From Cloacibacillus evryensis DSM 19522 (GTDB taxonomy: Bacteria; Synergistota; Synergistia; Synergistales; Synergistaceae): a stretch of DNA of 64,000 bases. The stretch is taken from positions 2,905,283-2,969,282 of the forward strand of contig NZ_KK073872.1 of NCBI RefSeq assembly GCF_000585335.1, read 5' to 3'. Within the stretch, counting starts at the first letter, position 1. Each line of letters begins with the position of its first letter. This document shows, piece by piece, positions 1-64,000 of this stretch. The translations under genes were made by a program, and so were the position numbers. The notes under the pieces are model-generated. The model was not told the origin of the DNA, did not search any database, and saw nothing but the letters and a program-made list of their open reading frames with translations.

Positions 1-393
1 GACTGAAACCGGGTCGACGATATAGGCCCGGCAGCCCGAACATCCGGCGAAGCGCTCCGCGATGAAGGCTCCGAGGTTGGAGGCGTGTTCGCCGCGCGGG
101 GCCTCCGTTAAATAATCTTTCATCGCGTCGTTGACGAGATATGTGCCGGAGGGCATCGGCGCAAGCAGGCCGCCGCGCCCCACCACGGCGTCAAAAACAT
201 CTTCCGCAAAACCCGCTTCGGAGAGCGCCCGCGATATCAGCGCGCATCTCATCTCAAGCTGGTCGAGCACGGCGGCAAAGGCGGATCTCCGGACGTCCGT
301 AAGTTCTACGCCCGCCTCGAAGAGCGGCCGCAGGTCCTCAAAGACCGCGATCTTCGTCGAAGTGGAGCCGGGATTTACCGCCAGTATTTTCAT
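1..393 (-). CDS. buk: Butyrate kinase, N-terminal part (cut by window edge)
   Basis: Catalyses butyryl-phosphate + ADP to butyrate + ATP, the energy-yielding last step of butyrate-type fermentation in the cytoplasm. The visible 131 residues start MKILAVNPGSTSTKIAVFED, the phosphate-1 loop of the acetate/butyrate kinase (ASKHA) fold, followed by a conserved VVGRGGLLAPMPSGTY stretch typical of butyrate kinases. The gene runs off the left edge, so the C-terminal part is not seen. It follows the phosphotransbutyrylase gene by 10 bases on the same strand, the usual ptb-buk order. A branched-chain acyl kinase (isobutyrate/isovalerate) is an alternative within the family, and fits an amino-acid fermenter. 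Confidence 0.93.
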   Translation of the reverse strand, partial: MKILAVNPGSTSTKIAVFEDLRPLFEAGVELTDVRRSAFAAVLDQLEMRCALISRALSEAGFAEDVFDAVVGRGGLLAPMPSGTYLVNDAMKDYLTEAPRGEHASNLGAFIAERFAGCSGCRAYIVDPVSV

Positions 394-403
394 AATATAA
401 CGA

Positions 404-1315
404 TCATCTTCCGCCCGCGACCAGGCAGGAGAGCGCGATCCCGTAGAATTTCGTCTCCGGGTCGTCGGTGCGCGAGACGAGCACGATGGGCACCATCGCG
501 CCGAGCACGACGCCGGCGAACTTCGCCTTACAGTAATGCACGAGGGTCTTGCAGTGGACGTTGCCGCATTCAAGGTTCGGGGCCAGCGTGAGGTCCACCT
601 TGCCGGCGATGACGCTGTTTATCCCCTTATGCTCCGCGGCCTCCCTTGAAGCCACGACGTCTATCGCCATCGGCCCCTCGACGGTGCAGGTGCAGGGCAG
701 TTCGTCAAACTCCCCGTCGCGCCAGGCGGCGACGAGGGCGGCGGCATCCACCGTCGACGGGATGTGCGGGTCCACGCGCTCGTTGGCCGCGATGCAGGCG
801 ACGTTGACATGTTCGTAGCCGAGGGCGTGGATCGCCTTCAGGGCGTTTCTCAGGATGTGTTTTTTCTGGTCGAGCGTCGGCGTCACGATGAAGGCGGTGT
901 CGGTACAGAACGAGAGATGGTGCTCTCCCGGGATCTCCATCACCGCGAGGTGGCTCAAAAGGTGCCCGGAGCGCAGCCCCTGCTCCCGGTCAAGCACGGC
1001 GCGCATAAAATCGGAGGTGTTGACGAGCCCCTTCATCAGGGCGTCGCCGCTGCCCTCGCGAACGAGCGCAACGGCCCTTTTCGCCGCCTCCTCCGGACTG
1101 CCGGCGTGGACGATCTCAGCCTTGCCCGCGATGCCCAGCTCATCAACCACGGGAGCGATTATCTTCTCGTCGCCGGTGAAGACCGCGTGTCCGAGCCCCT
1201 TGTCAAAGGCCATCTTCACCGCCTCTATGGTCTCCCTGTCCGCCGCCGCCGCGACGAGGCTGCTGCCGCTGAGACAGCCGCAGTTGTTTATCATTTCGTC
1301 AAAGGTCTTATACAT
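404..1315 (-). CDS. ptb: Phosphate butyryltransferase
   Basis: Converts butyryl-CoA (or a branched acyl-CoA) and phosphate to acyl-phosphate and CoA, feeding butyrate kinase. The 303-residue protein has the PTA/PTB fold: an N-terminal DRETIEAVKMA segment, the GEHHLSFCTDTA region and a C-terminal glycine-rich LVAGGR end. I chose the ATG at 1315 because GGAGG lies 7 bases upstream; the ATG two codons earlier lies almost on top of that site. A longer open frame reaching 1480 has no supporting ribosome site. It forms an operon with buk. Confidence 0.92.
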   Translation of the reverse strand: MYKTFDEMINNCGCLSGSSLVAAAADRETIEAVKMAFDKGLGHAVFTGDEKIIAPVVDELGIAGKAEIVHAGSPEEAAKRAVALVREGSGDALMKGLVNTSDFMRAVLDREQGLRSGHLLSHLAVMEIPGEHHLSFCTDTAFIVTPTLDQKKHILRNALKAIHALGYEHVNVACIAANERVDPHIPSTVDAAALVAAWRDGEFDELPCTCTVEGPMAIDVVASREAAEHKGINSVIAGKVDLTLAPNLECGNVHCKTLVHYCKAKFAGVVLGAMVPIVLVSRTDDPETKFYGIALSCLVAGGR

Positions 1316-1470
1316 CGACATTCCTCCCCGTTCATTTAAAGGATTCCCTCTTAAATATGAGACATTATAAAAATACGGGAACGACAAATCCGCCGAATAT
1401 TTGGCACACTCAACTAAGTAAATTATACTATAATGAGAGCGTAAGATTTGCATATGGGAGAAATTTTTAA

Positions 1471-2829
1471 GTGAAAACAAATAATACCGCGGCCCTCGGC
1501 ACAGCTCCGGTGGGGCCGCTGCTGCTGAAGTTATCTGTTCCGGCGATGGCGGGAATGTTTATGATGTCTCTTTATAATGTCGTTGACGCTTTCTTCGTCG
1601 GGCGCGGCGTGGGCGCGCTGGGCATCGCCTCCGTATTCGTTTCGTTTCCCGCGACGCTCGTCATCATGGCCGTATCGCAGACCTTCGGCGTGGGCGGAGC
1701 CTCCGTCATCGCCCGCGCGCTGGGGGCGGAAAGACATGACGAGGCCTCCGCGGCGCTCGGCACGATAATGACCTCCGGTCTCTTCTGCGCGCTCGCCATG
1801 ACCGCCGCGCTGATGATATTCACGCGGCCATTGCTGACGATGCTCGGGGCAACCCATGAGATCATCGAATCGTCGCTCGTCTACGCCGGCATCATCTTTC
1901 TCGGCACGCCGGCCTTCTTCATGATGATGGTCTTCAACAACCTCGTGCGCGGCGAGGGCAACACCCGCCTCTCCATGCTGAGCATGGCGATCTCCTCGGG
2001 CGTCAACATCGCGCTGGACCCGCTCTTCATCTTCGTCTTCAAATGGGGGCTGGCGGGCGCGGCCTGGGCCACCGTCATCGCTCAGGTGTGCGCACTTGCC
2101 TGGCTGCTGCACTATTATTTCGGCGGCAAAAGCGCCGTCGCGGTAAAGCCGCAATGCCTGCGCCGGATATCCCCGCCGCTGCTCGCGCGGGTCCTCTCCG
2201 TCGGGGCCTCCGCCTTCGTGCGGCAGGTGGGCATCGCCGTATCGTGGACCGTGCTCAACCGGATATTCGCCGACACCGGCGGCGCGATCGGCGTCGCCGC
2301 CTCCGGACTCGTACAGCGCCTGCTCTCGCTCATTATTATGCCGGTGCTCGGCATGGGACACGGTCTGCTGCCGCTCGTCGGTTACAACTACGGCGCCAAA
2401 AACTACCGCCGCGTACTGCGCGGCATGTCGCTCGCGAACATCGCCTCGACCGCCGTCTGCTTCGCCTGCGCCGTCCTCCTGCTCATCTTCCCGCGCGAGA
2501 TGCTGGGAATCTTCTCGGACGACCGGGCGCTGCTCGCGAGCGGCGTGACCGGCATGGTCTGTGTCGCGGCGGGGATATCCTTCGCCGGCACCCAGACGAT
2601 GATCTCGACATACTACCAGGGCATCGGCAGCGCGCGGCTCGCCTTTTTCCTCTCGATGCTCCGGCCGCTGCTGCTCCACCCGCCGCTCGCGCTGACACTC
2701 TCGGCGTTTTTCGGCATGAACGGCGCCTGGGCCTCTTTCACCGCCGCGGACATCCTCGCCTTCGCCATCTCCTGGGCCATCTATACCAGAGGCAAACGGG
2801 AACTTGCCCAAAGAGAGCTCGCGGCATGA
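1471..2829 (+). CDS. MATE family multidrug/Na+ or H+ antiporter
   Basis: A 452-residue inner-membrane exporter of the MATE (NorM/DinF) superfamily. It shows the two six-helix halves, the N-terminal LLKLSVPAMAGMFMMSLYNVVDAFFVGR motif region typical of MATE proteins and an FNNLVRGEGN segment before the fourth helix pair. The start is GTG, with GGGAG about 10 bases upstream. It is divergent from ptb-buk and is followed after 55 bases by a second MATE gene, so the pair may be co-transcribed or work as related pumps. The substrate cannot be read from sequence. A possible promoter lies at 1401-1430 (TTGGCA, 18 bases, TATACT). Confidence 0.9.
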   Translation: MKTNNTAALGTAPVGPLLLKLSVPAMAGMFMMSLYNVVDAFFVGRGVGALGIASVFVSFPATLVIMAVSQTFGVGGASVIARALGAERHDEASAALGTIMTSGLFCALAMTAALMIFTRPLLTMLGATHEIIESSLVYAGIIFLGTPAFFMMMVFNNLVRGEGNTRLSMLSMAISSGVNIALDPLFIFVFKWGLAGAAWATVIAQVCALAWLLHYYFGGKSAVAVKPQCLRRISPPLLARVLSVGASAFVRQVGIAVSWTVLNRIFADTGGAIGVAASGLVQRLLSLIIMPVLGMGHGLLPLVGYNYGAKNYRRVLRGMSLANIASTAVCFACAVLLLIFPREMLGIFSDDRALLASGVTGMVCVAAGISFAGTQTMISTYYQGIGSARLAFFLSMLRPLLLHPPLALTLSAFFGMNGAWASFTAADILAFAISWAIYTRGKRELAQRELAA

Positions 2830-2884
2830 CGGCGGCGCTTACGGCCTTATCCGCCGCCCGACACGAAAGGAATCATGACGGACA

Positions 2885-4303
2885 ATGAAATTGCTCAAAA
2901 AGGCAAAGCGCATCCTGATACGGCGCGGAGCCGTGGACCTCGGCAGCGGCCCCGTGCTCAGCTCGCTTGTGCGCCTCTCTGTGCCATCCATCGCGATGGT
3001 GCTCTTCCACACGCTCTTCAACCTTGTGGATACTATCTTTATCTCATGGCTCGGCGAGAGCCACATGGTCGCGATATCCTACACCTTTCCGGTCCAGATC
3101 GGCGTTTTCGCGGTGCTTGAGGGCGTCGGCAACGGCGTCACGGCGCTTGTGGGGCGCAGGCTAGGCGAGGGAGACCGTGAACTGGCGCAGAAAACGGCGA
3201 CCTCGGGGCTGGCCTTCTCCTACATCCTCTGTCTTCTCTGGGTTCCCTTCCTGTTTCCCGGCCCCTCGAACGCCTTCTTCCGTATGCTCGGGGCCACCGA
3301 CCCAGTCACGCTGCGTCAGGCGTGGCTCTACAATATGTGGATACCTCCGATGCTGGTGCTCATCAGCTTTTCATATGTGGTGAATTCCATATTCAGATGC
3401 CAGGGCAATACGATGGTCCCGCTATACTTCTTTCTTATCGCCAACGGGCTGAACTTTATCCTGGACCCGATCTTCATCTTCGCGTTCGGCTGGGGCATGA
3501 CGGGCGCGGCGGCGGCCACCTTCGCCGGGCGCTTCGCCGGCACCTTCTACCTGATAAAGAAACTGCGCGAGTCGAGCGAAATAAAACTCCCCTTCTTCAC
3601 ACGGCCGCGCCGCGGCATGATGAGGATATGGGGCGGGATAACGGCGATCGGACTTCCCGTCACCCTCACCACCGGCAGCGTCGCCTTCGGCATGGGCACC
3701 GTCAACAAGATTTTGTCGACGACCTACGGCAACATCGCCGTCGCCGGCTGGATGGTGGGGCTGCGCGTCGAGGACCTCGCCTTCAACACCCTGATGGGGA
3801 TCAACGACGCGCTCGTCCCCTTCCTCTCCTTCAACTACGGACGGCGCAGCCTCGATCGCATGAGACGCGGCATCCGCTCGGCGTTCATCATCAGCGGCGT
3901 GATAACGGTGGCGATCGGCCTCGCGCTCGCCTTCGCCCCGCACCCGATCATAAATCTCTTCCGCCCGACGGAGGAGGTCGCCGCCGTCGCCATCCAGTCG
4001 ATACGCATCACGATCGCCGGCTACCCGATGGTGATATACAGCGTGCTCTACAACGCGCTCTTCATCGCCACTGGATATTCCGGTTACGGCTTTGTGATCC
4101 AAGTCTGCCGCAGCATGGTGCTGCGCGTGCCCGCCGTCTGGCTGCTCGCGGGCATGGTCTCGATACATTGGATCTGGCTCTTCCAGCCGATCTCATTCGC
4201 GGGCGCGGCGGCGCTGACCTGGCTCTTCTCGTGGATACTGCTGAAAAAGCTGCGTAAAGATATGGCGGGAAACAGCACGGAGATGGGGCCTTACATCCGA
4301 TGA
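2885..4303 (+). CDS. Second MATE family efflux transporter
   Basis: A 472-residue MATE transporter with PVLSSLVRLSVPSIAMVLF at the N-terminus, VVNSIFRCQGNT at the expected half-way position and a second repeat from about residue 250. It ends in a short basic cytoplasmic tail. It diverges clearly from the preceding MATE protein, so this is a pair of distant paralogues rather than a recent duplication. AAAGG sits 14 bases before the chosen ATG, which is long; a second ATG at 2875 is in another frame and gives only a short product. Substrate unknown. Confidence 0.88.
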   Translation: MKLLKKAKRILIRRGAVDLGSGPVLSSLVRLSVPSIAMVLFHTLFNLVDTIFISWLGESHMVAISYTFPVQIGVFAVLEGVGNGVTALVGRRLGEGDRELAQKTATSGLAFSYILCLLWVPFLFPGPSNAFFRMLGATDPVTLRQAWLYNMWIPPMLVLISFSYVVNSIFRCQGNTMVPLYFFLIANGLNFILDPIFIFAFGWGMTGAAAATFAGRFAGTFYLIKKLRESSEIKLPFFTRPRRGMMRIWGGITAIGLPVTLTTGSVAFGMGTVNKILSTTYGNIAVAGWMVGLRVEDLAFNTLMGINDALVPFLSFNYGRRSLDRMRRGIRSAFIISGVITVAIGLALAFAPHPIINLFRPTEEVAAVAIQSIRITIAGYPMVIYSVLYNALFIATGYSGYGFVIQVCRSMVLRVPAVWLLAGMVSIHWIWLFQPISFAGAAALTWLFSWILLKKLRKDMAGNSTEMGPYIR

Positions 4304-4354
4304 CCAAGAGCTCCGGCGACCCGGGCTCTCGGTTTATTCATTATGGATCATGCT

Positions 4355-4614
4355 CTATTCATAATGGCTGCGGCACTGGACGATGATAATCTCCGTATCC
4401 GTCAGTCTGTAGACGAGCCGGTGCTCTTCGTTGATGCGGCGGCTCCAGTAACCTGATAAATCGTGCTTCAGCGGCTCAGGTTTGCCGAGGCCCTCATTGC
4501 CGTTACGGTCAATATCTTCCACAAGCTGGTTTATCCGCCTGAAAATATTTTTTTATCCGTGGCGTTCCAATCAAGATAATCGCTCCAGGCGCCGTCTGTC
4601 CACGATTTAATCAT
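4355..4614 (-). pseudogene. yoeB: YoeB/Txe-type toxin, frameshifted
   Basis: The YoeB endoribonuclease cleaves mRNA at the ribosomal A site. The first frame reads MIKSWTDGAWSDYLDWNATD then hits a stop after about 27 codons. The rest of the family, GKPEPLKHDLSGYWSRR then EEHRLVYRLT and the C-terminal CRSHYE, is intact in the next frame. Restoring one base near 4542-4554 gives an 86-residue protein, close to the usual 84. The break lies beside runs of four T and seven A (minus strand). The start overlaps the antitoxin stop by 8 bases, the normal arrangement. It is either a real loss of toxin, a sequencing error in a homopolymer, or a -1 slip at the A7 run. Confidence 0.8.
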
Positions 4615-4867
4615 TAGAGGCGATCAATTCGTGGCGCGTGCGGCGCCCATCCTCTGCCTGGGCGATATTTTCTCTCAGGTTTTTCATGTTGGACGCCGAA
4701 TAGAAGGGGTCGCGCGATATCTCAAATGGCAGCCTGTTTTCTCTCAGCACCGCCCTGAAGAAAAGGTTCACCGCCGTCGAAGGGTTCATCCCCACATCGG
4801 CGCAGAAAGCTTCTATCTCGCGTTTTGTCTCCTCTTCCACCCTTATCGACATCGTTGCAAGGGGCAT
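4607..4867 (-). CDS. RelB/DinJ family antitoxin
   Basis: An 86-residue ribbon-helix-helix antitoxin. The N-terminal MSIRVEEETKREIEAFCADV followed by GMNPSTAVNLFFRAVLRENRLPFE is the DinJ/RelB signature, and a short acidic/basic C-terminus would wrap the toxin. The start at 4867 has AGGAG 8 bases upstream; an upstream extension of the frame has no ribosome site. It is the first gene of the pair and overlaps the damaged toxin. Such antitoxins usually repress their own promoter together with the toxin. Confidence 0.88.
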   Translation of the reverse strand: MPLATMSIRVEEETKREIEAFCADVGMNPSTAVNLFFRAVLRENRLPFEISRDPFYSASNMKNLRENIAQAEDGRRTRHELIASND

Positions 4868-5107
4868 GACAGTCACTCCTTTCATTACCTGTTTTAAAGA
4901 GGTTATAACATATTTCTGCCAAATACGAATACACAGCAATACTATAGATGACAATGTAATAATTTTATCAAACTTTGTTCTATATTTAATCGCCGGCAAC
5001 GGAAGCTGCGCGATACCCTTCATGGGGGCGTTATGCGGTAAAAGTACGCGGCGCTGCCCCGCGTGACAGCCGTCCGTGCATTTTCCCCTGGGCAGGCAAG
5101 CAAAACC

Positions 5108-5136
5108 TTGACATATCACGGCACAGGGGCTATAAA
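5108..5136 (+). promoter_or_regulatory. Consensus sigma-70-type promoter upstream of the ior leader
   Basis: TTGACA (5108-5113) and TATAAA (5131-5136) are separated by exactly 17 bases. Transcription would start near 5143, about 190 bases before iorA, and run through a leader ending in a terminator-like hairpin at 5244-5276. The rest of the 4868-5330 gap holds no convincing gene. Confidence 0.6.
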
Positions 5137-5243
5137 TATTCGCGGAAGAAGAGGGGCAGCCCCCTTCGGGATCAGTTTGAGCGAAGAACGGCACAGCTAA
5201 AGAGAAGCGAAGACAAGTTGATTGACTGTATGATTACATTCAA

Positions 5244-5276
5244 GGCTTTGTCGTTTGCGCGGCGGAGTCTTTTTTT
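5244..5276 (+). terminator. Terminator-like hairpin in the iorA leader
   Basis: GGCTTTGTCG (5244-5253) pairs with CGGCGGAGTC (5260-5269) using some G-U pairs and is followed by seven T. It lies between the strong promoter and iorA, so it either ends a roughly 130-base small RNA or acts as an attenuator. Confidence 0.55.
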
Positions 5277-5329
5277 ATAGTTTTATATTGGCCGGTATCT
5301 TTTGAATAAAATGTGTGGGGGAAATATCA

Positions 5330-7126
5330 ATGGCTGTAAAGGTCTGCATGGGAAACGAAGCTATCGCGCTCGGAGCGCTGGCCGCCGGGATAAAGGTGGC
5401 AGCCGGATATCCGGGGACGCCGTCGACGGAGATAATCGAGACTCTCGTCGCCGTCCGTCATCCCGGCGTGAAGGTGCAGTGGTCGACTAATGAGAAGGTG
5501 GCCCTCGAGGTCGCGGCGGGCGCGGCCTACTCCGGCGCGCGCACCCTCTGCACGATGAAGCAGGTGGGGCTCAACGTCGCCTCCGACCCGCTGATGAGCC
5601 TCGCCTATATCGGGATCAGGGGCGGCATGGTGATCGCCGTCGCCGACGACCCCGGCCCCTGGTCCTCGCAGACGGAGCAGGACACCCGCAGCTTCGCGAA
5701 GCACGCCAACCTTCCCGTATTCGATCCGTCGTCGCCCGAAGAGGCCTACGAGATGGTGCAGGCGGCCTATGAGCTCTCCGAAACCTACGCGCTGCCCGTA
5801 TTCCTGCGCCCGACGACACGCGTCTGCCATGCGAGCGCCGACGTCGAGCTTCGCGATCCCGCGCCGGCGCGCGAAGCGCCTGGCTTTGAGAAGCGTCCCG
5901 AGTGGTGCATCTTCCCCGCGCTCTCCTACCGGCGTCACGGCGAGCTCGAGGTGAAACAGAACGAACTCGCGCGCACCTTCGACGAACTTCCCTTCAACCG
6001 CATCGAAGGCGGCAAGGCGGGAGCTGCGGTCGCCGTCTCCGGGGTCTCCTATCTCTACGCGAAAGAGGTCATCAGGGAGCTCGGCCTTGACGTTAAGTTA
6101 TATAAAATAGGCACCCCCTATCCCTTGCCCGAAAAACTGACCCGCGAGTTCCTCGACTCTGTCGATTCCGTTCTCGTGATCGAAGAGCTGGACCCCGTCG
6201 TCGAGGAGCAGCTTCTCATCGCGGCGGCGGGAAAAACGCCCATCCTCGGCAAACGCAGCGGGGATATGCCGTGGAACGGCGAATATTCCTACGAACTTAT
6301 AAAGAAGGCGCTGCTGAAGTATCTCGGCATGGCGGCGGAGAAAGCGGATGCCGCAGAGCTGCCGCCGCTACCAGTCCGCCCGCCGGTACTCTGCGCCGGA
6401 TGCCCTCACCGCGCCTCGTTCTATGAGGCGAAGGTGGCGACGAAGGACTGCGAAAAAGCCGTCTACTGCGGCGATATAGGCTGTTACACCCTTGGCAACG
6501 CCGCCCCGCTCAATATGGTAGACACCTGCCTCTGCATGGGGGCCGGCATCACCATCGCGCAGGGGCTCGCGCTCGCTGAGCCCGGCACGAAATGCCTCGC
6601 CTTCATCGGCGACTCGACATTTTTCCACACCGGTATCCCGGGGGTGATCAACGCCGTCTATCAGGGAACGGATATCACGATGATCATCCTCGACAACCGC
6701 ACCACGGCGATGACGGGACACCAGCCGCACCCCGGCACCGGCAAGCGCGCGCTCGGCGACGACGCGCCGGCCCTCGATATCGAGACGATCCTGCGCGGCT
6801 GCGGCGTCCGGCATATATCGAAGGTCGATCCCTTCGACTACGAGAACGCCGTCGCGGCGATGCGCGAGGCCGTAAGCTTTCCGGGCCCCTCGGCGGTGAT
6901 CGCCGAAGCTCCCTGCATTGCGCATATAAAAAAGCCGGCGACTGTGCATTTTGTAGATGACAAGTGCATCAAATGCGGCAGATGCATCCGTGAGATCGGA
7001 TGCCCCGCGATCACCCCGGACGAGGCCGGACGCGCCGTCATCAACGGTTCGCTCTGTACGGACTGCGCCCTCTGCGCCAATCTCTGCCCCGTCCGCGCGA
7101 TAAAAAGAGGTGAGATAGATGGTTAA
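5330..7126 (+). CDS. iorA: Indolepyruvate:ferredoxin oxidoreductase, alpha subunit
   Basis: Oxidatively decarboxylates aryl pyruvates (from Trp, Phe, Tyr transamination) to aryl-acetyl-CoA while reducing ferredoxin. The 598-residue protein has the N-terminal pyrimidine domain (KVCMGNEAIALGALAAG, then GYPGTPSTEI), a central domain, a thiamine-diphosphate domain with CAGCPHRASF and GDIGCYTLG, and a C-terminal pair of 4Fe-4S clusters (CIKCGRCIREIGCP and CTDCALCANLCP). I chose ATG 5330, with GGGGG 8 bases upstream, over a GTG 15 bases earlier. The stop overlaps iorB by 8 bases. This is the usual anaerobic amino-acid degradation enzyme. Confidence 0.95.
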   Translation: MAVKVCMGNEAIALGALAAGIKVAAGYPGTPSTEIIETLVAVRHPGVKVQWSTNEKVALEVAAGAAYSGARTLCTMKQVGLNVASDPLMSLAYIGIRGGMVIAVADDPGPWSSQTEQDTRSFAKHANLPVFDPSSPEEAYEMVQAAYELSETYALPVFLRPTTRVCHASADVELRDPAPAREAPGFEKRPEWCIFPALSYRRHGELEVKQNELARTFDELPFNRIEGGKAGAAVAVSGVSYLYAKEVIRELGLDVKLYKIGTPYPLPEKLTREFLDSVDSVLVIEELDPVVEEQLLIAAAGKTPILGKRSGDMPWNGEYSYELIKKALLKYLGMAAEKADAAELPPLPVRPPVLCAGCPHRASFYEAKVATKDCEKAVYCGDIGCYTLGNAAPLNMVDTCLCMGAGITIAQGLALAEPGTKCLAFIGDSTFFHTGIPGVINAVYQGTDITMIILDNRTTAMTGHQPHPGTGKRALGDDAPALDIETILRGCGVRHISKVDPFDYENAVAAMREAVSFPGPSAVIAEAPCIAHIKKPATVHFVDDKCIKCGRCIREIGCPAITPDEAGRAVINGSLCTDCALCANLCPVRAIKRGEIDG

Positions 7127-7712
7127 GAGCATCGTAATCGCCGGCGTCGGCGGACAGGGAACGCTGCTGACTTCAAAGATACTCGCCACAGCCGCGGGAG
7201 CCAGAGGGCTCTTCGTCCGCACCTCCGAGACGATCGGCATGGCGCAGCGCGGAGGCTCGGTCTCCAGCCACCTTCGCATAGACGCGCGGGAAGTTTCGCC
7301 GATCATTCCCTGCGCTCACGGAGACATCCTGCTCGGCTTCGAGCTCGCCGAGGCGGTCCGCATGATCCCGAAGCTGAAGGCGGAAGCCAAGTGCGTCGTC
7401 AACACTGACCGCATCATCCCGACGAACGTCGCGCTGGGCAGGGGCCTTTACCTCGGAGACGAATACCTCGCCCTGCTCAAGAAAAAGTTTCCCGAAGCTG
7501 TTTTTATTGAAGGCGCGCCGCTAGCTCTCGCGGCGGGAGACATCCGCACGCTGAATATCGTGATCCTCGGCGCCGCGGTGGGAGCCTCGATGCTGCCCTT
7601 CCCGGAAGATGAGATACGCGCGGCGATAAAAGCCTGCGTCAAGCCGAAGCTGCTCGCGATGAACGAGAAGGCCTTCGCCCTAGGGTTTGAGGCCGCCGGG
7701 GTTCGATGGTGA
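7119..7712 (+). CDS. iorB: Indolepyruvate:ferredoxin oxidoreductase, beta subunit
   Basis: Gamma/beta-type subunit of the 2-oxoacid oxidoreductase complex that pairs with IorA. The 197 residues begin MVKSIVIAGVGGQGTLLTSK, the glycine-rich CoA-binding motif of this subunit, followed by SETIGMAQRGGSVSSHLR. Length is normal for the family. It is translationally coupled to iorA (8-base overlap) and followed 103 bases later by an aryl-CoA ligase gene. Confidence 0.95.
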   Translation: MVKSIVIAGVGGQGTLLTSKILATAAGARGLFVRTSETIGMAQRGGSVSSHLRIDAREVSPIIPCAHGDILLGFELAEAVRMIPKLKAEAKCVVNTDRIIPTNVALGRGLYLGDEYLALLKKKFPEAVFIEGAPLALAAGDIRTLNIVILGAAVGASMLPFPEDEIRAAIKACVKPKLLAMNEKAFALGFEAAGVRW

Positions 7713-7815
7713 GCCCGCGCGGCAGCCAAAACTTTTTTAGATACTATTTCCGAGAAAAGTAAATCAGCCAAGAAAGTTTTTCAGAACAGAGAAGACAGTT
7801 AGGAGAGAATAAATT

Positions 7816-9045
7816 ATGAACGAACTTACGATAATGAGCCAGTGTTTCGCCCAGGTACGCCGCGCCGCTAAGGCCAGCCCGATGTACAGAGAAAAGTTCG
7901 CGGGGCTGCCCGTGGATACGATGATGACCCGCGAGCAGTTCGAAACGCTGCCCTTCACGACGAAACAGGACCTCCGCGACGCCTACCCGATGGGCATGCA
8001 GTGCGTGCCGAACGAAGAGATCGTCCGCGTACATTCCTCGTCGGGGACGACCGGCACACCGGTCATCATGCCATACAGCGCGCAGGACCTCGAAGACTGG
8101 GCGGTGATGATGGAACGCTGCTATCAGTTCGCGGGAGTGACGACCGCCGACCGCATCCAGATAACCCCCGGCTTCGGCCTCTGGACGGCGGGGCTCGGTT
8201 TTCAGGCCGGCGCCGAGCGCCTCGGCGCGATGGTCATCCCGACCGGCGCGGGCAACACCGACCGCCAGCTCCAGCTGATGCGCGACCTTGAGGCGAGCGT
8301 CCTCATCGGCACCTCGTCCTACGGCCTCGTCATCGCCGAGGAGGTCGACAAGCGCGGCATGCGCGACGACATCCACCTCAAGCGCGGCATCTTCGGCTCC
8401 GAACGCTGGGGCGACAAGATCCGCGAGAGGATCTACGAGACGCTCGGCATCGAGTTTTTCGACATCTACGGACTGACGGAAATATACGGCCCCGGCATCG
8501 CGATCGACTGCTGCGAACACACGGGCATGCACTACTTCAACGATTATATCTACTGCGAGATCATCGACCCGGCGACCGGCAAAGTGCTGCCAGACGGCGA
8601 GCAGGGCGAGATCGTGATCACCACCTTCCGCAAGGAGGCGGCGCCGCTGATCCGCTACCGCACGCGCGACATCTCGCGCATCATCCCCGGCGAATGCCCA
8701 TGCGGCTCGCCCTTCCCGCGCCTCGACCGCATCGTCGGCCGCAGCGACGACATGATCAAGGTCAAAGGGACGAACATCTATCCGGCGCAGGTGGAGGAGA
8801 TACTGAAGCGGATCGACGGCTTCTCCAGCGAATACCGCATCGTCCTCGAGAACGAAGACCTGCGCGACCGCATGATCGTTCAGGCAGAGATGAAGGATGG
8901 CTGCAACCCGGAAGCCCTCGCGGAGTCGCTCGTCCGCGAATGCAAATCCGGCATCGGCATCCGCATAGTCCCGCAGGTGATGAAGCTCGGCGAACTGCCG
9001 CGAAGCGAAAAGAAGACGCAGCGCGTCATCGACAACAGGTATTAA
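7816..9045 (+). CDS. paaK: Phenylacetate-CoA ligase family protein
   Basis: A 409-residue adenylate-forming enzyme. The ATP-binding loop HSSSGTTGTPV, the YGLTEIYGPG segment, the RYRTRD motif and RLDRIVGRSDDMIKVKGTN are those of PaaK-type ligases. Next to iorAB it most likely runs in the ATP-forming direction or recycles aryl acetates: the oxidoreductase makes aryl-acetyl-CoA and this enzyme interconverts it with the free acid. That direction is inference from context. The start has AGGAG about 9 bases upstream. A strong terminator follows 26 bases after the stop. Confidence 0.9.
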   Translation: MNELTIMSQCFAQVRRAAKASPMYREKFAGLPVDTMMTREQFETLPFTTKQDLRDAYPMGMQCVPNEEIVRVHSSSGTTGTPVIMPYSAQDLEDWAVMMERCYQFAGVTTADRIQITPGFGLWTAGLGFQAGAERLGAMVIPTGAGNTDRQLQLMRDLEASVLIGTSSYGLVIAEEVDKRGMRDDIHLKRGIFGSERWGDKIRERIYETLGIEFFDIYGLTEIYGPGIAIDCCEHTGMHYFNDYIYCEIIDPATGKVLPDGEQGEIVITTFRKEAAPLIRYRTRDISRIIPGECPCGSPFPRLDRIVGRSDDMIKVKGTNIYPAQVEEILKRIDGFSSEYRIVLENEDLRDRMIVQAEMKDGCNPEALAESLVRECKSGIGIRIVPQVMKLGELPRSEKKTQRVIDNRY

Positions 9046-9071
9046 GCAGCGGGAAACTCCGCACAACAGCG

Positions 9072-9105
9072 GCTCCGAAAGCCTGACGGCTTTCGGAGCG
9101 TTTTG
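9072..9105 (+). terminator. Intrinsic terminator of the ior operon
   Basis: A perfect 12-base stem GCTCCGAAAGCC / GGCTTTCGGAGC (9072-9083 and 9088-9099) with a TGAC loop is followed by GTTTTGTTT. Confidence 0.9.
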
Positions 9106-9129
9106 TTTACGCGCCTCTCTCCCGCGCGC

Positions 9130-9160
9130 TTGACTTAGAGTCCTCTCTAATCGTTATAAT
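9130..9160 (+). promoter_or_regulatory. MerR-type promoter of the RND efflux operon
   Basis: TTGACT (9130-9135) and TATAAT (9155-9160) are 19 bases apart, the stretched spacer that MerR-family activators correct. Inside it lies a perfect dyad TTAGAG-TCCT-CTCTAA (9135-9150). The same layout recurs at 53794. No MerR gene is present in the window. Confidence 0.75.
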
Positions 9161-9287
9161 CGTGGCAGTTGCCTCCGCAAGATAATATTTTTACACGCGG
9201 AGACACAAAAACTCCACATTTGGGATGTATAATGTGATACCGTAGCAGTTATCTATTTATATTGACCGTTAAGGATGATACGACTTT

Positions 9288-12200
9288 ATGAAAATCACCG
9301 AAATTTCCCTGCGCCGCCCGGTAACAGTCCTTATACTCACGATCGCCACGGTGATATTCGGCACCTATTCCTACCTTAACATGGGAGTGGAACGGATGCC
9401 GAACGTCGAATTCCCCATCGTCGTCGTGCGTACGACGATGGACGGCGCCAGCCCCGCGATCATCGACAACGACGTCACGGACGTACTCGAAGCGCGCATC
9501 AACACTATCGAAGGCATCAAGAATATGAGCTCAAGCAGCTATGAGGGGCGTTCGGTGATCGTCGTCGAGTTTGAACTCGACCGCAACATCGACTTCGCGG
9601 CGGCCGACGTGCGCGGCAAGGTCAGCATGGCGACGGGGCAGCTCCCCGACGACTGCGACGACCCGCAGGTCGACAAGTACGACCCTTCGGACCGCCCGAT
9701 AATGAACATCGCCGTCAAAAACGACGGACGCACCGACATGAAGACGCTCTCCCGCTATGTGGACAAGATAGTGACCGAGCGTCTTCAAACCGTAAAGGGG
9801 GTCGGCGGCATCCAGCTCGCGGGCTTCCGCGACAGGGAGATGCGCGTCTGGCTGCGTCCGGAGGCGCTTGAAAGCTACCGTCTAACGACGAAGGATATCA
9901 AAAACGCGATCTACAACAAGCATGTCGAGCTTCCCGCGGGGCGCGTCGAGACCGGCTCCAAAGAGTACGGCATCCGCATCGAGGGAGAATACGCCTCCGC
10001 CGCCGAGCTTGAATATCTGCCGGTGGCGGTGAGAAACGGCGCCGTCATCCGCCTGCGCGACGTCGCGCGCGTCGAGGACGGTTTTGAAGACCAGCGCAGC
10101 AGCTCCCTCTACGAGGGCAAACCCACGATCATGGTGATGGTGCGCAAGCAGAAGGGAGCCAACGAGGTGCTCCTCTCACGCCTGGTCAAGACGCGCATCG
10201 AGGAGCTCAACAAGACGGCCCCCGCCGGTACCAGCCTCGTCGTCGTCTCCGACAACGCCAAGTTTATCCTCAGCTCGATGAACGGCGTCTTCTGGGACAT
10301 CATCGCCTCTATCTGCCTCACCTCGATCATCATGTTCGTCTTCCTGCGGACGCTGCGCGCCACCTTCATCGCCGTCATTACGATACCGGTCTGCCTTCTC
10401 GGCAGCATGTCCGTCCTCTACTGGATGGGGATCACGATCAACAATATGTCGATGATGGGGCTTTCGCTCGCCGTCGGCATGGTCGTCGACGCGACGACCG
10501 TCGTTATGGAAAACATCACGCGCCACAAAGAATCGGGCAAAAGCGCCTTCCGCGCCGCCGAGGACGGAACCAATGAGGTCGCCTTCGCGGTGCTCGCGGG
10601 GGCGGCGACGACGCTCGCCGTATTCGTCCCCGTCGCCTTCATGGGCGGCATGATGGGACGTTTCTTCAACTCCTTCGGCGTCACGGTGGCGATGACGATC
10701 TCGATATCGCTCATCATCTCCATCACGCTGACGCCCTTTCTCTGCTCGCGCCTCATGGGGCGCAATCAGAAGATGACTCCCATGCAGCGCAAGATGGAAG
10801 CGCCATTCCTCTGGCTCGAGGATGAATACCGCGCCTCGCTCGCCTTCGCCGTCGGCCACCGCAAGGTGATATTGCTGTCGGCGCTCGTGCTCTTCGCGCT
10901 CGGCATCTTCTTCGCGGCCTCGCTCGGCACCGAGTTTTTCCCCAGCGAGGACCAGGGCCGCCTGCGCGTGCAGGTGGAGCTGCCCGCCGACACCGCGCTT
11001 GAGGTCACCGACAGCGTGACCAAGGCGATGGTCGACATGATCCAGCAGGACAAGGCCGTCGCCTATACCTACGGGGTAGTCGGCAGCGGCTCTGGGCAGG
11101 AGGTCTACAAATCTACGATCAACATCGAACTTATCGACAGGAAGCTCCGGCCCAAGGCGTCGGCGATAATGAGGCGTCTCCGCGAAAAGCTCGCCCGTTT
11201 CCGTGACGCGGACATAAAGATGGGCACCTGGGGCGGCTCGGACATCACCCTCGTCATTCAGGGACCGACCAGCGAATCGCTCGCCGACATCGGCGACCTG
11301 ATCAAGAAGGATCTCGCGGAGCACGCGCGCGGCCTCGTCGACATCACGACGGACCTCCAGATGAACAAGCCGCGCATCAATCTCGCGCTGAACCGCGCGC
11401 TGGCCGACGACCTCAACGTCAGTATCCGCGACCTGTCGGACGAGATGCTCACCTGGTTCGCCGGAGACAAGGGCGGCTCGTTCAACGAGGGCGGCTACCG
11501 CTACGACATCACCATCAGGTCGGAGAGGGAGGGGCGCGACGATCCGGGGAAAGTCCTGAAGACGCTCATCACCACGAAAACCGGCGAGACGATCCCCGCC
11601 GAGGGACTGGTAAAAAGCTCGATCGGCATGGCGCCGAACGTCATCAAAAGATATAACCGCCAGCGCTCTCTGCAGATAGGCGCCAACGTCGAGGGCATCT
11701 CCCCCGGCGAGGGCATCCTCATAATGGAAGAGGTCTTCAGGAAATACGCGCCGCAGGACGGTACCTACAGCATGGTGCCGACCGGCGATTCCGAGAATAT
11801 GAAGGAGAGCTTCGGCTACATGGCGGTGGCGCTCGTCTTCGCGATCATCCTCGTCTACATGGTGATGGCGATCCAGTTTGAATCGTTCATTCACCCCTTC
11901 ACCGTCATGTTTTCGCTGCCGCTGATGACGGCGGGCTCCTTCGGCCTGCTGGCGCTGGCGGGGCTGCGCCTCTCCGTCATGAGCTTCATGGGAATAATCC
12001 TCTTGGTCGGCGTCGTCGTCAACAACGCGATACTGCTCGTCGACTTCATCAACCAGCTGCGCGCCGCCGGCGACGACAAGCTGACGGCTGTACTCAAAGC
12101 CGGACCGCTGCGGCTGCGCGCGATCCTGATGACGACCGTCTCCACGATGATCGGCTCGCTGCCGGTGGCGCTCGCCCTCTCCGAGGGCGGCGAAGTCCGC

Positions 12201-12368
12201 CAGCCGATGTCCGTCGCCGTCATTGGCGGGCTCTTCACCTCGACGCTGCTGACACTGCTCGTCATTCCGGTCGTCTATCTTATGCTCGACGACCTTATGG
12301 ATAAAGCGCGCGCGAAGATACGGCGCTACAACGCATACAGAAGACTCAGGCAGGGAGGACGCGCATGA
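9288..12368 (+). CDS. RND family efflux pump, inner-membrane permease
   Basis: A 1026-residue proton-driven tripartite pump subunit of the AcrB/MexB/HAE1 type. It starts MKITEISLRRPVTVLILTIA, has the two large periplasmic loops and twelve helices, and the family segment GLSLAVGMVVDATTVVMENI carries the transmembrane acidic residues; GIILLVGVVVNNAILLVD is the matching motif of the second half. The canonical double-Asp site here reads VVDATTVV, that is one Asp rather than two, as in many HAE1-like members. It overlaps the TolC-like gene by 4 bases and is driven by the MerR-type promoter at 9130. Substrates unknown. Confidence 0.94.
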   Translation: MKITEISLRRPVTVLILTIATVIFGTYSYLNMGVERMPNVEFPIVVVRTTMDGASPAIIDNDVTDVLEARINTIEGIKNMSSSSYEGRSVIVVEFELDRNIDFAAADVRGKVSMATGQLPDDCDDPQVDKYDPSDRPIMNIAVKNDGRTDMKTLSRYVDKIVTERLQTVKGVGGIQLAGFRDREMRVWLRPEALESYRLTTKDIKNAIYNKHVELPAGRVETGSKEYGIRIEGEYASAAELEYLPVAVRNGAVIRLRDVARVEDGFEDQRSSSLYEGKPTIMVMVRKQKGANEVLLSRLVKTRIEELNKTAPAGTSLVVVSDNAKFILSSMNGVFWDIIASICLTSIIMFVFLRTLRATFIAVITIPVCLLGSMSVLYWMGITINNMSMMGLSLAVGMVVDATTVVMENITRHKESGKSAFRAAEDGTNEVAFAVLAGAATTLAVFVPVAFMGGMMGRFFNSFGVTVAMTISISLIISITLTPFLCSRLMGRNQKMTPMQRKMEAPFLWLEDEYRASLAFAVGHRKVILLSALVLFALGIFFAASLGTEFFPSEDQGRLRVQVELPADTALEVTDSVTKAMVDMIQQDKAVAYTYGVVGSGSGQEVYKSTINIELIDRKLRPKASAIMRRLREKLARFRDADIKMGTWGGSDITLVIQGPTSESLADIGDLIKKDLAEHARGLVDITTDLQMNKPRINLALNRALADDLNVSIRDLSDEMLTWFAGDKGGSFNEGGYRYDITIRSEREGRDDPGKVLKTLITTKTGETIPAEGLVKSSIGMAPNVIKRYNRQRSLQIGANVEGISPGEGILIMEEVFRKYAPQDGTYSMVPTGDSENMKESFGYMAVALVFAIILVYMVMAIQFESFIHPFTVMFSLPLMTAGSFGLLALAGLRLSVMSFMGIILLVGVVVNNAILLVDFINQLRAAGDDKLTAVLKAGPLRLRAILMTTVSTMIGSLPVALALSEGGEVRQPMSVAVIGGLFTSTLLTLLVIPVVYLMLDDLMDKARAKIRRYNAYRRLRQGGRA

Positions 12369-13660
12369 TGATAAGACCAGCCGCAAAATTACTAGCCGCC
12401 GCGCTCTGCGCGCTGGCCGCTGCCGCGGCCGGCGCCGCGGAACCGGTCGATATAAACGAGGCCGTAAAGCTGACGCTGAAGGACAACTCCGCCTTGCGTT
12501 CGCTGCGTCAGGAGCTCATAAAGGCCCAAGCCTTCAAACTGCGGGCGGACGGCACGCTGCTGCCCTCGGTTTCCGCCGGCGGCGTTATGGACGCCCAGCG
12601 CGAACCGCAGACCACCGACGGTTCCGACCGCGGAGGCAGCCGCTCGGCAAACGCGACGCTCGAACAGGTCATCTATTCGGGCGGTAAAAACAGCGCGCAG
12701 CGCGCCCAAGCGCCGCAGGTGCGGACCATCGCAGAGATGGCAGTCGCGGACGGAGAAAACAGCGCCGTGGGAGAGCTTTACGCGCGCTTCTACAACGTGC
12801 TGCTCAAGAAAAAACAGATAGAGGCGGAGCTTGACGCCGTCGCGACCTCGGAGCTGCACCTGAAGCAGGTGACGCAGATGGCGGAGCTGGGCCTTGCGAA
12901 CAAGCTCGAGGTGATACGCGCCGGACAGCAGCTCGCCACCAACACTGCGAACCTCGCGACGGCGCGCGGCCTCCACGAGACCGCGGTGATATCGCTGATG
13001 AACTACATGGCGATCGAGCCGAGCGATCGCCGGGAGGTGCTCGGGGAGCTCTATGAGCCTACGGTCTCCGGCGACAGGGGGCAGTCTCTCGCACTCGCGG
13101 AAAAATTCCGCGCCGACCGGCGTCAACTGGCGGAACAGCTACGCTACCAGGAAAACCAGATCAAGATCGAACGCAGCGGCATGCTGCCTAAGGTGACGGC
13201 CGGACTTTCGAGCGGCTGGTCCAACCCATACCGCCAGCAGGACAAGAGCGGCGATTCATGGCGCGCGGAGCTATCCCTTTCCGTACCCATCTTCGACCGC
13301 GGCGTGACACGCAGCTCCGTAATGAGCGCGAGCGCGGTGCGCGAACAGGACAGGATCGCGCTCGAACAGAAAGAGCTTGACATAAAGTCGGAGGTGGAGA
13401 CCGCCTGGTCCGATATAGATACCAGCCGCCGCAGCCTGCGCGCCTCCGAAAAGGCGCTCGAGCTCGCGAAAGAGACTTTGCGCCTCGCCGAAGTTGGTTA
13501 CCGCGAAGGGGTCACGCCCCAGCTGGACCTGCTTGACGCGCAATCCTCACTGACGCTGGCGCAGCTTGAATACAACCGGGCACAGTATAACCACCTGATA
13601 GCGGTCGTCGCTCTCAAAGTGACCGAGGGTACGATCATACAATGGACAGGAGCAAGATAA
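12365..13660 (+). CDS. TolC family outer-membrane factor
   Basis: A 431-residue outer-membrane channel partner of the pump. A signal peptide (MMIRPAAKLLAAALCALAA, cleavage near AGAAE) is followed by two TolC-type repeats rich in long helices, with the RYQENQIKIERSGMLPKVTAG segment opening the second half and GVTPQLDLLDAQSSLTLAQ near the end. The start overlaps the pump stop (ATGA), and the membrane fusion gene follows after one base. The order pump, outer-membrane factor, fusion protein is less common than fusion protein first. Confidence 0.9.
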   Translation: MMIRPAAKLLAAALCALAAAAAGAAEPVDINEAVKLTLKDNSALRSLRQELIKAQAFKLRADGTLLPSVSAGGVMDAQREPQTTDGSDRGGSRSANATLEQVIYSGGKNSAQRAQAPQVRTIAEMAVADGENSAVGELYARFYNVLLKKKQIEAELDAVATSELHLKQVTQMAELGLANKLEVIRAGQQLATNTANLATARGLHETAVISLMNYMAIEPSDRREVLGELYEPTVSGDRGQSLALAEKFRADRRQLAEQLRYQENQIKIERSGMLPKVTAGLSSGWSNPYRQQDKSGDSWRAELSLSVPIFDRGVTRSSVMSASAVREQDRIALEQKELDIKSEVETAWSDIDTSRRSLRASEKALELAKETLRLAEVGYREGVTPQLDLLDAQSSLTLAQLEYNRAQYNHLIAVVALKVTEGTIIQWTGAR

Positions 13661-13661
13661 A

Positions 13662-14831
13662 ATGAGCAGGGTAAAACTTCCGCAGAGAAGCACGGTAATC
13701 GTATTGGCGGCAGCCGTAGCCGTCGTCGTCGGGATCGGAATCTACAGCCGGCGTGAAGCTCTATTCGCCTCAAAAAAGATAGATACGGGACCGACGAGCG
13801 TCATCGTGAAAACCGAGACCATGCGCCCCGACAAGACGATCGCCGACAAGATCATCCAGAACATGTCGATAGACGCTGAAAAACGCGTCGAGCTGCTGCC
13901 GCGTGTCACCGGACGGCTGCTCTCGCTCTCCGTAAAGCAGGGAGACTTCGTGCGGAAGGGCGAACAGGTCGCGACGCTCGAACACGACCAGCAGAACGCG
14001 CTGATACTCTCCACCGAGGCTCAGGCCGCCTCCGCGCGCGCCGATACCGAAAAGGCGAGAGCGCAGATGCTGAACGCGAAGACAAACCTTGAACGTTACC
14101 GCCGCCTGGAAAAAGAGGGCTTCAGCACCAAGCAGCAGCTTGAGACGATGGAGACGGAATACACGAGCGCCGCCGCCTCTCTCCGCGCCGCGCAGGCAAA
14201 GGAGCGGCAGTACGAGGCCGAAGCGTCGCGGGTCCGCTCGGCCAAGGACGACTATATCATCCGCGCGCCGATGGACGGCGTCGTGCTCAACGACTACAGC
14301 CTCACGCCGGGGGCGATGATCTCCCCAAGCTCGCCGATACTCGATATAGCCGATCTGCGCAAGCTGAAAGCGACGCTCAAAGTCCCCGAATCGAAAATAT
14401 TTATCGTCACGCAGGGAATGCCGGTGCGGCTGCAGTTCGACGCGCTGCCGGGCGAGACCTTTGAGGGCGGCGTGACGCGCATCGACCAGTATGTGGACCC
14501 CGCGACGCGCACCAGCAACGTCGAGATCGCGCTTGACAACGAAAAACAGGCAGGCGGCAGACTGCGCCCCGGAATGTTCGGACAGGCCTCGATCGTCGAG
14601 AAAGAATACCGCAACGTGATAACGGTGCCGGAGGGCGCGCTGCACAGCAGCGAAAAGGGCTACTATGTTTTCGTCGTCAGGGACGGCAGGGCGGAGATGC
14701 GCGAGGTCGAGACTGGCGTCAGGGAAAATTCCCGCGTGCAGGTCACAAAAGGGCTGATCTCCGGCGACGAGGTGATAACCTTCGGCGGCAACAACCTCAA
14801 CAGCGGCGAAGAGGTCACGGCACAGAACTGA
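13662..14831 (+). CDS. RND periplasmic adaptor (membrane fusion protein)
   Basis: The 389-residue adaptor joins pump and outer-membrane factor. One N-terminal helix (about residues 11-27) anchors it. It then shows the lipoyl half-motifs (LLPRVTGRLLSLSVKQGDFV and DDYIIRAPMDGVVLNDYSL) around a coiled-coil hairpin (about residues 110-190), followed by beta-barrel and membrane-proximal domains with GMFGQASIV and ITVPEGALH. Last gene of the operon. It is followed by 390 bases without a well supported gene that hold a B12 riboswitch. Confidence 0.92.
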   Translation: MSRVKLPQRSTVIVLAAAVAVVVGIGIYSRREALFASKKIDTGPTSVIVKTETMRPDKTIADKIIQNMSIDAEKRVELLPRVTGRLLSLSVKQGDFVRKGEQVATLEHDQQNALILSTEAQAASARADTEKARAQMLNAKTNLERYRRLEKEGFSTKQQLETMETEYTSAAASLRAAQAKERQYEAEASRVRSAKDDYIIRAPMDGVVLNDYSLTPGAMISPSSPILDIADLRKLKATLKVPESKIFIVTQGMPVRLQFDALPGETFEGGVTRIDQYVDPATRTSNVEIALDNEKQAGGRLRPGMFGQASIVEKEYRNVITVPEGALHSSEKGYYVFVVRDGRAEMREVETGVRENSRVQVTKGLISGDEVITFGGNNLNSGEEVTAQN

Positions 14832-14852
14832 TCCGCCTCCCGGCAGCTCCGC

Positions 14853-14963
14853 ATGATGCTCCTACGCGACGCGGTGCGCTCCTTTTTGATGAAATTTGAG
14901 AGAATGGGGCTGCTCCGCGCGCGCAAATACGTCAACCGCACAAAGTACCGACTGCCCGAATAG
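14853..14963 (+). other. Possible 36-codon ORF or gene remnant
   Basis: ATG at 14853 opens 36 codons with an Arg/Lys-rich product (MMLLRDAVRSFLMKFERMGL, then RARKYVNRTKYRLPE). The composition looks protein-like (amphipathic, basic), perhaps the C-terminal end of a winged-helix protein, but there is no clear ribosome site and I do not recognise it. It lies between the adaptor gene and the riboswitch. Confidence 0.25.
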
Positions 14964-15025
14964 ACAACCGCCGCGCGTGTGTGCCGCATTGGCGGATATG
15001 TGTTATTATTATCAACAGTTTTTAA

Positions 15026-15140
15026 TATCAAGCCTCCGGCGCGGGGGAATGCGGTGCGATCCCGCAGCGGCCCCGCCACTGTGACCGGCAACGGAAGTCA
15101 GGATACCTGCGCGGGGGGAAGCGGATGTTATGCGCGGGCG
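15026..15140 (+). promoter_or_regulatory. Cobalamin riboswitch
   Basis: The adenosylcobalamin aptamer core is clear: GGGAATGCGGTGCGA, CCGCAGCGGCCCC, the B12 box GCCACTGTGAC (from 15075) and the closing AGTCAGGATACCTGC. An intrinsic terminator follows at 15168-15192 and the BtuF-like gene at 15220, so high cobalamin should stop transcription of the uptake operon (established for this RNA class). Confidence 0.93.
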
Positions 15141-15167
15141 TTTTTCATCCTGATAACTGAAAAGTTT

Positions 15168-15192
15168 AAGGGAGCCTCGGGCTCCCTTTTAT
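15168..15192 (+). terminator. Riboswitch-controlled terminator
   Basis: AAGGGAGCC (15168-15176) pairs with GGGCTCCCTT (15179-15188), followed by TTATTTTTT. It sits between the aptamer and the first gene, as expected for transcriptional control. Confidence 0.85.
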
Positions 15193-15219
15193 TTTTTCCC
15201 AAAAAGGGGTTTTGTTCTC

Positions 15220-16128
15220 TTGAAGGCAGCAGCTTTTTTTCGTCTCTCTCTGATTATTTCTCTCATCCTGACGATCGCCCCCGGCGCGGAGGCGTTTCCC
15301 AAAAGGATAGTCTCGCTGACACCGGTCGGCACCGAGATACTCTTCGCGCTCGGACAGGGGGACAACGTCATCGGCGTGACAAACTTCTGCGACTACCCGC
15401 CGGAGGCGCTCAAGAAACCCAAGATCGGCGGCTACGCCGAGGTAAACTTTGAAACGCTGCTCTCAAAAAAAGCCGACCTTCTCGTGCTTCAGGATATGCA
15501 CCTGCAGTTCCGCGACGATTTGAAAAAACTGAAGATACCATACGTGGTCGTGCGGCAGGAGAGCATCGCCGACATCTACGGCTCGATCGCCGAGCTCGGA
15601 AGGATCTGCGGCGCGCAGAAAAAAGCCTCCGAGCTGACGGCGAAGATGAAAACAGAAATAGAGGCGATCGTCTCAAGGGTAAAGGGACTGCAGGCCCCCT
15701 CCGTGCTGCTCTGCGTCTCGCGCGAGCTTTCGGAGAAGCGGATCTCCGTTTTCTACGCGGCTGGAACAAAGACATTTTACAACGAGCTTATTACGCTTGC
15801 GGGAGGGAAAAACGTCCTGTCCGGCGAAAAAAGCGGTTCACCCTATCCTAAAATATCACAGGAGGGACTTGCCGCCATCAACCCAGAGGTACTCATCGAC
15901 CTCGTCGGCGAGCGGACCTTCTACCACTCAATGGAACACATCGACCTCGACAAGGTCTTTGACGAAAAAAATCTGCGGGGACAATGGCTCGCGGGCGCCA
16001 AGGTCAAAGCCGTGCGCGGCGGTCGCGTGACGGTCCTTGACGGCACCGTCTACCTGCGCCCCGGGCCGCGCCTGCCGGTTATCCTCAAGGCTTTTGCGAA
16101 GGCCGTCCACCCGGAGGTGAAATGGTGA
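15220..16128 (+). CDS. btuF: Cobalamin ABC transporter, periplasmic binding protein (BtuF-like)
   Basis: A 302-residue periplasmic protein of the FecB/BtuF fold. The signal peptide MKAAAFFRLSLIISLILTIA ends near EAFPKRIVSL; RIVSLTPVGTEILFALG and VIGVTNFCDYPPEALKKPKIGG are the BtuF/HmuT hallmark segments. The start is TTG, with AAGGGG upstream. Being the first gene after a B12 riboswitch makes cobalamin (or another corrinoid) the likely ligand. The stop overlaps the ATPase gene. Confidence 0.9.
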   Translation: MKAAAFFRLSLIISLILTIAPGAEAFPKRIVSLTPVGTEILFALGQGDNVIGVTNFCDYPPEALKKPKIGGYAEVNFETLLSKKADLLVLQDMHLQFRDDLKKLKIPYVVVRQESIADIYGSIAELGRICGAQKKASELTAKMKTEIEAIVSRVKGLQAPSVLLCVSRELSEKRISVFYAAGTKTFYNELITLAGGKNVLSGEKSGSPYPKISQEGLAAINPEVLIDLVGERTFYHSMEHIDLDKVFDEKNLRGQWLAGAKVKAVRGGRVTVLDGTVYLRPGPRLPVILKAFAKAVHPEVKW

Positions 16129-16910
16129 CCCCGCTCCTGGAGGCACGCGGCCTTTCATACACCGTCGGCGGGCGCGCCGTGCTCTCCGACATCTCTTTCT
16201 CCGTCGGCCGCGGCTGTTTTCTCGCCGTCATCGGCCCCAACGGCGCGGGAAAGAGCACGATGCTCAAATGTCTCGGCGGCCTGAACCGCGGCGCGTCGGG
16301 CGAGGCGGCGATCGAGGGGCGCGCCATAAGCCGGATGACGGAGCGCGAGAGGGCGCGCCGCATCGCCTGGCTCCATCAGAGCGGCGGCGACTCCCTGCCC
16401 TTCACCGTCCGCCAGTTCGCAATGATGTCGCGTTATCCGTGGCGGCCAGTGCTCAGCGGCGAATCGGCGGAAGACCGCCGGATCGTGGACGATGCGCTGG
16501 CCCGCGCGGGAGTCAGGGAGCTGGCAGAACGCAGCCTCTCCACGCTCTCGGGCGGCGAGCGTCAGCGCGCGCTGCTTGCCGCGGCGCTCGCGCAGGGTAC
16601 CGACATACTCTTCCTCGACGAACCGACGAGCTTTCTCGACTATCGTCAGCAGGTGGAGATGATGGCGCTCGTCGAGAGCATCAACAGGGACGGCATGACG
16701 GTGCTGATGGTGACGCATGACATAAACCTCGCGCTGCATGGAAGCGGCGAGGTGCTCGCGATAAAGGATGGACGCGCCTGCTGGCACGGCGCAACGGACG
16801 AACTGCTGGGCGGCTCTGTGCTCGCGGATATTTTTGACACCGGCTTTGAGTTTTTATGCCGCGAGGGACAGCGGCGTCCCTACGCGGTACCCAGGGGGTT
16901 CGTCTTCTGA
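16122..16910 (+). CDS. btuD: Cobalamin ABC transporter ATPase (BtuD-like)
   Basis: A 262-residue FecE/BtuD-type ATPase: Walker A GPNGAGKST, Q-loop WLHQSG, signature LSGGERQRALLAAALAQ, Walker B DILFLDEPTSFLD and the switch His in VTHDINLA. It has overlapping coding with the genes on both sides, so stoichiometric co-translation with the binding protein and permease is likely. Confidence 0.92.
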   Translation: MVTPLLEARGLSYTVGGRAVLSDISFSVGRGCFLAVIGPNGAGKSTMLKCLGGLNRGASGEAAIEGRAISRMTERERARRIAWLHQSGGDSLPFTVRQFAMMSRYPWRPVLSGESAEDRRIVDDALARAGVRELAERSLSTLSGGERQRALLAAALAQGTDILFLDEPTSFLDYRQQVEMMALVESINRDGMTVLMVTHDINLALHGSGEVLAIKDGRACWHGATDELLGGSVLADIFDTGFEFLCREGQRRPYAVPRGFVF

Positions 16911-17887
16911 TGAATAAAAAAACATTCCTGCTGCTGATATTATCCGCCGCCGTCCTCTGCGGCGCGCCCTTCGTCGGCGCGCACTCGCTCTCGTTCTCCG
17001 ACATCTTCGGCGGCGCGGACAACCCCTCGGCGCAGATATTGTGGGAGCTTCGCATCCCGCGCGTGCTGCTCGGCTGGCTGATCGGCGCGACGCTCGCCGT
17101 CTGCGGCCTCATCTTCCAGGCGCTCTTCCGCAACCCGCTCGCCTCACCAGACATGCTCGGCGTTTCGATGGGGGCGGCCTTCGGCGCGGTGCTCTACATA
17201 AGGCTCGGCCTCGCCCTCTCCATCTTCGGGCTGATACAGGGGATCTCTGTCGCCGCCTTTCTGGGGGCGTTCCTCGCGATATTGGCGCTTTACATCGCGG
17301 GCAGCCTGCGGCGCGGCGGCATGTCGCTCGCCTCTCTGCTGCTGGCGGGCGTCGCCTTGAACTTCCTCTTCGGGAGCCTCAATATGATAATTCAATACAG
17401 CGGCGGCTACACCGACACCTTCCGCATGATGCGCTGGACGATGGGCGGCCTCCAGACCGTCGGCTTCGCAGCCTCATGGGCCTCGCTGCCGGGGCTCGCC
17501 ATGATCCTGCTCATCGGCTGGCTCACGGGACCGCAGCTCGACCTCTTCGTCTGCGGCGAGGAGATGGCCGCAAGCCGCGGCGTCTCTGTCAACGGACTGC
17601 GCAAGCTGCTCTTCCTCTCCGTATCGCTCGTCGTCGGCATCAGCGTCGCCCTAAGCGGCCCCATCGGCTTCGTCGGCCTCATGTGCCCGCACATCTGCCG
17701 CCGGATCGCCGGCAGCGGCCACCGTGAGCTGTCGGTCACCTGCGCCCTCTTCGGGGGCGCCTTCCTCGTGATCTGCGACACCGCCGCCCGGCTCCTCTGG
17801 TCTCCGGCGGAGATACCGGTGGGGATAATCACCTCCTGCCTCGGTTCGATATTCTTTCTCTGGCTGCTCATAAAAGGAGGACGTTAG
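16910..17887 (+). CDS. btuC: Cobalamin ABC transporter permease (BtuC-like)
   Basis: A 325-residue FecCD/BtuC permease with about ten helices. LWELRIPRVLLGWLIGATLA, NPLASPDMLGVSMGAAFGA and SGPIGFVGLMCPHICRR are the family signatures, the last being the ATPase-coupling loop. I start it at ATG 16910, which overlaps the ATPase stop by one base; a longer frame from 16856 would run through the ATPase gene. It ends one base before the CbiR-like gene. Confidence 0.92.
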   Translation: MNKKTFLLLILSAAVLCGAPFVGAHSLSFSDIFGGADNPSAQILWELRIPRVLLGWLIGATLAVCGLIFQALFRNPLASPDMLGVSMGAAFGAVLYIRLGLALSIFGLIQGISVAAFLGAFLAILALYIAGSLRRGGMSLASLLLAGVALNFLFGSLNMIIQYSGGYTDTFRMMRWTMGGLQTVGFAASWASLPGLAMILLIGWLTGPQLDLFVCGEEMAASRGVSVNGLRKLLFLSVSLVVGISVALSGPIGFVGLMCPHICRRIAGSGHRELSVTCALFGGAFLVICDTAARLLWSPAEIPVGIITSCLGSIFFLWLLIKGGR

Positions 17888-17888
17888 G

Positions 17889-18674
17889 ATGAAAAAGCTA
17901 AACTTTCCCGGCGTAAGGCTCGGCGGCACCTCGTGGGTCGTAGAGGGTAGCTTCGCCGACAACCTGCGCGAATTATCGCGCGAGGCGCGGGACATGCAGT
18001 TCGTGCTCTTCGATAATAAATACGGCGTCAACATTCCCTCAAAGGAGGAAGTGAGCTGGCTCGCGGCGCTGAAGAACGAACTGGGGATGAGCTGCACCGT
18101 CCATTTCCCGCATGACATCTGCCTCTCGACAGAACCGGCGGAGCGCGTCCGCTGTGAAGACTCCTGTCTGCGTATAATGGAGCTCTTCGCGCCGCTCGAT
18201 CCCTTCGCCTGGATACTCCACCTCGACGGGGAGCAGTACGGCGCATACCCCAGCGCCGACATGGAGGGGTGGCTCGAAAAGACGCGGCGTTCCGTCGCGC
18301 GGCTTGCCGCGGCCGCGGCGGACAAAGAGAAAATCTGCGCGGAGACGCTGGATTACAACTTCCGCCTCGTATACCCAGCGGTCGCCGAAAACGGCATCTC
18401 TGTCTGCCTCGACGTCGGACACCTAGTGCGCTACGGACACCCCGTGCTCGAACAGATGGAGGCATATCTGCCCGTGACGCGCGTCATCCACATCCACGGA
18501 GTGAAGCCGGACGGCACAGACCACGTGGACATGAGCTGGTTCGACGCGGAGCTCTTCCGCGAAATTCTGAAAAAACTTGGCGGGGACAGCAGAGAGCGTG
18601 TAATGACGCTCGAAGTCTTTGAAGACGGCTATAAAAAATCTCTAAAAGCGATAAAAAAGATGATGGGGGAGTAA
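17889..18674 (+). CDS. cbiR: CbiR-like cobamide remodelling phosphodiesterase (TIM barrel)
   Basis: A 261-residue protein of the xylose-isomerase/AP-endonuclease-2 TIM-barrel fold. Metal-binding acidic and His residues are spread as in that fold: CTVHFPHDI, WILHLDGEQ, ICAETLD, CLDVGHLVRYG, RVIHIHGV and TLEVFEDGY. CbiR enzymes, known from Akkermansia, cleave the lower nucleotide loop of cobamides so the cell can rebuild them. Placement in a B12-riboswitch operon right behind BtuFDC and the presence of CobU/CobS at the right edge support this call. It is not a confirmed homologue; a plain sugar-phosphate isomerase is the alternative but would not fit the operon. Confidence 0.72.
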   Translation: MKKLNFPGVRLGGTSWVVEGSFADNLRELSREARDMQFVLFDNKYGVNIPSKEEVSWLAALKNELGMSCTVHFPHDICLSTEPAERVRCEDSCLRIMELFAPLDPFAWILHLDGEQYGAYPSADMEGWLEKTRRSVARLAAAAADKEKICAETLDYNFRLVYPAVAENGISVCLDVGHLVRYGHPVLEQMEAYLPVTRVIHIHGVKPDGTDHVDMSWFDAELFREILKKLGGDSRERVMTLEVFEDGYKKSLKAIKKMMGE

Positions 18675-18680
18675 TAACTC

Positions 18681-19313
18681 ATGTTGGAGTACATGAATCA
18701 GGGCGGAAGCATCATGTGGATAATCGGCGCGCTGTCGCTTATCGCGGCCGCCATCGCGGTAGAGCGGGTGATCTTTTTCCATAAGGCCTCCGTCAACCCG
18801 GAGAAACTCGAGACCGCTTTCGGCAAGGCGATGTCGGAGGGGGACTTGAAAGAGGCATGGCGTGTGGCGGAATCCTCCGACAGCTCCATGAACCGCCTCT
18901 TCAAAGTGACGCTGGCCCATTGGGACATCAGCACAGAGGACATGAAACTCCTCACGGAACAGCAGGTGCGCCGCGAAATATATCGCTGGGAAAAACACAT
19001 CTACGTGCTTGAGATGATCGGCAAGATCGCGCCGCTGCTCGGCCTGCTCGGGACGGTCCTCGGCATGGTCGAGATGTTCCAGTCGCTTCATGTGGGCGGC
19101 CAGATAAACGCGGCCACAGTTACGGGCGGCATCTGGAAGGCGCTCTTCACGACCGTCGCGGGCCTGACGGTGGCCATCCCCACGATATTCGTCTACGGAC
19201 TGCTCAACTCGCGCATCGACAACGAGGACGAGACCCTCAGAAGGGGCGCCGACTTTCTCCTGCGCGAACATATAGCCGCCGGCGGCGATAAAAATGTCGG
19301 GACGCAGAAATAG
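18681..19313 (+). CDS. exbB: ExbB/TolQ family proton channel protein
   Basis: A 210-residue MotA/TolQ/ExbB protein that harnesses the proton gradient for TonB. A first helix (MWIIGALSLIAAAIAVERVI) is followed by a cytoplasmic region and the two channel helices with IGKIAPLLGLLGTVLGMV and LFTTVAGLTVAIPTI. It is preceded by GGGGGAG 9 bases from the ATG. Being in the B12 operon, it probably powers outer-membrane corrinoid uptake; no BtuB receptor is in the window. Confidence 0.92.
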   Translation: MLEYMNQGGSIMWIIGALSLIAAAIAVERVIFFHKASVNPEKLETAFGKAMSEGDLKEAWRVAESSDSSMNRLFKVTLAHWDISTEDMKLLTEQQVRREIYRWEKHIYVLEMIGKIAPLLGLLGTVLGMVEMFQSLHVGGQINAATVTGGIWKALFTTVAGLTVAIPTIFVYGLLNSRIDNEDETLRRGADFLLREHIAAGGDKNVGTQK

Positions 19314-19683
19314 ACGCCACGCGGAGATAGACATCACTCCGCTCATCGACGTCCTCTTCATGCTGATAATATTCTTCGTCCTCACGGCCTCCTTCGTGCA
19401 GGGCAAACTTGACGTTCAGCTCCCCTCAGGCGAGGGAAGCTCCGCCGACACACAGGGGGCGGTGATCGTCACCGTCGCCGCCGACAGAAAAATATTCTGG
19501 GACGGGCGCGAGGTGACGCGGGTAGAGCTTAAAAAACTTGCCGCCGAATCGAAAGGCCGTGAAATGCTGGTCGCGGGAGACGAAAAGGTCCCCTACGGCG
19601 ACATCGCGGGGCTGCTCTCGCTGCTGCGTAAAGAGGGAGTCACCTCCGCCGGCCTCATGCTTTCGGGAGAGGGAGCGCGATGA
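19294..19683 (+). CDS. exbD: ExbD/TolR family protein
   Basis: A 129-residue partner of ExbB. The single N-terminal helix carries the essential Asp in EIDITPLIDVLFMLIIFFVL, followed by a periplasmic domain with VPYGDIAGLLSLL. The start overlaps exbB by 20 bases and the stop overlaps tonB by 4, so the three are translationally linked. Confidence 0.93.
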   Translation: MSGRRNRRHAEIDITPLIDVLFMLIIFFVLTASFVQGKLDVQLPSGEGSSADTQGAVIVTVAADRKIFWDGREVTRVELKKLAAESKGREMLVAGDEKVPYGDIAGLLSLLRKEGVTSAGLMLSGEGAR

Positions 19684-20429
19684 CCCTTCTCTCCGGCGAA
19701 CGGGGTCGATGGACGGCGGCGCTGCTCATCTCGCTGCTCATACATTGTGCTCTGTTCTTCGTCTTTGGCGGCGCAAAGACAGAAAAAGAGCCGGAACCGA
19801 TAATGAACGTGAAACTCGTATTCGCCCCCGCCTCCCACGGAAACAGCGGCGGTGGCGACGGCGGGAACCAGGGAAAGGAAAAGGTCAGGCCGCAGCCTCA
19901 AAAAGAAAAGCCGGCGGCACCCGTATCACAAAAAGTCCCGGTGAAAAAAAAGAAAGAGACACCGATAAAAGAGATCTCCGCGACCCCGGCAAAGAACAAA
20001 GAGATCGCCGCACCGGCGGAGTCTCTTACAGGCGTCCCGGATGAAACGGCGGCGGAGGCAGGCGGCGGAAGCGGAGGAGGGAGTGGCGCCGGAACGGGAA
20101 CTGGCTCAGGCAGCGGAACCGGTTCTGGCTCAGGCTCAGGTCCGGGCATGGGCCCCGGCAGCGGCGGCGGGATCGCCGACGTCAACACGCTCGAAGTGAC
20201 GCACAAGGTACTGCCCGACTACCCCGCCTTCTCGCGCAAGCGCAGAGAAGAGGGGACCTCCGTGATCGTCGCCGCGGTGGAAAATGGCCGCGTGCAGAGC
20301 GCCGAAATAGAAAAGAGCAGCGGCTACGACCGCCTCGACAACGCCGCGCTGCGCGCGGTGAAGGAGTGGCGTTTCCGCCACGACGGATATATTCGAGTAA
20401 GGGTTCCTTTTATCTTCAAAATAAGGTAA
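19680..20429 (+). CDS. tonB: TonB family energy transducer with Gly/Ser/Thr-rich linker
   Basis: A 249-residue TonB. One N-terminal helix (WTAALLISLLIHCALFFVFG) carries the conserved His of the SHLS-like motif. A Lys/Pro-rich segment follows at about 60-105, then an unusual linker at about 126-165 made almost only of Gly, Ser and Thr, and a C-terminal TonB domain (LPDYPAFSRKRREEGTSVI, then GRVQSAEIEKSSGYDRLDNA and VKEWRF). The usual periplasm-spanning linker is Pro-rich. It is the last gene of the operon, and its stop codon is the first three bases of a palindromic repeat. Confidence 0.92.
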   Translation: MTLLSGERGRWTAALLISLLIHCALFFVFGGAKTEKEPEPIMNVKLVFAPASHGNSGGGDGGNQGKEKVRPQPQKEKPAAPVSQKVPVKKKKETPIKEISATPAKNKEIAAPAESLTGVPDETAAEAGGGSGGGSGAGTGTGSGSGTGSGSGSGPGMGPGSGGGIADVNTLEVTHKVLPDYPAFSRKRREEGTSVIVAAVENGRVQSAEIEKSSGYDRLDNAALRAVKEWRFRHDGYIRVRVPFIFKIR

Positions 20430-20564
20430 ATCGGCGTTTATAAGCGCGATTTGCGTCATAACTTAGGGCTCTGGCGTCCTCGCCGTATTAATATACGGCT
20501 CCGGTTCCAGAGCCCAAAGTTATTTAGCAACTCGCACTTCTAAACGCCGATTTACGCCGATTTA
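20427..20564 (+). repeat. Nested palindromic intergenic element between tonB and tupC
   Basis: The outer arms TAAATCGGCGTTTA (20427-20440) and TAAACGCCGATTTA (20541-20554) are perfect 14-base inverted repeats. Inside are TAACTT/AAGTTA, GGGCTCTGG/CCAGAGCCC and GCCGTAT/ATACGGC around a TAAT loop. The right end repeats ACGCCGATTT in tandem (20544-20563). TAA at each end is the stop codon of the flanking convergent genes. It has no T-run, so it is more like a REP/MITE-type element than a plain terminator; it probably also ends transcription from both sides. Confidence 0.75.
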
Positions 20565-21590
20565 CAAGATCCAGCGTACAGCGGAATAAGGAAACGTCAG
20601 ATAGACCTCCTGCGAGGGGAATAGCCCCAGGCGGTCCAGCTCCGCCGCTTCCACGCGCGTTTTTATCACGTTCCCGCCGACCTCCGTCGAAACCAGCACC
20701 GAGCCTGTGGCGCGCTCCAGCGTCATCTGCACGATACGGCCGCCGATGACGTTCACTTCATGCGCTGTCCGCGGCCTGCCGGCGGCGATGCGCACGTCGG
20801 CTGGGTTGATCATCGCCGCGTTCGCTCTTACCGTCTGCGGCGGATAGGCAAACACCGCCTGCCCGTCGGTAAATTCCCGCACCATGCAGCCTCCTGAATT
20901 GTTCCACTTGCCCTGCAGGAGGTTTTCCGCGCCGCTGCCTACGACTTGGCCGCGATAGAGGCTCACGATGTCGGTGGACATCTCGTAGAGCCACGCGAGG
21001 TCATGTGTCGCCACGATAACGGCGGCGCCGTATTCTTTCGCCGCGCTGACGGCCGCCTCCATCACCAGCTGGGCGCTCGCCTCGTCGACATTGGCGGTCG
21101 GCTCGTCGAGCAGCAGGACGCGCGGGCGGAGGGCCAGCCGGGCGGCGAGGGCCACGCGCTGCGCCTCTCCGCCGGAGAGCTGATACCAGGCCCGCTTGGC
21201 GAATTTTTCCGGATCGAGCCCCACCTGTATCAGGCTTTCGTTTACCCGGACCTTTATATCGGGAATATTCCCGCGCAGTTTCAGCCCATAGGCGATGTTT
21301 TCATAGACGGAACGGTTCAGCAGATAGGAATCCTGGAGCATATATGTCACTTCGCGGCGGATCGCCTCTTCACGCCCCTCCGCCGGACGGCCGTCAAATA
21401 TGATGCGGCCGCTTTTGTATGGGATAAGGAAAGAGAGCACTTTGAGCAGCGTTGATTTGCCGCTGCCGTTGGGGCCGACGAGGCCGGTTATGCCCGAGCT
21501 CCTTATTGAAAGTTCCGCGATGTCGAGGGCCGGCTGCCCCTTCCCATAGCTTTGTTTCAGATCATGTATTTCGTAAAGCGGCGAGCTCAT
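20562..21590 (-). CDS. tupC: Tungstate ABC transporter ATPase with TOBE domain
   Basis: A 342-residue ATPase: Walker A GLVGPNGSGKST, signature LSGGEAQRVALAARLAL, Walker B VLLLDEPTANVD and switch ATHDLAWL. Residues after about 230 form a TOBE-like regulatory tail of the kind seen in molybdate/tungstate and other importers. It lies 49 bases downstream of the permease. The stop codon is supplied by the palindromic element at its 3' end. Confidence 0.88.
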   Translation of the reverse strand: MSSPLYEIHDLKQSYGKGQPALDIAELSIRSSGITGLVGPNGSGKSTLLKVLSFLIPYKSGRIIFDGRPAEGREEAIRREVTYMLQDSYLLNRSVYENIAYGLKLRGNIPDIKVRVNESLIQVGLDPEKFAKRAWYQLSGGEAQRVALAARLALRPRVLLLDEPTANVDEASAQLVMEAAVSAAKEYGAAVIVATHDLAWLYEMSTDIVSLYRGQVVGSGAENLLQGKWNNSGGCMVREFTDGQAVFAYPPQTVRANAAMINPADVRIAAGRPRTAHEVNVIGGRIVQMTLERATGSVLVSTEVGGNVIKTRVEAAELDRLGLFPSQEVYLTFPYSAVRWIL

Positions 21591-21639
21591 CCCGGACGCT
21601 CCTCCTTCGCACCGTCTATCTCCGGTATTTTTGTCTGTT

Positions 21640-22335
21640 TCAGTTTTGCGTCCTGCGGCGCAGGAAAGTCAGCGAAATGTTGAGAATGAGCGATATCAGT
21701 ATGAGGATCACGCCGAGGGCGATGCCGAGGGCAAAGTCTCCCTTGCCGGTCTCAAGCGTGATCGCCGTGGTTATCGTTCGCGTATGCCATTTGATGTTGC
21801 CCCCGAGCATCATCGCGGAGCCGACCTCGCCGACGATGCGGCCAAAGGCCGTCAGCGCGGCGACAAGGACAAGAAAGCGCGCCTCCCACAGGCTCGTCAT
21901 CGCGAGCCTGGTCCCCGAGGCCCCGAGCGTCATCAGCGTCTGGCGAAGCCGGTCGTCAAGCCCCTCGATCGCCGTCGCCGTGTAGGCCGCCACTATCGGC
22001 GTCCCCAGGATGATCTGTCCGATCGCCATGCCTTTGACCGTAAAGAGCAGATCCCAGCCGCCGAAGGGGCCCCGCCGCGATATGAAGGCGTAAACGAGCA
22101 GGCCGATGACCACCGTCGGCAGGGCGAGCAGGGTGTCGACTGCAGTGCGGACGCAGCGCTTGCCCGGAAAATCGAAGTACCCGAGAATGAAACCCAGCGG
22201 CAGCCCCATGAGCAGTATTCCGCCCATCGAGAGCGCCGTCAGCCGCAGCGTGGTGAAAAGGATGTTCATAGTCTCCTCGTCCATTGAAAAGAGGAGCCTG
22301 AAAGCCTGTATAAATCCTTCAACTATGAAATCCAT
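21640..22335 (-). CDS. tupB: Tungstate ABC transporter permease
   Basis: A 231-residue ModB/TupB-type permease with about five helices. The coupling-loop segment is RLRQTLMTLGASGTRLAMTSLWEARFL, and FGRIVGEVGSAMMLGGNIKWHTRT is characteristic of the tungstate subfamily. It is separated from tupA by 94 bases that include a stable hairpin. Confidence 0.9.
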   Translation of the reverse strand: MDFIVEGFIQAFRLLFSMDEETMNILFTTLRLTALSMGGILLMGLPLGFILGYFDFPGKRCVRTAVDTLLALPTVVIGLLVYAFISRRGPFGGWDLLFTVKGMAIGQIILGTPIVAAYTATAIEGLDDRLRQTLMTLGASGTRLAMTSLWEARFLVLVAALTAFGRIVGEVGSAMMLGGNIKWHTRTITTAITLETGKGDFALGIALGVILILISLILNISLTFLRRRTQN

Positions 22336-22368
22336 CAGATCAGTCCTTATCTCGTGTTTTACATAATT

Positions 22369-22407
22369 CGGGCGGACGCTTCAACGTTTTCGTCCGGCGT
22401 CCGCCCG
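22369..22407 (-). other. Intercistronic hairpin between tupA and tupB
   Basis: CGGGCGGACGC (22369-22379) and GCGTCCGCCCG (22397-22407) form an 11-base perfect stem with a 17-base loop and no T-run. Such stems commonly protect the upstream message, here the binding-protein gene that is needed in excess. Confidence 0.6.
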
Positions 22408-22429
22408 TTATGCCGATTATATCGATTTA

Positions 22430-23281
22430 TTAATGTCCGGAACGGATCTCGGCCTCGGGGAAGAAGAGCTGCTTGCCCTCGACCTTGAAGTTCGCGATAT
22501 CTTTCTGCACCTTTGAGGAGGTGATCCAGTCGATGTACTTGAGCGCGAGATCGTACTTGGCGTTCGGATGCTTCAGGGGGCTGACCGCCATGACGCTGTA
22601 CTTATTGAGCAGCTCGGGGTCGCCCTCGCAGACTATCACGAGTCCCGGCTTGCCTTTGAGTCCGGCCTCGTATTTAATGAAGGTTCCGCGGTCCGTAAGC
22701 GCGTAGCCGTTCTGCTCGTCGGCGATGTTGATCGTCTTCAGCATTCCCTGGCCGGTCTGAACATACCATTTCGCCTTGTCGAAATCCTTCACTCCCGCCG
22801 CCTTGAGGAGGCTCAGCTCCGCCGTGTGCGTGCCTGATTTGTCGGCGCGGCTGACAAGCGGCTGTCCCTTCTTCGCGATCGTGGCCAGAGCTTCCGTGAC
22901 GGGCTTGCCCTTTACGCCCGCGGGATCATTCGCGGGGCCGATGAGGACGAAGTCGTTGAACATGACCTTGCGGCGGTTGGCTCCGGCGCCTTCGGCCATG
23001 AACTTGTCCTCCTGGGACGGCGCGTGGGTCAGCACGACGTCGACGTCGCCGTTGCGGCCATACTCAAGAGCTTTGCCGGTTCCGACCGAGACCCACTGGA
23101 TCTCGATGCCGGTATCCTTAAGAAGAATGGGAGCGAGATAATCAAGCAATCCGGTGTTGTCCGTGCTGGTGGTGGTCGCCATCCTAAGCACGGGGGCCTT
23201 TGCCGTCGCGAGCGAGCCGAAGGCAAGCAGGCAGACGACGAGAAGCAGCGCGATAATGGAGCCTTTCCTGTTGATACGCAT
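22430..23281 (-). CDS. tupA: Tungstate-binding periplasmic protein
   Basis: A 283-residue periplasmic tungstate/molybdate-binding protein. The signal peptide MRINRKGSIIALLLVVCLLA is followed by mature sequence starting near KAPVLRMATTTSTDNTGLLD, the TupA hallmark, then WVSVGTGKALEYGRNGDVDV and VMFNDFVLIGP. The ATG at 23281 has GAGGAGGG upstream; a longer frame would read through the leader. It is the first gene of the operon and lies just after the second Moco/Tuco-like aptamer. Confidence 0.93.
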   Translation of the reverse strand: MRINRKGSIIALLLVVCLLAFGSLATAKAPVLRMATTTSTDNTGLLDYLAPILLKDTGIEIQWVSVGTGKALEYGRNGDVDVVLTHAPSQEDKFMAEGAGANRRKVMFNDFVLIGPANDPAGVKGKPVTEALATIAKKGQPLVSRADKSGTHTAELSLLKAAGVKDFDKAKWYVQTGQGMLKTINIADEQNGYALTDRGTFIKYEAGLKGKPGLVIVCEGDPELLNKYSVMAVSPLKHPNAKYDLALKYIDWITSSKVQKDIANFKVEGKQLFFPEAEIRSGH

Positions 23282-23343
23282 GGGTAAAAACCCTCCTCGT
23301 GAGATTTGTGTTGCATTACAACCTATGCTCAAAACCCGCGGGA

Positions 23344-23475
23344 CGGAGAATAAAAGACGAAAGCGGCAAACTTCCGCGATCCCCTTTCCGCAACGGGAGA
23401 CGGCCCCGTTTCCAGGACCGCCCTAACGACCGCCCTCCATAGCCGCCAGGCCGCAGGAGAGGCAGTTTCAGGGAC
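23344..23475 (-). promoter_or_regulatory. Moco/Tuco-like riboswitch aptamer, copy proximal to tupA
   Basis: On the minus strand the core reads CTCTCCTGCGGCC, GGCTATGG, CGTTAGGGCGGTCCTGGAAA, GGGGCCGTCTCCC and GCGGAAAGGGGA. It lines up segment by segment with the upstream copy at 23701-23799. The closing stem is TCTCC with GGGGA. A weak GCGG/CCGC hairpin with TTTCGTCTTTT lies just downstream (about 23350-23370). The Moco RNA motif is known to control Mo/W transporters and cofactor genes; the tungstate transporter next to it fits. The family call is from memory of the motif. Confidence 0.6.
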
Positions 23476-23558
23476 GTATGCAGGCAACATACGCAGAACA
23501 TTCGCGCGATAAAATCCGCGCCGCGGTTATTGTACACTATTTCATGCGTTTATTTCAA

Positions 23559-23603
23559 CAAATAAAAACAAGGGAAGACAAGGGGCGTTGGGGTCGCCCC
23601 TTG
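23559..23603 (-). terminator. Terminator-like hairpin between the two aptamers
   Basis: On the minus strand CAAGGGGCG (23603-23595) pairs with CGCCCCTTG (23587-23579), followed after a few bases by TTGTTTTTATTTG. With the hairpin at 23645 it makes two successive stops between the aptamers. Confidence 0.55.
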
Positions 23604-23644
23604 CTTAAGTGGAGATTTTGTGTGTCTTTAAGCCTCTTTACGAT

Positions 23645-23684
23645 AAAAATAAAAGGGCCGTCCCCTTTGTATAGAGTACGGCCC
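23645..23684 (-). terminator. Intrinsic terminator after the upstream aptamer
   Basis: GGGCCGT (23684-23678) pairs with ACGGCCC (23661-23655) on the minus strand, followed directly by TTTTATTTTT. It lies 17 bases behind the distal aptamer, the normal expression-platform position. Confidence 0.8.
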
Positions 23685-23700
23685 ATAACAGATTCATCAG

Positions 23701-23799
23701 CCGTTCTCCTTTCCAAAGGGAGGCTGCCTCGTTTCCCAGGCAACCCTGTCGGCCTGAAAGCCATAGATCTTTTCCGTAGGCGTACAGGCTCGGAGAACC
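23701..23799 (-). promoter_or_regulatory. Moco/Tuco-like riboswitch aptamer, distal copy
   Basis: The minus strand shows GGTTCTCCGAGCC, CTATGGCTTTCAGGCCGACA, GGGTTGCCTGGGAAACGAGG and CAGCCTCCC, closing with GGAAAGGAGAACGG. The 7-base closing stem GTTCTCC/GGAGAAC and inner stems TGCCT/AGGCA and CCTTT/AAAGG are visible. These pieces match the molybdenum/tungsten cofactor RNA motif as I remember it, and the operon downstream is tupABC. Confidence 0.68.
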
Positions 23800-23908
23800 A
23801 TAATTTATTTTATCATCGGGCTTATGGTACAATAAAGGAGATAAAAAGGCAAGGTCTTCCGTTCGGAATTACTAAAAATTCTTTTGAAACAAAAAAGAGG
23901 CGATGAAG

Positions 23909-24586
23909 ATGGCGACACTGCGCATACCACCGAATATCCCCAAGCCGACGCTCCAGGAGATGCGGGAGTGCCCGATCATCAAGCAGTTTGACGACCTCGG
24001 CATCTGGTTCGGCATCAATCCGCCCTGTATCGACGCCAAGGAGATGGTGCTGCATCTATCCGACACCCCCTACACCATATATCCTTACCTGCGGCGGGCG
24101 CTGCACCGGCTGAGGCCGGCCTGGATCGTCCACACGGGTGATTTTGTGGACAACGTAAAGCTCGAGCAGCGTCCCGGGATGCTCGACCTGTATCAGAAAA
24201 GGGTGAAGGATTTTCTCTCCATCTTTGAAGAGGAGGATTACGGGGCGATCCTCGTCACAGGCAACCATGACCACGTCCCTACCCTGCTCGAGGAGCCGCA
24301 CAGCGCCTCGGTTCAGGTCTGGACCGGCCCGGGACGCTTCTCGCTCGGACAGTTCAGCTTCAGCGCGGGGCACACCTACGAGGATGTGAGCGGCGAACCG
24401 GCACAGTACAATTTATACGGGCATAATCTCGAACATACCTCCGGCTGTACCGGGGAGGGGCGGATGTATCTCAACGGCCTGCAGTCGATGTACCTGATCC
24501 ACATACACACCGGAGAGGTGACCTCCATCCCCTATCCGCCGGGAACGGACAGCGCGCGGCTCCAGCGCAAGCGCGTCTCATTATAA
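23909..24586 (+). CDS. Calcineurin-like metallophosphoesterase, altered metal site
   Basis: A 225-residue protein with metallophosphoesterase blocks: VLHLSDTP near residue 46, WIVHTGDFVDN, ILVTGNHDHVP and a later SAGHTYEDV / YGHNLEHT. The first block normally ends D-x-H; here it is D-T-P, so one metal ligand is missing, while GD and GNHD are intact. Late in the chain LIHIHTGEV could supply His. The start ATG 23909 has AGAGG 8 bases upstream. It is followed 25 bases later by a gene of unknown function, probably in one operon. Substrate unknown. Confidence 0.75.
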   Translation: MATLRIPPNIPKPTLQEMRECPIIKQFDDLGIWFGINPPCIDAKEMVLHLSDTPYTIYPYLRRALHRLRPAWIVHTGDFVDNVKLEQRPGMLDLYQKRVKDFLSIFEEEDYGAILVTGNHDHVPTLLEEPHSASVQVWTGPGRFSLGQFSFSAGHTYEDVSGEPAQYNLYGHNLEHTSGCTGEGRMYLNGLQSMYLIHIHTGEVTSIPYPPGTDSARLQRKRVSL

Positions 24587-24611
24587 ATTCATTACGGAGG
24601 AGGCAGTATAA

Positions 24612-25646
24612 ATGATATCGCTGGCAAGGACAGGACCCGAAAGTATCGCGATGAAACTTTCCTCGGAGGTCTCCGAGATACGCCACAAGCTCGGAGCGTG
24701 GGGAACGCCGATCTCGCTCGACGCCGAAGGCGCGCTTCGGAGATACGGGCCGACGCGGAGGCTCGTGTTTCTCACCGCCCCCGCCGAAGACGGCGGGGAA
24801 CTCCGCGAGACCTATGTCTCCGAAAATCCGCTGGAGCTGTTCCTCGCGACGCTGATAAACAGCCGGATGACCGGCGGCGTGGAAAGCGTTACGATGATGC
24901 CGGGCTATATCATGACGCGTCTGATGGGAGACATCGAGCGCGGCATCCGCGCGATACAGCGTGACATCGGCGGCGAGATAATAGACCGCGACCCCATATT
25001 CCGCCCGGATATACCGGGAACCTCCTCTATCATATACTTTACGCCGAGGTCGCTTGCGAAGACCATACCCATCGACGACATCTACGAAAAGGCGCTGGTA
25101 ATCAATACGCGTTCAAAGGGGGCGATCGTTCAGTTCCTTTCCGTACACGGCATAGAATATCTGGGAGACGCGCTCGGCACCCCCGACTGGAACGACGTTG
25201 AAATAAAGATATGCGACTCCGACGGCCTGTTCGATCTTCATCGCCAGAGGCTCCTCACCGTGACCCAGGGGATGCAGATAGGGATCGTGCTCGAGGAGAA
25301 GTGGGAGCGCGAACAGGCTCTGACGCGGCGGACTATCCCCGTCTACATGATGAAGCTCTATACGCCGCTGGAGATCCAGGCGATCAAAAAGCTCGCGATG
25401 GGGCTGGAATATAACGACAGGGGCCAGCGCTTCGTAGACTTTGACGTCTATCACGGCGACCGTAAGATCTCGGCCTTCACGGAGCTCGAAAAAAATCCCG
25501 GCAAGACACGCAACGATATAGGCGTCATGAACCGTAATGAGATACTGAAAAGCATCGACATCGATTCGATAAACGAATTGATACGGCTGGAGGCCGAGAT
25601 CGACAGACAACGCAAGCGCCCTGTGGGAGCGACAGCGGACGCGTAA
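24612..25646 (+). CDS. Conserved-looking protein of unknown function
   Basis: A 344-residue soluble protein with no motif I recognise. It has no signal peptide or membrane helix. The composition is mixed alpha/beta with a charged C-terminal helix (about 310-340, rich in Glu, Ile, Arg). A strong GGAGGAGG ribosome site precedes the ATG, and base use matches its neighbours, so it is a real gene. It follows the phosphoesterase-like gene closely, which suggests a joint role. A terminator-like stem lies 57 bases past the stop. Confidence 0.75.
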   Translation: MISLARTGPESIAMKLSSEVSEIRHKLGAWGTPISLDAEGALRRYGPTRRLVFLTAPAEDGGELRETYVSENPLELFLATLINSRMTGGVESVTMMPGYIMTRLMGDIERGIRAIQRDIGGEIIDRDPIFRPDIPGTSSIIYFTPRSLAKTIPIDDIYEKALVINTRSKGAIVQFLSVHGIEYLGDALGTPDWNDVEIKICDSDGLFDLHRQRLLTVTQGMQIGIVLEEKWEREQALTRRTIPVYMMKLYTPLEIQAIKKLAMGLEYNDRGQRFVDFDVYHGDRKISAFTELEKNPGKTRNDIGVMNRNEILKSIDIDSINELIRLEAEIDRQRKRPVGATADA

Positions 25647-25702
25647 TTATCGATAAATTAGATATTTAATAGCTATATTTTAATGATTTCCGCCATGTAT
25701 TG

Positions 25703-25728
25703 AAAAAACTCCGCTGGCGGAATTTTTT
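25703..25728 (+). terminator. Terminator-like stem at the start of an AT-rich gap
   Basis: A run AAAAAACTCCGC pairs with GCGGAATTTTTT around a TG loop, giving a stem with a U tail. The rest of 25647-26086 is very AT-rich and holds no convincing gene, only the promoter below. Confidence 0.6.
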
Positions 25729-25905
25729 GTTCTCTATATCTTTATTAAAATCTTTAAATTATTTGCTACCAAAAGACAAAAATACGAATTTTTATTGAAA
25801 ATTCAAGATAATAACAGCCCTTAATTTCATTTATGCTCCATTATTATCAATAATAATTCTAATTTGATTAAAAATTTGACGGCTGATATTTTAATTTTTT
25901 TATTA

Positions 25906-25934
25906 TTGTAATGTATTTTAAAGTATGGTAAACT
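25906..25934 (+). promoter_or_regulatory. Candidate promoter of the NSS transporter
   Basis: TTGTAA (25906-25911) and TAAACT (25929-25934) are 17 bases apart. The leader to the ATG at 26087 would be about 145 bases and contains an AAAGGAGAGG site at about 25987 that serves no evident ORF. Confidence 0.35.
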
Positions 25935-26086
25935 AAAACAGCATTATAAATGCAGCTTCTAATTATTCAATATTTAATTATAAAAAGAAAGGAGAGGGCG
26001 TCTTCATATCAAGACCATCGTAGGTATGGGCGCGGAGGGAAATATCATAATTTTTATTATCACATTATAGAAAGCGAGGTATATGT

Positions 26087-27580
26087 ATGGCTGAAATCAA
26101 AAAAGGCGGAGAGCAATTCTCAAGCCGCTGGGGACTTTTGTGTACTATACTCGGTATGGCGGTGGGCACCGGAAATATCTGGCGATTCCCGCGCGAAGTT
26201 GCCTCCAACAACGGCGGAGCTTTTATCCTTATCTGCTTCCTGGCACTCTTTATCTGGGCCGTCCCGCTCATCTGCGCCGAGTCCGTCTTCGGAAAGAAGA
26301 CCCGCATGGCGAACGCCGGGGCTTTTAAAGCGCTTTTGGGAGAGAAATATGCCTGGGTCGGCGCGTTTTGCGCGATGGTATGCATCATGCTCGGATGCTA
26401 CTACGTCGTCGTCCTCGGCTGGGTATCAAAGTATTTGGTCCTGATTTTCACGGGATTTCTTGACGCGGTACGGGCGGGCGGAACAGATTTCGCCACGGAG
26501 TTCTTCAAGGGCTTCGCGACGACGGCTCCCGCCTATGAGGCCTGGGCCTGGTTCGCCTTCGCCATCGCGCTTTCCGCGGTAATCATCTTCCGCGGCATTC
26601 AGGGCGGTATCGAGACGGCGAACAAGATCATGATCCCCGCCGTATTCATCCTTCTCGCCGCGCTCCTCGTACGCGTCGTGATGCTCCCCGGAGCCTGGAA
26701 GGGCTTCGAGTATATGTTCCATGTGGACCCCAAGGACTTCCTCAATCCAAGGATCTGGCTGGCGGCCTTTACCCAGGCGGCCTGGTCGTCCGGCGCGGGC
26801 TGGGGCATGTTCCACGTCTACTACGTCTATGCCGCGAAGGATGAGGACATCGAGCTCAACTCCTTCACGGTGACATTCGGAGACATGGTCGCGGCCATGC
26901 TCGCCGGTATGGTCGTCCTGCCCGCCGTCTTCGCCCTCTCGCCTGACCCTCAGGCGGTCATGAAGGCCGGAGCGAACGGGCTTACCTTCGTCCACCTGAC
27001 GAACCTTTTCGCCCACACTTCGGGCGGATTCATCATGGCGGTGCTCTTCTTCCTCGCCCTCTTCTCGGCGGCCCTCTCGTCGGTCATCGCGATGCTTGAG
27101 ACCGGCACGCGCAACCTCATCGACATGGGCTTCTCCCGCGTCAAAGCGACGATGTGCGTCGCGATCTTCTTCCTGTTTGTCGGCTCCTTCTCGGCGCTCG
27201 ACAACAGGGTATTTGAAAATCAGGACATGGTCTGGGGCGTAGGACTGCTCGTCGTCGGGCTCATTTACTCGCTGGCTTCGCTCAAGTACGGCGTGGACAA
27301 GCTCTGGGAAGAGGACATCAAACCCTGCTCGGATATCAACGTCAAGTGGATGTGGAGCTGCATCAAGTTCTTCCCGTTTGAATTCGCCTTCGTCTGGGGA
27401 TGGTGGATGTGGGACGCCGCGTCGTGGTATCCGGGAGAGTGGTTCAAGTTTTGGCCGATCACGAAGTATCAGTACACCCCCGGCTCGATGGTCGTCGAAT
27501 GGGGCATCATCGCGCTGATCTGCCTGATGCTGAACGGTTTCATCTCCAAACGTCTCGTCCATTCCAATAAGATCGATTAA
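26087..27580 (+). CDS. Sodium-dependent NSS family amino-acid transporter
   Basis: A 497-residue neurotransmitter:sodium symporter (LeuT fold). The first helix carries GLLCTILGMAVGTGNIWRFP with the unwound Na+/substrate site and NNGGAFILI; twelve helices follow. It probably imports amino acids as fermentation substrates. A 32-codon membrane peptide follows 28 bases later; this matches the two-gene MetPS-type arrangement. GAGG lies near the ATG at 26087. Confidence 0.93.
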   Translation: MAEIKKGGEQFSSRWGLLCTILGMAVGTGNIWRFPREVASNNGGAFILICFLALFIWAVPLICAESVFGKKTRMANAGAFKALLGEKYAWVGAFCAMVCIMLGCYYVVVLGWVSKYLVLIFTGFLDAVRAGGTDFATEFFKGFATTAPAYEAWAWFAFAIALSAVIIFRGIQGGIETANKIMIPAVFILLAALLVRVVMLPGAWKGFEYMFHVDPKDFLNPRIWLAAFTQAAWSSGAGWGMFHVYYVYAAKDEDIELNSFTVTFGDMVAAMLAGMVVLPAVFALSPDPQAVMKAGANGLTFVHLTNLFAHTSGGFIMAVLFFLALFSAALSSVIAMLETGTRNLIDMGFSRVKATMCVAIFFLFVGSFSALDNRVFENQDMVWGVGLLVVGLIYSLASLKYGVDKLWEEDIKPCSDINVKWMWSCIKFFPFEFAFVWGWWMWDAASWYPGEWFKFWPITKYQYTPGSMVVEWGIIALICLMLNGFISKRLVHSNKID

Positions 27581-27608
27581 CGGCACCGCGGCAAAGGAGG
27601 ATTTTTAA

Positions 27609-27707
27609 ATGTGGCAGGCTAATATGATTCTTTGTATCGCCATCGGTTTTGGCTGTTTCATCTGGGCCATAAAAAAGACAATGAGCGCTGAGAGCAAGAA
27701 AAAATAG
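27609..27707 (+). CDS. metS: MetS-like small subunit of NSS transporter
   Basis: A 32-residue single-helix membrane peptide, MWQANMILCIAIGFGCFIWA then a basic KKTMSAESKKK tail. GGAGG lies 10 bases upstream. Small subunits of this size and position are known for methionine/alanine NSS transporters (MetPS). It suggests the transporter needs this partner for activity. Confidence 0.8.
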   Translation: MWQANMILCIAIGFGCFIWAIKKTMSAESKKK

Positions 27708-27727
27708 GTAAAAGGCATCCCACTCAA

Positions 27728-27765
27728 GGGAGGGCGGAGGAGCTGCATCTCCGCCCTCCCTGTTT
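27728..27765 (+). terminator. Strong terminator after the NSS genes
   Basis: A perfect 12-base stem GGGAGGGCGGAG / CTCCGCCCTCCC (27728-27739, 27749-27760) is followed by TGTTT. Confidence 0.85.
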
Positions 27766-27875
27766 CAGCGCCCTCAAACGGCGAAAATTGCCGGCAAAGA
27801 CTTGTAAAATCTCCAAACTATCGTAATATACTTATCAGTTTTAAGAATCAGCTCCTGAAAGGACGGAGATCCATT

Positions 27876-29249
27876 TTGCGCATCGTGCTTGTCGGGGCGG
27901 GCGAGGTCGGATACAGCGTAGCGAAAAACCTTTCGTCCGACGGACATAACATAATCATCATCGAGGACAGCGAAGAGAGGGCCGATAGAGCCGAAAGCTC
28001 GCTTGACGTAATGGTGATTCGGGGAAACGGCGCCCGCCCGAGCGTACTCGCAAAGGCGGGGATAAAAGAGGGAAACTCCGACGTCTCTATGCTCATTGCC
28101 TGTACAAATAAAGATGAAGTGAATCTCATGGCCTGCTGGATCGCGAAAAGGATGGGCGTGCCGCATGTCATCGCGCGCGCCGTCGGCCTGGAATTCACCG
28201 ACAACGAGGGCTGGGCGAAAGACCTCGGCATCGATATGCTGATCTCCCCCGAGCGATCCGTCGCGAAGGAGATAGAGGAGCTGCTGGAGGTACGCGCCGC
28301 CATACACGCGAATGAGATCGCCGGCGGGCGCGCGGGCATATATGTCTTCCGTATCGCGCAGGATTCCCCCATCAAGGGGCTCCCTCTTTATGATATACGC
28401 AAAAACAATCCCAAAATGATCATGCTCGTCGTCTGTATCAGGCGGGGAGAGCATTCGTTCGTCCCCAAAGCCTCGGATGAGCTTCAGGCGGGAGACCTTT
28501 GCTACACCATGTGTTACCGTTCGATGGTCTTCGATATCGAAGGGCTTTTTCAGCCTTCCAAGTCAAAGAAACTCAAGCGCGTCTTCATCGTCGGAGCCGG
28601 CAAGGTCGGTTATCAGACCGCGGCCAGGCTCATTTCACATATCCGCGGCATAGACGTGCGCCTTGTCGACGAGGACCGCGCCAAATGCGAAAAGCTGGCC
28701 CGCGAGCTGCCGGGGGCGATGGTGCTGTGCGCAAACGGCTCGGACACGGAGTTCCTGCTCTCCGAGGGCATCGCCGAGGCCGACGGATATGTCGCGGCGA
28801 CCGAACACGACGAGACGAACCTCATGCTCTCGGTGCTCGCGAAGACTCTCGGCGTCTCCAAGAGCATCGCGGTCGTACGCCGGCCAAACTATCTCGGCAT
28901 GACAAATCATATACCGGTCGACGCCATCGTCAACCGCAACCAGACGCTCGCGGACGTCATTACGCGCAGCGTCCGCTATCCGGGCTCGTCAAGGGTGCTG
29001 ACGGTGCTTGAGGAGATCAGCGCGGAGGCTGTCGAGATAATGATCTCTCCCGACTCCCCCGCCGCCGGCAAAAGCCTCATCGATCTCAAGATGCCGCCGG
29101 GCTCCCTGATCGGGCTGCTTGAGCGTGGAAACGAGATGCTGATACCCACCGGCGGCACGATACTCAAAGCCGGCGACAAGGTCGTCCTGTTCGGAACGGC
29201 GGCCGTCATGGATACGGCGATGCTCCCGTTCGGAGAGGATAAATCTTGA
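27876..29249 (+). CDS. trkA: Trk potassium uptake system, TrkA
   Basis: A 457-residue peripheral regulator of a K+ channel. It has two RCK units, each with a Rossmann nucleotide site (MRIVLVGAGEVGYSVAKNLS at the start and VFIVGAGKVGYQTAARLI near residue 230) and a TrkA-C domain (the last near residues 370-450). The start is TTG with GGACGGAG upstream. The stop overlaps trkH by 4 bases. Confidence 0.93.
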   Translation: MRIVLVGAGEVGYSVAKNLSSDGHNIIIIEDSEERADRAESSLDVMVIRGNGARPSVLAKAGIKEGNSDVSMLIACTNKDEVNLMACWIAKRMGVPHVIARAVGLEFTDNEGWAKDLGIDMLISPERSVAKEIEELLEVRAAIHANEIAGGRAGIYVFRIAQDSPIKGLPLYDIRKNNPKMIMLVVCIRRGEHSFVPKASDELQAGDLCYTMCYRSMVFDIEGLFQPSKSKKLKRVFIVGAGKVGYQTAARLISHIRGIDVRLVDEDRAKCEKLARELPGAMVLCANGSDTEFLLSEGIAEADGYVAATEHDETNLMLSVLAKTLGVSKSIAVVRRPNYLGMTNHIPVDAIVNRNQTLADVITRSVRYPGSSRVLTVLEEISAEAVEIMISPDSPAAGKSLIDLKMPPGSLIGLLERGNEMLIPTGGTILKAGDKVVLFGTAAVMDTAMLPFGEDKS

Positions 29250-30697
29250 ATTACAGGATCGTAGCGCGTTTTCTCTCGATACTTGTATTGACGATAACCG
29301 CCTCGATGGCCTTTCCGCTCGCCTGGGCGCTGAAGGACGGCACGGACGACGTCCGGGCCTTTCTGCTCTCGGCGCTGACCGGGCTGGCAATGGCGGCGGC
29401 GCTGCACGTCGTGGGACGCAGCGCCTCAAAAGACGAACTGGGGACGCGTGAGGCGATCGCGGGCGTCGCTTTCGCCTGGGTGGCGGCCTCATTGCAGGGG
29501 TGTATGCCCTATATGCTGGGCGGCTATATCCCCGCCTTCACCGACGCCTACTTTGAGGCGATGTCCGGTTTTACGACCACCGGGGCCACGATCCTGCGGG
29601 ACGTCGAGGCGGTCCCGCGCGGCATACTTATGTGGCGCGCGCAGACGCAGTGGCTTGGCGGCATGGGTATCGTCGTCCTCGTCATCGCGATGCTGCCGCT
29701 CTTCGGAGTCAACATGACGCAGCTCTTCAAGGCGGAGAGCCCCGGCCCCAACCTTGAAAAAACAAGCCCGAGGATCACCGACATGGCGATGATGCTCTGG
29801 AAGGTCTACATGGGGCTGACCGTTATCGGCATCGTCCTGCTCTCCCTGGGAGGGATGTCGGTCTATAACGCCATCGCCCATATTTTCGCCGCCGTATCGA
29901 CGGGGGGGTTTTCCACCCATAACGCCAGCGTGGCCTTTTATGATTCCGCGTATATAGATTACGTGCTCACATTTATAATGTTTTTTTCAGGCGCAAATTT
30001 CAACCTCCACCTCGCCGCCATCCGCGGAAGGACGCTTCGGCCCTACCGTGACGCCGAGTTCGGCTTCTACGCCGTGATCGTGGTCTCTTCCGTCCTGATG
30101 ATCTGCGCCGTCCTGATCTGGCACGGGGCATACGACGACTTTATCGCGGCGCTGCGTTACGCCTCTTTTCAGGTCGTCAGCATAATAACCACGACCGGCT
30201 TCGTCACCGCGAATTACGCGCTGTGGCCGATGTTCACCCAGCTCCTTCTGCTTGCCCTCATGCTTGTCGGCGGCTGCGCGGGTTCTACCGCGGGAGCGAT
30301 CAAGTGCGTGCGTTTCCAGGTCGTCATCAAGGAATCGATCGCGGAGCTGAAAAGAATGATCCATCCGAACGCCGTCGTCGCGATATTCCAGGGCAGGAAT
30401 ACGGCAAGCCCCTCAATGGTGACTTCAGCGGCCAGTTTCATCGCCATATACTTCATAATATGGGGAGCCTCGGCGCTCGCCGTGAGCCTGAGCGGACACG
30501 ACATCGTTACGTCCATCAGCGCGGTGGCGGCCACGCTGAGCAACGTCGGCCCCGGACTGGCGGACGTCGGCCCCGTCAGCAACTTCGCAGATCAGAGCAC
30601 GTTCGCGAAATGGGTATACACCTTCGACATGCTCTGCGGACGCCTTGAGCTTTACACGGTACTGGTCCTCTTCACCAGAGACCTCTGGAAGAAATAG
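29246..30697 (+). CDS. trkH: Trk/Ktr family potassium channel subunit, TrkH
   Basis: A 483-residue membrane subunit. Four P-loop repeats are visible, with filter-like segments SGFTTTGATIL, VSTGGFSTHNAS, ITTTGFVTANYA and SNVGPGLADVGP. It works with TrkA for K+ uptake. It begins at TTG overlapping the trkA stop (TTGA). A weak hairpin at 30706-30724 (GCCGCTT/AAGCGGC) without T-run follows the stop. Confidence 0.93.
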   Translation: MNYRIVARFLSILVLTITASMAFPLAWALKDGTDDVRAFLLSALTGLAMAAALHVVGRSASKDELGTREAIAGVAFAWVAASLQGCMPYMLGGYIPAFTDAYFEAMSGFTTTGATILRDVEAVPRGILMWRAQTQWLGGMGIVVLVIAMLPLFGVNMTQLFKAESPGPNLEKTSPRITDMAMMLWKVYMGLTVIGIVLLSLGGMSVYNAIAHIFAAVSTGGFSTHNASVAFYDSAYIDYVLTFIMFFSGANFNLHLAAIRGRTLRPYRDAEFGFYAVIVVSSVLMICAVLIWHGAYDDFIAALRYASFQVVSIITTTGFVTANYALWPMFTQLLLLALMLVGGCAGSTAGAIKCVRFQVVIKESIAELKRMIHPNAVVAIFQGRNTASPSMVTSAASFIAIYFIIWGASALAVSLSGHDIVTSISAVAATLSNVGPGLADVGPVSNFADQSTFAKWVYTFDMLCGRLELYTVLVLFTRDLWKK

Positions 30698-30750
30698 GAC
30701 AAGGCGCCGCTTCTCATAAGCGGCAAGCCGTGCCTGAATTGGGTAAAAAT

Positions 30751-30815
30751 TTATCCACAAAGTTAATCACACTATCGCTAGTGTTTTGTGGATAAGATGT
30801 CAATATATATAGTGT
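30751..30815 (+). promoter_or_regulatory. nrdJ promoter with paired NrdR boxes flanked by DnaA boxes
   Basis: ACACTATCGCTAGTGT (30769-30784) is a perfect NrdR-type dyad. A second, half-conserved box TCAATATATATAGTGT lies at 30800-30815, 31 bases away centre to centre, the spacing typical for NrdR. TTATCCACA (30751-30759) and TGTGGATAA (30787-30795) are DnaA boxes in inverted orientation around the first NrdR box. A possible promoter TTGTGG (30786-30791), 16 bases, TATAGT (30808-30813) is overlapped by them. Confidence 0.78.
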
Positions 30816-30919
30816 ATTTTACCTTCCCAATCGGCGGATTTATGTTATTATAGACAAAGGTTGCGGGAAAACCGCACCGCCAACTTTTAACTATGCCTTT
30901 ATCTTGGAGGTTTGTCATA

Positions 30920-32623
30920 ATGATCATAAAACCGGCTTTCAGCCCATCAGCTAAGGATATTTTGCGTGACCGCTACCTGTGGCGCGACGAAGAGAGAAAC
31001 CCCGTGGAAAAACCGGAGGAGATGCTCGAAAGAGTGGCTAAACACGTCGCCGGGGCGGAATCCAGCCTTGCCATGCAGTACAAATGGGCGGATGAGTTCT
31101 ATGATGTGATGGCGAGGCTTCTTTTTCTGCCAAACAGCCCCACGCTCATGAACGCCGGACGTCCCGAGCCCCACGGCCAGCTTGCAGCCTGCTTCGTCAT
31201 CGGAGTGGAAGACTCGATGGAGAGCATCTGCGAGGCGCTGCGCAAGCAGATGCTGATACACAAAAGCGGCGGCGGCACCGGCTTCAACTTCTCAAAGCTC
31301 CGCAGCGAGGGCGCTAAGGTCAACAGCACCAACGGCCGCGCCTCCGGCCCGGTCTCGTTCATGGGACTCTTCGACAAGGCGACGGAGACGGTACAGCAGG
31401 GCGGCATGCGCCGCGGCGCCAATATGGGCATTCTCAACATCGACCACCCGGACATCAGGAAGTTCATCCATTGTAAGGACAAGGACGGCACGATAACGAA
31501 CTTCAATATCTCCGTTGGCGTCTTTGACGGCTTCATGGAGAAGGTCCAGAGCGACCCGCACGGCGAAGAGGCGGCCCTGCTCGCGGAGATCGCCGACTCG
31601 GCCTGGCGCACCGGCGACCCCGGGATAGTGTTCCTTGACGCGATAAACCGCGGCAACACCACGCCCAACCTCGGGGAGCTGTCAAGCACCAACCCCTGCG
31701 GCGAATCCCCGCTTTACCCCAACGAAGCCTGCAACCTCGGCTCGATAAACATCGCTAAGATGGTAAAGGACGGAGCTTTCGACTATGAGCTGCTGGGAGA
31801 GATCTCGGCGGTAGCGACGCGCTTCCTCGACGACGTCATCGACGTCAACCACTATCCGCTGCCGGAGATCGCCGAAGCTGTGAAGCTGACGCGTAAGATA
31901 GGACTCGGAGTCATGGGATGGGCGGATCTGCTCTTCCAGCTCCGCATTCCGTATGACAGCGGGGAGGCCCTCGAACTGGCGGGAAACATCATGCGGACGA
32001 TCCAGCAGCGGGCGCACGAAACATCGGTGGCTCTCGGCGAAGAGAAGGGCGTTCCTGAGACGCTCGCGCATCTTGGACGCCGAAACGCGACGCTCACATG
32101 CATCGCGCCTACAGGCACGATAGCGCTGCTCGCCAACTGCTCTTCCGGCATCGAACCGCTTTTCGCTCTCGAACATACGCGCGTGCGCACGCAGATAGAC
32201 GGCACAAAGGTGATCATGAAGCAGGTGAACCGCTACTATGAACAGGCCCGGAAAGAGGGGCTCCCTGACGAGGTCATGAAGAGAGTCTTCGTAACCTCTC
32301 ACGACGTGCCGCCCTCGGCGCACGTCCGCATGCAGGGCGTCTTCCAGAGATATACGGACCTCGCCGTCTCAAAGACGGTCAACCTGTGCCACGAATGCGG
32401 CGTCCGGGACGTGCTCGACGCCTACACGCTGGCCTGGAAAGAGGGCTGCAAAGGCATTACGGTATACCGCGACGGATCGAAGTCAAGCCAGGTGCTCTAC
32501 AGAAAAGAGGACGAGGAGAAGGCGCGGAATGAGGGCACGAACAGTGACGCGCCAAAAGGCGCGCCGGTGCCGGTCATGACGGCGGCGGCAAGACGGCGTT
32601 TCGTGCTTAAAAGACCTCAATAG
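30920..32623 (+). CDS. nrdJ: Adenosylcobalamin-dependent (class II) ribonucleotide reductase
   Basis: A 567-residue class II reductase making deoxyribonucleotides with a B12 radical, oxygen-independent. It shows NSPTLMNAGRPEPHGQLAAC, GGGTGFNFSKLRSEGA, and the active-site NPCGESPLYPNEACNLGS. The end WKEGCKGITVYRDG is typical. The usual NLPNDAT-type segment before it is NLCHECGV, with an extra CxxC pair, and there is no long C-terminal zinc/cysteine tail, so the protein is short for the family. ATG 30920 has GGAGG 9 bases upstream; an earlier ATG at 30893 lacks one. Regulated by the NrdR/DnaA region; B12 supply comes from the Btu operon. Confidence 0.93.
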   Translation: MIIKPAFSPSAKDILRDRYLWRDEERNPVEKPEEMLERVAKHVAGAESSLAMQYKWADEFYDVMARLLFLPNSPTLMNAGRPEPHGQLAACFVIGVEDSMESICEALRKQMLIHKSGGGTGFNFSKLRSEGAKVNSTNGRASGPVSFMGLFDKATETVQQGGMRRGANMGILNIDHPDIRKFIHCKDKDGTITNFNISVGVFDGFMEKVQSDPHGEEAALLAEIADSAWRTGDPGIVFLDAINRGNTTPNLGELSSTNPCGESPLYPNEACNLGSINIAKMVKDGAFDYELLGEISAVATRFLDDVIDVNHYPLPEIAEAVKLTRKIGLGVMGWADLLFQLRIPYDSGEALELAGNIMRTIQQRAHETSVALGEEKGVPETLAHLGRRNATLTCIAPTGTIALLANCSSGIEPLFALEHTRVRTQIDGTKVIMKQVNRYYEQARKEGLPDEVMKRVFVTSHDVPPSAHVRMQGVFQRYTDLAVSKTVNLCHECGVRDVLDAYTLAWKEGCKGITVYRDGSKSSQVLYRKEDEEKARNEGTNSDAPKGAPVPVMTAAARRRFVLKRPQ

Positions 32624-32659
32624 GCGGCGTTTTAGCGCGCAGCCGATCGATAACGTTTG

Positions 32660-32694
32660 ATCCCCGCGCCGCGGCCGCTGCGCGGGGATTTTTT
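32660..32694 (+). terminator. Terminator of nrdJ
   Basis: ATCCCCGCGC / GCGCGGGGAT (32660-32669, 32680-32689) is a perfect 10-base stem followed by TTTTTT. Confidence 0.9.
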
Positions 32695-32800
32695 GCGGCG
32701 GGCCCCATGTGAGGACCGCCGCCGCGTTCCTCTTTTTTCAAATGTTGTATTCTCTGAGGCCTTACGTTATAACTATGTTATGAAAACCGGGGGGATGGCA

Positions 32801-34477
32801 ATGCGCGGAACGGACGAAATGATCTCCGCTCAAGAGGAATTTCTCTCACGTATGGACGAAGCATGCCGCCAGAAGGTGATCGGCGTCAGGCTTGAGCCGA
32901 CCGGTCCCGACCCGCGCCGGGACATGATCGGCACCATACGTCTGGCGTGGGGGGATATCACGCTGTCCCTCGACTGCCTCTCCATGCTCCCCGCCGGGCT
33001 GACGCCGCTGCGTAAGGCTCTGGAATCGCCGGCGGTCAAAGTCTTCCACAATGCCGGGACCGAGCTGCAGTTTCTCATGGCGGCCGGCATCAACCCCACG
33101 AAAATATTCGACACGGCGCTCGCCGGACAACTGCTGTCGGAAAGCGGCCATCTATACTCCGAGCTTGACGAACTGGCAGGGCGTTATCTGCCCGGAGAAT
33201 CCGTGACCGGCAAAGCGGATATTTTGCTGCGCCTGCGCGAGGCGATGATCAGCCTTTTAAAACGGTACCGCCTGGTGGAGGTGGCTAAAATAGAATTTGA
33301 CTGCGCGATAAGCGTAGCCCAGATGGAGTTTCACGGCATCATGCTGGATGTCGCGGCATGGCGGGACCTGACCGCGGCGGCAGAAATAGAAAAGCGGCAA
33401 GCTCTGGAGGCGCTTCGAAATTTTACCGGACAGCGGCCGACGCAGACGACACTGTGGGGAGAGGCCGGCTTCATGGAAGAGAACTTCGACAGCAACGCCC
33501 ATATACTGTCGCTGCTGCGCGGCCACGGCATAAAGGTCGAAAACACCGCGAAACCGGCGCTGGCCGCCCACCGTTCGCATCCGCTGGTCGCCGCGCTCTC
33601 CCGCTACCGCGCCGTCGCCAAACAGCTATCGACCTACCTGCGCCCCCTCCCCAAGATGCTCCATCCAAAGACCGGCAGGCTGCACCCTCAATATAGCCAG
33701 ATCGCCGCCTGGACCGGCCGTATGAGCTGTTACGCGCCGAATATCCAACAGATACCGCGAGGCGGGGATTTCAGAGAATGCTTCGTCGCGCCCGAAGGAC
33801 GCCGCCTGCTCATCGCCGATTATCCCCAGATCGAACTGCGTGTCGTCGCGCAGATCACGCATGAGCGGCGGATGATAGATGCCTATGCGCGGGGACTGGA
33901 CCTGCACGGCCTGACGGCGTCGCTCATACTGGGCAAAACGATGGAATCTATAAGCGGGCAGGAGCGGCAGTACGCGAAGGCCGTCAACTTCGGCCTGATA
34001 TACGCGATGGGGGCCGAAGGGCTGCGCCTCTCCGCGCAGCAGTCTTACGGCGTGGCGATGACGCATGAACAGGCGGCGGATTTTCGCAGGCTGTTTTTTG
34101 AGGCGTACCCGGCCATCAGGGATTGGCATACCGCACTCGCCCGGCGGCGGTCGCCGGAGGGAAGGACTCTGACCGGCAGGAGATATTCTTTTCCTAAATG
34201 GTACGGCCTCCCGGCCCACAGCAACGCGCCGGTACAGGGGACCGCCGCCGACATCCTCAAAAGAGCGCTGGGCGGACTGGCGGTCAAATTGGCGGGGACC
34301 GACGCTTTCATCGCGGCCGCGATCCATGACGAAATCATTATGGAATGCCCGCAGGAAGAGGCCGAATATTACGGCGCGGTCCTAAAAAGGGAGATGGAAG
34401 AGGCCGCGGACTCCATCCTGCCGGACGTGCCCACCAAAGTTGAGGTACGCATCGCCGGGAACTGGTCGGAAAAGTAA
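32801..34477 (+). CDS. Small family A DNA polymerase with degenerate exonuclease domain
   Basis: A 558-residue PolA-like enzyme without a 5'-nuclease domain. Residues 20-170 match the 3'-5' exonuclease fold, but the first acidic motif reads GVRLEPTG instead of DTETTG and the second HNAGTELQFL, so proofreading is probably lost. The polymerase part keeps motif A LLIADYPQIELRV (canonical DYSQIELR), motif B RQYAKAVNFGLIYAMG and motif C AIHDEIIMECP. ATG 32801 has a G6 run 6 bases upstream; ATGs at 32795 and 32780 are alternatives. Stand-alone enzymes like this resemble phage or repair polymerases; a role in lesion bypass or repair is inference. Confidence 0.82.
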   Translation: MRGTDEMISAQEEFLSRMDEACRQKVIGVRLEPTGPDPRRDMIGTIRLAWGDITLSLDCLSMLPAGLTPLRKALESPAVKVFHNAGTELQFLMAAGINPTKIFDTALAGQLLSESGHLYSELDELAGRYLPGESVTGKADILLRLREAMISLLKRYRLVEVAKIEFDCAISVAQMEFHGIMLDVAAWRDLTAAAEIEKRQALEALRNFTGQRPTQTTLWGEAGFMEENFDSNAHILSLLRGHGIKVENTAKPALAAHRSHPLVAALSRYRAVAKQLSTYLRPLPKMLHPKTGRLHPQYSQIAAWTGRMSCYAPNIQQIPRGGDFRECFVAPEGRRLLIADYPQIELRVVAQITHERRMIDAYARGLDLHGLTASLILGKTMESISGQERQYAKAVNFGLIYAMGAEGLRLSAQQSYGVAMTHEQAADFRRLFFEAYPAIRDWHTALARRRSPEGRTLTGRRYSFPKWYGLPAHSNAPVQGTAADILKRALGGLAVKLAGTDAFIAAAIHDEIIMECPQEEAEYYGAVLKREMEEAADSILPDVPTKVEVRIAGNWSEK

Positions 34478-34513
34478 CGAAAAGAACGCCGCAGGAAAAC
34501 GAGCTCCCGAAAC

Positions 34514-35125
34514 CTATTTCGACCTTCCAATGACGCAAAGACGCCCGTCATCTTCCGAAATCACTTCCGTCCCGATAAAGCCGGCCTCCTCGAACAGGGC
34601 CCGCAGTTCGTCGCCGCCGCGAACTGTCATTCCTTCGACAATGCCGGTCCAGCAATTATTTTGCGCGTCGCTCTGATCGTTTACCACCATAAAGAGCCCG
34701 TCTTCCCTTAACACCCGCCGGACCTCACGCAGTGCCGCCGCCATATCCTTCCAGAAATATACAGTCTCAAATGCCGTGGCCACGTCGAAAAAACCGTCTG
34801 AAAAAGGTATCTCCTCGGCGCTGCCATACTTTACCTGGCACCGCCCCTCGGCGATATATTCACGAACTTTTTTGCGGCTGCATTCGAGGCTGCATTCTGA
34901 GATATCTATTCCGCAGACGGTACCGCGAGCGGCCAGCTTCGCCAGCCTCAACAGGTTGGCTCCGCCGCCGCAGCCTATATCAAGCACATTGGCTCCGGCC
35001 GGTATCCTTATCTGCGACAGCCCCCACTCGGAAAGCGTGCCGTGGCCGGCATTCATGCCGTGAAGCATCAATTTCCCCAGGACGCCCTGCGGTTTGCCGC
35101 AATTTTTGAACAAAGCTTTGAGCAT
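34514..35125 (-). CDS. Class I SAM-dependent methyltransferase
   Basis: A 203-residue methyltransferase with motif I VLDIGCGGGANLLRLA, motif II region VCGIDISECSLECSRKK, the acidic GSAEEIPFSDGFFDVATAFE and motif III LREVRRVLREDGLFMVVND. It is of the UbiE/COQ5-like small-molecule group; the substrate is unknown. AAGGAG lies 9 bases before the chosen ATG; a GTG at 35143 overlaps that site and was not used. A dyad lies between its -10 box and the gene. Confidence 0.88.
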   Translation of the reverse strand: MLKALFKNCGKPQGVLGKLMLHGMNAGHGTLSEWGLSQIRIPAGANVLDIGCGGGANLLRLAKLAARGTVCGIDISECSLECSRKKVREYIAEGRCQVKYGSAEEIPFSDGFFDVATAFETVYFWKDMAAALREVRRVLREDGLFMVVNDQSDAQNNCWTGIVEGMTVRGGDELRALFEEAGFIGTEVISEDDGRLCVIGRSK

Positions 35126-35151
35126 AGGCCCCATCTCCTTCACAAATACTA

Positions 35152-35177
35152 GTTAGCAAACGCTAACCAATATTATA
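35152..35177 (-). promoter_or_regulatory. Operator-like dyad at the methyltransferase promoter
   Basis: GTTAGC-AAAC-GCTAAC (35152-35167) is a perfect 6+4+6 inverted repeat placed just downstream of a TATAAT (35177-35172, minus strand), where a repressor would block initiation. The regulator is not evident. Confidence 0.55.
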
Positions 35178-35215
35178 GCACAAAAAACATATTGCGCGCC
35201 CGGCACGGGACAATA

Positions 35216-35677
35216 TCAGGAGAGCGCCCGGCGGCACTGTTTTTCGAGCATATTACGGCAGGAGTCCAACAGAAGCAGCAGCATCTTTCTCTCCTGCGGC
35301 GGGATGTCACAACCTGGGAGCGATAGATAATGTTGCAAAGTGACAAGCAGCATGACGGGGGAAGGCATGGCGTCCGCGCAGTCCGGCTCTTTTTCATCTC
35401 CGCCCGCAGGCCGCGCGGAAGGCGCAACTTCGGAGCGATGCCGCTCGTCATTCTCTCCGAGCATAAAGGCAACGCTCGTATCAAATATCTTCGCAAAATA
35501 AAGGAGCATCTCTAAGGAGGGACTTTTACGCCCCTGCTCTATCTCCGAAAGGTACGACTGGGCAACGCCTACTCTGCGGGCAATTTCTCCCTGCGAAATA
35601 TCGCCTCTCAGCAAACGCACGCGTTCTCCGATTATTTTCTTTATATTGTTGTTGACGTCGCTTTTTGATCTTCCCAT
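35216..35677 (-). CDS. XRE family transcriptional regulator
   Basis: A 153-residue DNA-binding protein. The helix-turn-helix domain (about 14-72) reads GERVRLLRGDISQGEIARRV, then GVAQSYLSEIEQGRKSPSLE. A Pro/Ala/Asp-rich linker and a C-terminal helical region with Leu repeats (RKMLLLLLDSCR) follow. I start at ATG 35677 because the conserved domain begins soon after; an upstream ATG at 35692 is possible. It diverges from a GGDEF gene across a region with repeated half-sites. Confidence 0.85.
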   Translation of the reverse strand: MGRSKSDVNNNIKKIIGERVRLLRGDISQGEIARRVGVAQSYLSEIEQGRKSPSLEMLLYFAKIFDTSVAFMLGENDERHRSEVAPSARPAGGDEKEPDCADAMPSPVMLLVTLQHYLSLPGCDIPPQERKMLLLLLDSCRNMLEKQCRRALS

Positions 35678-35710
35678 AGCTCTTGTATAGACCATTAAAG
35701 CGTTTTTAAC

Positions 35711-35758
35711 AAATCGCAAATAACGATTTTTCTCTTATAGCGATTGACATTTAATCGC
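35711..35758. promoter_or_regulatory. Cluster of AATCGC half-sites between XRE and GGDEF genes
   Basis: AAATCG-N7-CGATTT (35711-35729) and GCGATT-N7-AATCGC (35740-35758) are two 19-base dyads built from the same half-site. Their position between the divergent genes suggests they bind the XRE regulator. Confidence 0.5.
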
Positions 35759-35847
35759 AATTATATAAAATCATATTATCGGAGTCATTACCGGAAAGCA
35801 AACTCCATATAATATCGTCGCAAAAAACTACGGCAGGTGGCGCATCC

Positions 35848-36912
35848 ATGAAGAAAAAGTTACAAAAGGCCGTTAAAGCAGACGAATTCACCGTCTTTGC
35901 AGAAGATATAAATGAGAAAAACCGCCAAACGCTGGTAAACATCAGCACAGCCGGCGCGCTGCTGGGGCCGCCGGCTCTCTTCGCGGGATTGCTTTTTCAC
36001 GGATCGTGGGGCCCGGCGGAGACCGCCTGCGCCGCGTGGCTGCTGGCGTCGTTTTTCACCATGTTTGCCTTGAAGCGCCGCAAGGACCTGGCCGCGCGCG
36101 GCGTGCTCCCCGCACTCTATTTCTTTATTTCAGTGACTTTTTTCATTTTCGCGGCCGCCGAAGTCCGCTTTCGGGCAGGCGGTTCAGGCAGGATGGCCGG
36201 AGCCGCCGCGGTGTTGCCGTTTCTTCTTCTAGACAGGCCGCTGCGCGTATGCCTCTTTACAACGGCGGCCTGTGCGCTCTCCTGCCTTCCGCACGCGGCC
36301 TTAATGGGCCCGGCGGCGGCAAGCGACGCCGCCGGCGTTCTGATGGCCGTGGCCTTTTCCTGCCTCGTAAGAACAAGGAATATTCGGGAAAAACTGGCTG
36401 ACATCAGGTCGAAATACGACATCATCGCACAGCGCGACACCGATCCATTGACAGGTCTCATGACCCGTTCGGCGGCGGAGAATCTGATAGAGTCCCACCG
36501 GCGGCACGGCAGCGGGAAAGGCGTGCTCTTCATCGTCGACATAGACCGTTTCAAAGAGGTGAACGATACCTTTGGACATATAAAGGGAGACAGGATATTG
36601 TCCGAGACCGCGGCTTCGATCAAAAGATGCTTCCGTGAAACTGACTTGGCCGCCAGATTCGGCGGAGACGAATTTATCGTCTTTGCGAAGGAAACCACCG
36701 ATATCGCATGGATACACCGTCAGGCAAGGAGGCTCAACGAGGCGGTCTCGCGCGAGATCGATATTGACGGGAGGTCGTTTCGCGTTTCGGCAAGCATAGG
36801 GATAGCAAGTCTTGACGGCGGGCAAAGTTTGGAGACGCTGTACGCGCGGGCTGACAAGATGCTCTATCAGGCAAAAAAAGGAGGAAGAGGCGGATATCGG
36901 ATGTATGAATAA
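35848..36912 (+). CDS. Membrane-bound GGDEF diguanylate cyclase
   Basis: A 354-residue protein. About six helices occupy residues 32-180, followed by a short coiled linker (RSKYDIIAQRDTDPLTGLMT) and a full GGDEF domain with LFIVDIDRFKEVNDTFGH, the active-site RFGGDEFIVFAK and ADKMLYQAKKGGRGGYR. It should make cyclic di-GMP from GTP. No RxxD inhibition site is evident five residues before GGDEF (RETDLAARFGGDEF holds RETD at about the right place, so it may exist). It is divergent from the XRE gene. Confidence 0.92.
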   Translation: MKKKLQKAVKADEFTVFAEDINEKNRQTLVNISTAGALLGPPALFAGLLFHGSWGPAETACAAWLLASFFTMFALKRRKDLAARGVLPALYFFISVTFFIFAAAEVRFRAGGSGRMAGAAAVLPFLLLDRPLRVCLFTTAACALSCLPHAALMGPAAASDAAGVLMAVAFSCLVRTRNIREKLADIRSKYDIIAQRDTDPLTGLMTRSAAENLIESHRRHGSGKGVLFIVDIDRFKEVNDTFGHIKGDRILSETAASIKRCFRETDLAARFGGDEFIVFAKETTDIAWIHRQARRLNEAVSREIDIDGRSFRVSASIGIASLDGGQSLETLYARADKMLYQAKKGGRGGYRMYE

Positions 36913-36958
36913 AATACGGGAACAGAAAGGCTTCATCAGCACAGTAAAGAGCGGAAAT

Positions 36959-36982
36959 AACGGCGGCGCTCCGCGCCGTTTT
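36959..36982 (+). terminator. Terminator after the GGDEF gene
   Basis: AACGGCG (36959-36965) pairs with CGCCGTT (36974-36980), followed by TTTT overlapping the stem end. Confidence 0.65.
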
Positions 36983-37012
36983 CTGATCGGCCCTTTTATT
37001 GCCGGCCGGCTC

Positions 37013-37261
37013 TTATTTTAGGCAGTTGCCCCATTTTTTCATGATGATATCGCGGAAATCGCCCTCGCCCAACATTAAATCACGTTCCAGCACTTTGGCG
37101 TGATGACAGATATAGTCGTCAAGCTCGCGGGCGGTAAAGCCGTAACCGAGACCCCTGATCGCTTCGCAGCGCGTCTCTTCAGGCATCCGTGAAATTTTGA
37201 CCAGCCTCTCGGGGCCTTTTTTCAGTTCGTTGATAAAATCCTCAACATCCAGTGAGCTCAT
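37013..37261 (-). CDS. Nif11-like small protein
   Basis: An 82-residue protein matching the Nif11 domain pattern: SLDVEDFINELKKGPERLVK, then EAIRGLGYGFTARELDDYI. Nif11 domains occur as RiPP leader peptides and as free proteins of unknown role. Here the C-terminus (DIIMKKWGNCLK) is short with one Cys, no Gly-Gly cleavage site stands out, and no modification enzyme is nearby, so it looks like an orphan. GAGGA lies 7 bases before ATG 37261. Confidence 0.65.
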   Translation of the reverse strand: MSSLDVEDFINELKKGPERLVKISRMPEETRCEAIRGLGYGFTARELDDYICHHAKVLERDLMLGEGDFRDIIMKKWGNCLK

Positions 37262-37448
37262 GCCAATTCCTCTTCTTGTGAATCTCCGATCGATACCATT
37301 ATGGTATGAGACAAAATATATACCGCGATCCCGGCTTTCCGTATTTTGCAGCAATGCCGCTGTGTTATATTTTATAGGATACTATCGATTTAATCACGGA
37401 AATTCAATGAGCTTTGAGGCTCAATATTCCATTTGGGAACAAATTATA

Positions 37449-37489
37449 ATTCCGAACAGTTCTTTGCCTTATAAGTACCGTTCTGGAAT
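37449..37489 (+). promoter_or_regulatory. Inverted repeat around the -10 box of an XRE gene
   Basis: ATTCCGAAC (37449-37457) and GTTCTGGAAT (37480-37489) are imperfect inverted arms on either side of TATAAG (37470-37475). The downstream regulator gene begins 10 bases later with no clear ribosome site, so the message may be nearly leaderless and self-repressed. Confidence 0.45.
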
Positions 37490-37498
37490 AATCAAACC

Positions 37499-37894
37499 AT
37501 GGAAATATTTAACGAGCGGCTGAAAACCGCACGAAAACGTAAAAATATGTCCCGTGCCAAGCTGGCTGATATGCTCTGCGTCACGCCCGCTACGGTGACC
37601 CGCTGGGAAAACGGCGACCGCGAGCCTGATTTTGCCACGACCAAAAGGATCGCCGGCACATTGGAGACTACGATCTCTTTCCTGCTCGGCGAGATAGATA
37701 AACCGGAACCATTTATCATCGTCCCCACTTATATTCTTCCCGAAGACCAGTTCCATACGAAGTTGGCGGTCCCCTCGCAGGACGAGGCGCTGCTCGACCA
37801 CTTTCACACTCTGGGGCAGCAGGAGCGCGAAGAGGTCATGCAATTCATCAGATTTAAAAAATATATCGCCGCGAAAAAAGAAGGAAGACAATGA
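37499..37894 (+). CDS. XRE family transcriptional regulator
   Basis: A 131-residue regulator. Residues 4-60 form a Cro/C1 helix-turn-helix (LKTARKRKNMSRAKLADMLC then VTPATVTRWENGDREPDFAT). The C-terminal part has EALLDHFHTLGQQEREEVMQ, a pattern often seen after this domain in Firmicutes-like regulators. The start ATG has no visible ribosome site. A hairpin follows the stop. Confidence 0.85.
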   Translation: MEIFNERLKTARKRKNMSRAKLADMLCVTPATVTRWENGDREPDFATTKRIAGTLETTISFLLGEIDKPEPFIIVPTYILPEDQFHTKLAVPSQDEALLDHFHTLGQQEREEVMQFIRFKKYIAAKKEGRQ

Positions 37895-37897
37895 ACG

Positions 37898-37936
37898 GCG
37901 CCCGCAGAGATGATATCGGCTCCGCGGGCGCTTCGT
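37898..37936 (+). terminator. Hairpin after the XRE gene
   Basis: GCGCCCGC (37898-37905) pairs with GCGGGCGC (37924-37931), then TTCGTT. The T-run is weak. Confidence 0.5.
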
Positions 37937-37957
37937 TATTCCATATTTTGAGCGAAA

Positions 37958-38329
37958 CTAATCGGTTTCCTTGTTCGGGCTGTCGTCCCTTCTGAGAGCG
38001 GTCGCTGGAAGCTCCACGATCTCGCTGGCCTCCTCGATCTCCTCCTCGTCCGCAGCTACGTTGACGGCGTCGGGATCGCGCGGCCTGCCGTGGCTTACGA
38101 CCTCGGGGTCGTCCTCGGTGTAGACCATTCTCCGACCGGACGGTTCCCCGCGCTCCGGAGGCGAGAAGTCGCGCGAAGTGTAGACACGGAACGAGGATGC
38201 GCCCGTGAGGAATTTATACAGGATAAGGGCGCAGAGCAACAGGCCGATAAACCCGATGAAGAAGATCATCGCCGGGAAGGCAAAGCCGAAGATCAGCGTT
38301 CCGATCAGCAGAAATAAGAGAAATCTCAT
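37958..38329 (-). CDS. Small two-helix membrane protein, unknown function
   Basis: A 123-residue protein. Two hydrophobic helices (about 2-22 and 24-44; MRFLLFLLIGTLIFGFAFPA then FFIGFIGLLLCALILYKFL) are followed by a polar, acidic cytoplasmic tail with a run of Glu (ADEEEIEEASEIVE). No family recognised. A GGAGGA site precedes the ATG and it lies 16 bases behind rlmN, so it is probably co-transcribed with it. Confidence 0.7.
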   Translation of the reverse strand: MRFLLFLLIGTLIFGFAFPAMIFFIGFIGLLLCALILYKFLTGASSFRVYTSRDFSPPERGEPSGRRMVYTEDDPEVVSHGRPRDPDAVNVAADEEEIEEASEIVELPATALRRDDSPNKETD

Positions 38330-38345
38330 CTAAATCCTCCGTAGT

Positions 38346-39971
38346 CTATGATTTTTTGCTCCGTTTAGTCTTGCGAGAGACGCCGTAAAATTTGCTGAAG
38401 GCTCCCTGCGGCGTGTCTGCCGCTTTCCTGGCTGACCTCTTTTTGCCGGTTCCGCCTTTGCCGGAGGGGCTTTGAAGCCCCTTTTTATCATCACGGCGTT
38501 TCCCGTCGGAGGTTTTCTTCGGGAAAGCGTCCTTTTTCTGGAAAGACTCCCTCTCCTGAGGCGTATCGCGCCGTTCAAAGCGCGGCGTTTCGCCGCCCTC
38601 GCCCTGACCTCTGTAGCTAGGGCGGGCTTCCTTCATTTTGCCGCTGCGGTAACGCTCCGCGGAGGGCCGTTCACCGCGCTCCGCCGCGCCGCGTCCCGCG
38701 CCGGCGTTCGGGAGTTCTTTGGTGGAGGGCAGGCCGTCGTCCGCCGCCCGTCTGCGTCTGCCGCGCTCCGCGACGAAGCCGCCGGATGGTTTGGACGGGC
38801 TCTTTTTCATAGCATCTCTTCGCGGAGCCGTCTCTCTCCTGCGTGACGGAGCGGGGCCGCCCGCCTTTTCCTGCCTCTTTTCGGAGGTCATTTCCTTCTT
38901 TGTGAGCGAATAGGCGGGCGCCTCGAGCGGCACGGAACCGCCGTCAAGCGTCTTGCGGCGCAGCTGTCCGCAGGCCGCGTCTATATCGGCTCCCTGTTCG
39001 GAACGGATCTCCGTCTCGAAACCGGCCGTCTGCAGGATGCTGCGGAAGCGCAGCACATCTTCGGCCTTCGGCTTTTCGTAACGCTCTCCGACGGCGTTGA
39101 AGGGAATGAGGTTTACAAAGACATGTATCCCTTTGAGAAAACGCACCAGTTCGCGCGCCCTCTCCACGCTGTCGTTGACACCCCCGAAGAGGGCGTATTC
39201 TATCGTGATCCGGTCGCCGGTCGCGGCCTGATATTCCTGCATCGCGCGGCGCAGTTCGGCTATGGGATAGGTCTCGTTGACCGGCATCAGGAAGCTGCGC
39301 AACTCATCCTCGGCGGCGTGGAGCGATACCGCGAGGCGCACCCCGAGGCCGGAATCTGCCAACTCCTTGATCCCCTGGATGATGCCCGAAGTCGATATTG
39401 TTATGTGGCGGATGCCGAGGCCGCGCAGTTTCGGATCGTTAAGCATGCCGGCAGATTTAATGACGGACTCCGTATTGAGGAACGGCTCTCCCATGCCCAT
39501 ATAGACGACATTGTTCACCTCGCGCCCGATATGTTTTTCTATCGCCGTCACCTGTCCGGCGATCTCTCCCGCACTCAGGTTGCGCACAAAACCGGAGAGT
39601 CCCGTGGCGCAGAAGGTGCATTGCAGCGGACAGCCGACCTGCGTCGAGATGCATGCCGTCAGGCGGTCGCCGTATTTCATCAGCACCGATTCGACAGACT
39701 CGCCGTCCCGCAGCTGCCAAAGAAATTTCCGCGTCCCATCCTGTGAACGCTGCTCGCGCGCAAGCGTCGGATAGGCGAAGTCCATCTTTTCCGCGAGCTT
39801 GTCGCGCAGCGGCTTCGACAGGTTCGTCATCTCTTCCACGTTGTCCGTATGTTTCTGCCAAAGCCACTGGCATATCTGGTCGGCGCGGAACTTAGGCTCA
39901 TCCAGCCCCTTCTCGATATATTCCTTCCATTCGCTGTTATCCAGATCTAACGCATATCTCTTCTCTGCCAT
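38346..39971 (-). CDS. rlmN: 23S rRNA (A2503-C2) methyltransferase RlmN with long basic tail
   Basis: A radical-SAM enzyme that methylates A2503 of 23S rRNA and A37 of some tRNAs. The first ~345 residues are a complete RlmN: the cluster motif CPLQCTFCATG, VVYMGMGEPFLN, SLHAAEDELRS and the catalytic C-terminal Cys in DIDAACGQLRRK. About 195 further residues follow, rich in Arg, Lys, Gly, Ser and Pro with low complexity. RlmN normally stops near 350-380, so this is an unusual appended tail, possibly an RNA- or ribosome-binding extension. There is no break between the two parts. GAGGG precedes the ATG. Confidence 0.92.
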   Translation of the reverse strand: MAEKRYALDLDNSEWKEYIEKGLDEPKFRADQICQWLWQKHTDNVEEMTNLSKPLRDKLAEKMDFAYPTLAREQRSQDGTRKFLWQLRDGESVESVLMKYGDRLTACISTQVGCPLQCTFCATGLSGFVRNLSAGEIAGQVTAIEKHIGREVNNVVYMGMGEPFLNTESVIKSAGMLNDPKLRGLGIRHITISTSGIIQGIKELADSGLGVRLAVSLHAAEDELRSFLMPVNETYPIAELRRAMQEYQAATGDRITIEYALFGGVNDSVERARELVRFLKGIHVFVNLIPFNAVGERYEKPKAEDVLRFRSILQTAGFETEIRSEQGADIDAACGQLRRKTLDGGSVPLEAPAYSLTKKEMTSEKRQEKAGGPAPSRRRETAPRRDAMKKSPSKPSGGFVAERGRRRRAADDGLPSTKELPNAGAGRGAAERGERPSAERYRSGKMKEARPSYRGQGEGGETPRFERRDTPQERESFQKKDAFPKKTSDGKRRDDKKGLQSPSGKGGTGKKRSARKAADTPQGAFSKFYGVSRKTKRSKKS

Positions 39972-40058
39972 CTCTTTACCCTCGTTTTTTATCGATTTAC
40001 ACTTCTTATTCTACCACTAACGTTCATTCCGCTGATTCAGATGTGTCGGGTGCTGCCG

Positions 40059-41288
40059 CTATTGACGAACGCCGGAACCGGGTTCGAACATAAGTATAGC
40101 ATAGGGAATGGGGCGCTCCCTGTCGCTCGCGTTGCTCGGCAGGGAAAAGGTCATTCCGCGCCACCAGAGGGAGCTCGACCCGCCGCCGTCAAGGTTGAGC
40201 GCCGTCTTCAGCGAGAGCCAGCCGCATAGGCGGCGCAGCTCCTCTATCGTCATCCCGACGCTGTGCATATTGTCGCGTCCGTCAACGACTCCCCAGAGGA
40301 CGCGCTTGCCGTCTGTGCCCACAAAGGTGCGCGGGTGGCGGAAATCCAGCACATTCGGATGGACCTTTTCCGTATTCGCAGACGGCGTCCCATTCTTCAC
40401 CAGCAGCGGTCCCGCCTGCAGCACCTCCGTGAATTTGTCAAAGTTATGGTCGGAGGAGATACTCGCCGTCTCCTTGCCGTCGATAAAGACATACTCACCA
40501 CTTTCGTTCCAGCCGAAGGCCGAACGGTTCGGCCAGAACTTCGCGTTGTCGGTATAGCCCTGGCGGCGCAGCACTCCGATCGGCTTCGCGCCCGCAAAGT
40601 ATCCTCCGTTGATGCCGCCGATGACGCCGTAGTTCTCGCCCGCGATCGTCGCGAGCGGCGCTTTGTTGGCGCCGACCATCACCGCGGTGGCGATCTGGCA
40701 GGGGATGCTCTTCATATCGACGGCGAGCACCGCGGCGAAGAGCGGCTCGTTGACGCCGTTTTTCATATCGCCGGCCGCAGGCCCCGAGGGGTCGCCCACG
40801 CCGTGTTTTATCATGATCAGCTCCGTGCCCTCCCAGGCGAAGGAGGCTTTCCAGCGCGCCTCTTTCTTACATTCTTTGAGCCAAGCCGCGATCTGCGCGA
40901 CGTCGTCGGAGGTCGCCGGCGCGGCAAGGTCGGCGCGCACCGGAGCTGGCGGCAGCGGACTCATAGTCGAGGCGAGATACGAAACTCCCTCCACCTCGGG
41001 CCACTCCGGAAGGATGCCTATCTGATCCAGCGCCTTGATGACGAAGCCCCAGCCCATCGCCTCCAGCGAGAGGCGCAGCGCGTCGGCGCGCGTAAGCTCT
41101 CCTGTGAAGGCTGAAAGCTGTTTCTGCGGGACCTCGCGCCCCAGCGCTTTGAATATCGCCGGCTTCACCTCGGCCGCCGTCAGCGCGGACGCCGGCGCCG
41201 GCGCGAACAGAATGAGCTGGAACGTAAAAAATACCGCCAGGCCGCAAGCGGCCGTCCTTTTTATTTTCTCAAATGTCTCTTTAAGCAT
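40059..41288 (-). CDS. Phosphodiester glycosidase (NAGPA-like) exported protein
   Basis: A 409-residue secreted protein with an N-terminal signal helix (about 12-35, GLAVFFTFQLILFAPAPASA). The C-terminal domain has INGGYFAGAKPIGVLRRQG, FVGTDGKRVLWGVVDGRD and ALNLDGGGSSSLWWRG, the signatures of the phosphodiester glycosidase (DUF2233/NAGPA) family, which act on sugar-1-phosphodiester bonds in cell-wall or exopolysaccharide. The N-terminal 150 residues are unassigned. Precise substrate unknown. Confidence 0.85.
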   Translation of the reverse strand: MLKETFEKIKRTAACGLAVFFTFQLILFAPAPASALTAAEVKPAIFKALGREVPQKQLSAFTGELTRADALRLSLEAMGWGFVIKALDQIGILPEWPEVEGVSYLASTMSPLPPAPVRADLAAPATSDDVAQIAAWLKECKKEARWKASFAWEGTELIMIKHGVGDPSGPAAGDMKNGVNEPLFAAVLAVDMKSIPCQIATAVMVGANKAPLATIAGENYGVIGGINGGYFAGAKPIGVLRRQGYTDNAKFWPNRSAFGWNESGEYVFIDGKETASISSDHNFDKFTEVLQAGPLLVKNGTPSANTEKVHPNVLDFRHPRTFVGTDGKRVLWGVVDGRDNMHSVGMTIEELRRLCGWLSLKTALNLDGGGSSSLWWRGMTFSLPSNASDRERPIPYAILMFEPGSGVRQ

Positions 41289-41582
41289 AGTTTTATATAT
41301 TGCCTCTCCGTCTCCAGGTTTATCATGCCGCGGCGCGATCTCCCGCGGGCATCTGAATATTTTATACCACTTGTCCGCGGATGTCTCCGCAGTATTTTAC
41401 GACGCCTCGCGCTATATCTTTGTAACAGAAACATGTGGTGATTTTATGTCGGCGATAATATTTCGCGCGACCGGCTCTCCGCATATCGGCCGCGGACTGC
41501 CCCGCCTCAGGAAACGCCTCCTTGCGCGATCGCCTCCATTGTGATATAAAATGAAAACAGATTGCAGTTTAAGGAGCGAGGT

Positions 41583-42005
41583 ATGATGTCCGGGCGCGGA
41601 AGATACAAGACAAAGCATCACGATTCGGTGTTGGCGATTCTCTTGGAGAACCCTCTGCGCTGCTTTACGGTCGACGGCCTCTGCGAATCCCTTGATGAAG
41701 AGGGACGGAAGATGGGCAGGACGACCGTCTACCGGCAACTGGAAAAGATGACGGCGGACGGCTTGGCTCTGAAATATATTTCGGAGAAGGGGGAGGCCGC
41801 CTCATACCGCCTATGCGGCGAAAACTGCCGCCTGCATCTGCACCTGAAGTGTCTCGACTGCGGCGCCCTGACCCATTTGGACTGTGCCGCGGCGGAGAGC
41901 TTTTCACAGCATCTGCTGGAAAACCACTCCTTTCGGCTCGACCCCGCAAAGACGGTGATCTACGGCCATTGCGGCTGCGACGCCGGGAACCAGGAAGACA
42001 GATGA
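41583..42005 (+). CDS. zur: Fur family metal regulator, probably Zur
   Basis: A 140-residue Fur-type repressor. The winged-helix part has TVDGLCESLDEEGRKMGRTT and VYRQLEKMTADGL; the metal parts are CRLHLHLKCLDCGAL and the terminal CGCD cysteines, giving a structural zinc site. It heads a zinc transporter operon, so zinc sensing is the best guess. The start ATG 41583 has AAGGAG 6 bases upstream; another ATG follows directly. The stop overlaps the next gene (ATGA). Confidence 0.88.
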   Translation: MMSGRGRYKTKHHDSVLAILLENPLRCFTVDGLCESLDEEGRKMGRTTVYRQLEKMTADGLALKYISEKGEAASYRLCGENCRLHLHLKCLDCGALTHLDCAAAESFSQHLLENHSFRLDPAKTVIYGHCGCDAGNQEDR

Positions 42006-42301
42006 CGGCCGGACGCATATCGAAACGCGCCGCGCGCCTCACGGCGCTGGCGCTCTTTCTGACGATATCGTTCCTGCTTGCGGCGCTGCCGCTGCACCAT
42101 GCGGGCCATCTCTGCAGCGGCGCGGGCTGCCCCGTCTGTCTTTCGATAAGCAAATGGCAGAGGGACGGCTCGGCGCCCCTGCCGCCGCTCCAAACCGAAG
42201 CGGCGGCGCTTGCCGCGGCCTTTCTTTTCACAATCCTTCCGCCGCGGCGTCTATTTTCACCGCGAACGCTTAATTCGCTGAAGGTGGAGATGAACAACTA
42301 A
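42002..42301 (+). CDS. Small His/Cys-rich membrane protein in the zinc operon
   Basis: A 99-residue protein, not a family I can name. One helix near 13-30 (LTALALFLTISFLLAALP) is followed by HHAGHLCSGAGCPVCLS, a dense His/Cys cluster that could bind zinc at the membrane surface, then a second hydrophobic stretch (about 66-78). It overlaps the Zur stop by 4 bases and precedes znuA by 54 bases. Similar short proteins seem to recur in zinc operons of anaerobes, but I recall no assigned function. Confidence 0.7.
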   Translation: MTAGRISKRAARLTALALFLTISFLLAALPLHHAGHLCSGAGCPVCLSISKWQRDGSAPLPPLQTEAAALAAAFLFTILPPRRLFSPRTLNSLKVEMNN

Positions 42302-42355
42302 AGGCTCCTCCGGCCTTACATAAAAAATAAACGATCACGGAGGTAACCCTTTACT

Positions 42356-43348
42356 ATGAAAAAATATCTAATCGCATGCGCGGCCGCCCTGCTTCTGGCA
42401 GCCGCCCTGATATACGCCGTCAACGGAGAGCGGACGGCGACGACGGCCGAAGACGGCCGCCCCAAGGTAATAGCGACAATATTCCCCCCATACGATTTCG
42501 CGCGCGCGGTCGGCGGCGGCAAAACGGACCTCTCGATGCTGCTCAAACCGGGCATGGAGAGCCACTCCTACTCCCCCTCGCCGCAGGACATCATCAACAT
42601 CCAGAACTGTGACCTCTTTATCTATATCGGAGGAGAAAACGACCAATGGGTCGACCGGATAATAAATTCCCTTGAGAAAGATAAACGCCCGCAGGTATTG
42701 AAGCTTATCGACTGCGTTTCCCCCGTCAGGGAAGAGTTAGCGGAGGGCATGCAGGAAGAAGAGGGCCACGACGGACACGATCATGGCGCGGCAGAGGGCG
42801 AAGCCCACGAGCACGAAGGCGAGTATGACGAACATATCTGGACCTCGCCGCGAAACGCCGAGAAGATGACGGCCGCGATCATGGACAAGCTCATCCTCAT
42901 CGACTCGAAAAACCGTTCATTTTACAAAGAGAACGCCAAAGCCTATATCGCGGAGCTGGACAGGCTCGACAAGGATTACCGCAGGGCAGTCGCCGACGGC
43001 CGGCGCCGTAGCCTCGTCTTCGGCGATCGCTTCCCCTTCCGTTATCTGGCGGACGAATACGACCTCGACTACGCGGCCGCTTTCCCAGGATGCGCGGCGG
43101 AGAGCGAGGCCAGCGCCGCGACTATCGCCTATCTTATAGACAAGGTGAAGAAGGAACAGATCCCCGTCGTCTTCCACATCGAAATGTCCAACGAAAAGAC
43201 GGCGGAGGCGATATGCAATGAGACGGGGGCGAAAAAGACGCTCCTGCATTCATGCCACAACCTCTCGCGCTCCGAGTACGAGCAGGGGGCCACCTATATC
43301 AGCCTGATGAGGAACAATCTGAACAGCCTCAGGGAGGCGCTCCGCTGA
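42356..43348 (+). CDS. znuA: Zinc-binding periplasmic protein ZnuA/AdcA
   Basis: A 330-residue cluster-9 metal-binding protein. The N-terminal signal anchor is KYLIACAAALLLAAALIYAV. Zinc ligands are expected at the His in GMESHSYSPSPQD, the His in EHIWTSP, and later in the chain. An acidic His loop (about 137-160, EEEGHDGHDHGAAEGEAHEH) typical of zinc members lies before EHIWTSP. Upstream is GGAGG, 12 bases from ATG. Partner ATPase and permease follow. Confidence 0.93.
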   Translation: MKKYLIACAAALLLAAALIYAVNGERTATTAEDGRPKVIATIFPPYDFARAVGGGKTDLSMLLKPGMESHSYSPSPQDIINIQNCDLFIYIGGENDQWVDRIINSLEKDKRPQVLKLIDCVSPVREELAEGMQEEEGHDGHDHGAAEGEAHEHEGEYDEHIWTSPRNAEKMTAAIMDKLILIDSKNRSFYKENAKAYIAELDRLDKDYRRAVADGRRRSLVFGDRFPFRYLADEYDLDYAAAFPGCAAESEASAATIAYLIDKVKKEQIPVVFHIEMSNEKTAEAICNETGAKKTLLHSCHNLSRSEYEQGATYISLMRNNLNSLREALR

Positions 43349-43349
43349 G

Positions 43350-44036
43350 ATGCCGGCCTTTGTATGCAGCGGCCTGAGCGTCGCCTACGGCGGCCGGGAG
43401 GCTCTCTCGGACATCGACTTTGAACTGCCGCGCGGCGCTTTCCTCGCGATAGTAGGTGAAAACGGTTCGGGGAAGAGCACCCTGATAAAGGCGCTCCTGG
43501 GCCTGATAAAGCCCTCGGCGGGGACGGTGCGCCTGGGAGAGGGCCTCAAGACGAGCGATATCGGCTATCTGCCCCAGCAGCGGGAGGCGAGGAGCGATTT
43601 TCCCGCCACCGTTTACGAGATCGCACTCTCCGGACGGCTCAACAAGCTCGGACTGCGCCCATTTTACGGCAGGCGCGACCGGCGCTGCGCCGAAGAAAGC
43701 CTCCGGCTGATGGGCCTATGGGAGCTGCGTACAAAGGCCTTCCGCGAACTTTCAGGCGGCCAGCAGCAGAGAACGCTACTGGCCCGCGCCCTCTGCGCCT
43801 CGGGCGGGCTGCTGCTGCTGGACGAACCGGTGACGGGACTTGACGCGGAGGCGGCGGAGCGGATGTACTCCCTGCTGCGCGCCGTCAATGAAAACGACAA
43901 GACCACCGTGATCATGGTGACGCACGACCTTACGCGCGCCGCGGCAACAGCCAGCCATATACTGGAACTTGGAGGCAAGCAGAAGTATTTTGGCGAAAGC
44001 TGCCGCTGGCCCGGCGGAACAGGAAGGACAGAATGA
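43350..44036 (+). CDS. znuC: Zinc ABC transporter ATPase
   Basis: A 228-residue ATPase: Walker A VGENGSGKSTLIKALLG, Q-loop YLPQQR, signature LSGGQQQRTLLARAL, Walker B LLLLDEPVTGLD and the switch His in VTHDLTRA. It starts one base after znuA and overlaps znuB by 4 bases. Confidence 0.93.
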   Translation: MPAFVCSGLSVAYGGREALSDIDFELPRGAFLAIVGENGSGKSTLIKALLGLIKPSAGTVRLGEGLKTSDIGYLPQQREARSDFPATVYEIALSGRLNKLGLRPFYGRRDRRCAEESLRLMGLWELRTKAFRELSGGQQQRTLLARALCASGGLLLLDEPVTGLDAEAAERMYSLLRAVNENDKTTVIMVTHDLTRAAATASHILELGGKQKYFGESCRWPGGTGRTE

Positions 44037-44848
44037 TCGAACTCATCGCGGAGATGCTCTCCTATAAATTCCTCGTGCGCGCCGCCTCGGTAGGGCTGAT
44101 GGTCTCGCTCTGTTCCGCGCTGCTGGGGGTCAGCCTCGTCCTTAAACGTTACTCGATGGTCGGCGACGGACTTTCGCATGTGGGTTTCGGCGCGCTCGCG
44201 GCGGCGGTGGCGATGGGAGCCTCGCCGCTCGGACTTACGATCCCGGTGGTCGTCGCGGCGGCCGTGCTGCTCCTGCGGCTGACGGACGGCAGCGGCATCA
44301 AAGGAGACGCCGCGATAGGGCTGATCTCCGTAAGCTCGCTTGCGGCGGGGGTGACGGCGATATCGATGTCAAGCGGTTTCAACACCGACGTCTGCAATTA
44401 TATGTTCGGCAGCATCCTCGCCATGAGCAAAAACGACGTCCGGCTCAGCATGGCGACTTCGGCGGCGGTACTGCTGCTCTTCCTGCTTTGCTACAACAGG
44501 ATCTTCGCCGTTACCTTCGACGAAAACTTTGCGAGAGCCACAGGGCTGGACGCGGGATTCTACAACATGATAATTGCCGTGCTCACGGGAGTGACGATCG
44601 CCGTCGGCATGCGGCTGATGGGGGCGCTGCTCATCTCGGGGCTGATAATCTTCCCCGCCGTGACTTCGATGCGGATATTCAGAAGCTTCCGCGGCGTGGT
44701 CCTCTCCGCGGCGGCCGTCTCCCTATCCTCCTTCCTCGCCGGACTCGTGCTCTCCTATGCCGCGGGAGTACCTGCCGGCGCCAGCATCGTGCTCGTGAAC
44801 CTCGCCTTCTTTCTCCTCTTCGCCGCGGCCGGCAGGATAAGGCGATGA
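44033..44848 (+). CDS. znuB: Zinc ABC transporter permease
   Basis: A 271-residue ABC-3 family permease with about eight helices. It has SLVLKRYSMVGDGLSHVGFG near the N-terminus and MRLMGALLISGLIIFPAVTS near residue 185, the family signature. It overlaps the next gene by 4 bases. Confidence 0.93.
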   Translation: MIELIAEMLSYKFLVRAASVGLMVSLCSALLGVSLVLKRYSMVGDGLSHVGFGALAAAVAMGASPLGLTIPVVVAAAVLLLRLTDGSGIKGDAAIGLISVSSLAAGVTAISMSSGFNTDVCNYMFGSILAMSKNDVRLSMATSAAVLLLFLLCYNRIFAVTFDENFARATGLDAGFYNMIIAVLTGVTIAVGMRLMGALLISGLIIFPAVTSMRIFRSFRGVVLSAAAVSLSSFLAGLVLSYAAGVPAGASIVLVNLAFFLLFAAAGRIRR

Positions 44849-45264
44849 GAAACAGGACGGCCGCGGCGTTCTGCCTGCTGATCCTCCTCGCCTCGCCGCT
44901 TTGCGCCGCGGAAAAGGTGCTTGAGATAAAAGAGAGAGTATTCGTCTCGCTGATCAACGAGATATATATCAACGCCGACGATTACATAGGCAAAAAGATA
45001 CGCCTGCAGGGTGTCTTTGAAAAATTCACCGACGAAGAGACGGGAGCGGCCTTCTACTCCGTGACCCGGCAGGGGCCGGGCTGCTGCGGCTCGGACCTGA
45101 ATCCCGGCTTTGAAGTCATCTGGAACGGGAAATATCCCGCCTCCGGCGTCTGGGTCGACGCGACGGGAGTCCTTGAGGTATATGAAAAAGAATACCTACG
45201 CCTCCGCCTGACGGAGCTGAAGCTCCTCCCGGCGAACAAAAAAATGAAACTCTACGTACAGTAA
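44845..45264 (+). CDS. Periplasmic Cys-Cys OB-like protein, last gene of the zinc operon
   Basis: A 139-residue exported protein. A signal peptide (TAAAFCLLILLASPLCAAEK) precedes IYINADDYIGKKIRLQGVFE and GPGCCGSDLNPGFEV, then WVDATGVLEVYEKEYLRLRL. This resembles the C-terminal DUF1980/YcgQ-like domain, an OB-type fold with paired cysteines. It is co-transcribed with znuB, so a periplasmic zinc role is likely; neither function nor family is proven. No terminator with a T-run follows before the tRNA promoter. Confidence 0.72.
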   Translation: MRNRTAAAFCLLILLASPLCAAEKVLEIKERVFVSLINEIYINADDYIGKKIRLQGVFEKFTDEETGAAFYSVTRQGPGCCGSDLNPGFEVIWNGKYPASGVWVDATGVLEVYEKEYLRLRLTELKLLPANKKMKLYVQ

Positions 45265-45297
45265 ATACCTTCCCGCGGCTGCGGCAAAAGATTTTTC

Positions 45298-45326
45298 TTG
45301 ACATAGCCGCCGGAAGTCAGTATAAT
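45298..45326 (+). promoter_or_regulatory. tRNA-Ala promoter
   Basis: TTGACA (45298-45303) and TATAAT (45321-45326) are exactly 17 bases apart and lie 15 bases before the tRNA. Confidence 0.9.
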
Positions 45327-45340
45327 TTCTTTTGTTTTTC

Positions 45341-45416
<76 letters not shown>

Positions 45417-45426
45417 GAAAATTAGA

Positions 45427-45460
45427 GCCTTGCAGACAATTAAATCTGCGAGGCCTTTTT
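45427..45460 (+). terminator. tRNA-Ala terminator
   Basis: GCCTTGCAGA (45427-45436) pairs with TCTGCGAGGC (45445-45454) and is followed by CTTTTT. Confidence 0.85.
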
Positions 45461-45466
45461 ATTTTG

Positions 45467-45606
45467 ATCCCATTGATTATGCGGGCTGCGCGTATGACGC
45501 AGTCTTCACATGCAAATTTAGTGCGGAAGTATGATGGCGGCGGCCACCGGCATTCGCTTGGCGGCCTTACAAAACAGTTGGCTGTTTATAGCCGCAAAGA
45601 CAAGGA
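45467..45606 (+). pseudogene. Possible remnant of a DHHA1-type C-terminus
   Basis: The frame read from ATG 45494 gives SSHANLVRKYDGGGHRHSLG, resembling the GGGH motif at the end of DHH-family phosphoesterases. It lacks a body of its own and runs into a hairpin. It may be residue of an insertion next to the tRNA. Identification is weak. Confidence 0.25.
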
Positions 45607-45607
45607 T

Positions 45608-45650
45608 GTCCCGAGGAGATCTCCGGTGCGGAGGTCACCTCGGGACGTTT
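45608..45650 (+). terminator. Large hairpin downstream of the remnant
   Basis: GTCCCGAGG (45608-45616) pairs with CCTCGGGAC (45638-45646), with inner CTCC/GGAG; GTTTT follows. It can act on either strand; on the minus strand it lies 90 bases past the last magnesium-locus gene. Confidence 0.65.
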
Positions 45651-45738
45651 TAAGACTTACTTTCAAACCGGCGCGACAGACACCCGGCAGGCCGCGAGAG
45701 AAAATTCATCGCATTTTTTGCCGGAAACAGATACCCGC

Positions 45739-45903
45739 TCATTGCTTATTGTCAAACTTTCTCGGCCTCACCTTCCAAAACACAACGTTCATCAGAACGA
45801 CGATCAGCGCCACGACTACCATCGAGACCCAAAAGCCGACGTTCAAACCAAGATACTCCGCAGTCCCAAAAAGCTTTATCCAAATATTCATCCAGTTCAT
45901 CAT
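45739..45903 (-). CDS. 54-residue single-helix membrane protein after mgtA
   Basis: The peptide MMNWMNIWIKLFGTAEYLGL continues as NVGFWVSMVVVALIVVLMNV and ends in a basic VFWKVRPRKFDNKQ tail. GGAGG lies 5 bases upstream. It starts 11 bases after the P-type ATPase stop and is probably a partner or stabiliser of that pump, like MgtR/MgtS-type small proteins (analogy only; I recognise no family). Confidence 0.7.
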   Translation of the reverse strand: MMNWMNIWIKLFGTAEYLGLNVGFWVSMVVVALIVVLMNVVFWKVRPRKFDNKQ

Positions 45904-45914
45904 TCATACCTCCA

Positions 45915-48683
45915 TCAGAGCAGATCACCGTAATGGCGCACATAAGCTTTTTTCAGACTGGTCGCAAGAACCATATACAGCAGGATGCAAGGGATCAGGT
46001 AGGCGAAGTAGCTTGCCGGCAGCGCTACGAATCCAAGCATCCGGCCAAATTCGGTAAACGGGATCACCGTCAGCAGCGCAATGCCGGAGCAGGTCAGCAG
46101 CGTAAGCGGAGCGGACGCATGGCTCTGAATAAAGGGCAGCTTGGGCGTGCGGATCATGTGAATGACCAGCGTCTGGCTCCACATGGATTCCACGAACCAG
46201 CCGGCCTGGAACATGGCGGCATAGTTCGCCTGCATCTGTACAAGCTCCGCTCCGCTGAAATGATTTGCGAGGTCGTTAAACAGCACGCCGTTGGAGACGA
46301 AGATCGGGCAGAACACAAAATACATGAAGATGTACGTCGTCCAGTCGAAAATGGAGCTGGTCGGCCCGATCCAGATCATGAAGCTGCCCACCGAGGAGGC
46401 GTCCCATTTTCTAGGCACGAGCAGGAACTCCTCATCCACGTTATCCCAGGGGATTGCCGTGCAGGACAAATCGTAAATCAGGTTCAGGAAAATCAGATGC
46501 ACGCTCATCATAGGCAGGAACGGCAGCAGAGCCGCGGCTGCGACGACAGAGAACATGTTGCCAAAGTTGGACGAGGCGGTCATCTTGATGTACTTGATCA
46601 TGTTGGCGTAAGTCTTGCGGCCCTCGAGGATGCCCTCTTCCAGCACCATCAAGTCTTTTTCCAGCAGGATGATGTCCGCGGATTCCTTTGCCACATCCAC
46701 CGCCGTGTCGACTGAGATGCCTATATCGGCGGCTTTCATGGCGGCGGCGTCGTTGATGCCGTCCCCCATATAGCCTACCGTGTGGCCGGCATTGCGCAAA
46801 ACGGCTACTACGCGGGATTTCTGTTCCGGCGTCAGTTTGGCGAACACGTCGGCGGTTTCCGCCGCTTTTGCCAGCTCTTCATCCGTCATGCGGTCGAGGT
46901 CTGCGCCCAGAAGCATGTTTTTCACTTCCAGCCCCACCTGTTTGCAGATGGTGCGGGTGACTTTATGGTTGTCGCCGGTCAGTATTTTTGTATTGACGCC
47001 ATGGTCTTTCAATGCCCTGATGGCGTTCGCGGTCGACTCCTTAGGCGGATCAAGAAAAGCCAGGTAGCCGATCAGCACCATGTCGCACTCATCTTTTACT
47101 CCAAAGGCGCCTGCCGGCGACGGATTGCTCTTTTGGGCCAGGGCGATGACGCGCAGCCCCTTCTCGTTCAGGTCGTCCACTGTTTCCAGGATATTGCCGC
47201 GCAGCTCGTCCGTCAGCGGCTGCGCTGCGCCCCCTACTTCCGCGTAGGCGCAGATGGAGAGCATTTCTTCCACAGCACCCTTGGTAACGATCTGAGTTTT
47301 ACCCGTTTTATCCTGTACCACCGTCGACAGGCGGCGACGGGTAAAATCAAAGGGGATCTCATCCACCTTGACATAATTTTCGGAAAGGTCGAGGAGCTGC
47401 GGGTTTTCTGACTCTTCCTCCTCCGTCTTATGAATGATAGCCATATCCATCAGGTTCTTGTAACCCGTCTGGAAGTAGCTGTTCAAGTAAGCGTGGCGGA
47501 GCACCCGCACATTCTCGTTTCCGCTCACATCCAGGTGGTACTCCAAAACGACCTTATCCTGTGTCAGCGTTCCGGTCTTGTCCGTACATAGGATATTAAT
47601 GGCGCCAAAGTTCTGGATGGAATTCAGGTTTTTTACGATGGTCTTCTTTTTGCTCATGGCAACCGCGCCTTTGGCAAGGCAAGTGGTCACGATCATCGGC
47701 AGCATTTCCGGGGTCAGACCTACAGCAATGGAGATGGCGAAGAGGAACGCCTGCAGCCAGTCGCCTTTGGTAACGCCATTGATAAAGAATACCAGCGGCA
47801 CCATCACCAACATAAAGCGGATCAGTACCCAGGATACCGAGTTCACGCCCTTGGTGAAGCTCGTTTCCACCGCCTCGCCGGCAACGGCGGAGGCCATGGA
47901 ACCAAACAATGTATTATCCCCGGTACAGACGATGACAGCGGTCGCGCTGCCTGAAATCACATTGCTCCCCATGAAAGCGATGTTGCGGTAATCCGTGATG
48001 GAATCCTGCGTCCCGCTGACATTCTGGAGCTTTTCAACCGGCTCGCTTTCGCCGGTCAGAGACGACTGGCTGATGAACAAGTCCTTCGCTTCCATAATGC
48101 GTACGTCTGCGGGGATCATATCGCCCGCGGACAGGTGGACGATATCACCCGCGACAGCGTCGTCCAGCGGGATTTCCTTCTTTGCCTGTCCCTCCCGGTC
48201 AACGGTGCAGGTGGTGGTGATCATGGCCAACAGTTTTTCTGCCGCGTTGCCGCTCCGTGATTCCTGCACGAAGCGCAGTGTGCCGGAAATTATAACCATC
48301 GTAAGGATGATCACAACGGTCAGGCAGTCAAAGTCCTCCGGAGCACTCCCAAACAGGCTCATCATCGGAAGCAGCATATCCGTGATAAAGGACACCAGCG
48401 CCAGGCAGAACAGGATGCCGGTAAAGGGATTGACAAAGGCATCCGTCAGGCGTTTGGCAACTGATTTCCTTTTTTCATGCGTGACCTTGTTGGGGCCGTA
48501 TTTTGCGCGGTTGGAAACAACGCCCGCTTCATCCAGACCGTTCAAACCGGAATTCAAATTCTTCAGCGTCGCTTTGATCGGGTGAGTTGCGGCAAAATGG
48601 ACGCGGCGCTCCTGCTCTTCACGCTGGACGGCCTTCTCTGACATCCTGAGAGCCTGCATCCTGTTATTCATTTTTTCAGTCAT
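45915..48683 (-). CDS. mgtA: Mg2+-importing P-type ATPase, MgtA type (copy 1)
   Basis: A 922-residue P3B-type ATPase importing Mg2+. The phosphorylation site is [20 protein letters not shown], and the other motifs are [34 protein letters not shown] and [20 protein letters not shown]. Ten helices with the Mg2+ family segment [20 protein letters not shown] are present. ATG 48683 has GGAGG 8 bases upstream. An Mg-responsive leader (48759-48803) and a small gene lie upstream. Base composition is less GC-rich than the flanking chromosome. Confidence 0.95.
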
Positions 48684-48711
48684 GCGTCTTACCTCCGTTT
48701 TCTTTTCGTTC

Positions 48712-48798
48712 GGCAAGACACAATTAAATCAAAACACATGGAATCCATCTGTTCGTTGTTATGTGCCTTGCCCTGATAATCGAGTACCGCCGTCAGGG
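48712..48798 (-). promoter_or_regulatory. mgtA leader hairpins
   Basis: On the minus strand GGCAAGGCACA (48772-48762) pairs with TGTGTCTTGCC (48722-48712), 11 bases with one G-U. A second stem CCCTGA/TCAGGG (48798-48793, 48776-48771) lies inside the leader ORF. The two stems share two bases, so they compete, and the first overlaps the end of the leader ORF. Confidence 0.55.
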
Positions 48799-48803
48799 TC
48801 CAT
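48759..48803 (-). CDS. Candidate Mg2+-sensing leader peptide MDPD
   Basis: A 14-codon ORF, MDPDGGTRLSGQGT, starting at 48803 with AGGTG 7 bases upstream and ending 76 bases before mgtA. An acidic/Pro start like MEPDP in MgtL destabilises ribosomes at low Mg2+ in enteric mgtA leaders (established there). The same logic here is inference from position and the MDPD start. Confidence 0.55.
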   Translation of the reverse strand: MDPDGGTRLSGQGT

Positions 48804-48875
48804 CTGTTTCACCTCACTTTGTAACAAGCGAATGCAAAGGCTAAGATCGCGCCCCGATCGCCAAATGTTTTAAGT

Positions 48876-49121
48876 TCATTTCTCCGACTCCAATCTTTTT
48901 TTAAACAGCCCGAGCTCTTCGTTCGCCTTCAATATCCGCCTTTTTTTCTGAAAGAGAATCGCGATATTGAGAACCAATAGCAAAATGGCGAGGATATTGG
49001 ATATTTGCCATATGCAGAATACAATGCGCCGGTGACCCGCCATTACAAGGAATATGACAAACAATGCCGCCGACCAGATTTCATATATTCTCACGGCTGC
49101 TCCAAACCATTTGTTTTTCAT
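48876..49121 (-). CDS. Small two-helix membrane protein of the Mg locus
   Basis: An 81-residue protein with two helices (RIYEIWSAALFVIFLVMAGH and FCIWQISNILAILLLVLNIA) and a basic tail. A GGAGGG site lies before ATG 49121. It lies between the response regulator and the first mgtA gene, inside the same minus-strand run. No family recognised. Confidence 0.72.
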   Translation of the reverse strand: MKNKWFGAAVRIYEIWSAALFVIFLVMAGHRRIVFCIWQISNILAILLLVLNIAILFQKKRRILKANEELGLFKKRLESEK

Positions 49122-49145
49122 AGGTCCCTCCTTATAAAATTTCCC

Positions 49146-49169
49146 ACCCGGCCGAAACGTCCGCCGGGT
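49146..49169 (-). other. Hairpin before the 81-residue membrane protein
   Basis: ACCCGGC pairs with GCCGGGT (49169-49163, 49152-49146 on the minus strand) around a 10-base loop, 25 bases before the ATG. It lies after a short leader ORF, so it may be an attenuator or a translation control. Confidence 0.4.
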
Positions 49170-49185
49170 TTTCGAAAAATCCTCC

Positions 49186-49269
49186 TTACGATCGCTTCCA
49201 GGGCGGCGGCCTTTGATTTACCGAAGGAAATGTACTCCGCAAGGATCTCGACTTTTTCGCCCCTCTCAT
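49186..49269 (-). CDS. Candidate Pro-rich leader ORF
   Basis: A 27-codon frame MRGAKKSRSLRSTFPSVNQR followed by PPPWKRS, starting 14 bases after a TATAAT (49288-49283). PPP runs stall ribosomes, and Pro-coding leaders regulate mgtCB in enterics. The ribosome site is poor; an ATG at 49284 would give 32 codons. A second open frame without a normal start reads through to overlap the next ATG at 49121. Support is weak. Confidence 0.35.
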   Translation of the reverse strand: MRGAKKSRSLRSTFPSVNQRPPPWKRS

Positions 49270-49320
49270 AAATTCTTTGGGCATTATAAAAAAATCGCAG
49301 GAGAACTCACATGGTCAAAG

Positions 49321-49342
49321 CCTTGCGATTTCCTTGCGATTT
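49321..49342 (-). promoter_or_regulatory. Two 11-base direct repeats, OmpR/PhoB-type site
   Basis: CCTTGCGATTT occurs twice in perfect tandem (plus-strand reading), the spacing of a PhoB/OmpR dimer site. It lies upstream of a TATAAT with poor -35 (49306-49311), as expected for an activated promoter. The OmpR-like regulator gene is directly upstream. Confidence 0.6.
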
Positions 49343-49365
49343 TGCAAGAAATTTATGGGCGCAGC

Positions 49366-49404
49366 GCAATAAAAGAGGGCCGCTTTTGTTAAAATGCGGT
49401 CCTC
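49366..49404 (-). terminator. Terminator of the regulator gene
   Basis: On the minus strand GAGGACCGC (49404-49396) pairs with GCGGCCCTC (49383-49375), followed by TTTTATTG. Confidence 0.8.
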
Positions 49405-49416
49405 TTTCGCGATCCC

Positions 49417-49920
49417 CTATAGGTTGTCGTTGAATTTATAGCCGATACCCCAAATGGTCAGGATATATTCCGGCGCGTCCGGATTTGGCTCGATCTTTTT
49501 TCGCAGCTTTCGTATAAAAGCCATAATGTTGCTGTCCGCCAACAAGAAATCCTCGCCCCAAACAGAACGGTAGATCTGCTCCTTTGTAAAGACCTCGCCT
49601 CTATTTTGAATCAGAAAGTATAAAATATCAAATTCCTTCGGGGTCAGGTTTACTTCAACTCCCCGAAACATCACCTTTCGGTTTTTAGGCCGTACGGAAA
49701 GCTCTCCAACGCAAATTCCGTCATCTGCGGTACCGGGAAAAGAACCCATTCCATCCTGTGCGCCCAGCATCAAGGTCGAAACTTCTCCGGTCATAAGCTC
49801 ATGAAGACCTGTCATCAGCTCATCGACACAGGCGGTTTCAGGCGGCTCACGCTTCAGCTTGTCATAGAGCCACTTTGAAAGGATGGAATCCATAGGGATA
49901 AAGCTTATATTTTTTTTCAA
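49417..49920 (-). CDS. OmpR/PhoB-type winged-helix regulator without normal receiver
   Basis: A 167-residue protein. The C-terminal winged helix is complete (VNLTPKEFDILYFLIQNRGE, then EVFTKEQIYRSVWGEDFLLA, SNIMAFIRKLRKKIEP and the Gly-Tyr wing). The first ~70 residues are too short for a receiver domain and contain no DD...D...K pattern. It starts at TTG with GGAGG 8 bases upstream, 18 bases after the mgtA-2 stop. It may act without phosphorylation. Role in regulating the magnesium genes is inferred. Confidence 0.85.
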   Translation of the reverse strand: MKKNISFIPMDSILSKWLYDKLKREPPETACVDELMTGLHELMTGEVSTLMLGAQDGMGSFPGTADDGICVGELSVRPKNRKVMFRGVEVNLTPKEFDILYFLIQNRGEVFTKEQIYRSVWGEDFLLADSNIMAFIRKLRKKIEPNPDAPEYILTIWGIGYKFNDNL

Positions 49921-49938
49921 TGCGGATTCCTCCTTTTC

Positions 49939-52602
49939 TCAAATCAATTCATGGTATCGTTTTTGGTATAAGCGCTTGGCAATGGTCGTTGAAAGCATAT
50001 AGAGCGATACCGTCAGCAGCAAAAAGCCAAAATACCGCAGCGGCAGCCGGGTCAGTCCCAGCACCGCTGCAAACGGCGTCACTGTCAGGAGGGTAAAGAC
50101 AACGATTCCCGCCAACGTGATAAACGAGACCGGGCAGGACGCCCTGCTTTGCAGAAAGGCGACCTTTTTTGTGCGTAATAAATGTAAAATCAACACCTGC
50201 GTCCACATGGACTCTAAAAACCAGCCCGTCTGAAATATCGCAACATATTTTAAGCGCAGCATCGGGTCGGTCAACTGTGTATAGGTCAATCCGCCGCACA
50301 GGGCGGGACAGAGGACAAAATACAAGAATAAAAATGTCAGAATATCAAACACGGAACTGATCGGGCCAAAGACACACATGAAGCGCGCCAGCGTTTTTCC
50401 GGACCACGCACGGGGCGTGACAGTGTCCTCTTCATCCACGCTATCCCACGGTAAAACAATACACAGGGCGTCATAGAGCAGATTCAAAAGTAAAAGCTGG
50501 ACAGCCGTCATCGGCAGGAACGGCAGCACCGCGCTGGCGCAGACGATAGACAGAATGTTGCCGAAATTGGAGCTTGCCGTGATCTTGATATATTTAAGCA
50601 TATTGGCAAAGGTCCTGCGCCCTTCCAATATCCCCTGCTCCAGCACGGTCAGGTCTTTTTGGAGCAAAACGACGTCGGCGATATCTTTTGCCGCATCCAC
50701 GGCGGTATCCACCGAGATGCCGACATCCGCCTCGCTTAGTGCGGGGATGTCGTTCATGCCGTCCCCCAAAAAGCCTACGGTATGCCTGTTTTCCCGCAAC
50801 GCGCCCAATATACGGACCTTTTGCCCCGGGGTCAGCTCCGCGAATACATCCGCCTGTTCCACGGCCGAGCGAAGTTGTTCGTCCGGGAGTTGATTTATTT
50901 CCGCCCCCGTCAGGACCAGATCCACAGAAATTCCGACCCGGCGACAGACCGACACCGCGATTTCCGACCGGTCGCCGGTCAAAATTTTAGGCCGCACCTG
51001 CAACTTTTTGAGTGCCTGGATAGATCCCGCGGCAGATTTTTTAGGCGCGTCAAAAAAGGCCAGATAGCCTGTCAGGATCAAGTCCCTCTCGTCCGCCAAA
51101 GCAATAGTATCCTGCGCCCCCAAGCTTTTGTGCGCGACGGCAATGACCTTCATGCCGTCTTCCAGCATCTCATCCACAACGGAGGCCACGTTATCGAATC
51201 CCCCGTTCCCGACAGGCAGCAGCTCTCCATCGTACTCAACAAAACCGCAGCGGGAGAATACCTGCCGGATGTCGCCTTTGACAATCAGTTCGTGCCCGCC
51301 GTCCGCATCAGCAACTAATGTACTGACAAATTTGCGGTTATAGTCAAACGGTATCTCATCCGCTTTTTGATAACGCTTCACCAACGCCGCATAGAAAGAC
51401 TCTTGTTTCGGCATAGTGCGGCATACCAAGATCGCATTGTCGATAGGGTTGCGGACGCCTGAGTGATAAAAGCTGTTTAAATAGGCAAGATGCAAAGCTT
51501 CTGAATTTTCATTCCCAAGAACGTCCATATAGTATTCCAACAAAATATTTTCGTTGGTCAGTGTGCCGGTCTTGTCCATACAAAGCACATCCATGCTGCC
51601 AAAGACCTGCATAGCGTCTATGTTTTTCACGATCGTCCGCTTTTTCGACAGCGAGAGGCTGCCTTTTGCAAGGCAGGCCGTAACGACCATAGGGAGCATT
51701 TCCGGGGTCAGTCCGACCGCCACGGAGAGAGCAAAGACGAAGGACGCCACCCAACTGCCCTTGGTGATGCCGGACACCAGAAACACCACCGGCACAAGGA
51801 CCGCCATAAAACGAAGCATGACCCACGCGATCGAGTTGGCGCCGTTTTGAAATGCCGAAACGCCGTCGGAATCAGGGCGGATAAAATTCCCATACAGCGT
51901 ATCTTTTCCGACGGCCAGAACCACACCTTCGCCCTTTCCGCTGATAACCGAGGTCGCCATAAAAGCAAGGTTATCAAGCTGCGTCAGCGGGGTCAGCTCC
52001 GAATAGCGGTTGGCGCGGCTGCTTTTTTCGAGAATCGCGCTTTCTCCTGTGACGGCGGCCTGTGATACGAATAAATCTTGTGTCCTGATCAGCCTCAAAT
52101 CAGCAGGAATCCGGTCGCCCGCTGAAAGAAACACCAAATCGCCTACCACGAGCTTTTCAGCCGGCACGTCCGCCAACACTCCGCCCCGCTTGACGGTAAC
52201 ATTAGCGTGAATCAGGCGTTCCAGCCGGTCGGAAGCGTTTTTAGCCCGCAGTTCCTGCATCAGCCGGATCGCGCCGCTGATCAGGATCATGACGCAGATA
52301 ATCACGACGGTCGTGATATTTCTGCTGAAATTGGAAACAAGCAAGACGTCGGTAATAAAAGAGATGACCGCCAGCACAAACAGAATCATGGTAAACGGAT
52401 TTATAAACGCGCGGCGAAGACGGTACCACAGCGTATCGTTCCTTCTGCCGGTCAGTCGATTTTCTCCATATTTATCGCGCATGGCTTCTATCTGCCCTAA
52501 CGGCAGTCCATTTGGCGTGGTGGGAATGTCCTGATAAATTTCCTGTGCGTCACGATAGGCGTACTTTTTCATACGGCTGTTCAGCAACGTTGATTTTGGC
52601 AA
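49939..52602 (-). CDS. mgtA: Mg2+-importing P-type ATPase, MgtA type (copy 2)
   Basis: An 887-residue P3B ATPase. It contains the phosphorylation site VLCMDKTGTLTNENILLEYY, AAVTGESAILEKSS, FDYNRKFVSTLV, KILTGDRSEIAVS and VGFLGDGMNDIPALSEADVG. It is a distant paralogue of copy 1; the two probably differ in regulation or affinity. It starts at TTG with GGAGG 7 bases upstream. A promoter with TAGAAT lies near 52640. First gene of the minus-strand locus. Confidence 0.95.
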   Translation of the reverse strand: MPKSTLLNSRMKKYAYRDAQEIYQDIPTTPNGLPLGQIEAMRDKYGENRLTGRRNDTLWYRLRRAFINPFTMILFVLAVISFITDVLLVSNFSRNITTVVIICVMILISGAIRLMQELRAKNASDRLERLIHANVTVKRGGVLADVPAEKLVVGDLVFLSAGDRIPADLRLIRTQDLFVSQAAVTGESAILEKSSRANRYSELTPLTQLDNLAFMATSVISGKGEGVVLAVGKDTLYGNFIRPDSDGVSAFQNGANSIAWVMLRFMAVLVPVVFLVSGITKGSWVASFVFALSVAVGLTPEMLPMVVTACLAKGSLSLSKKRTIVKNIDAMQVFGSMDVLCMDKTGTLTNENILLEYYMDVLGNENSEALHLAYLNSFYHSGVRNPIDNAILVCRTMPKQESFYAALVKRYQKADEIPFDYNRKFVSTLVADADGGHELIVKGDIRQVFSRCGFVEYDGELLPVGNGGFDNVASVVDEMLEDGMKVIAVAHKSLGAQDTIALADERDLILTGYLAFFDAPKKSAAGSIQALKKLQVRPKILTGDRSEIAVSVCRRVGISVDLVLTGAEINQLPDEQLRSAVEQADVFAELTPGQKVRILGALRENRHTVGFLGDGMNDIPALSEADVGISVDTAVDAAKDIADVVLLQKDLTVLEQGILEGRRTFANMLKYIKITASSNFGNILSIVCASAVLPFLPMTAVQLLLLNLLYDALCIVLPWDSVDEEDTVTPRAWSGKTLARFMCVFGPISSVFDILTFLFLYFVLCPALCGGLTYTQLTDPMLRLKYVAIFQTGWFLESMWTQVLILHLLRTKKVAFLQSRASCPVSFITLAGIVVFTLLTVTPFAAVLGLTRLPLRYFGFLLLTVSLYMLSTTIAKRLYQKRYHELI

Positions 52603-52740
52603 GACAATTCCTCCTTCCCAAATCTCACATAGTGACTATTCTATCATAAAGAGAGCAAGGATGCTTCGAGATGCAGGCCTGCCGACGCGGGGTGCGAAAA
52701 CAGGACCATAGGGTGCGGCTCATCCCCGCGCACTGTTCGT

Positions 52741-52938
52741 ACCAGTATCCGTTTTCGTTTTTTCCGTTGCTTTGAGGTCAAAGAGGGCGGGCCGGTATGG
52801 GGCAAACGCTGTACCCACTGTATGGCCTGCATCTGCGGCTGCCCCGCGGAAGCGATCGAATACGGCAAAAGGACCGTCGGCAAGAGGCGTTATTATAACG
52901 AGGGCTATAACGCCGGAAACATGTCCGCGGGCAAGTGA
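52741..52938 (+). pseudogene. C-terminal fragment of an EFR1-like 4Fe-4S flavodoxin protein
   Basis: In frame to the TGA at 52936 the sequence reads EGGPVWGKRCTHCMACICGC then PAEAIEYGKRTVGKRRYYN, the second-cluster region of EFR1-type flavodoxin/ferredoxin proteins. The N-terminal flavodoxin part and first cluster are absent, and no start or ribosome site is present. It is a remnant cut at the edge of the magnesium island. Confidence 0.7.
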
Positions 52939-53061
52939 ACGGCGACGATGCCGCTGGATTCGCGGCAGTACCCTGCGATGAGCTGAAGATGTTTTACGCG
53001 ATTCCCAGGCGTCACAGTCCAAATATCGGTGCGTACCCTATAAATATATGCGCACAAGCCG

Positions 53062-53712
53062 TCACGACCTCTGCGGGTCCAGATAGCTGCCGATGAAGCC
53101 GAGCCGTCTGTTATAGAGCCTGACGATCATGCCGACGACAAGGGCGGAGATCACCGTGCCCTCGCCGATCCCGTTCAGGCCACGGAAGAAGATCAGCGAA
53201 AGCGTCACCGCCGTCAGCATCAGCGTGACGTCAAAACAGGCTTTGACGACGCCGAATTCTTTATTGAGCACCTTCGATATCGCGTAGACTATCCCCTCGC
53301 CTGGGACCATGAGGACGTTAGCGTAAACTTCGAGGCTGATGCCGAAGGCAAGTATCGCGCAGCCGGCCATCAGCGAGGCGAGCTTCGCCGCGTAGCTCAC
53401 AGGCGCGAAAGAGGCCAGGAGCAGCATGCTCACGTCAATGAACCAGCTAAAGACAAAATTGACCGCGACCTGCAGCAGTTGGACCTTCTGAAAATCCCGG
53501 CGCAGCAGCAGAAGCTGCAAGAGGATAAAGGCGCTGTTGAGAACGAAAGAAAACTCCCCCAGCGTCGGCGCGAACCGCAGGCTGAACACATAGGGCACGC
53601 TCGATATCGGCGAGGTGCCGAGGCTGGCCTTTGTGATGAAGCTTATCCCGAAGGAATTGATGAGGACCCCGATGATAAATACAAGATAGCGTTTCAGAAG
53701 CAGGATGTTCAA
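53062..53712 (-). CDS. YczE/YitT-like membrane protein
   Basis: A 216-residue protein with about six helices. Its start, VFIIGVLINSFGISFITKAS followed by LGTSPISSVPYVFS, is the YczE-type family pattern; GEGIVYAISKVLNKEFGVVK is in the second half. Function unknown (putative transporter of the DUF6198/YitT group). I chose a TTG with GAGG 10 bases upstream; a TTG at 53733 lies on the ribosome site itself. Confidence 0.8.
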   Translation of the reverse strand: MNILLLKRYLVFIIGVLINSFGISFITKASLGTSPISSVPYVFSLRFAPTLGEFSFVLNSAFILLQLLLLRRDFQKVQLLQVAVNFVFSWFIDVSMLLLASFAPVSYAAKLASLMAGCAILAFGISLEVYANVLMVPGEGIVYAISKVLNKEFGVVKACFDVTLMLTAVTLSLIFFRGLNGIGEGTVISALVVGMIVRLYNRRLGFIGSYLDPQRS

Positions 53713-53793
53713 TTTAATGCAACCTCTTTTCAAATATAACCGTTATATGATATTACCGTCATTTTTCATTGTCAAATAAAAATTGTCCGGAGC

Positions 53794-53824
53794 TTGACTT
53801 AGAGCCGGCTCCAGGTGTTATAGT
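53794..53824 (+). promoter_or_regulatory. MerR-type promoter of the aldo/keto reductase gene
   Basis: TTGACT (53794-53799) and TATAGT (53819-53824) are 19 bases apart. TTAGAG-CCGG-CTCCAG fills the spacer, with GAGCC/GGCTC a perfect dyad. It closely resembles the site at 9130. This type of operator often responds to aldehydes or electrophiles via AdhR-like MerR regulators. Confidence 0.75.
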
Positions 53825-53889
53825 TACCGTGAACAAAGAGGCGGTAATCCCCGCGAAAATATACGCGGCGACTTCAGGAGGAATAATCA

Positions 53890-55038
53890 ATGAGATACAG
53901 AAAACTCGGCTTGACCGGAATAACGGTAAGCGAGATAGGCTTGGGCTGCGAGGGATTTGTCGACCACGACGGCCGCTATACGAGAGAACTGGTGGATATC
54001 GCCGCCGCGGGCGGCGTAAACTACATCGACCTCTATTCGTCCGACCCCAGGGTGCGCGAGGGGCTTGGGCGCGCGCTCGCCGGCAGGCGGGAGAAATTCG
54101 CCCTTCAGGGCCACCTCTGCACGACGTGGGAGGACGGACAATACCGGCGCACACGCGACGAGAAGGAGGTGCGCGAGAGCTTCGCCGATCTGCTGCGGCT
54201 GCTGGGGACGGATTATATCGACGTCGGCATGATACACTACTGCGACTCCGCGGAGGACTGGCGCGAGATCGCGGATGGCCCCGTGATGCGTTACGCGCGG
54301 GAGCTCAAGGCGGCGGGAAAGATTAGACATATCGGCGTCAGCAGCCACAACCCGGCCGCCGCGCTGGCGGCTGTGAAGAGCGGCCTGATCGAGGTGCTGA
54401 TGTTCAGCGTCAACCCCTGTTACGATCTGCAGCCGGGAGGCGAGGACTGCGAGGCCCTCTGGGACGACCGGAGCTACGAACAGCCGCTGCTGAATATGGA
54501 CTCGGAGCGCGAGGCGCTCTACGAAGCCTGCAGCCGCCTCGGCGTCGCGATCACCGTGATGAAGGCCTTCGGCGGCGGCGACCTCCTCAGCGAGGAGCTT
54601 TCGCCGGCCGGACGCGCGCTTACCCTATATCAGTGTATCAGCTACGCGCTGACGCGCCCCGCCGTCGCCGTCGTACTTGCCGGGGCGCATACTCCCGACG
54701 AGCTCCGCGCGAGCGTCGCCTATTCCGACGCGCCCCCGGCCGAAAAGGATTACGCGGCGGCCCTGGCTTCGCTGCCAAAGATAAGCTGGCACGGTCACTG
54801 TATGTACTGCGGACACTGCGCGCCCTGCCCCGCCGGGATCGACGTCGCGGCGGTGACGAAGTTTTTCAGCCTCGCAAAGGCGCAGGGCTCTGTCCCCGAG
54901 ACGGTGCGGGAACACTACGCGGCGCTGCCCCGGAAAGCCGGCGATTGCATGGAATGCCGCGCCTGCGAGAGCCGCTGCCCCTTCGAGGTGCCGGTCGTCG
55001 AAAACATGCGGCGCGCAAAGGAAATATTCGGCGCGTAA
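53890..55038 (+). CDS. Aldo/keto reductase with C-terminal ferredoxin domain
   Basis: A 382-residue fusion. The N-terminal (beta/alpha)8 barrel starts MRYRKLGLTGITVSEIGLG; the Tyr-containing active-site region is NYIDLYSS, and the Lys/His are near VGMIHYCD and IRHIGVSSHN. The last ~80 residues hold two cysteine motifs, CMYCGHCAPCP and CMECRACESRCP, of a 4Fe-4S ferredoxin. This pattern is typical of anaerobes. It is controlled by a MerR-type promoter, which suggests aldehyde detoxification. AGGAGG precedes the ATG. Confidence 0.93.
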   Translation: MRYRKLGLTGITVSEIGLGCEGFVDHDGRYTRELVDIAAAGGVNYIDLYSSDPRVREGLGRALAGRREKFALQGHLCTTWEDGQYRRTRDEKEVRESFADLLRLLGTDYIDVGMIHYCDSAEDWREIADGPVMRYARELKAAGKIRHIGVSSHNPAAALAAVKSGLIEVLMFSVNPCYDLQPGGEDCEALWDDRSYEQPLLNMDSEREALYEACSRLGVAITVMKAFGGGDLLSEELSPAGRALTLYQCISYALTRPAVAVVLAGAHTPDELRASVAYSDAPPAEKDYAAALASLPKISWHGHCMYCGHCAPCPAGIDVAAVTKFFSLAKAQGSVPETVREHYAALPRKAGDCMECRACESRCPFEVPVVENMRRAKEIFGA

Positions 55039-55056
55039 GAGCCCGTCCGTCACAAA

Positions 55057-55104
55057 GGCCGGCAGCGTCCCGCGGGCGAATCTTGCCGCGGGACGCTGCC
55101 GGCC
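55057..55104 (+). terminator. 19-base perfect hairpin between convergent genes
   Basis: A 19-base arm starting GGCCGGCAGC (55057-55075) is exactly complementary to 55086-55104 around a 10-base loop. No long T-run follows on the plus strand, so it may serve both convergent genes or protect message ends. Confidence 0.7.
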
Positions 55105-55131
55105 AAGCATATATCAAGTAAAAAAATCCCC

Positions 55132-55599
55132 TCAGCCGTCAAAGAGGACCAAAGAGACCTCCATCCCGCCGTTTTCCCTCAAAAAGTCCATAATGGATTC
55201 TTCGGCGACGCGCAGCGCCTCGTCCTTCGGGTAACCGAAGATGCCGGCGGAGATGAGCGGAAAGGCCACGGAGCGGCAGCCGTTTTCCTTCGCGAGCTTC
55301 AGCGAGCTTTTATAGCAGGAGGCGAGCAGTTTCGCCTCTCCCGCGCCGCCGCCGTACCATACAGGCCCGGCGGTGTGGATTATATATTTCGCCGGCAGCG
55401 CGAAGGCCTGGGTGATGACGGCGCTGCCGGTGGCGACGCCGCCGATGGCTTCGCAGGCGCGCGCGAGCTTATCCGCTCCGGCAGCCGCGAATATCGCGCC
55501 GCAGACGCCGCCGCCGGCGAGCAGCCGCGTGTTGGCCGCGTTGACGATCGCGTCGGCCTCCGCCTTCGTAATATCTCCGTGGATTATCTTAAATGGCAT
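55132..55599 (-). CDS. Macrodomain protein (ADP-ribose / O-acetyl-ADP-ribose hydrolase)
   Basis: A 155-residue macrodomain. HGDITKAEADAIVNAANTRL, LAGGGVCGAIFAAAG, and FPLISAGIFGYPKDEALRVA are the ligand-binding signatures of the MacroD/YmdB class. It removes ADP-ribose from proteins or O-acetyl-ADP-ribose. ATG 55599 has AAAGGAG 9 bases upstream; an ATG 9 bases earlier does not fit as well. Confidence 0.92.
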   Translation of the reverse strand: MPFKIIHGDITKAEADAIVNAANTRLLAGGGVCGAIFAAAGADKLARACEAIGGVATGSAVITQAFALPAKYIIHTAGPVWYGGGAGEAKLLASCYKSSLKLAKENGCRSVAFPLISAGIFGYPKDEALRVAEESIMDFLRENGGMEVSLVLFDG

Positions 55600-55642
55600 A
55601 AAAAGCACTCCTTTCGCGGGATGTCCACATAATTTTAACAGA

Positions 55643-55664
55643 AAAAAGGCGGCCGCGCCTTTTT
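55643..55664. promoter_or_regulatory. Symmetric dyad between macrodomain and alkA genes
   Basis: AAAAAGGCG-GCCG-CGCCTTTTT is a 22-base inverted repeat with 9-base arms. It sits between divergent genes and could be a terminator-like stem or an operator. Confidence 0.45.
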
Positions 55665-55744
55665 ATATACCGAACTATTTCAAGAAACGGAGAGCCGCTG
55701 CCGCCGGCTTTTGCATTATAATTGGCCTATAAAACCATAAAGGC

Positions 55745-56419
55745 GTGAACATATTGCATTTTTCGTATACGGAAGCGGAGCTCGACCATCTGAAAAAAAA
55801 GGATAAAAAATTAGCGGCGGCGATCGGAGAGATAGGGGCGCTCACAGGATGGCATGTGGAGCCGGATATCTTTTCCGCGCTCGTCCATCATATCGCGGGA
55901 CAGCAAATTTCGACACAGGCGCAAAGAACGGTATGGGGCCGGATCAGCGCGGGGATAAAAGAGGTGACGCCGGAGAATGTCCGCAGCGCCGGCGTGGAAA
56001 AGATGCAGAGCTTCGGCATCTCGTTCAGAAAGGCCGAGTATATTACGGAGCTCGCGCAAAAGACCGCGTCCGGCGAGTTTGACCCCACCGCGCTGTGGGA
56101 AATGGATGACGAGGATGTGATAAAAGAGCTCTGCGCCCTCCGCGGCATCGGGAGGTGGACCGCGGAGATGCTGCTTATCTTCTCCATGCAGCGGCGCGAC
56201 GTGCTGAGCTTCGGGGACTTCGGCATCCGCCGCGGGTTGAGGATGCTATACCGCCACAAGGAGATAACGCCGGAGCTGTTTGAACGATATCGCAAACGCT
56301 ATTCGCCATGCGGCAGCCTCGCGAGCCTCTATCTCTGGGAGATCGCCGGCGGCGCGATCCCCGGGATGACCGACCGCGCGCCTAAAACGGCCGGGAAAAA
56401 GGGAGCCGCCGCGCGGTAG
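55745..56419 (+). CDS. alkA: DNA-3-methyladenine glycosylase (AlkA/HhH-GPD)
   Basis: A 224-residue base-excision enzyme. VHHIAGQQISTQAQRTVWGR opens the HhH-GPD fold, LCALRGIGRWTAEMLLIFSM is the helix-hairpin-helix and the catalytic Asp is in SFGDFGIRRG. It removes alkylated purines from DNA. Start is uncertain: GTG 55745 has AAAGG only 1 base upstream, TTG 55754 has it 10 bases away. Shares the intergenic dyad with the macrodomain gene. Confidence 0.88.
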   Translation: MNILHFSYTEAELDHLKKKDKKLAAAIGEIGALTGWHVEPDIFSALVHHIAGQQISTQAQRTVWGRISAGIKEVTPENVRSAGVEKMQSFGISFRKAEYITELAQKTASGEFDPTALWEMDDEDVIKELCALRGIGRWTAEMLLIFSMQRRDVLSFGDFGIRRGLRMLYRHKEITPELFERYRKRYSPCGSLASLYLWEIAGGAIPGMTDRAPKTAGKKGAAAR

Positions 56420-56472
56420 AGGCCGCCTCCCGGCATCAGCATTGATCCCACGCCCGCGCCGCAAAACGGCGG

Positions 56473-57237
56473 CTAGTCTTCTTCGCCTCCGCCCTCCAGG
56501 AGTTCGAATATCCGTTCGGTCATCTCTCCGTATCCCGGCGCGGAACGGTGACGGGGGCGTTCAAATCCTACCTCGATATTTTCCAGCACGCGACCGGGAT
56601 GCGACGTCATGACGACGATCCTGTCGGCCAGATAGATTGCCTCGTCGACACTGTGCGTGACAAAGACGACCGTCTTCCTGTCCATCTCCCATATACGCAG
56701 CAGCTCCTTCTGGAGCAGCACCCTCGTGTGCGCGTCAAGCGCCCCGAAGGGCTCGTCCATGAGCAGCACGTCTGGATCGTTCGCAAGGGCCCGCGCGATC
56801 GCCGCGCGCTGGCGCATACCGCCTGAAAGTTCGTGCGGCTTTGCGTCGGCAAACCTCTCGAGACCGACGCGGGACAGATAGTCCATCGCCAATTCCCGCC
56901 GCTCCTTTTTGCCCATCCCGGAGAATTCCGGACCCAGCGCCACGTTTTCTGCAACGGTACGCCAGGGCAGCAGCGAATATTCCTGAAAAACCATGCCGCG
57001 CTCTTTTCCCGGACCCGTAATGGCGGCTCCTTTATACAGCACCTCGCCCTCCGACGCCCTCTCAAGCCCGGCGACGATGCGCAGCCAGGTAGATTTTCCG
57101 CAGCCGGACGGGCCGAGCAGGCAGACAAATTCTTTGCCGGCCACAGCGATATCGGCCCCGTCGAGCGCCAAGACGCGCTTTCCCCTGTCGAGGACGAACT
57201 CCTTGCGTACCCCTCTGGTCTCTATGAGCGGATTCAT
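56473..57237 (-). CDS. NitT/TauT family ABC transporter ATPase
   Basis: A 254-residue ATPase: LLGPSGCGKSTWLRIVAGLE, Q-loop GMVFQEYSLLPW, signature ELSGGMRQRAAIARALANDP, Walker B LLMDEPFGALDAHTR and the switch VTHSVDEAIYLADRI. It is of the SsuB/TauB/NrtD group that imports sulfonates, nitrate or similar anions; the exact ligand is unknown. It overlaps the permease by 4 bases. Confidence 0.9.
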   Translation of the reverse strand: MNPLIETRGVRKEFVLDRGKRVLALDGADIAVAGKEFVCLLGPSGCGKSTWLRIVAGLERASEGEVLYKGAAITGPGKERGMVFQEYSLLPWRTVAENVALGPEFSGMGKKERRELAMDYLSRVGLERFADAKPHELSGGMRQRAAIARALANDPDVLLMDEPFGALDAHTRVLLQKELLRIWEMDRKTVVFVTHSVDEAIYLADRIVVMTSHPGRVLENIEVGFERPRHRSAPGYGEMTERIFELLEGGGEED

Positions 57238-58070
57238 CGCGACAGCCTCTGCCAGGAGAAGAACCTGCCCTCAAAATAACGAAACGCCGCGTCGATGGCG
57301 AGCCCCATCGCCCCGATGCTTATCATGCCCGCCATGACGATGTCGGTGCGGGCCACCGTGTAGGCGTGCGTTATCACATAGCCGATCCCGGATATGCTTC
57401 CTGGCATCATTTCGGCGGCAACGAGGCACATCCAGGCAACGCCGAGGCCGAGGCGCATCCCCGTGACGATCGACGGGGCGGCGGCCGGCAGCAGTATCTT
57501 AACGAAAATATCGCGTTCGGACGCTCCCAGCACGCGGGCGGAGTCGACGAGTGTCGTCCTTACGCTTTCGACGCCGTGAATCGTATTGAGCAGTATCGGG
57601 AAGAATGCGCCGATAAAGATGATGATGAGCATGGAAAATTTTATATTGTTGAAAAAGACATACCATTCCCCCTCTTCAATCCCAAGCATGGTGGCAAAGC
57701 TCGCGACGCCGAACCAGGCCAGGATCAGCGGTATCCAGGCGAGCGGCGGCATCGGGCGCAGCATTTCGACGAGCGCGCCCATGAACCTGTTGACTGTTTT
57801 GTAGTGTCCCATAAGTATTCCGAGCGGCAGCGCGAGCGCCAGCCCCGCGAAGTAGCCGCAGAGGACGCGCATCGTGCTCATCCCCAGATTCTGCATCATG
57901 GAGCCGAGACGCAGGATGTCCTCGTTGGGACGCAGGAACAGCCCCCACACCTGCGGCACCGTCGGCAGCACGACGTCGTTTTCAAGCTTGACCGCCGCAT
58001 ACTGCCAAAGAATGAGGACGAGCAGCGGCGCCGCCGCGGGAAGCAGTATCCTGTATGAAAATGATTTCAT
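57234..58070 (-). CDS. NitT/TauT family ABC transporter permease
   Basis: A 278-residue permease with about six helices. The coupling motif DSARVLGASERDIFVKILLP and APSIVTGMRLGLGVAWMCLV match the SsuC/TauC/NrtB family. The ATG at 58070 follows GAGG by 5 bases; another ATG lies one codon earlier. A 10-base stem lies between it and the binding-protein gene. Confidence 0.9.
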   Translation of the reverse strand: MKSFSYRILLPAAAPLLVLILWQYAAVKLENDVVLPTVPQVWGLFLRPNEDILRLGSMMQNLGMSTMRVLCGYFAGLALALPLGILMGHYKTVNRFMGALVEMLRPMPPLAWIPLILAWFGVASFATMLGIEEGEWYVFFNNIKFSMLIIIFIGAFFPILLNTIHGVESVRTTLVDSARVLGASERDIFVKILLPAAAPSIVTGMRLGLGVAWMCLVAAEMMPGSISGIGYVITHAYTVARTDIVMAGMISIGAMGLAIDAAFRYFEGRFFSWQRLSR

Positions 58071-58092
58071 CATTACCTCTGGTCTTTTTCAA

Positions 58093-58124
58093 GGGGACGC
58101 GCCGCCAAGCCGGCGCGCGTCCCC
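58093..58124 (-). other. Intercistronic hairpin after the binding-protein gene
   Basis: GGGGACGCGC (58093-58102) pairs with GCGCGTCCCC (58115-58124). No T-run follows. It may stabilise the upstream message, as at tupA/tupB. Confidence 0.6.
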
Positions 58125-58132
58125 CTCCTGTC

Positions 58133-59236
58133 TTATTTCTCCACCTGCGTGAAGCGGAAGTCAAAAACTTCGTTCTTTACCTCGCTGAGCTTTTTGTCTT
58201 TGAGTTTGCCGGTGAGCTGGCCGAGACGATTCAGCATTTCAGGATACAGCGCGGCGTTCTTCAGCCACGTCTTTGTCACTTTAGTCGAGAACTCCATCTC
58301 CGCCCGCGCGATCACCTCCGGCTCAAGGCCGAGCCAGTTGGCGGCCTCGGCGGCGGCCTCCTTTTTATTTTTCTGGCACCATTCGCTGGAGACGGTGAGA
58401 AGGCGCACGTAGGCCTTCACAGCCTCGGGATACTTCTCCACGACCTCTTCGCGCCCCGCGATGCAGCAGCAGGGAAAGCTCTCCCAGGCGCCCGCCGGCG
58501 GCAGCTCTTTCATCTGGAGGACGATATGTCCCTGTTTCTTCGCCTCGACGACTTCGGGCGTCGGCGCCGGGGCCACGGCGAATTCGACCTGCTTCGCGAC
58601 CATCGCGGGAATGACGTTCGCCACGCCCTTAAGGTCGATCATGAGGATGTCCGCGTCGGCTTTCGCAGCGTTGGCGTCGCCGGTGATCTTCAGGCCGGCC
58701 TTGTCCATCGCGCCCTCAAAGACGATCTTCGGCGCGCTCGTCGGCGAGTGATAGCCCACGGTGACTGGTTTTTTCGACTTTTTCACATATTCCTGGAAGG
58801 CCTTCCAGCTCCTGACGTCGATATCGTTCCTCGCCACCATCGCGACCGCGTCGGCCTGAAGAGGGGCGAGTACCTTGATCTTCGTGCCGCGGTCGATGCC
58901 GGAGAGCATCGCGGGGAAGGAGTTGGTGGTAAGGTCAAGATGATCCTGCGCGAAGAGCGAGGTCGCTTCGGAGCCGCTCTTGGTCACGATGACGTTGAGG
59001 CGGGCGACTTTTTTGCCGTCGGCGTAAAGGTCGAATTTTTCTCTCTCGACAACGGGTTTGAGCCAGACGCCGGATTCTTTGAATTTCTCGCCGCGCGCCA
59101 TCGCGACCATAAAGGCCTCCTGGTGCGTCGTTATCCCGTAACTGGCGCGCAGCGCGGGAACATCTGCGGCAAATGACGGCAGGCCGTAGAAAGAGAACAG
59201 GACGGTGATCAGTAAAACGGCAAAAATTTTTTTCAT
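58133..59236 (-). CDS. NitT/TauT-type substrate-binding protein
   Basis: A 367-residue NMT1/SsuA-like periplasmic protein. A signal peptide (MKKIFAVLLITVLFSFYGLP) is followed by mature sequence near AADVPALRASYGIT. The conserved region SGSEATSLFAQDHLDLTTNS and the GYHSPTSAPKIVFEGAMDKA stretch look like this class. An unusual CCC sits at FPCCCIAGREE. The ligand is unknown; the three-gene set is complete. GGGAG lies about 13 bases before the ATG. The 409 bases upstream hold no gene. Confidence 0.88.
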   Translation of the reverse strand: MKKIFAVLLITVLFSFYGLPSFAADVPALRASYGITTHQEAFMVAMARGEKFKESGVWLKPVVEREKFDLYADGKKVARLNVIVTKSGSEATSLFAQDHLDLTTNSFPAMLSGIDRGTKIKVLAPLQADAVAMVARNDIDVRSWKAFQEYVKKSKKPVTVGYHSPTSAPKIVFEGAMDKAGLKITGDANAAKADADILMIDLKGVANVIPAMVAKQVEFAVAPAPTPEVVEAKKQGHIVLQMKELPPAGAWESFPCCCIAGREEVVEKYPEAVKAYVRLLTVSSEWCQKNKKEAAAEAANWLGLEPEVIARAEMEFSTKVTKTWLKNAALYPEMLNRLGQLTGKLKDKKLSEVKNEVFDFRFTQVEK

Positions 59237-59554
59237 AAGATATTACACTCCCTGAAATCAGAATATTATCCAACTATACGCAACACGGCCCTGCGGGCCG
59301 CCGATGCGGAACTGTGGGAAAACATAATGGGAATATTACAGGATAAAGCAGGGCCTATATCTGAAAGAGAGAAGGCTTTGTGATATCCATGCAATAATGC
59401 ACCACGTGCACCGCGCATAACGCGCCGCCTCAAAGCACAGTCATCAACATGGACTCACCCGCCTCTCATAAAAGTCGCAAACCGACAGAAATAATAACTT
59501 TATTTTAACGCGTTGTCCATCGCCGTACTTTATGCCGCTGCATAATTTTGTTTT

Positions 59555-59573
59555 ATCCGGCAATATGCCGGAT
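59555..59573 (+). other. Hairpin in the 59237-59645 gap
   Basis: ATCCGGC (59555-59561) and GCCGGAT (59567-59573) pair around AATAT. The surrounding gap is AT-rich and holds the promoters of the two divergent genes; I see no gene or known RNA in it. Confidence 0.45.
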
Positions 59574-59645
59574 ATACGTTTTAAAATCCGCTTAACGTGA
59601 TAGAATTATTTTGTCTCTCGCGGAATCGGAGAGAACGGATGGATA

Positions 59646-62600
59646 GTGCGTACAGGCAGATATTTGAACGAGCGTCATAAGGTGGTATTTGATTTGGATA
59701 GAGATACAGAGAACAAAAGATCGGCGGCAAGGAAGTGGATGATCGGCGTGGCAATCTTCCTCGCCATGATCGCGGCGGGGGGTTTGGCCCTGTCGCAGAT
59801 GAATTTCCTTGGCGAATTCGTGCAGGCTAAGGTCAAGGAGGCCGCGGAGAAGCAGCTGAACCTTGACGTTTCGATGTCTCCGCTCCAGGGAAACCCCGTT
59901 ACCGGTTTCACCGCCTCCAACGTCGAGATTTCCCGCTCCGGCGACAGGCTGCTTTACATCAGGAATATCGGCGTGGACATCTCGCTGCCGAGCGTGCTCT
60001 CCGGCAGCCCGCGCGTCTCGCTTATCGGCCTGGACGGCGTGGACACCTCGCTCAAGGCGCTGCGGGATCTGATGCCCAAATCTGAAAAAAAATCCGACGA
60101 ACCGGTCGATATCCCCATCGACGCCGTCATGATCAGCGACAGCACGCTGAGGACGGAGTGGGGCACGGTCAGTTTCAAGCCAAGCCACATCTATATCAAA
60201 AATTCAATGAACTATGACTTCGACGTCACCGGCGCCGTCGAAAGCAAAGACTTTTCCGTCAAGGGCTCGATCGGAAAATCCGCCGGCGTGTGGCGCGCGG
60301 ATAAGTTCTCCGTCGGCCTGGAAGAGGGCAGCCTATCCCTCTCCGGCGCGCTCTACCCCTCTATGGATATGCAGATATCCCTGCGGACGCTGAACCTCAC
60401 AACGGTGGCGGACCTTGTCCCGGCGTTTGAAAAATACGGCGTGCGCGGGGTGCTCTCCGGCAGCGCGAAGATTTCCGGCAGCGGCAGGGATATCGTCACC
60501 GAGGGCAGCGGCAGCCTCCATAACGCCGTCTTCCGCGGCATCCCGTTCGAGGAGGTGCAGACGAAGTGGAACTGCCGCCCCGGCGAGATCAGCGTCCAGG
60601 TAGGACAGGGAAAGGTATTCGGCTCGACCCTCTCCGGCAATTTCAGCCTGAACACGGCCTCGGCGGACAGCTATCTTACACTCAGCCTCGACGTTAAAAA
60701 CCTGAAATTCGCCGACTGGACGGAGCAGTTTGAAAAAGAGACAAACGGCAGGGCGCTCTTCCTCAAGGGAGGCATCTCCTCTCTGAACGCGGACGTCAAA
60801 GGACCGCTCAACGCCCTCGCCGGGCGCATCGATATGGCGCCGTCAAACCTGAGCTACAAGGAGATATCCCTCGAAGGGCTTCAGGGCGGCGTCGTCTTCA
60901 ACGGACAGCCAGCCGGAGAGCTGAATATGACCGCGGCCTCCGGAGGCAGGAAACTCGCTCTCAAGGGCAGGCTCAGCTTCGGGGAAAAGGTGCCGACTGA
61001 CCTCACCTTCTCGACAGAGGGGCTGCCGGTCGAAAATATATTGAAGAGCCTGCCTCAGACGGAAAAGATAAAGGCTGCCGGCAGCGTGTCGCTGAAGGGA
61101 AGCTGCAAGGGCCCCGCCGGCCGCTGGGTGATCGGCGTGGAGGCGTCTTCGCCGCAGATCGCCGCCGAAAAGATAGGGAATGTCTCCGATATAAGCCTCT
61201 CGGCCGTATACGGCATGGGAGACAAAAAGGTCTCACTGCTCAAATCATCGGCGGAGTGGAACGGCGCGCGGCTCACGGCAAAAGGCGCGGCCTCCTTCGC
61301 CGCCTCGGCCGACAAACAGCTCGACTTCAGCGGTACCTTCCGCAGCGTGGACGCCAAACGCCTTTATACGCTGCTGCCGGTCCTGAAGACGCTGGAGGTC
61401 GAGGGCGTCGCGTCGGGAGGCTGGAACCTTGCCGGTCCCGCGAAGTCACCCGTCGTCAGGGCCGACGTCAATACCGGGGCCGCGCGTTTCCGCGACCTGC
61501 CCCTGGCTAAGCTCAATATGGGTATCGAATACTCGGGGAATATGCTGCGCATGGACCCGATCAACGTACAGGCCGGCGGCGGAAGCGGCGCGCTGGCCTG
61601 CAATGTGGCCCTTCCCGCAAAACAGGCCGACGGCACGCGGAACGCCGCTTCGTGGAAGTTGAGCGGAAAGGTCTCCCGCGTCGACTTTTCGATAATCAAC
61701 GGGCTGCTTAAAGCAGGCGAAGATATCGGCGGCGAGGTCTCAGGATCGGTTACCGCCGGTTCGGCGGCGGGAGGCGGCCTCGATTGGGGCTTCAGCTTCA
61801 CGGGAGACAACGTACACTGGCGCAGCTTCAAGGTTCAAAAATTAAACGGGGCGATCGAAGGGACTCCGCGGGAGATCCTGATCAAAAAGGCGGACGGCAT
61901 ATTCCTCAACGGACAGACGACCGGCAAAGGCAGGATAGAGATGCCCAAAGCGGGAGAACCCTTCGCGAGTGCGAAACTGGAGATCGACGCCTCGGTCAAA
62001 AAGCTGAACATCTATGAACTGCTGCGCAGACACCTGCCGGCGGTACGCTCCGTACAGGGGCTGATAGAAACGGAGGTAAAGGTATCCGGTACGGTGGGCG
62101 ACCCGAAATTTGACGGCTCCGGGCGCATCGCCCCGCTCCGTTACCGCGGCTTCATGCTGCCGATGATGGATGTCAAATACCACGGCTCGCTGAAAGACGT
62201 CGTCATCAGCGAGGCTTACGCGTTGCTGCGCGACGGGACATTCAAGGCCTACGGCCATTTCTACGAAAACGGGGACGACTGGCACGGCAAGTTCAACATC
62301 AAAGGGGAAAAGATAGACATGCGCCAGTTCGGCGCTTATCTGCCCGAGACTTTCCGCTCGCGTTTCGGCGGCACGGCCGATTTCTCGATGAACGGCGAAG
62401 GCAAACTCTCCGAGCTTACCGGCACCGGTATCTTCTCCGCGCCCAATATGAGGATCATGGGAATACGCTTCGAAAATGTTAAAGCGCCTTTCTTCGTCTC
62501 AAAGAACTTCATGATGATAGAAGATCTCAACGCCGCAACGAACGGGGGAACGCTGACGGGAGGCGTCGGCTTCGACCTCAAGAAAAGCGAATGGGGCGGC

Positions 62601-63422
62601 AACCTCACGGTAATGAGCGCGGACGTGCAGACGCTTGTCAAACAGGCCGCTCCCAAAATAAAAGGGACGATATCGGGCCGCGGCGACCTCAAGATACGCG
62701 GCGGCGGAGAGACGGGGCGCGCCTCGACGATCAAGGCCGGCGGCGCGATCTATCTCCATAACGGAGAGCTGACAAGTTTCGACGTCATCGAAACGGCGAA
62801 AAAATTCACCGGCGGCAAGCCGCTGCGCTTCAGTTCGGTACAGGCGACCTTCACCTACGACGGCGGAGATCTCAACATCCTCCCCGGGAGCCAGGCGACC
62901 GCGCCCAAGAACGACCCGCTCTACCGCTACGTGATGCTGGACGGCTATATCAGCCGCAAAGAGGACGTCCGCCTCTTCGCGATGGGAAAGGTCAATATCC
63001 GCGCGCTGAACTCGCTGATCGGAGCCTTCCAGGGACTGGTATCGGCCGGCGTCGACCTGGCCTCGGGACAGCTTGACAAGGGCGAGGTGATCCAGAACGT
63101 GCTCGGCGGCGTTCTCTCGGGATTCGCGAAGAATGAGTTCCGTTTTGTGACGATGAATATCGGCGGGACGATAAAGGACCCCAATTTTTATAACGTAAAG
63201 GTGCAGCAGGCCGTGCGCCAGAAATCCGCGAAGGATTCGATACCGACGAGCAACAGCGATCCGGACGAAAAAAGCCTCACGCAGGAGGGCAATACGACCT
63301 TCCGGTTCAAGTTTGAGATACCGGTCGGCCCCGGCAACGGCGGCTCTCAGGGCGACGCCAAGGGACAGGTCTTCGAGCAGACGCTTGAAAACCTTCTCAA
63401 AAACGTCGACTTCGGTATATGA
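59646..63422 (+). CDS. Large AsmA-like inner-membrane/periplasmic protein
   Basis: A 1258-residue protein with one N-terminal anchor helix (about 32-48; MIGVAIFLAMIAAGGLALSQ) and a long beta-rich periplasmic body of repeats, in the AsmA/TamB/YhdP manner that bridges envelope membranes for lipid or protein transport. ARKWM and LLKNVDFGI mark the ends. The C-terminal AsmA-type region includes VIQNVLGGVLSGFAKNEF and NIGGTIKDPNFYNVKV. Start is uncertain: GTG 59646, or a TTG at 59694 with AAGGTGG 8 bases upstream. It overlaps cobU by 4 bases. Confidence 0.82.
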   Translation: MRTGRYLNERHKVVFDLDRDTENKRSAARKWMIGVAIFLAMIAAGGLALSQMNFLGEFVQAKVKEAAEKQLNLDVSMSPLQGNPVTGFTASNVEISRSGDRLLYIRNIGVDISLPSVLSGSPRVSLIGLDGVDTSLKALRDLMPKSEKKSDEPVDIPIDAVMISDSTLRTEWGTVSFKPSHIYIKNSMNYDFDVTGAVESKDFSVKGSIGKSAGVWRADKFSVGLEEGSLSLSGALYPSMDMQISLRTLNLTTVADLVPAFEKYGVRGVLSGSAKISGSGRDIVTEGSGSLHNAVFRGIPFEEVQTKWNCRPGEISVQVGQGKVFGSTLSGNFSLNTASADSYLTLSLDVKNLKFADWTEQFEKETNGRALFLKGGISSLNADVKGPLNALAGRIDMAPSNLSYKEISLEGLQGGVVFNGQPAGELNMTAASGGRKLALKGRLSFGEKVPTDLTFSTEGLPVENILKSLPQTEKIKAAGSVSLKGSCKGPAGRWVIGVEASSPQIAAEKIGNVSDISLSAVYGMGDKKVSLLKSSAEWNGARLTAKGAASFAASADKQLDFSGTFRSVDAKRLYTLLPVLKTLEVEGVASGGWNLAGPAKSPVVRADVNTGAARFRDLPLAKLNMGIEYSGNMLRMDPINVQAGGGSGALACNVALPAKQADGTRNAASWKLSGKVSRVDFSIINGLLKAGEDIGGEVSGSVTAGSAAGGGLDWGFSFTGDNVHWRSFKVQKLNGAIEGTPREILIKKADGIFLNGQTTGKGRIEMPKAGEPFASAKLEIDASVKKLNIYELLRRHLPAVRSVQGLIETEVKVSGTVGDPKFDGSGRIAPLRYRGFMLPMMDVKYHGSLKDVVISEAYALLRDGTFKAYGHFYENGDDWHGKFNIKGEKIDMRQFGAYLPETFRSRFGGTADFSMNGEGKLSELTGTGIFSAPNMRIMGIRFENVKAPFFVSKNFMMIEDLNAATNGGTLTGGVGFDLKKSEWGGNLTVMSADVQTLVKQAAPKIKGTISGRGDLKIRGGGETGRASTIKAGGAIYLHNGELTSFDVIETAKKFTGGKPLRFSSVQATFTYDGGDLNILPGSQATAPKNDPLYRYVMLDGYISRKEDVRLFAMGKVNIRALNSLIGAFQGLVSAGVDLASGQLDKGEVIQNVLGGVLSGFAKNEFRFVTMNIGGTIKDPNFYNVKVQQAVRQKSAKDSIPTSNSDPDEKSLTQEGNTTFRFKFEIPVGPGNGGSQGDAKGQVFEQTLENLLKNVDFGI

Positions 63423-63988
63423 CGATGGGAGAGATAACGCTCGTCCTCGGCGGCGCGAGAAGCGGCAAGAGCACATTCGCCGAAGAACTCGCGCTGAGCC
63501 GGAAAGAGCATGTAACATACCTCGCGACCGCGGACTGCCGGGACGGGGAGATGAAAAAACGCATAGAGATACACAAGAGCCGCAGGCCCTCCTCATGGAG
63601 CACCTGGGAGGGCGGTCCGCGCGAACTGCCGCGCGCCGTCGCCGCGGCCTCCGGCCTGTTGCTGCTGGATTGCCTGACGATGTGGCTGACACGCCTCTTT
63701 CTGGCCTATCCCGAATCCGAGGGCGACGACGAATCGGCCTGGTTTAAATGCGAGGGTGAAATAGCCGCTCTCGCGAGAGGGCTTTGCGAAAGCGTCAGAG
63801 AGGATTCGTCGCTTATAATAGTGAGCAACGAGGTCGGCTTCGGGCTTGTGCCCCCATACCTGATGGGGCGCCGTTTCCGCGATATGCAGGGACGCATGAA
63901 CCAGCTCTGCGCCGGGTACGCGAGCAATGTCGCGCTCGTGGTCGCGGGCTGCCCGCTCTGGATAAAGGGAGGCCATGACCGGCCTTAG
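63419..63988 (+). CDS. cobU: Adenosylcobinamide kinase / guanylyltransferase
   Basis: A 189-residue enzyme that phosphorylates adenosylcobinamide and adds GMP, in the salvage/late stage of cobalamin synthesis. TLVLGGARSGKSTFAEELAL is the P-loop, and VSNEVGFGLVPPYLMGRRFR followed by DMQGRMNQLCAGYA are the family signatures; the guanylylated His is at EIHKSRRPSSW. It overlaps the upstream AsmA-like gene (ATGA) and runs into cobS by 14 bases. CbiR-like activity upstream would feed it. Confidence 0.93.
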   Translation: MTMGEITLVLGGARSGKSTFAEELALSRKEHVTYLATADCRDGEMKKRIEIHKSRRPSSWSTWEGGPRELPRAVAAASGLLLLDCLTMWLTRLFLAYPESEGDDESAWFKCEGEIAALARGLCESVREDSSLIIVSNEVGFGLVPPYLMGRRFRDMQGRMNQLCAGYASNVALVVAGCPLWIKGGHDRP

Positions 63989-64000
63989 AGCTTTATTGCG
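63975..64000 (+). CDS. cobS: Start of adenosylcobinamide-GDP ribazoletransferase (cut by window edge)
   Basis: ATG at 63975 with AAAGGGAGG about 4 bases upstream opens MTGLRALL, like the hydrophobic start of CobS. Only eight codons are visible, so the call rests on the cobU-cobS order and this short match. Confidence 0.55.

Follow-up and report, generated by a model that had tools for sequence, protein, structure and literature searches.

An acidic leader peptide with predicted, mutually exclusive RNA helices upstream of mgtA in Cloacibacillus evryensis: a probable ribosome-based magnesium switch

We analyzed a 64,000-nucleotide stretch of the Cloacibacillus evryensis DSM 19522 genome (hereafter, the window). 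The product of mgtA copy 1 scored 1130 bits against TIGR01524 (cut-off of 611) and 1175 bits against NF011702 (cut-off of 975), and by these profile matches it is a true Mg2+ P-type ATPase. A second TIGR01524 gene (mgtA copy 2) lies upstream of copy 1 at 49939-52602, and a gene for an orphan OmpR-type winged-helix regulator is situated between the two copies, upstream of copy 1. This regulator is likely an activator. A promoter/operator element, GCAAGAAAATCGCAAGGTTTTGACCATGTGATTTTTCTTGCGATTTTTTTATACT, contains CGCAAGG repeats spaced 11 bp plus an inverted copy, and it was found ahead of mgtA or the leader in 38 of 79 related loci; it is probably the binding site of the orphan regulator. Short proteins related to the regulator and ending in ILTIWGIGYKFND were also observed upstream of mgtA in many Clostridia. 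The region 48880-49250 (minus strand) contains a small membrane-protein-like ORF and, apparently, the frameshifted remnant of an ~65-residue ORF ending in GWEIL that is intact ahead of mgtA in clostridial loci such as L058 and L099. Elsewhere in the window, a tandem pair of molybdenum-cofactor riboswitches (RF01055) was detected at 23365-23485 and 23690-23807, both on the minus strand.

Table 1. Positions of the features described in the text, in window coordinates except for the M-box rows, which are given by locus.
Feature	Position	Strand	Remarks
mgtA copy 1, magnesium-translocating P-type ATPase	45915..48683	minus	TIGR01524, NF011702
Arm 4, GGUAAGACGC	48684..48693	minus	SD sequestor; predicted to pair with arm 3
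Arm 3, UGUGUCUUGCC	48712..48722	minus	Predicted partner of arm 2 or arm 4
Start helix P1, 3' arm, UCCAUGUGUUU	48732..48742	minus	
Leader ORF, MDPDGGTRLSGQGT, 14 codons + TAA	48759..48803	minus	Acidic start kept in relatives
Arm 2, GGCAAGGCACA, codons 11-14	48762..48772	minus	Anti-sequestor; predicted to pair with arm 3
Arm 1, CCCUGA, codons 2-4	48793..48798	minus	Predicted to pair with UCAGGG 48776-48771 (codons 10-11)
Start helix P1, 5' arm, AAACAGAUGGA	48799..48809	minus	Leader start region
Leader Shine-Dalgarno (SD), GAGGTG	48810..48815	minus	Conserved in alignment A2
mgtA-locus promoter/operator, CGCAAGG-N4-CGCAAGG ... TATAAT	49283..49338	minus	Conserved; putative function
Orphan OmpR-type winged-helix regulator without receiver domain	49417..49920	minus	PF00486 only, 93 bits
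M-box riboswitch	L118 984-1141		
M-box riboswitch	L119 1045-1200		
M-box riboswitch	L120 1051-1203		
M-box riboswitch	L150 985-1143		
M-box riboswitch	L181 4498-4659	minus	

The first-pass annotation had described a 14-codon ORF with a ribosome site ahead of mgtA copy 1, together with two stems, one inside the ORF and one overlapping its end. The ORF and both stems were indeed present in the sequence; the annotation located them correctly but left the strand unstated, and all of the elements lie on the minus strand. The ORF is separated from the mgtA ATG (48683) by 75 nt, and GAGGTG is placed 6 bases 5' of its own ATG. The codons following the ATG at 48803 are GAC CCT GAC GGC GGT ACT CGA TTA TCA GGG CAA GGC ACA TAA (48759), and the peptide starts with Met-Asp-Pro-Asp (MDPD). 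The locus thus presents an SD-preceded short ORF immediately 5' of a Mg2+ P-type ATPase gene, in which codons 2 and 4/5 encode acidic residues conserved at the peptide level.

Two further helices, absent from the first-pass annotation, were recognized, namely a hairpin over the mgtA SD and a start helix (P1), which would close off the start of the leader and whose arms lie ~60 nt apart. The SD hairpin (3:4) comprises 10 bases (48721-48712/48693-48684), and its arm 4 overlaps the mgtA SD (GGAGG, 48696-48692). The 5' arm of this hairpin, arm 3, has a competing partner in arm 2 from the last codons of the ORF, with which it can form the 2:3 helix of 11 pairs, including one G-U (48772-48762/48722-48712). 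The predicted energies of the two duplexes are nearly equal (-20.0 kcal/mol for 2:3 and -19.8 kcal/mol for 3:4), and arm 3 contains a block, CUUGCCUC, that is conserved in alignment A2. According to the predicted pairing, mutually exclusive helices would tie the leader to gene expression, with the SD of the transporter gene covered by the 3:4 hairpin as in the MgtQ subtype.

A scan for MgtA in 85,000 genomes yielded 80 loci, mostly from Clostridia. Identity with the window protein reached 87%, for a homologue from Lachnospiraceae, and this identity with mostly clostridial proteins indicates that the gene moved horizontally. Together with the window, L004 and L005, 78 of the scan loci provided 81 usable upstream regions. 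An SD-preceded leader with an acidic or clearly related start was found in 44 of them, usually 90 to 140 nt ahead of mgtA and mostly with the pattern M-[DE]-x-[DE]-G-S-P. Leader starts include MDSDGSPRR, MDPDGSPRR, MDADGSPR and MESDGSP, and further ones are MDYDGHSE, METDAKPK, MDPDGKRK and MDPDDGLW, among others; many of these ORFs are longer than the 14 codons in the window. A relative from the same genus carries the leader MEPDSFAG 328 nt before the gene, and another member of the same family carries MDVDSSGI. Among the SD-preceded short ORFs of the clostridial loci, the M[DE]x[DE] start was found in 27 of the 47 located ahead of mgtA, compared with 3 of the 523 at other positions (Fisher 3e-30, which is not a true probability because the rows are related).

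The variation within the leaders was codon-phased. In codons 2 to 7, the entropies at positions 1, 2 and 3 were 0.90, 0.69 and 1.48, respectively, the third being about twice the first and second, and GAC/GAT and CCN were exchanged freely within the conserved start. In codons 10 to 15, the corresponding values were 1.79, 1.74 and 1.72, and no periodicity was observed from codon 10 onward. The third-position variability in the early codons and its absence from codon 10 indicate that the start is selected as a peptide and not as RNA. The first ~9 codons are conserved at the peptide level and the rest of the leader is not; the acidic start is kept across genera and phyla, while the sequences of the tail and of the hairpins drift.

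The remaining 37 of the 81 upstream regions showed no recognizable leader, among them those of the closest homologue (Hespellia, 87%) and of the same-family genome G002 (78%). Scanning the leaderless loci to 2.5 kb upstream revealed no distant leader, and mgtA in these loci often directly follows the conserved CGCAAGG-repeat promoter. The absence from 37 regions, Hespellia included, shows that mgtA can do without the leader or that the leader is readily lost. The mgtA paralogue (copy 2) had no such leader in the window, L116, L117, L192, L194 and L195.

RNAalifold with a 30-row MAFFT alignment gave no consensus structure, and the named helices and single-sequence pairing were therefore tested instead. 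In the window, the whole-leader fold had a z score of -2.9 (1 of 200 shuffles was as good), and the p values against shuffles were 0.005 for 3:4, 0.025 for 2:3 and 0.015 for the start helix. Over 41 loci, with 200 dinucleotide shuffles per locus, the mean z scores were -2.08 for 2:3, -1.98 for the start helix and -1.10 for 3:4, and p was 0.05 or less in 21 of the 41 loci for 2:3 and likewise in 21 for the start helix. Pairing of the start helix and of 2:3 is thus in excess. In L062, the leader MDSDGNLISIWQASKENSSICFL, located 115 nt before mgtA, contains an ~21-bp perfect hairpin within its 3' half, and 2:3-type pairing there has a z score of -8.3.

Strong covariation was observed for the start helix only, with 22 double-changed cells versus 12.7 in shuffles (1/500); 77% of its alignment cells were paired versus 44% or less when the arms were slid. 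The SD hairpin was paired in 86% of cells versus 37 to 64% when slid, and it showed no double changes in the alignment because its SD side is fixed and cannot vary. Covariation of 2:3 in a fixed register was weakly above shuffles (34 to 51 of 500), and its register shifts from locus to locus. In a pseudoknot-free model, 36 of 41 loci had a greater predicted SD opening when the ribosome occupied codon 4-5 rather than codon 10 (p = 4e-6), the window values being 0.65 and 0.40, respectively. Compared with no ribosome, an early ribosome did not give higher predicted SD opening across the family (22/41, p = 0.26).

The closest worked-out match is the translational mgtQ-mgtB switch of Salmonella, which is a better model than the Rho-dependent mgtL-mgtA. 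In mgtQ-mgtB, 3:4 hides the transporter SD and 2:3 frees it, a logic established by mutation of Asp2/Glu5 and of arms 1 to 4; Asp2/Glu5 are required because they cause early exit of the ribosome from the ORF (PMC8092293). The two systems share a short ORF in which acidic residues stand at and near codon 2 (PMC8092293), as well as the competition of 1:2 and 3:4 with 2:3, where 3:4 lies over the SD of a Mg2+ P-type ATPase gene. However, mgtQ has 8 codons and lies between mgtC and mgtB, whereas the window ORF has 14 codons of different sequence and an added start helix, and leaders of its kind precede mgtA in Synergistota, Bacillota and others. The acidic codons of mgtQ are needed for expression (PMC8092293), and those of the window leader would play the same part.

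Given the mgtQ-mgtB arrangement and the drop-off of MgtL at EPDP, we read the window element as a low-Mg2+ switch for mgtA, and we consider it probable that it is an MgtL/MgtQ-type ribosome-based magnesium sensor acting by translation attenuation. As long as the leader is free of ribosomes, 3:4 would hide the mgtA SD, next to the start helix and/or 1:2, and keep the gene off. In ample Mg2+, a translating ribosome would pass the acidic start into arm 2 and block its pairing with arm 3, so that 3:4 forms and the gene is again off. At low Mg2+, the nascent M-D-P-D would destabilize the ribosome and lead to early drop-off; initiating ribosomes would then hold arm 1 open, 2:3 would pair, and the freed SD would turn mgtA on. 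We infer from the analogy that the leader turns on mgtA translation at low Mg2+, and the same reasoning covers leader translation, drop-off, Mg2+ as the signal and the direction of control. bL31, a factor countering drop-off, is present.

A classical attenuator, based on stalling in response to EF-P activity or to the supply of amino acids or charged tRNAs (Pro, Asp, Ser, Arg) and not on Mg2+-dependent drop-off, seems unlikely. Codon 7 often encodes proline, and a response of enteric mgtL to proline/EF-P has been described (PMC6460261), but the conserved residues are D/E at codons 2 and 4, proline is variable, no run of a single codon exists, and the gene encodes a Mg2+ importer. Similarly unlikely is control at the level of transcription, in which the leader would govern a Rho-dependent terminator and the SD hairpin would be secondary. 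The peptide start is the same as that of MgtL, which shows drop-off at EPDP at low Mg2+ and acts through Rho (PMC11282234); however, the predicted sequestor is in register with the mgtA SD, and no intrinsic-terminator-like U run follows the stems in the sequence. Both leaders precede mgtA and have an acidic-Pro start (MEPDP in MgtL; PMC11282234, PMC6460261), but MgtL controls a Rho-dependent terminator whereas the window hairpin covers the mgtA SD.

Quite unlikely, too, is a structured RNA, such as a riboswitch-like sensor of Mg2+ or another signal, in which the ORF would be incidental and its first codons an RNA motif. The pairing of the start region with a downstream element, its covariation and the whole-leader z score are consistent with such an RNA. 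In contrast, the codon-phased variation with GAC/GAT and CCN exchange, the conserved SD and ATG, and the acidic starts of distant leaders despite no sequence similarity argue against it. In addition, an Rfam search found no family within the window leader, the enteric mgtA leader RNA family included, and at a permissive threshold only sub-threshold matches were obtained, all outside the leader. The M-box (ykoK, RF00380) also controls Mg2+ transporter genes, but it is an RNA aptamer as opposed to a peptide leader, and its covariance model had no match in the window or the whole genome. Short ORFs are common and some relatives lack the leader, but a chance acidic start with fortuitous stems is highly improbable given the enrichment statistics, and the conservation in different genera and phyla refutes it.

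The distribution of acidic-start leaders extends beyond the close homologues. Leaders with D/E at codons 2 to 4 were found in Desulfovibrionia (MEPDSRHGPRSDAPPRRR, MSSDSPDF, MDHPPSS), Coriobacteriia (MDDCSRSR, MSDDHSHQ, MEGSPSRK, MSEGSSHS) and Negativicutes (MESDTSGE, MDSASGSG, MDGASGGS), and class surveys found them in more diverged Clostridia as well. In the distant classes, such residues with an S/P/G-rich start were present in 27 of the 31 ORFs that follow an SD and precede mgtA, compared with 15 of 156 controls (p = 8e-18, the rows being related). The acidic start ahead of mgtA is thus conserved in at least four bacterial phyla, and distant leaders keep it in spite of lacking sequence similarity. 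In five distant loci, an M-box, an acidic-start leader and mgtA were arranged in tandem; an M-box directly upstream supports Mg2+ control of such genes.

With this conservation, the main idea of the first-pass annotation, that mgtA is preceded by an acidic/Pro leader resembling MgtL and by hairpins that compete, withstands the refutation test proposed with it. Its further proposal of convergence is unsupported, because almost every branch of the MgtA tree carries leaders, the one with E. coli MgtL among them. The tree showed 10 changes of leader state and a paralogue clade without leaders, and the Desulfovibrionia leader MEPDS...PRRR closely resembles E. coli MgtL (sequence read from K-12). 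Descent of the leader together with the gene, horizontal transfer included, is at least as likely as convergence; homology of a few leader residues cannot be proven. Tentatively, the acidic ribosome-destabilizing leader could be an ancient companion of mgtA that arose before Pseudomonadota, Desulfobacterota, Bacillota, Synergistota and Coriobacteriia diverged. The ribosome would then serve many bacteria as a Mg2+ sensor, at some loci arranged in tandem with the M-box; we regard this as a serious possibility short of a probable one.

Intrinsic ribosome destabilization as a regulatory input has been described for two enteric leaders in the open-access literature that we searched. In those papers we found no description of a leader of this kind outside enterics; earlier reports may exist. 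The many natural leader variants provide a means to learn which nascent residues destabilize ribosomes, and the loci with a tandem M-box and leader offer a way to ask why one gene needs two Mg2+ sensors. Sensing of magnesium by the ribosome itself, so far documented in E. coli and similar gut bacteria, probably extends well beyond them, and an acidic mgtA leader in at least four phyla, including strict gut anaerobes, would, if true, make it a general regulatory principle.
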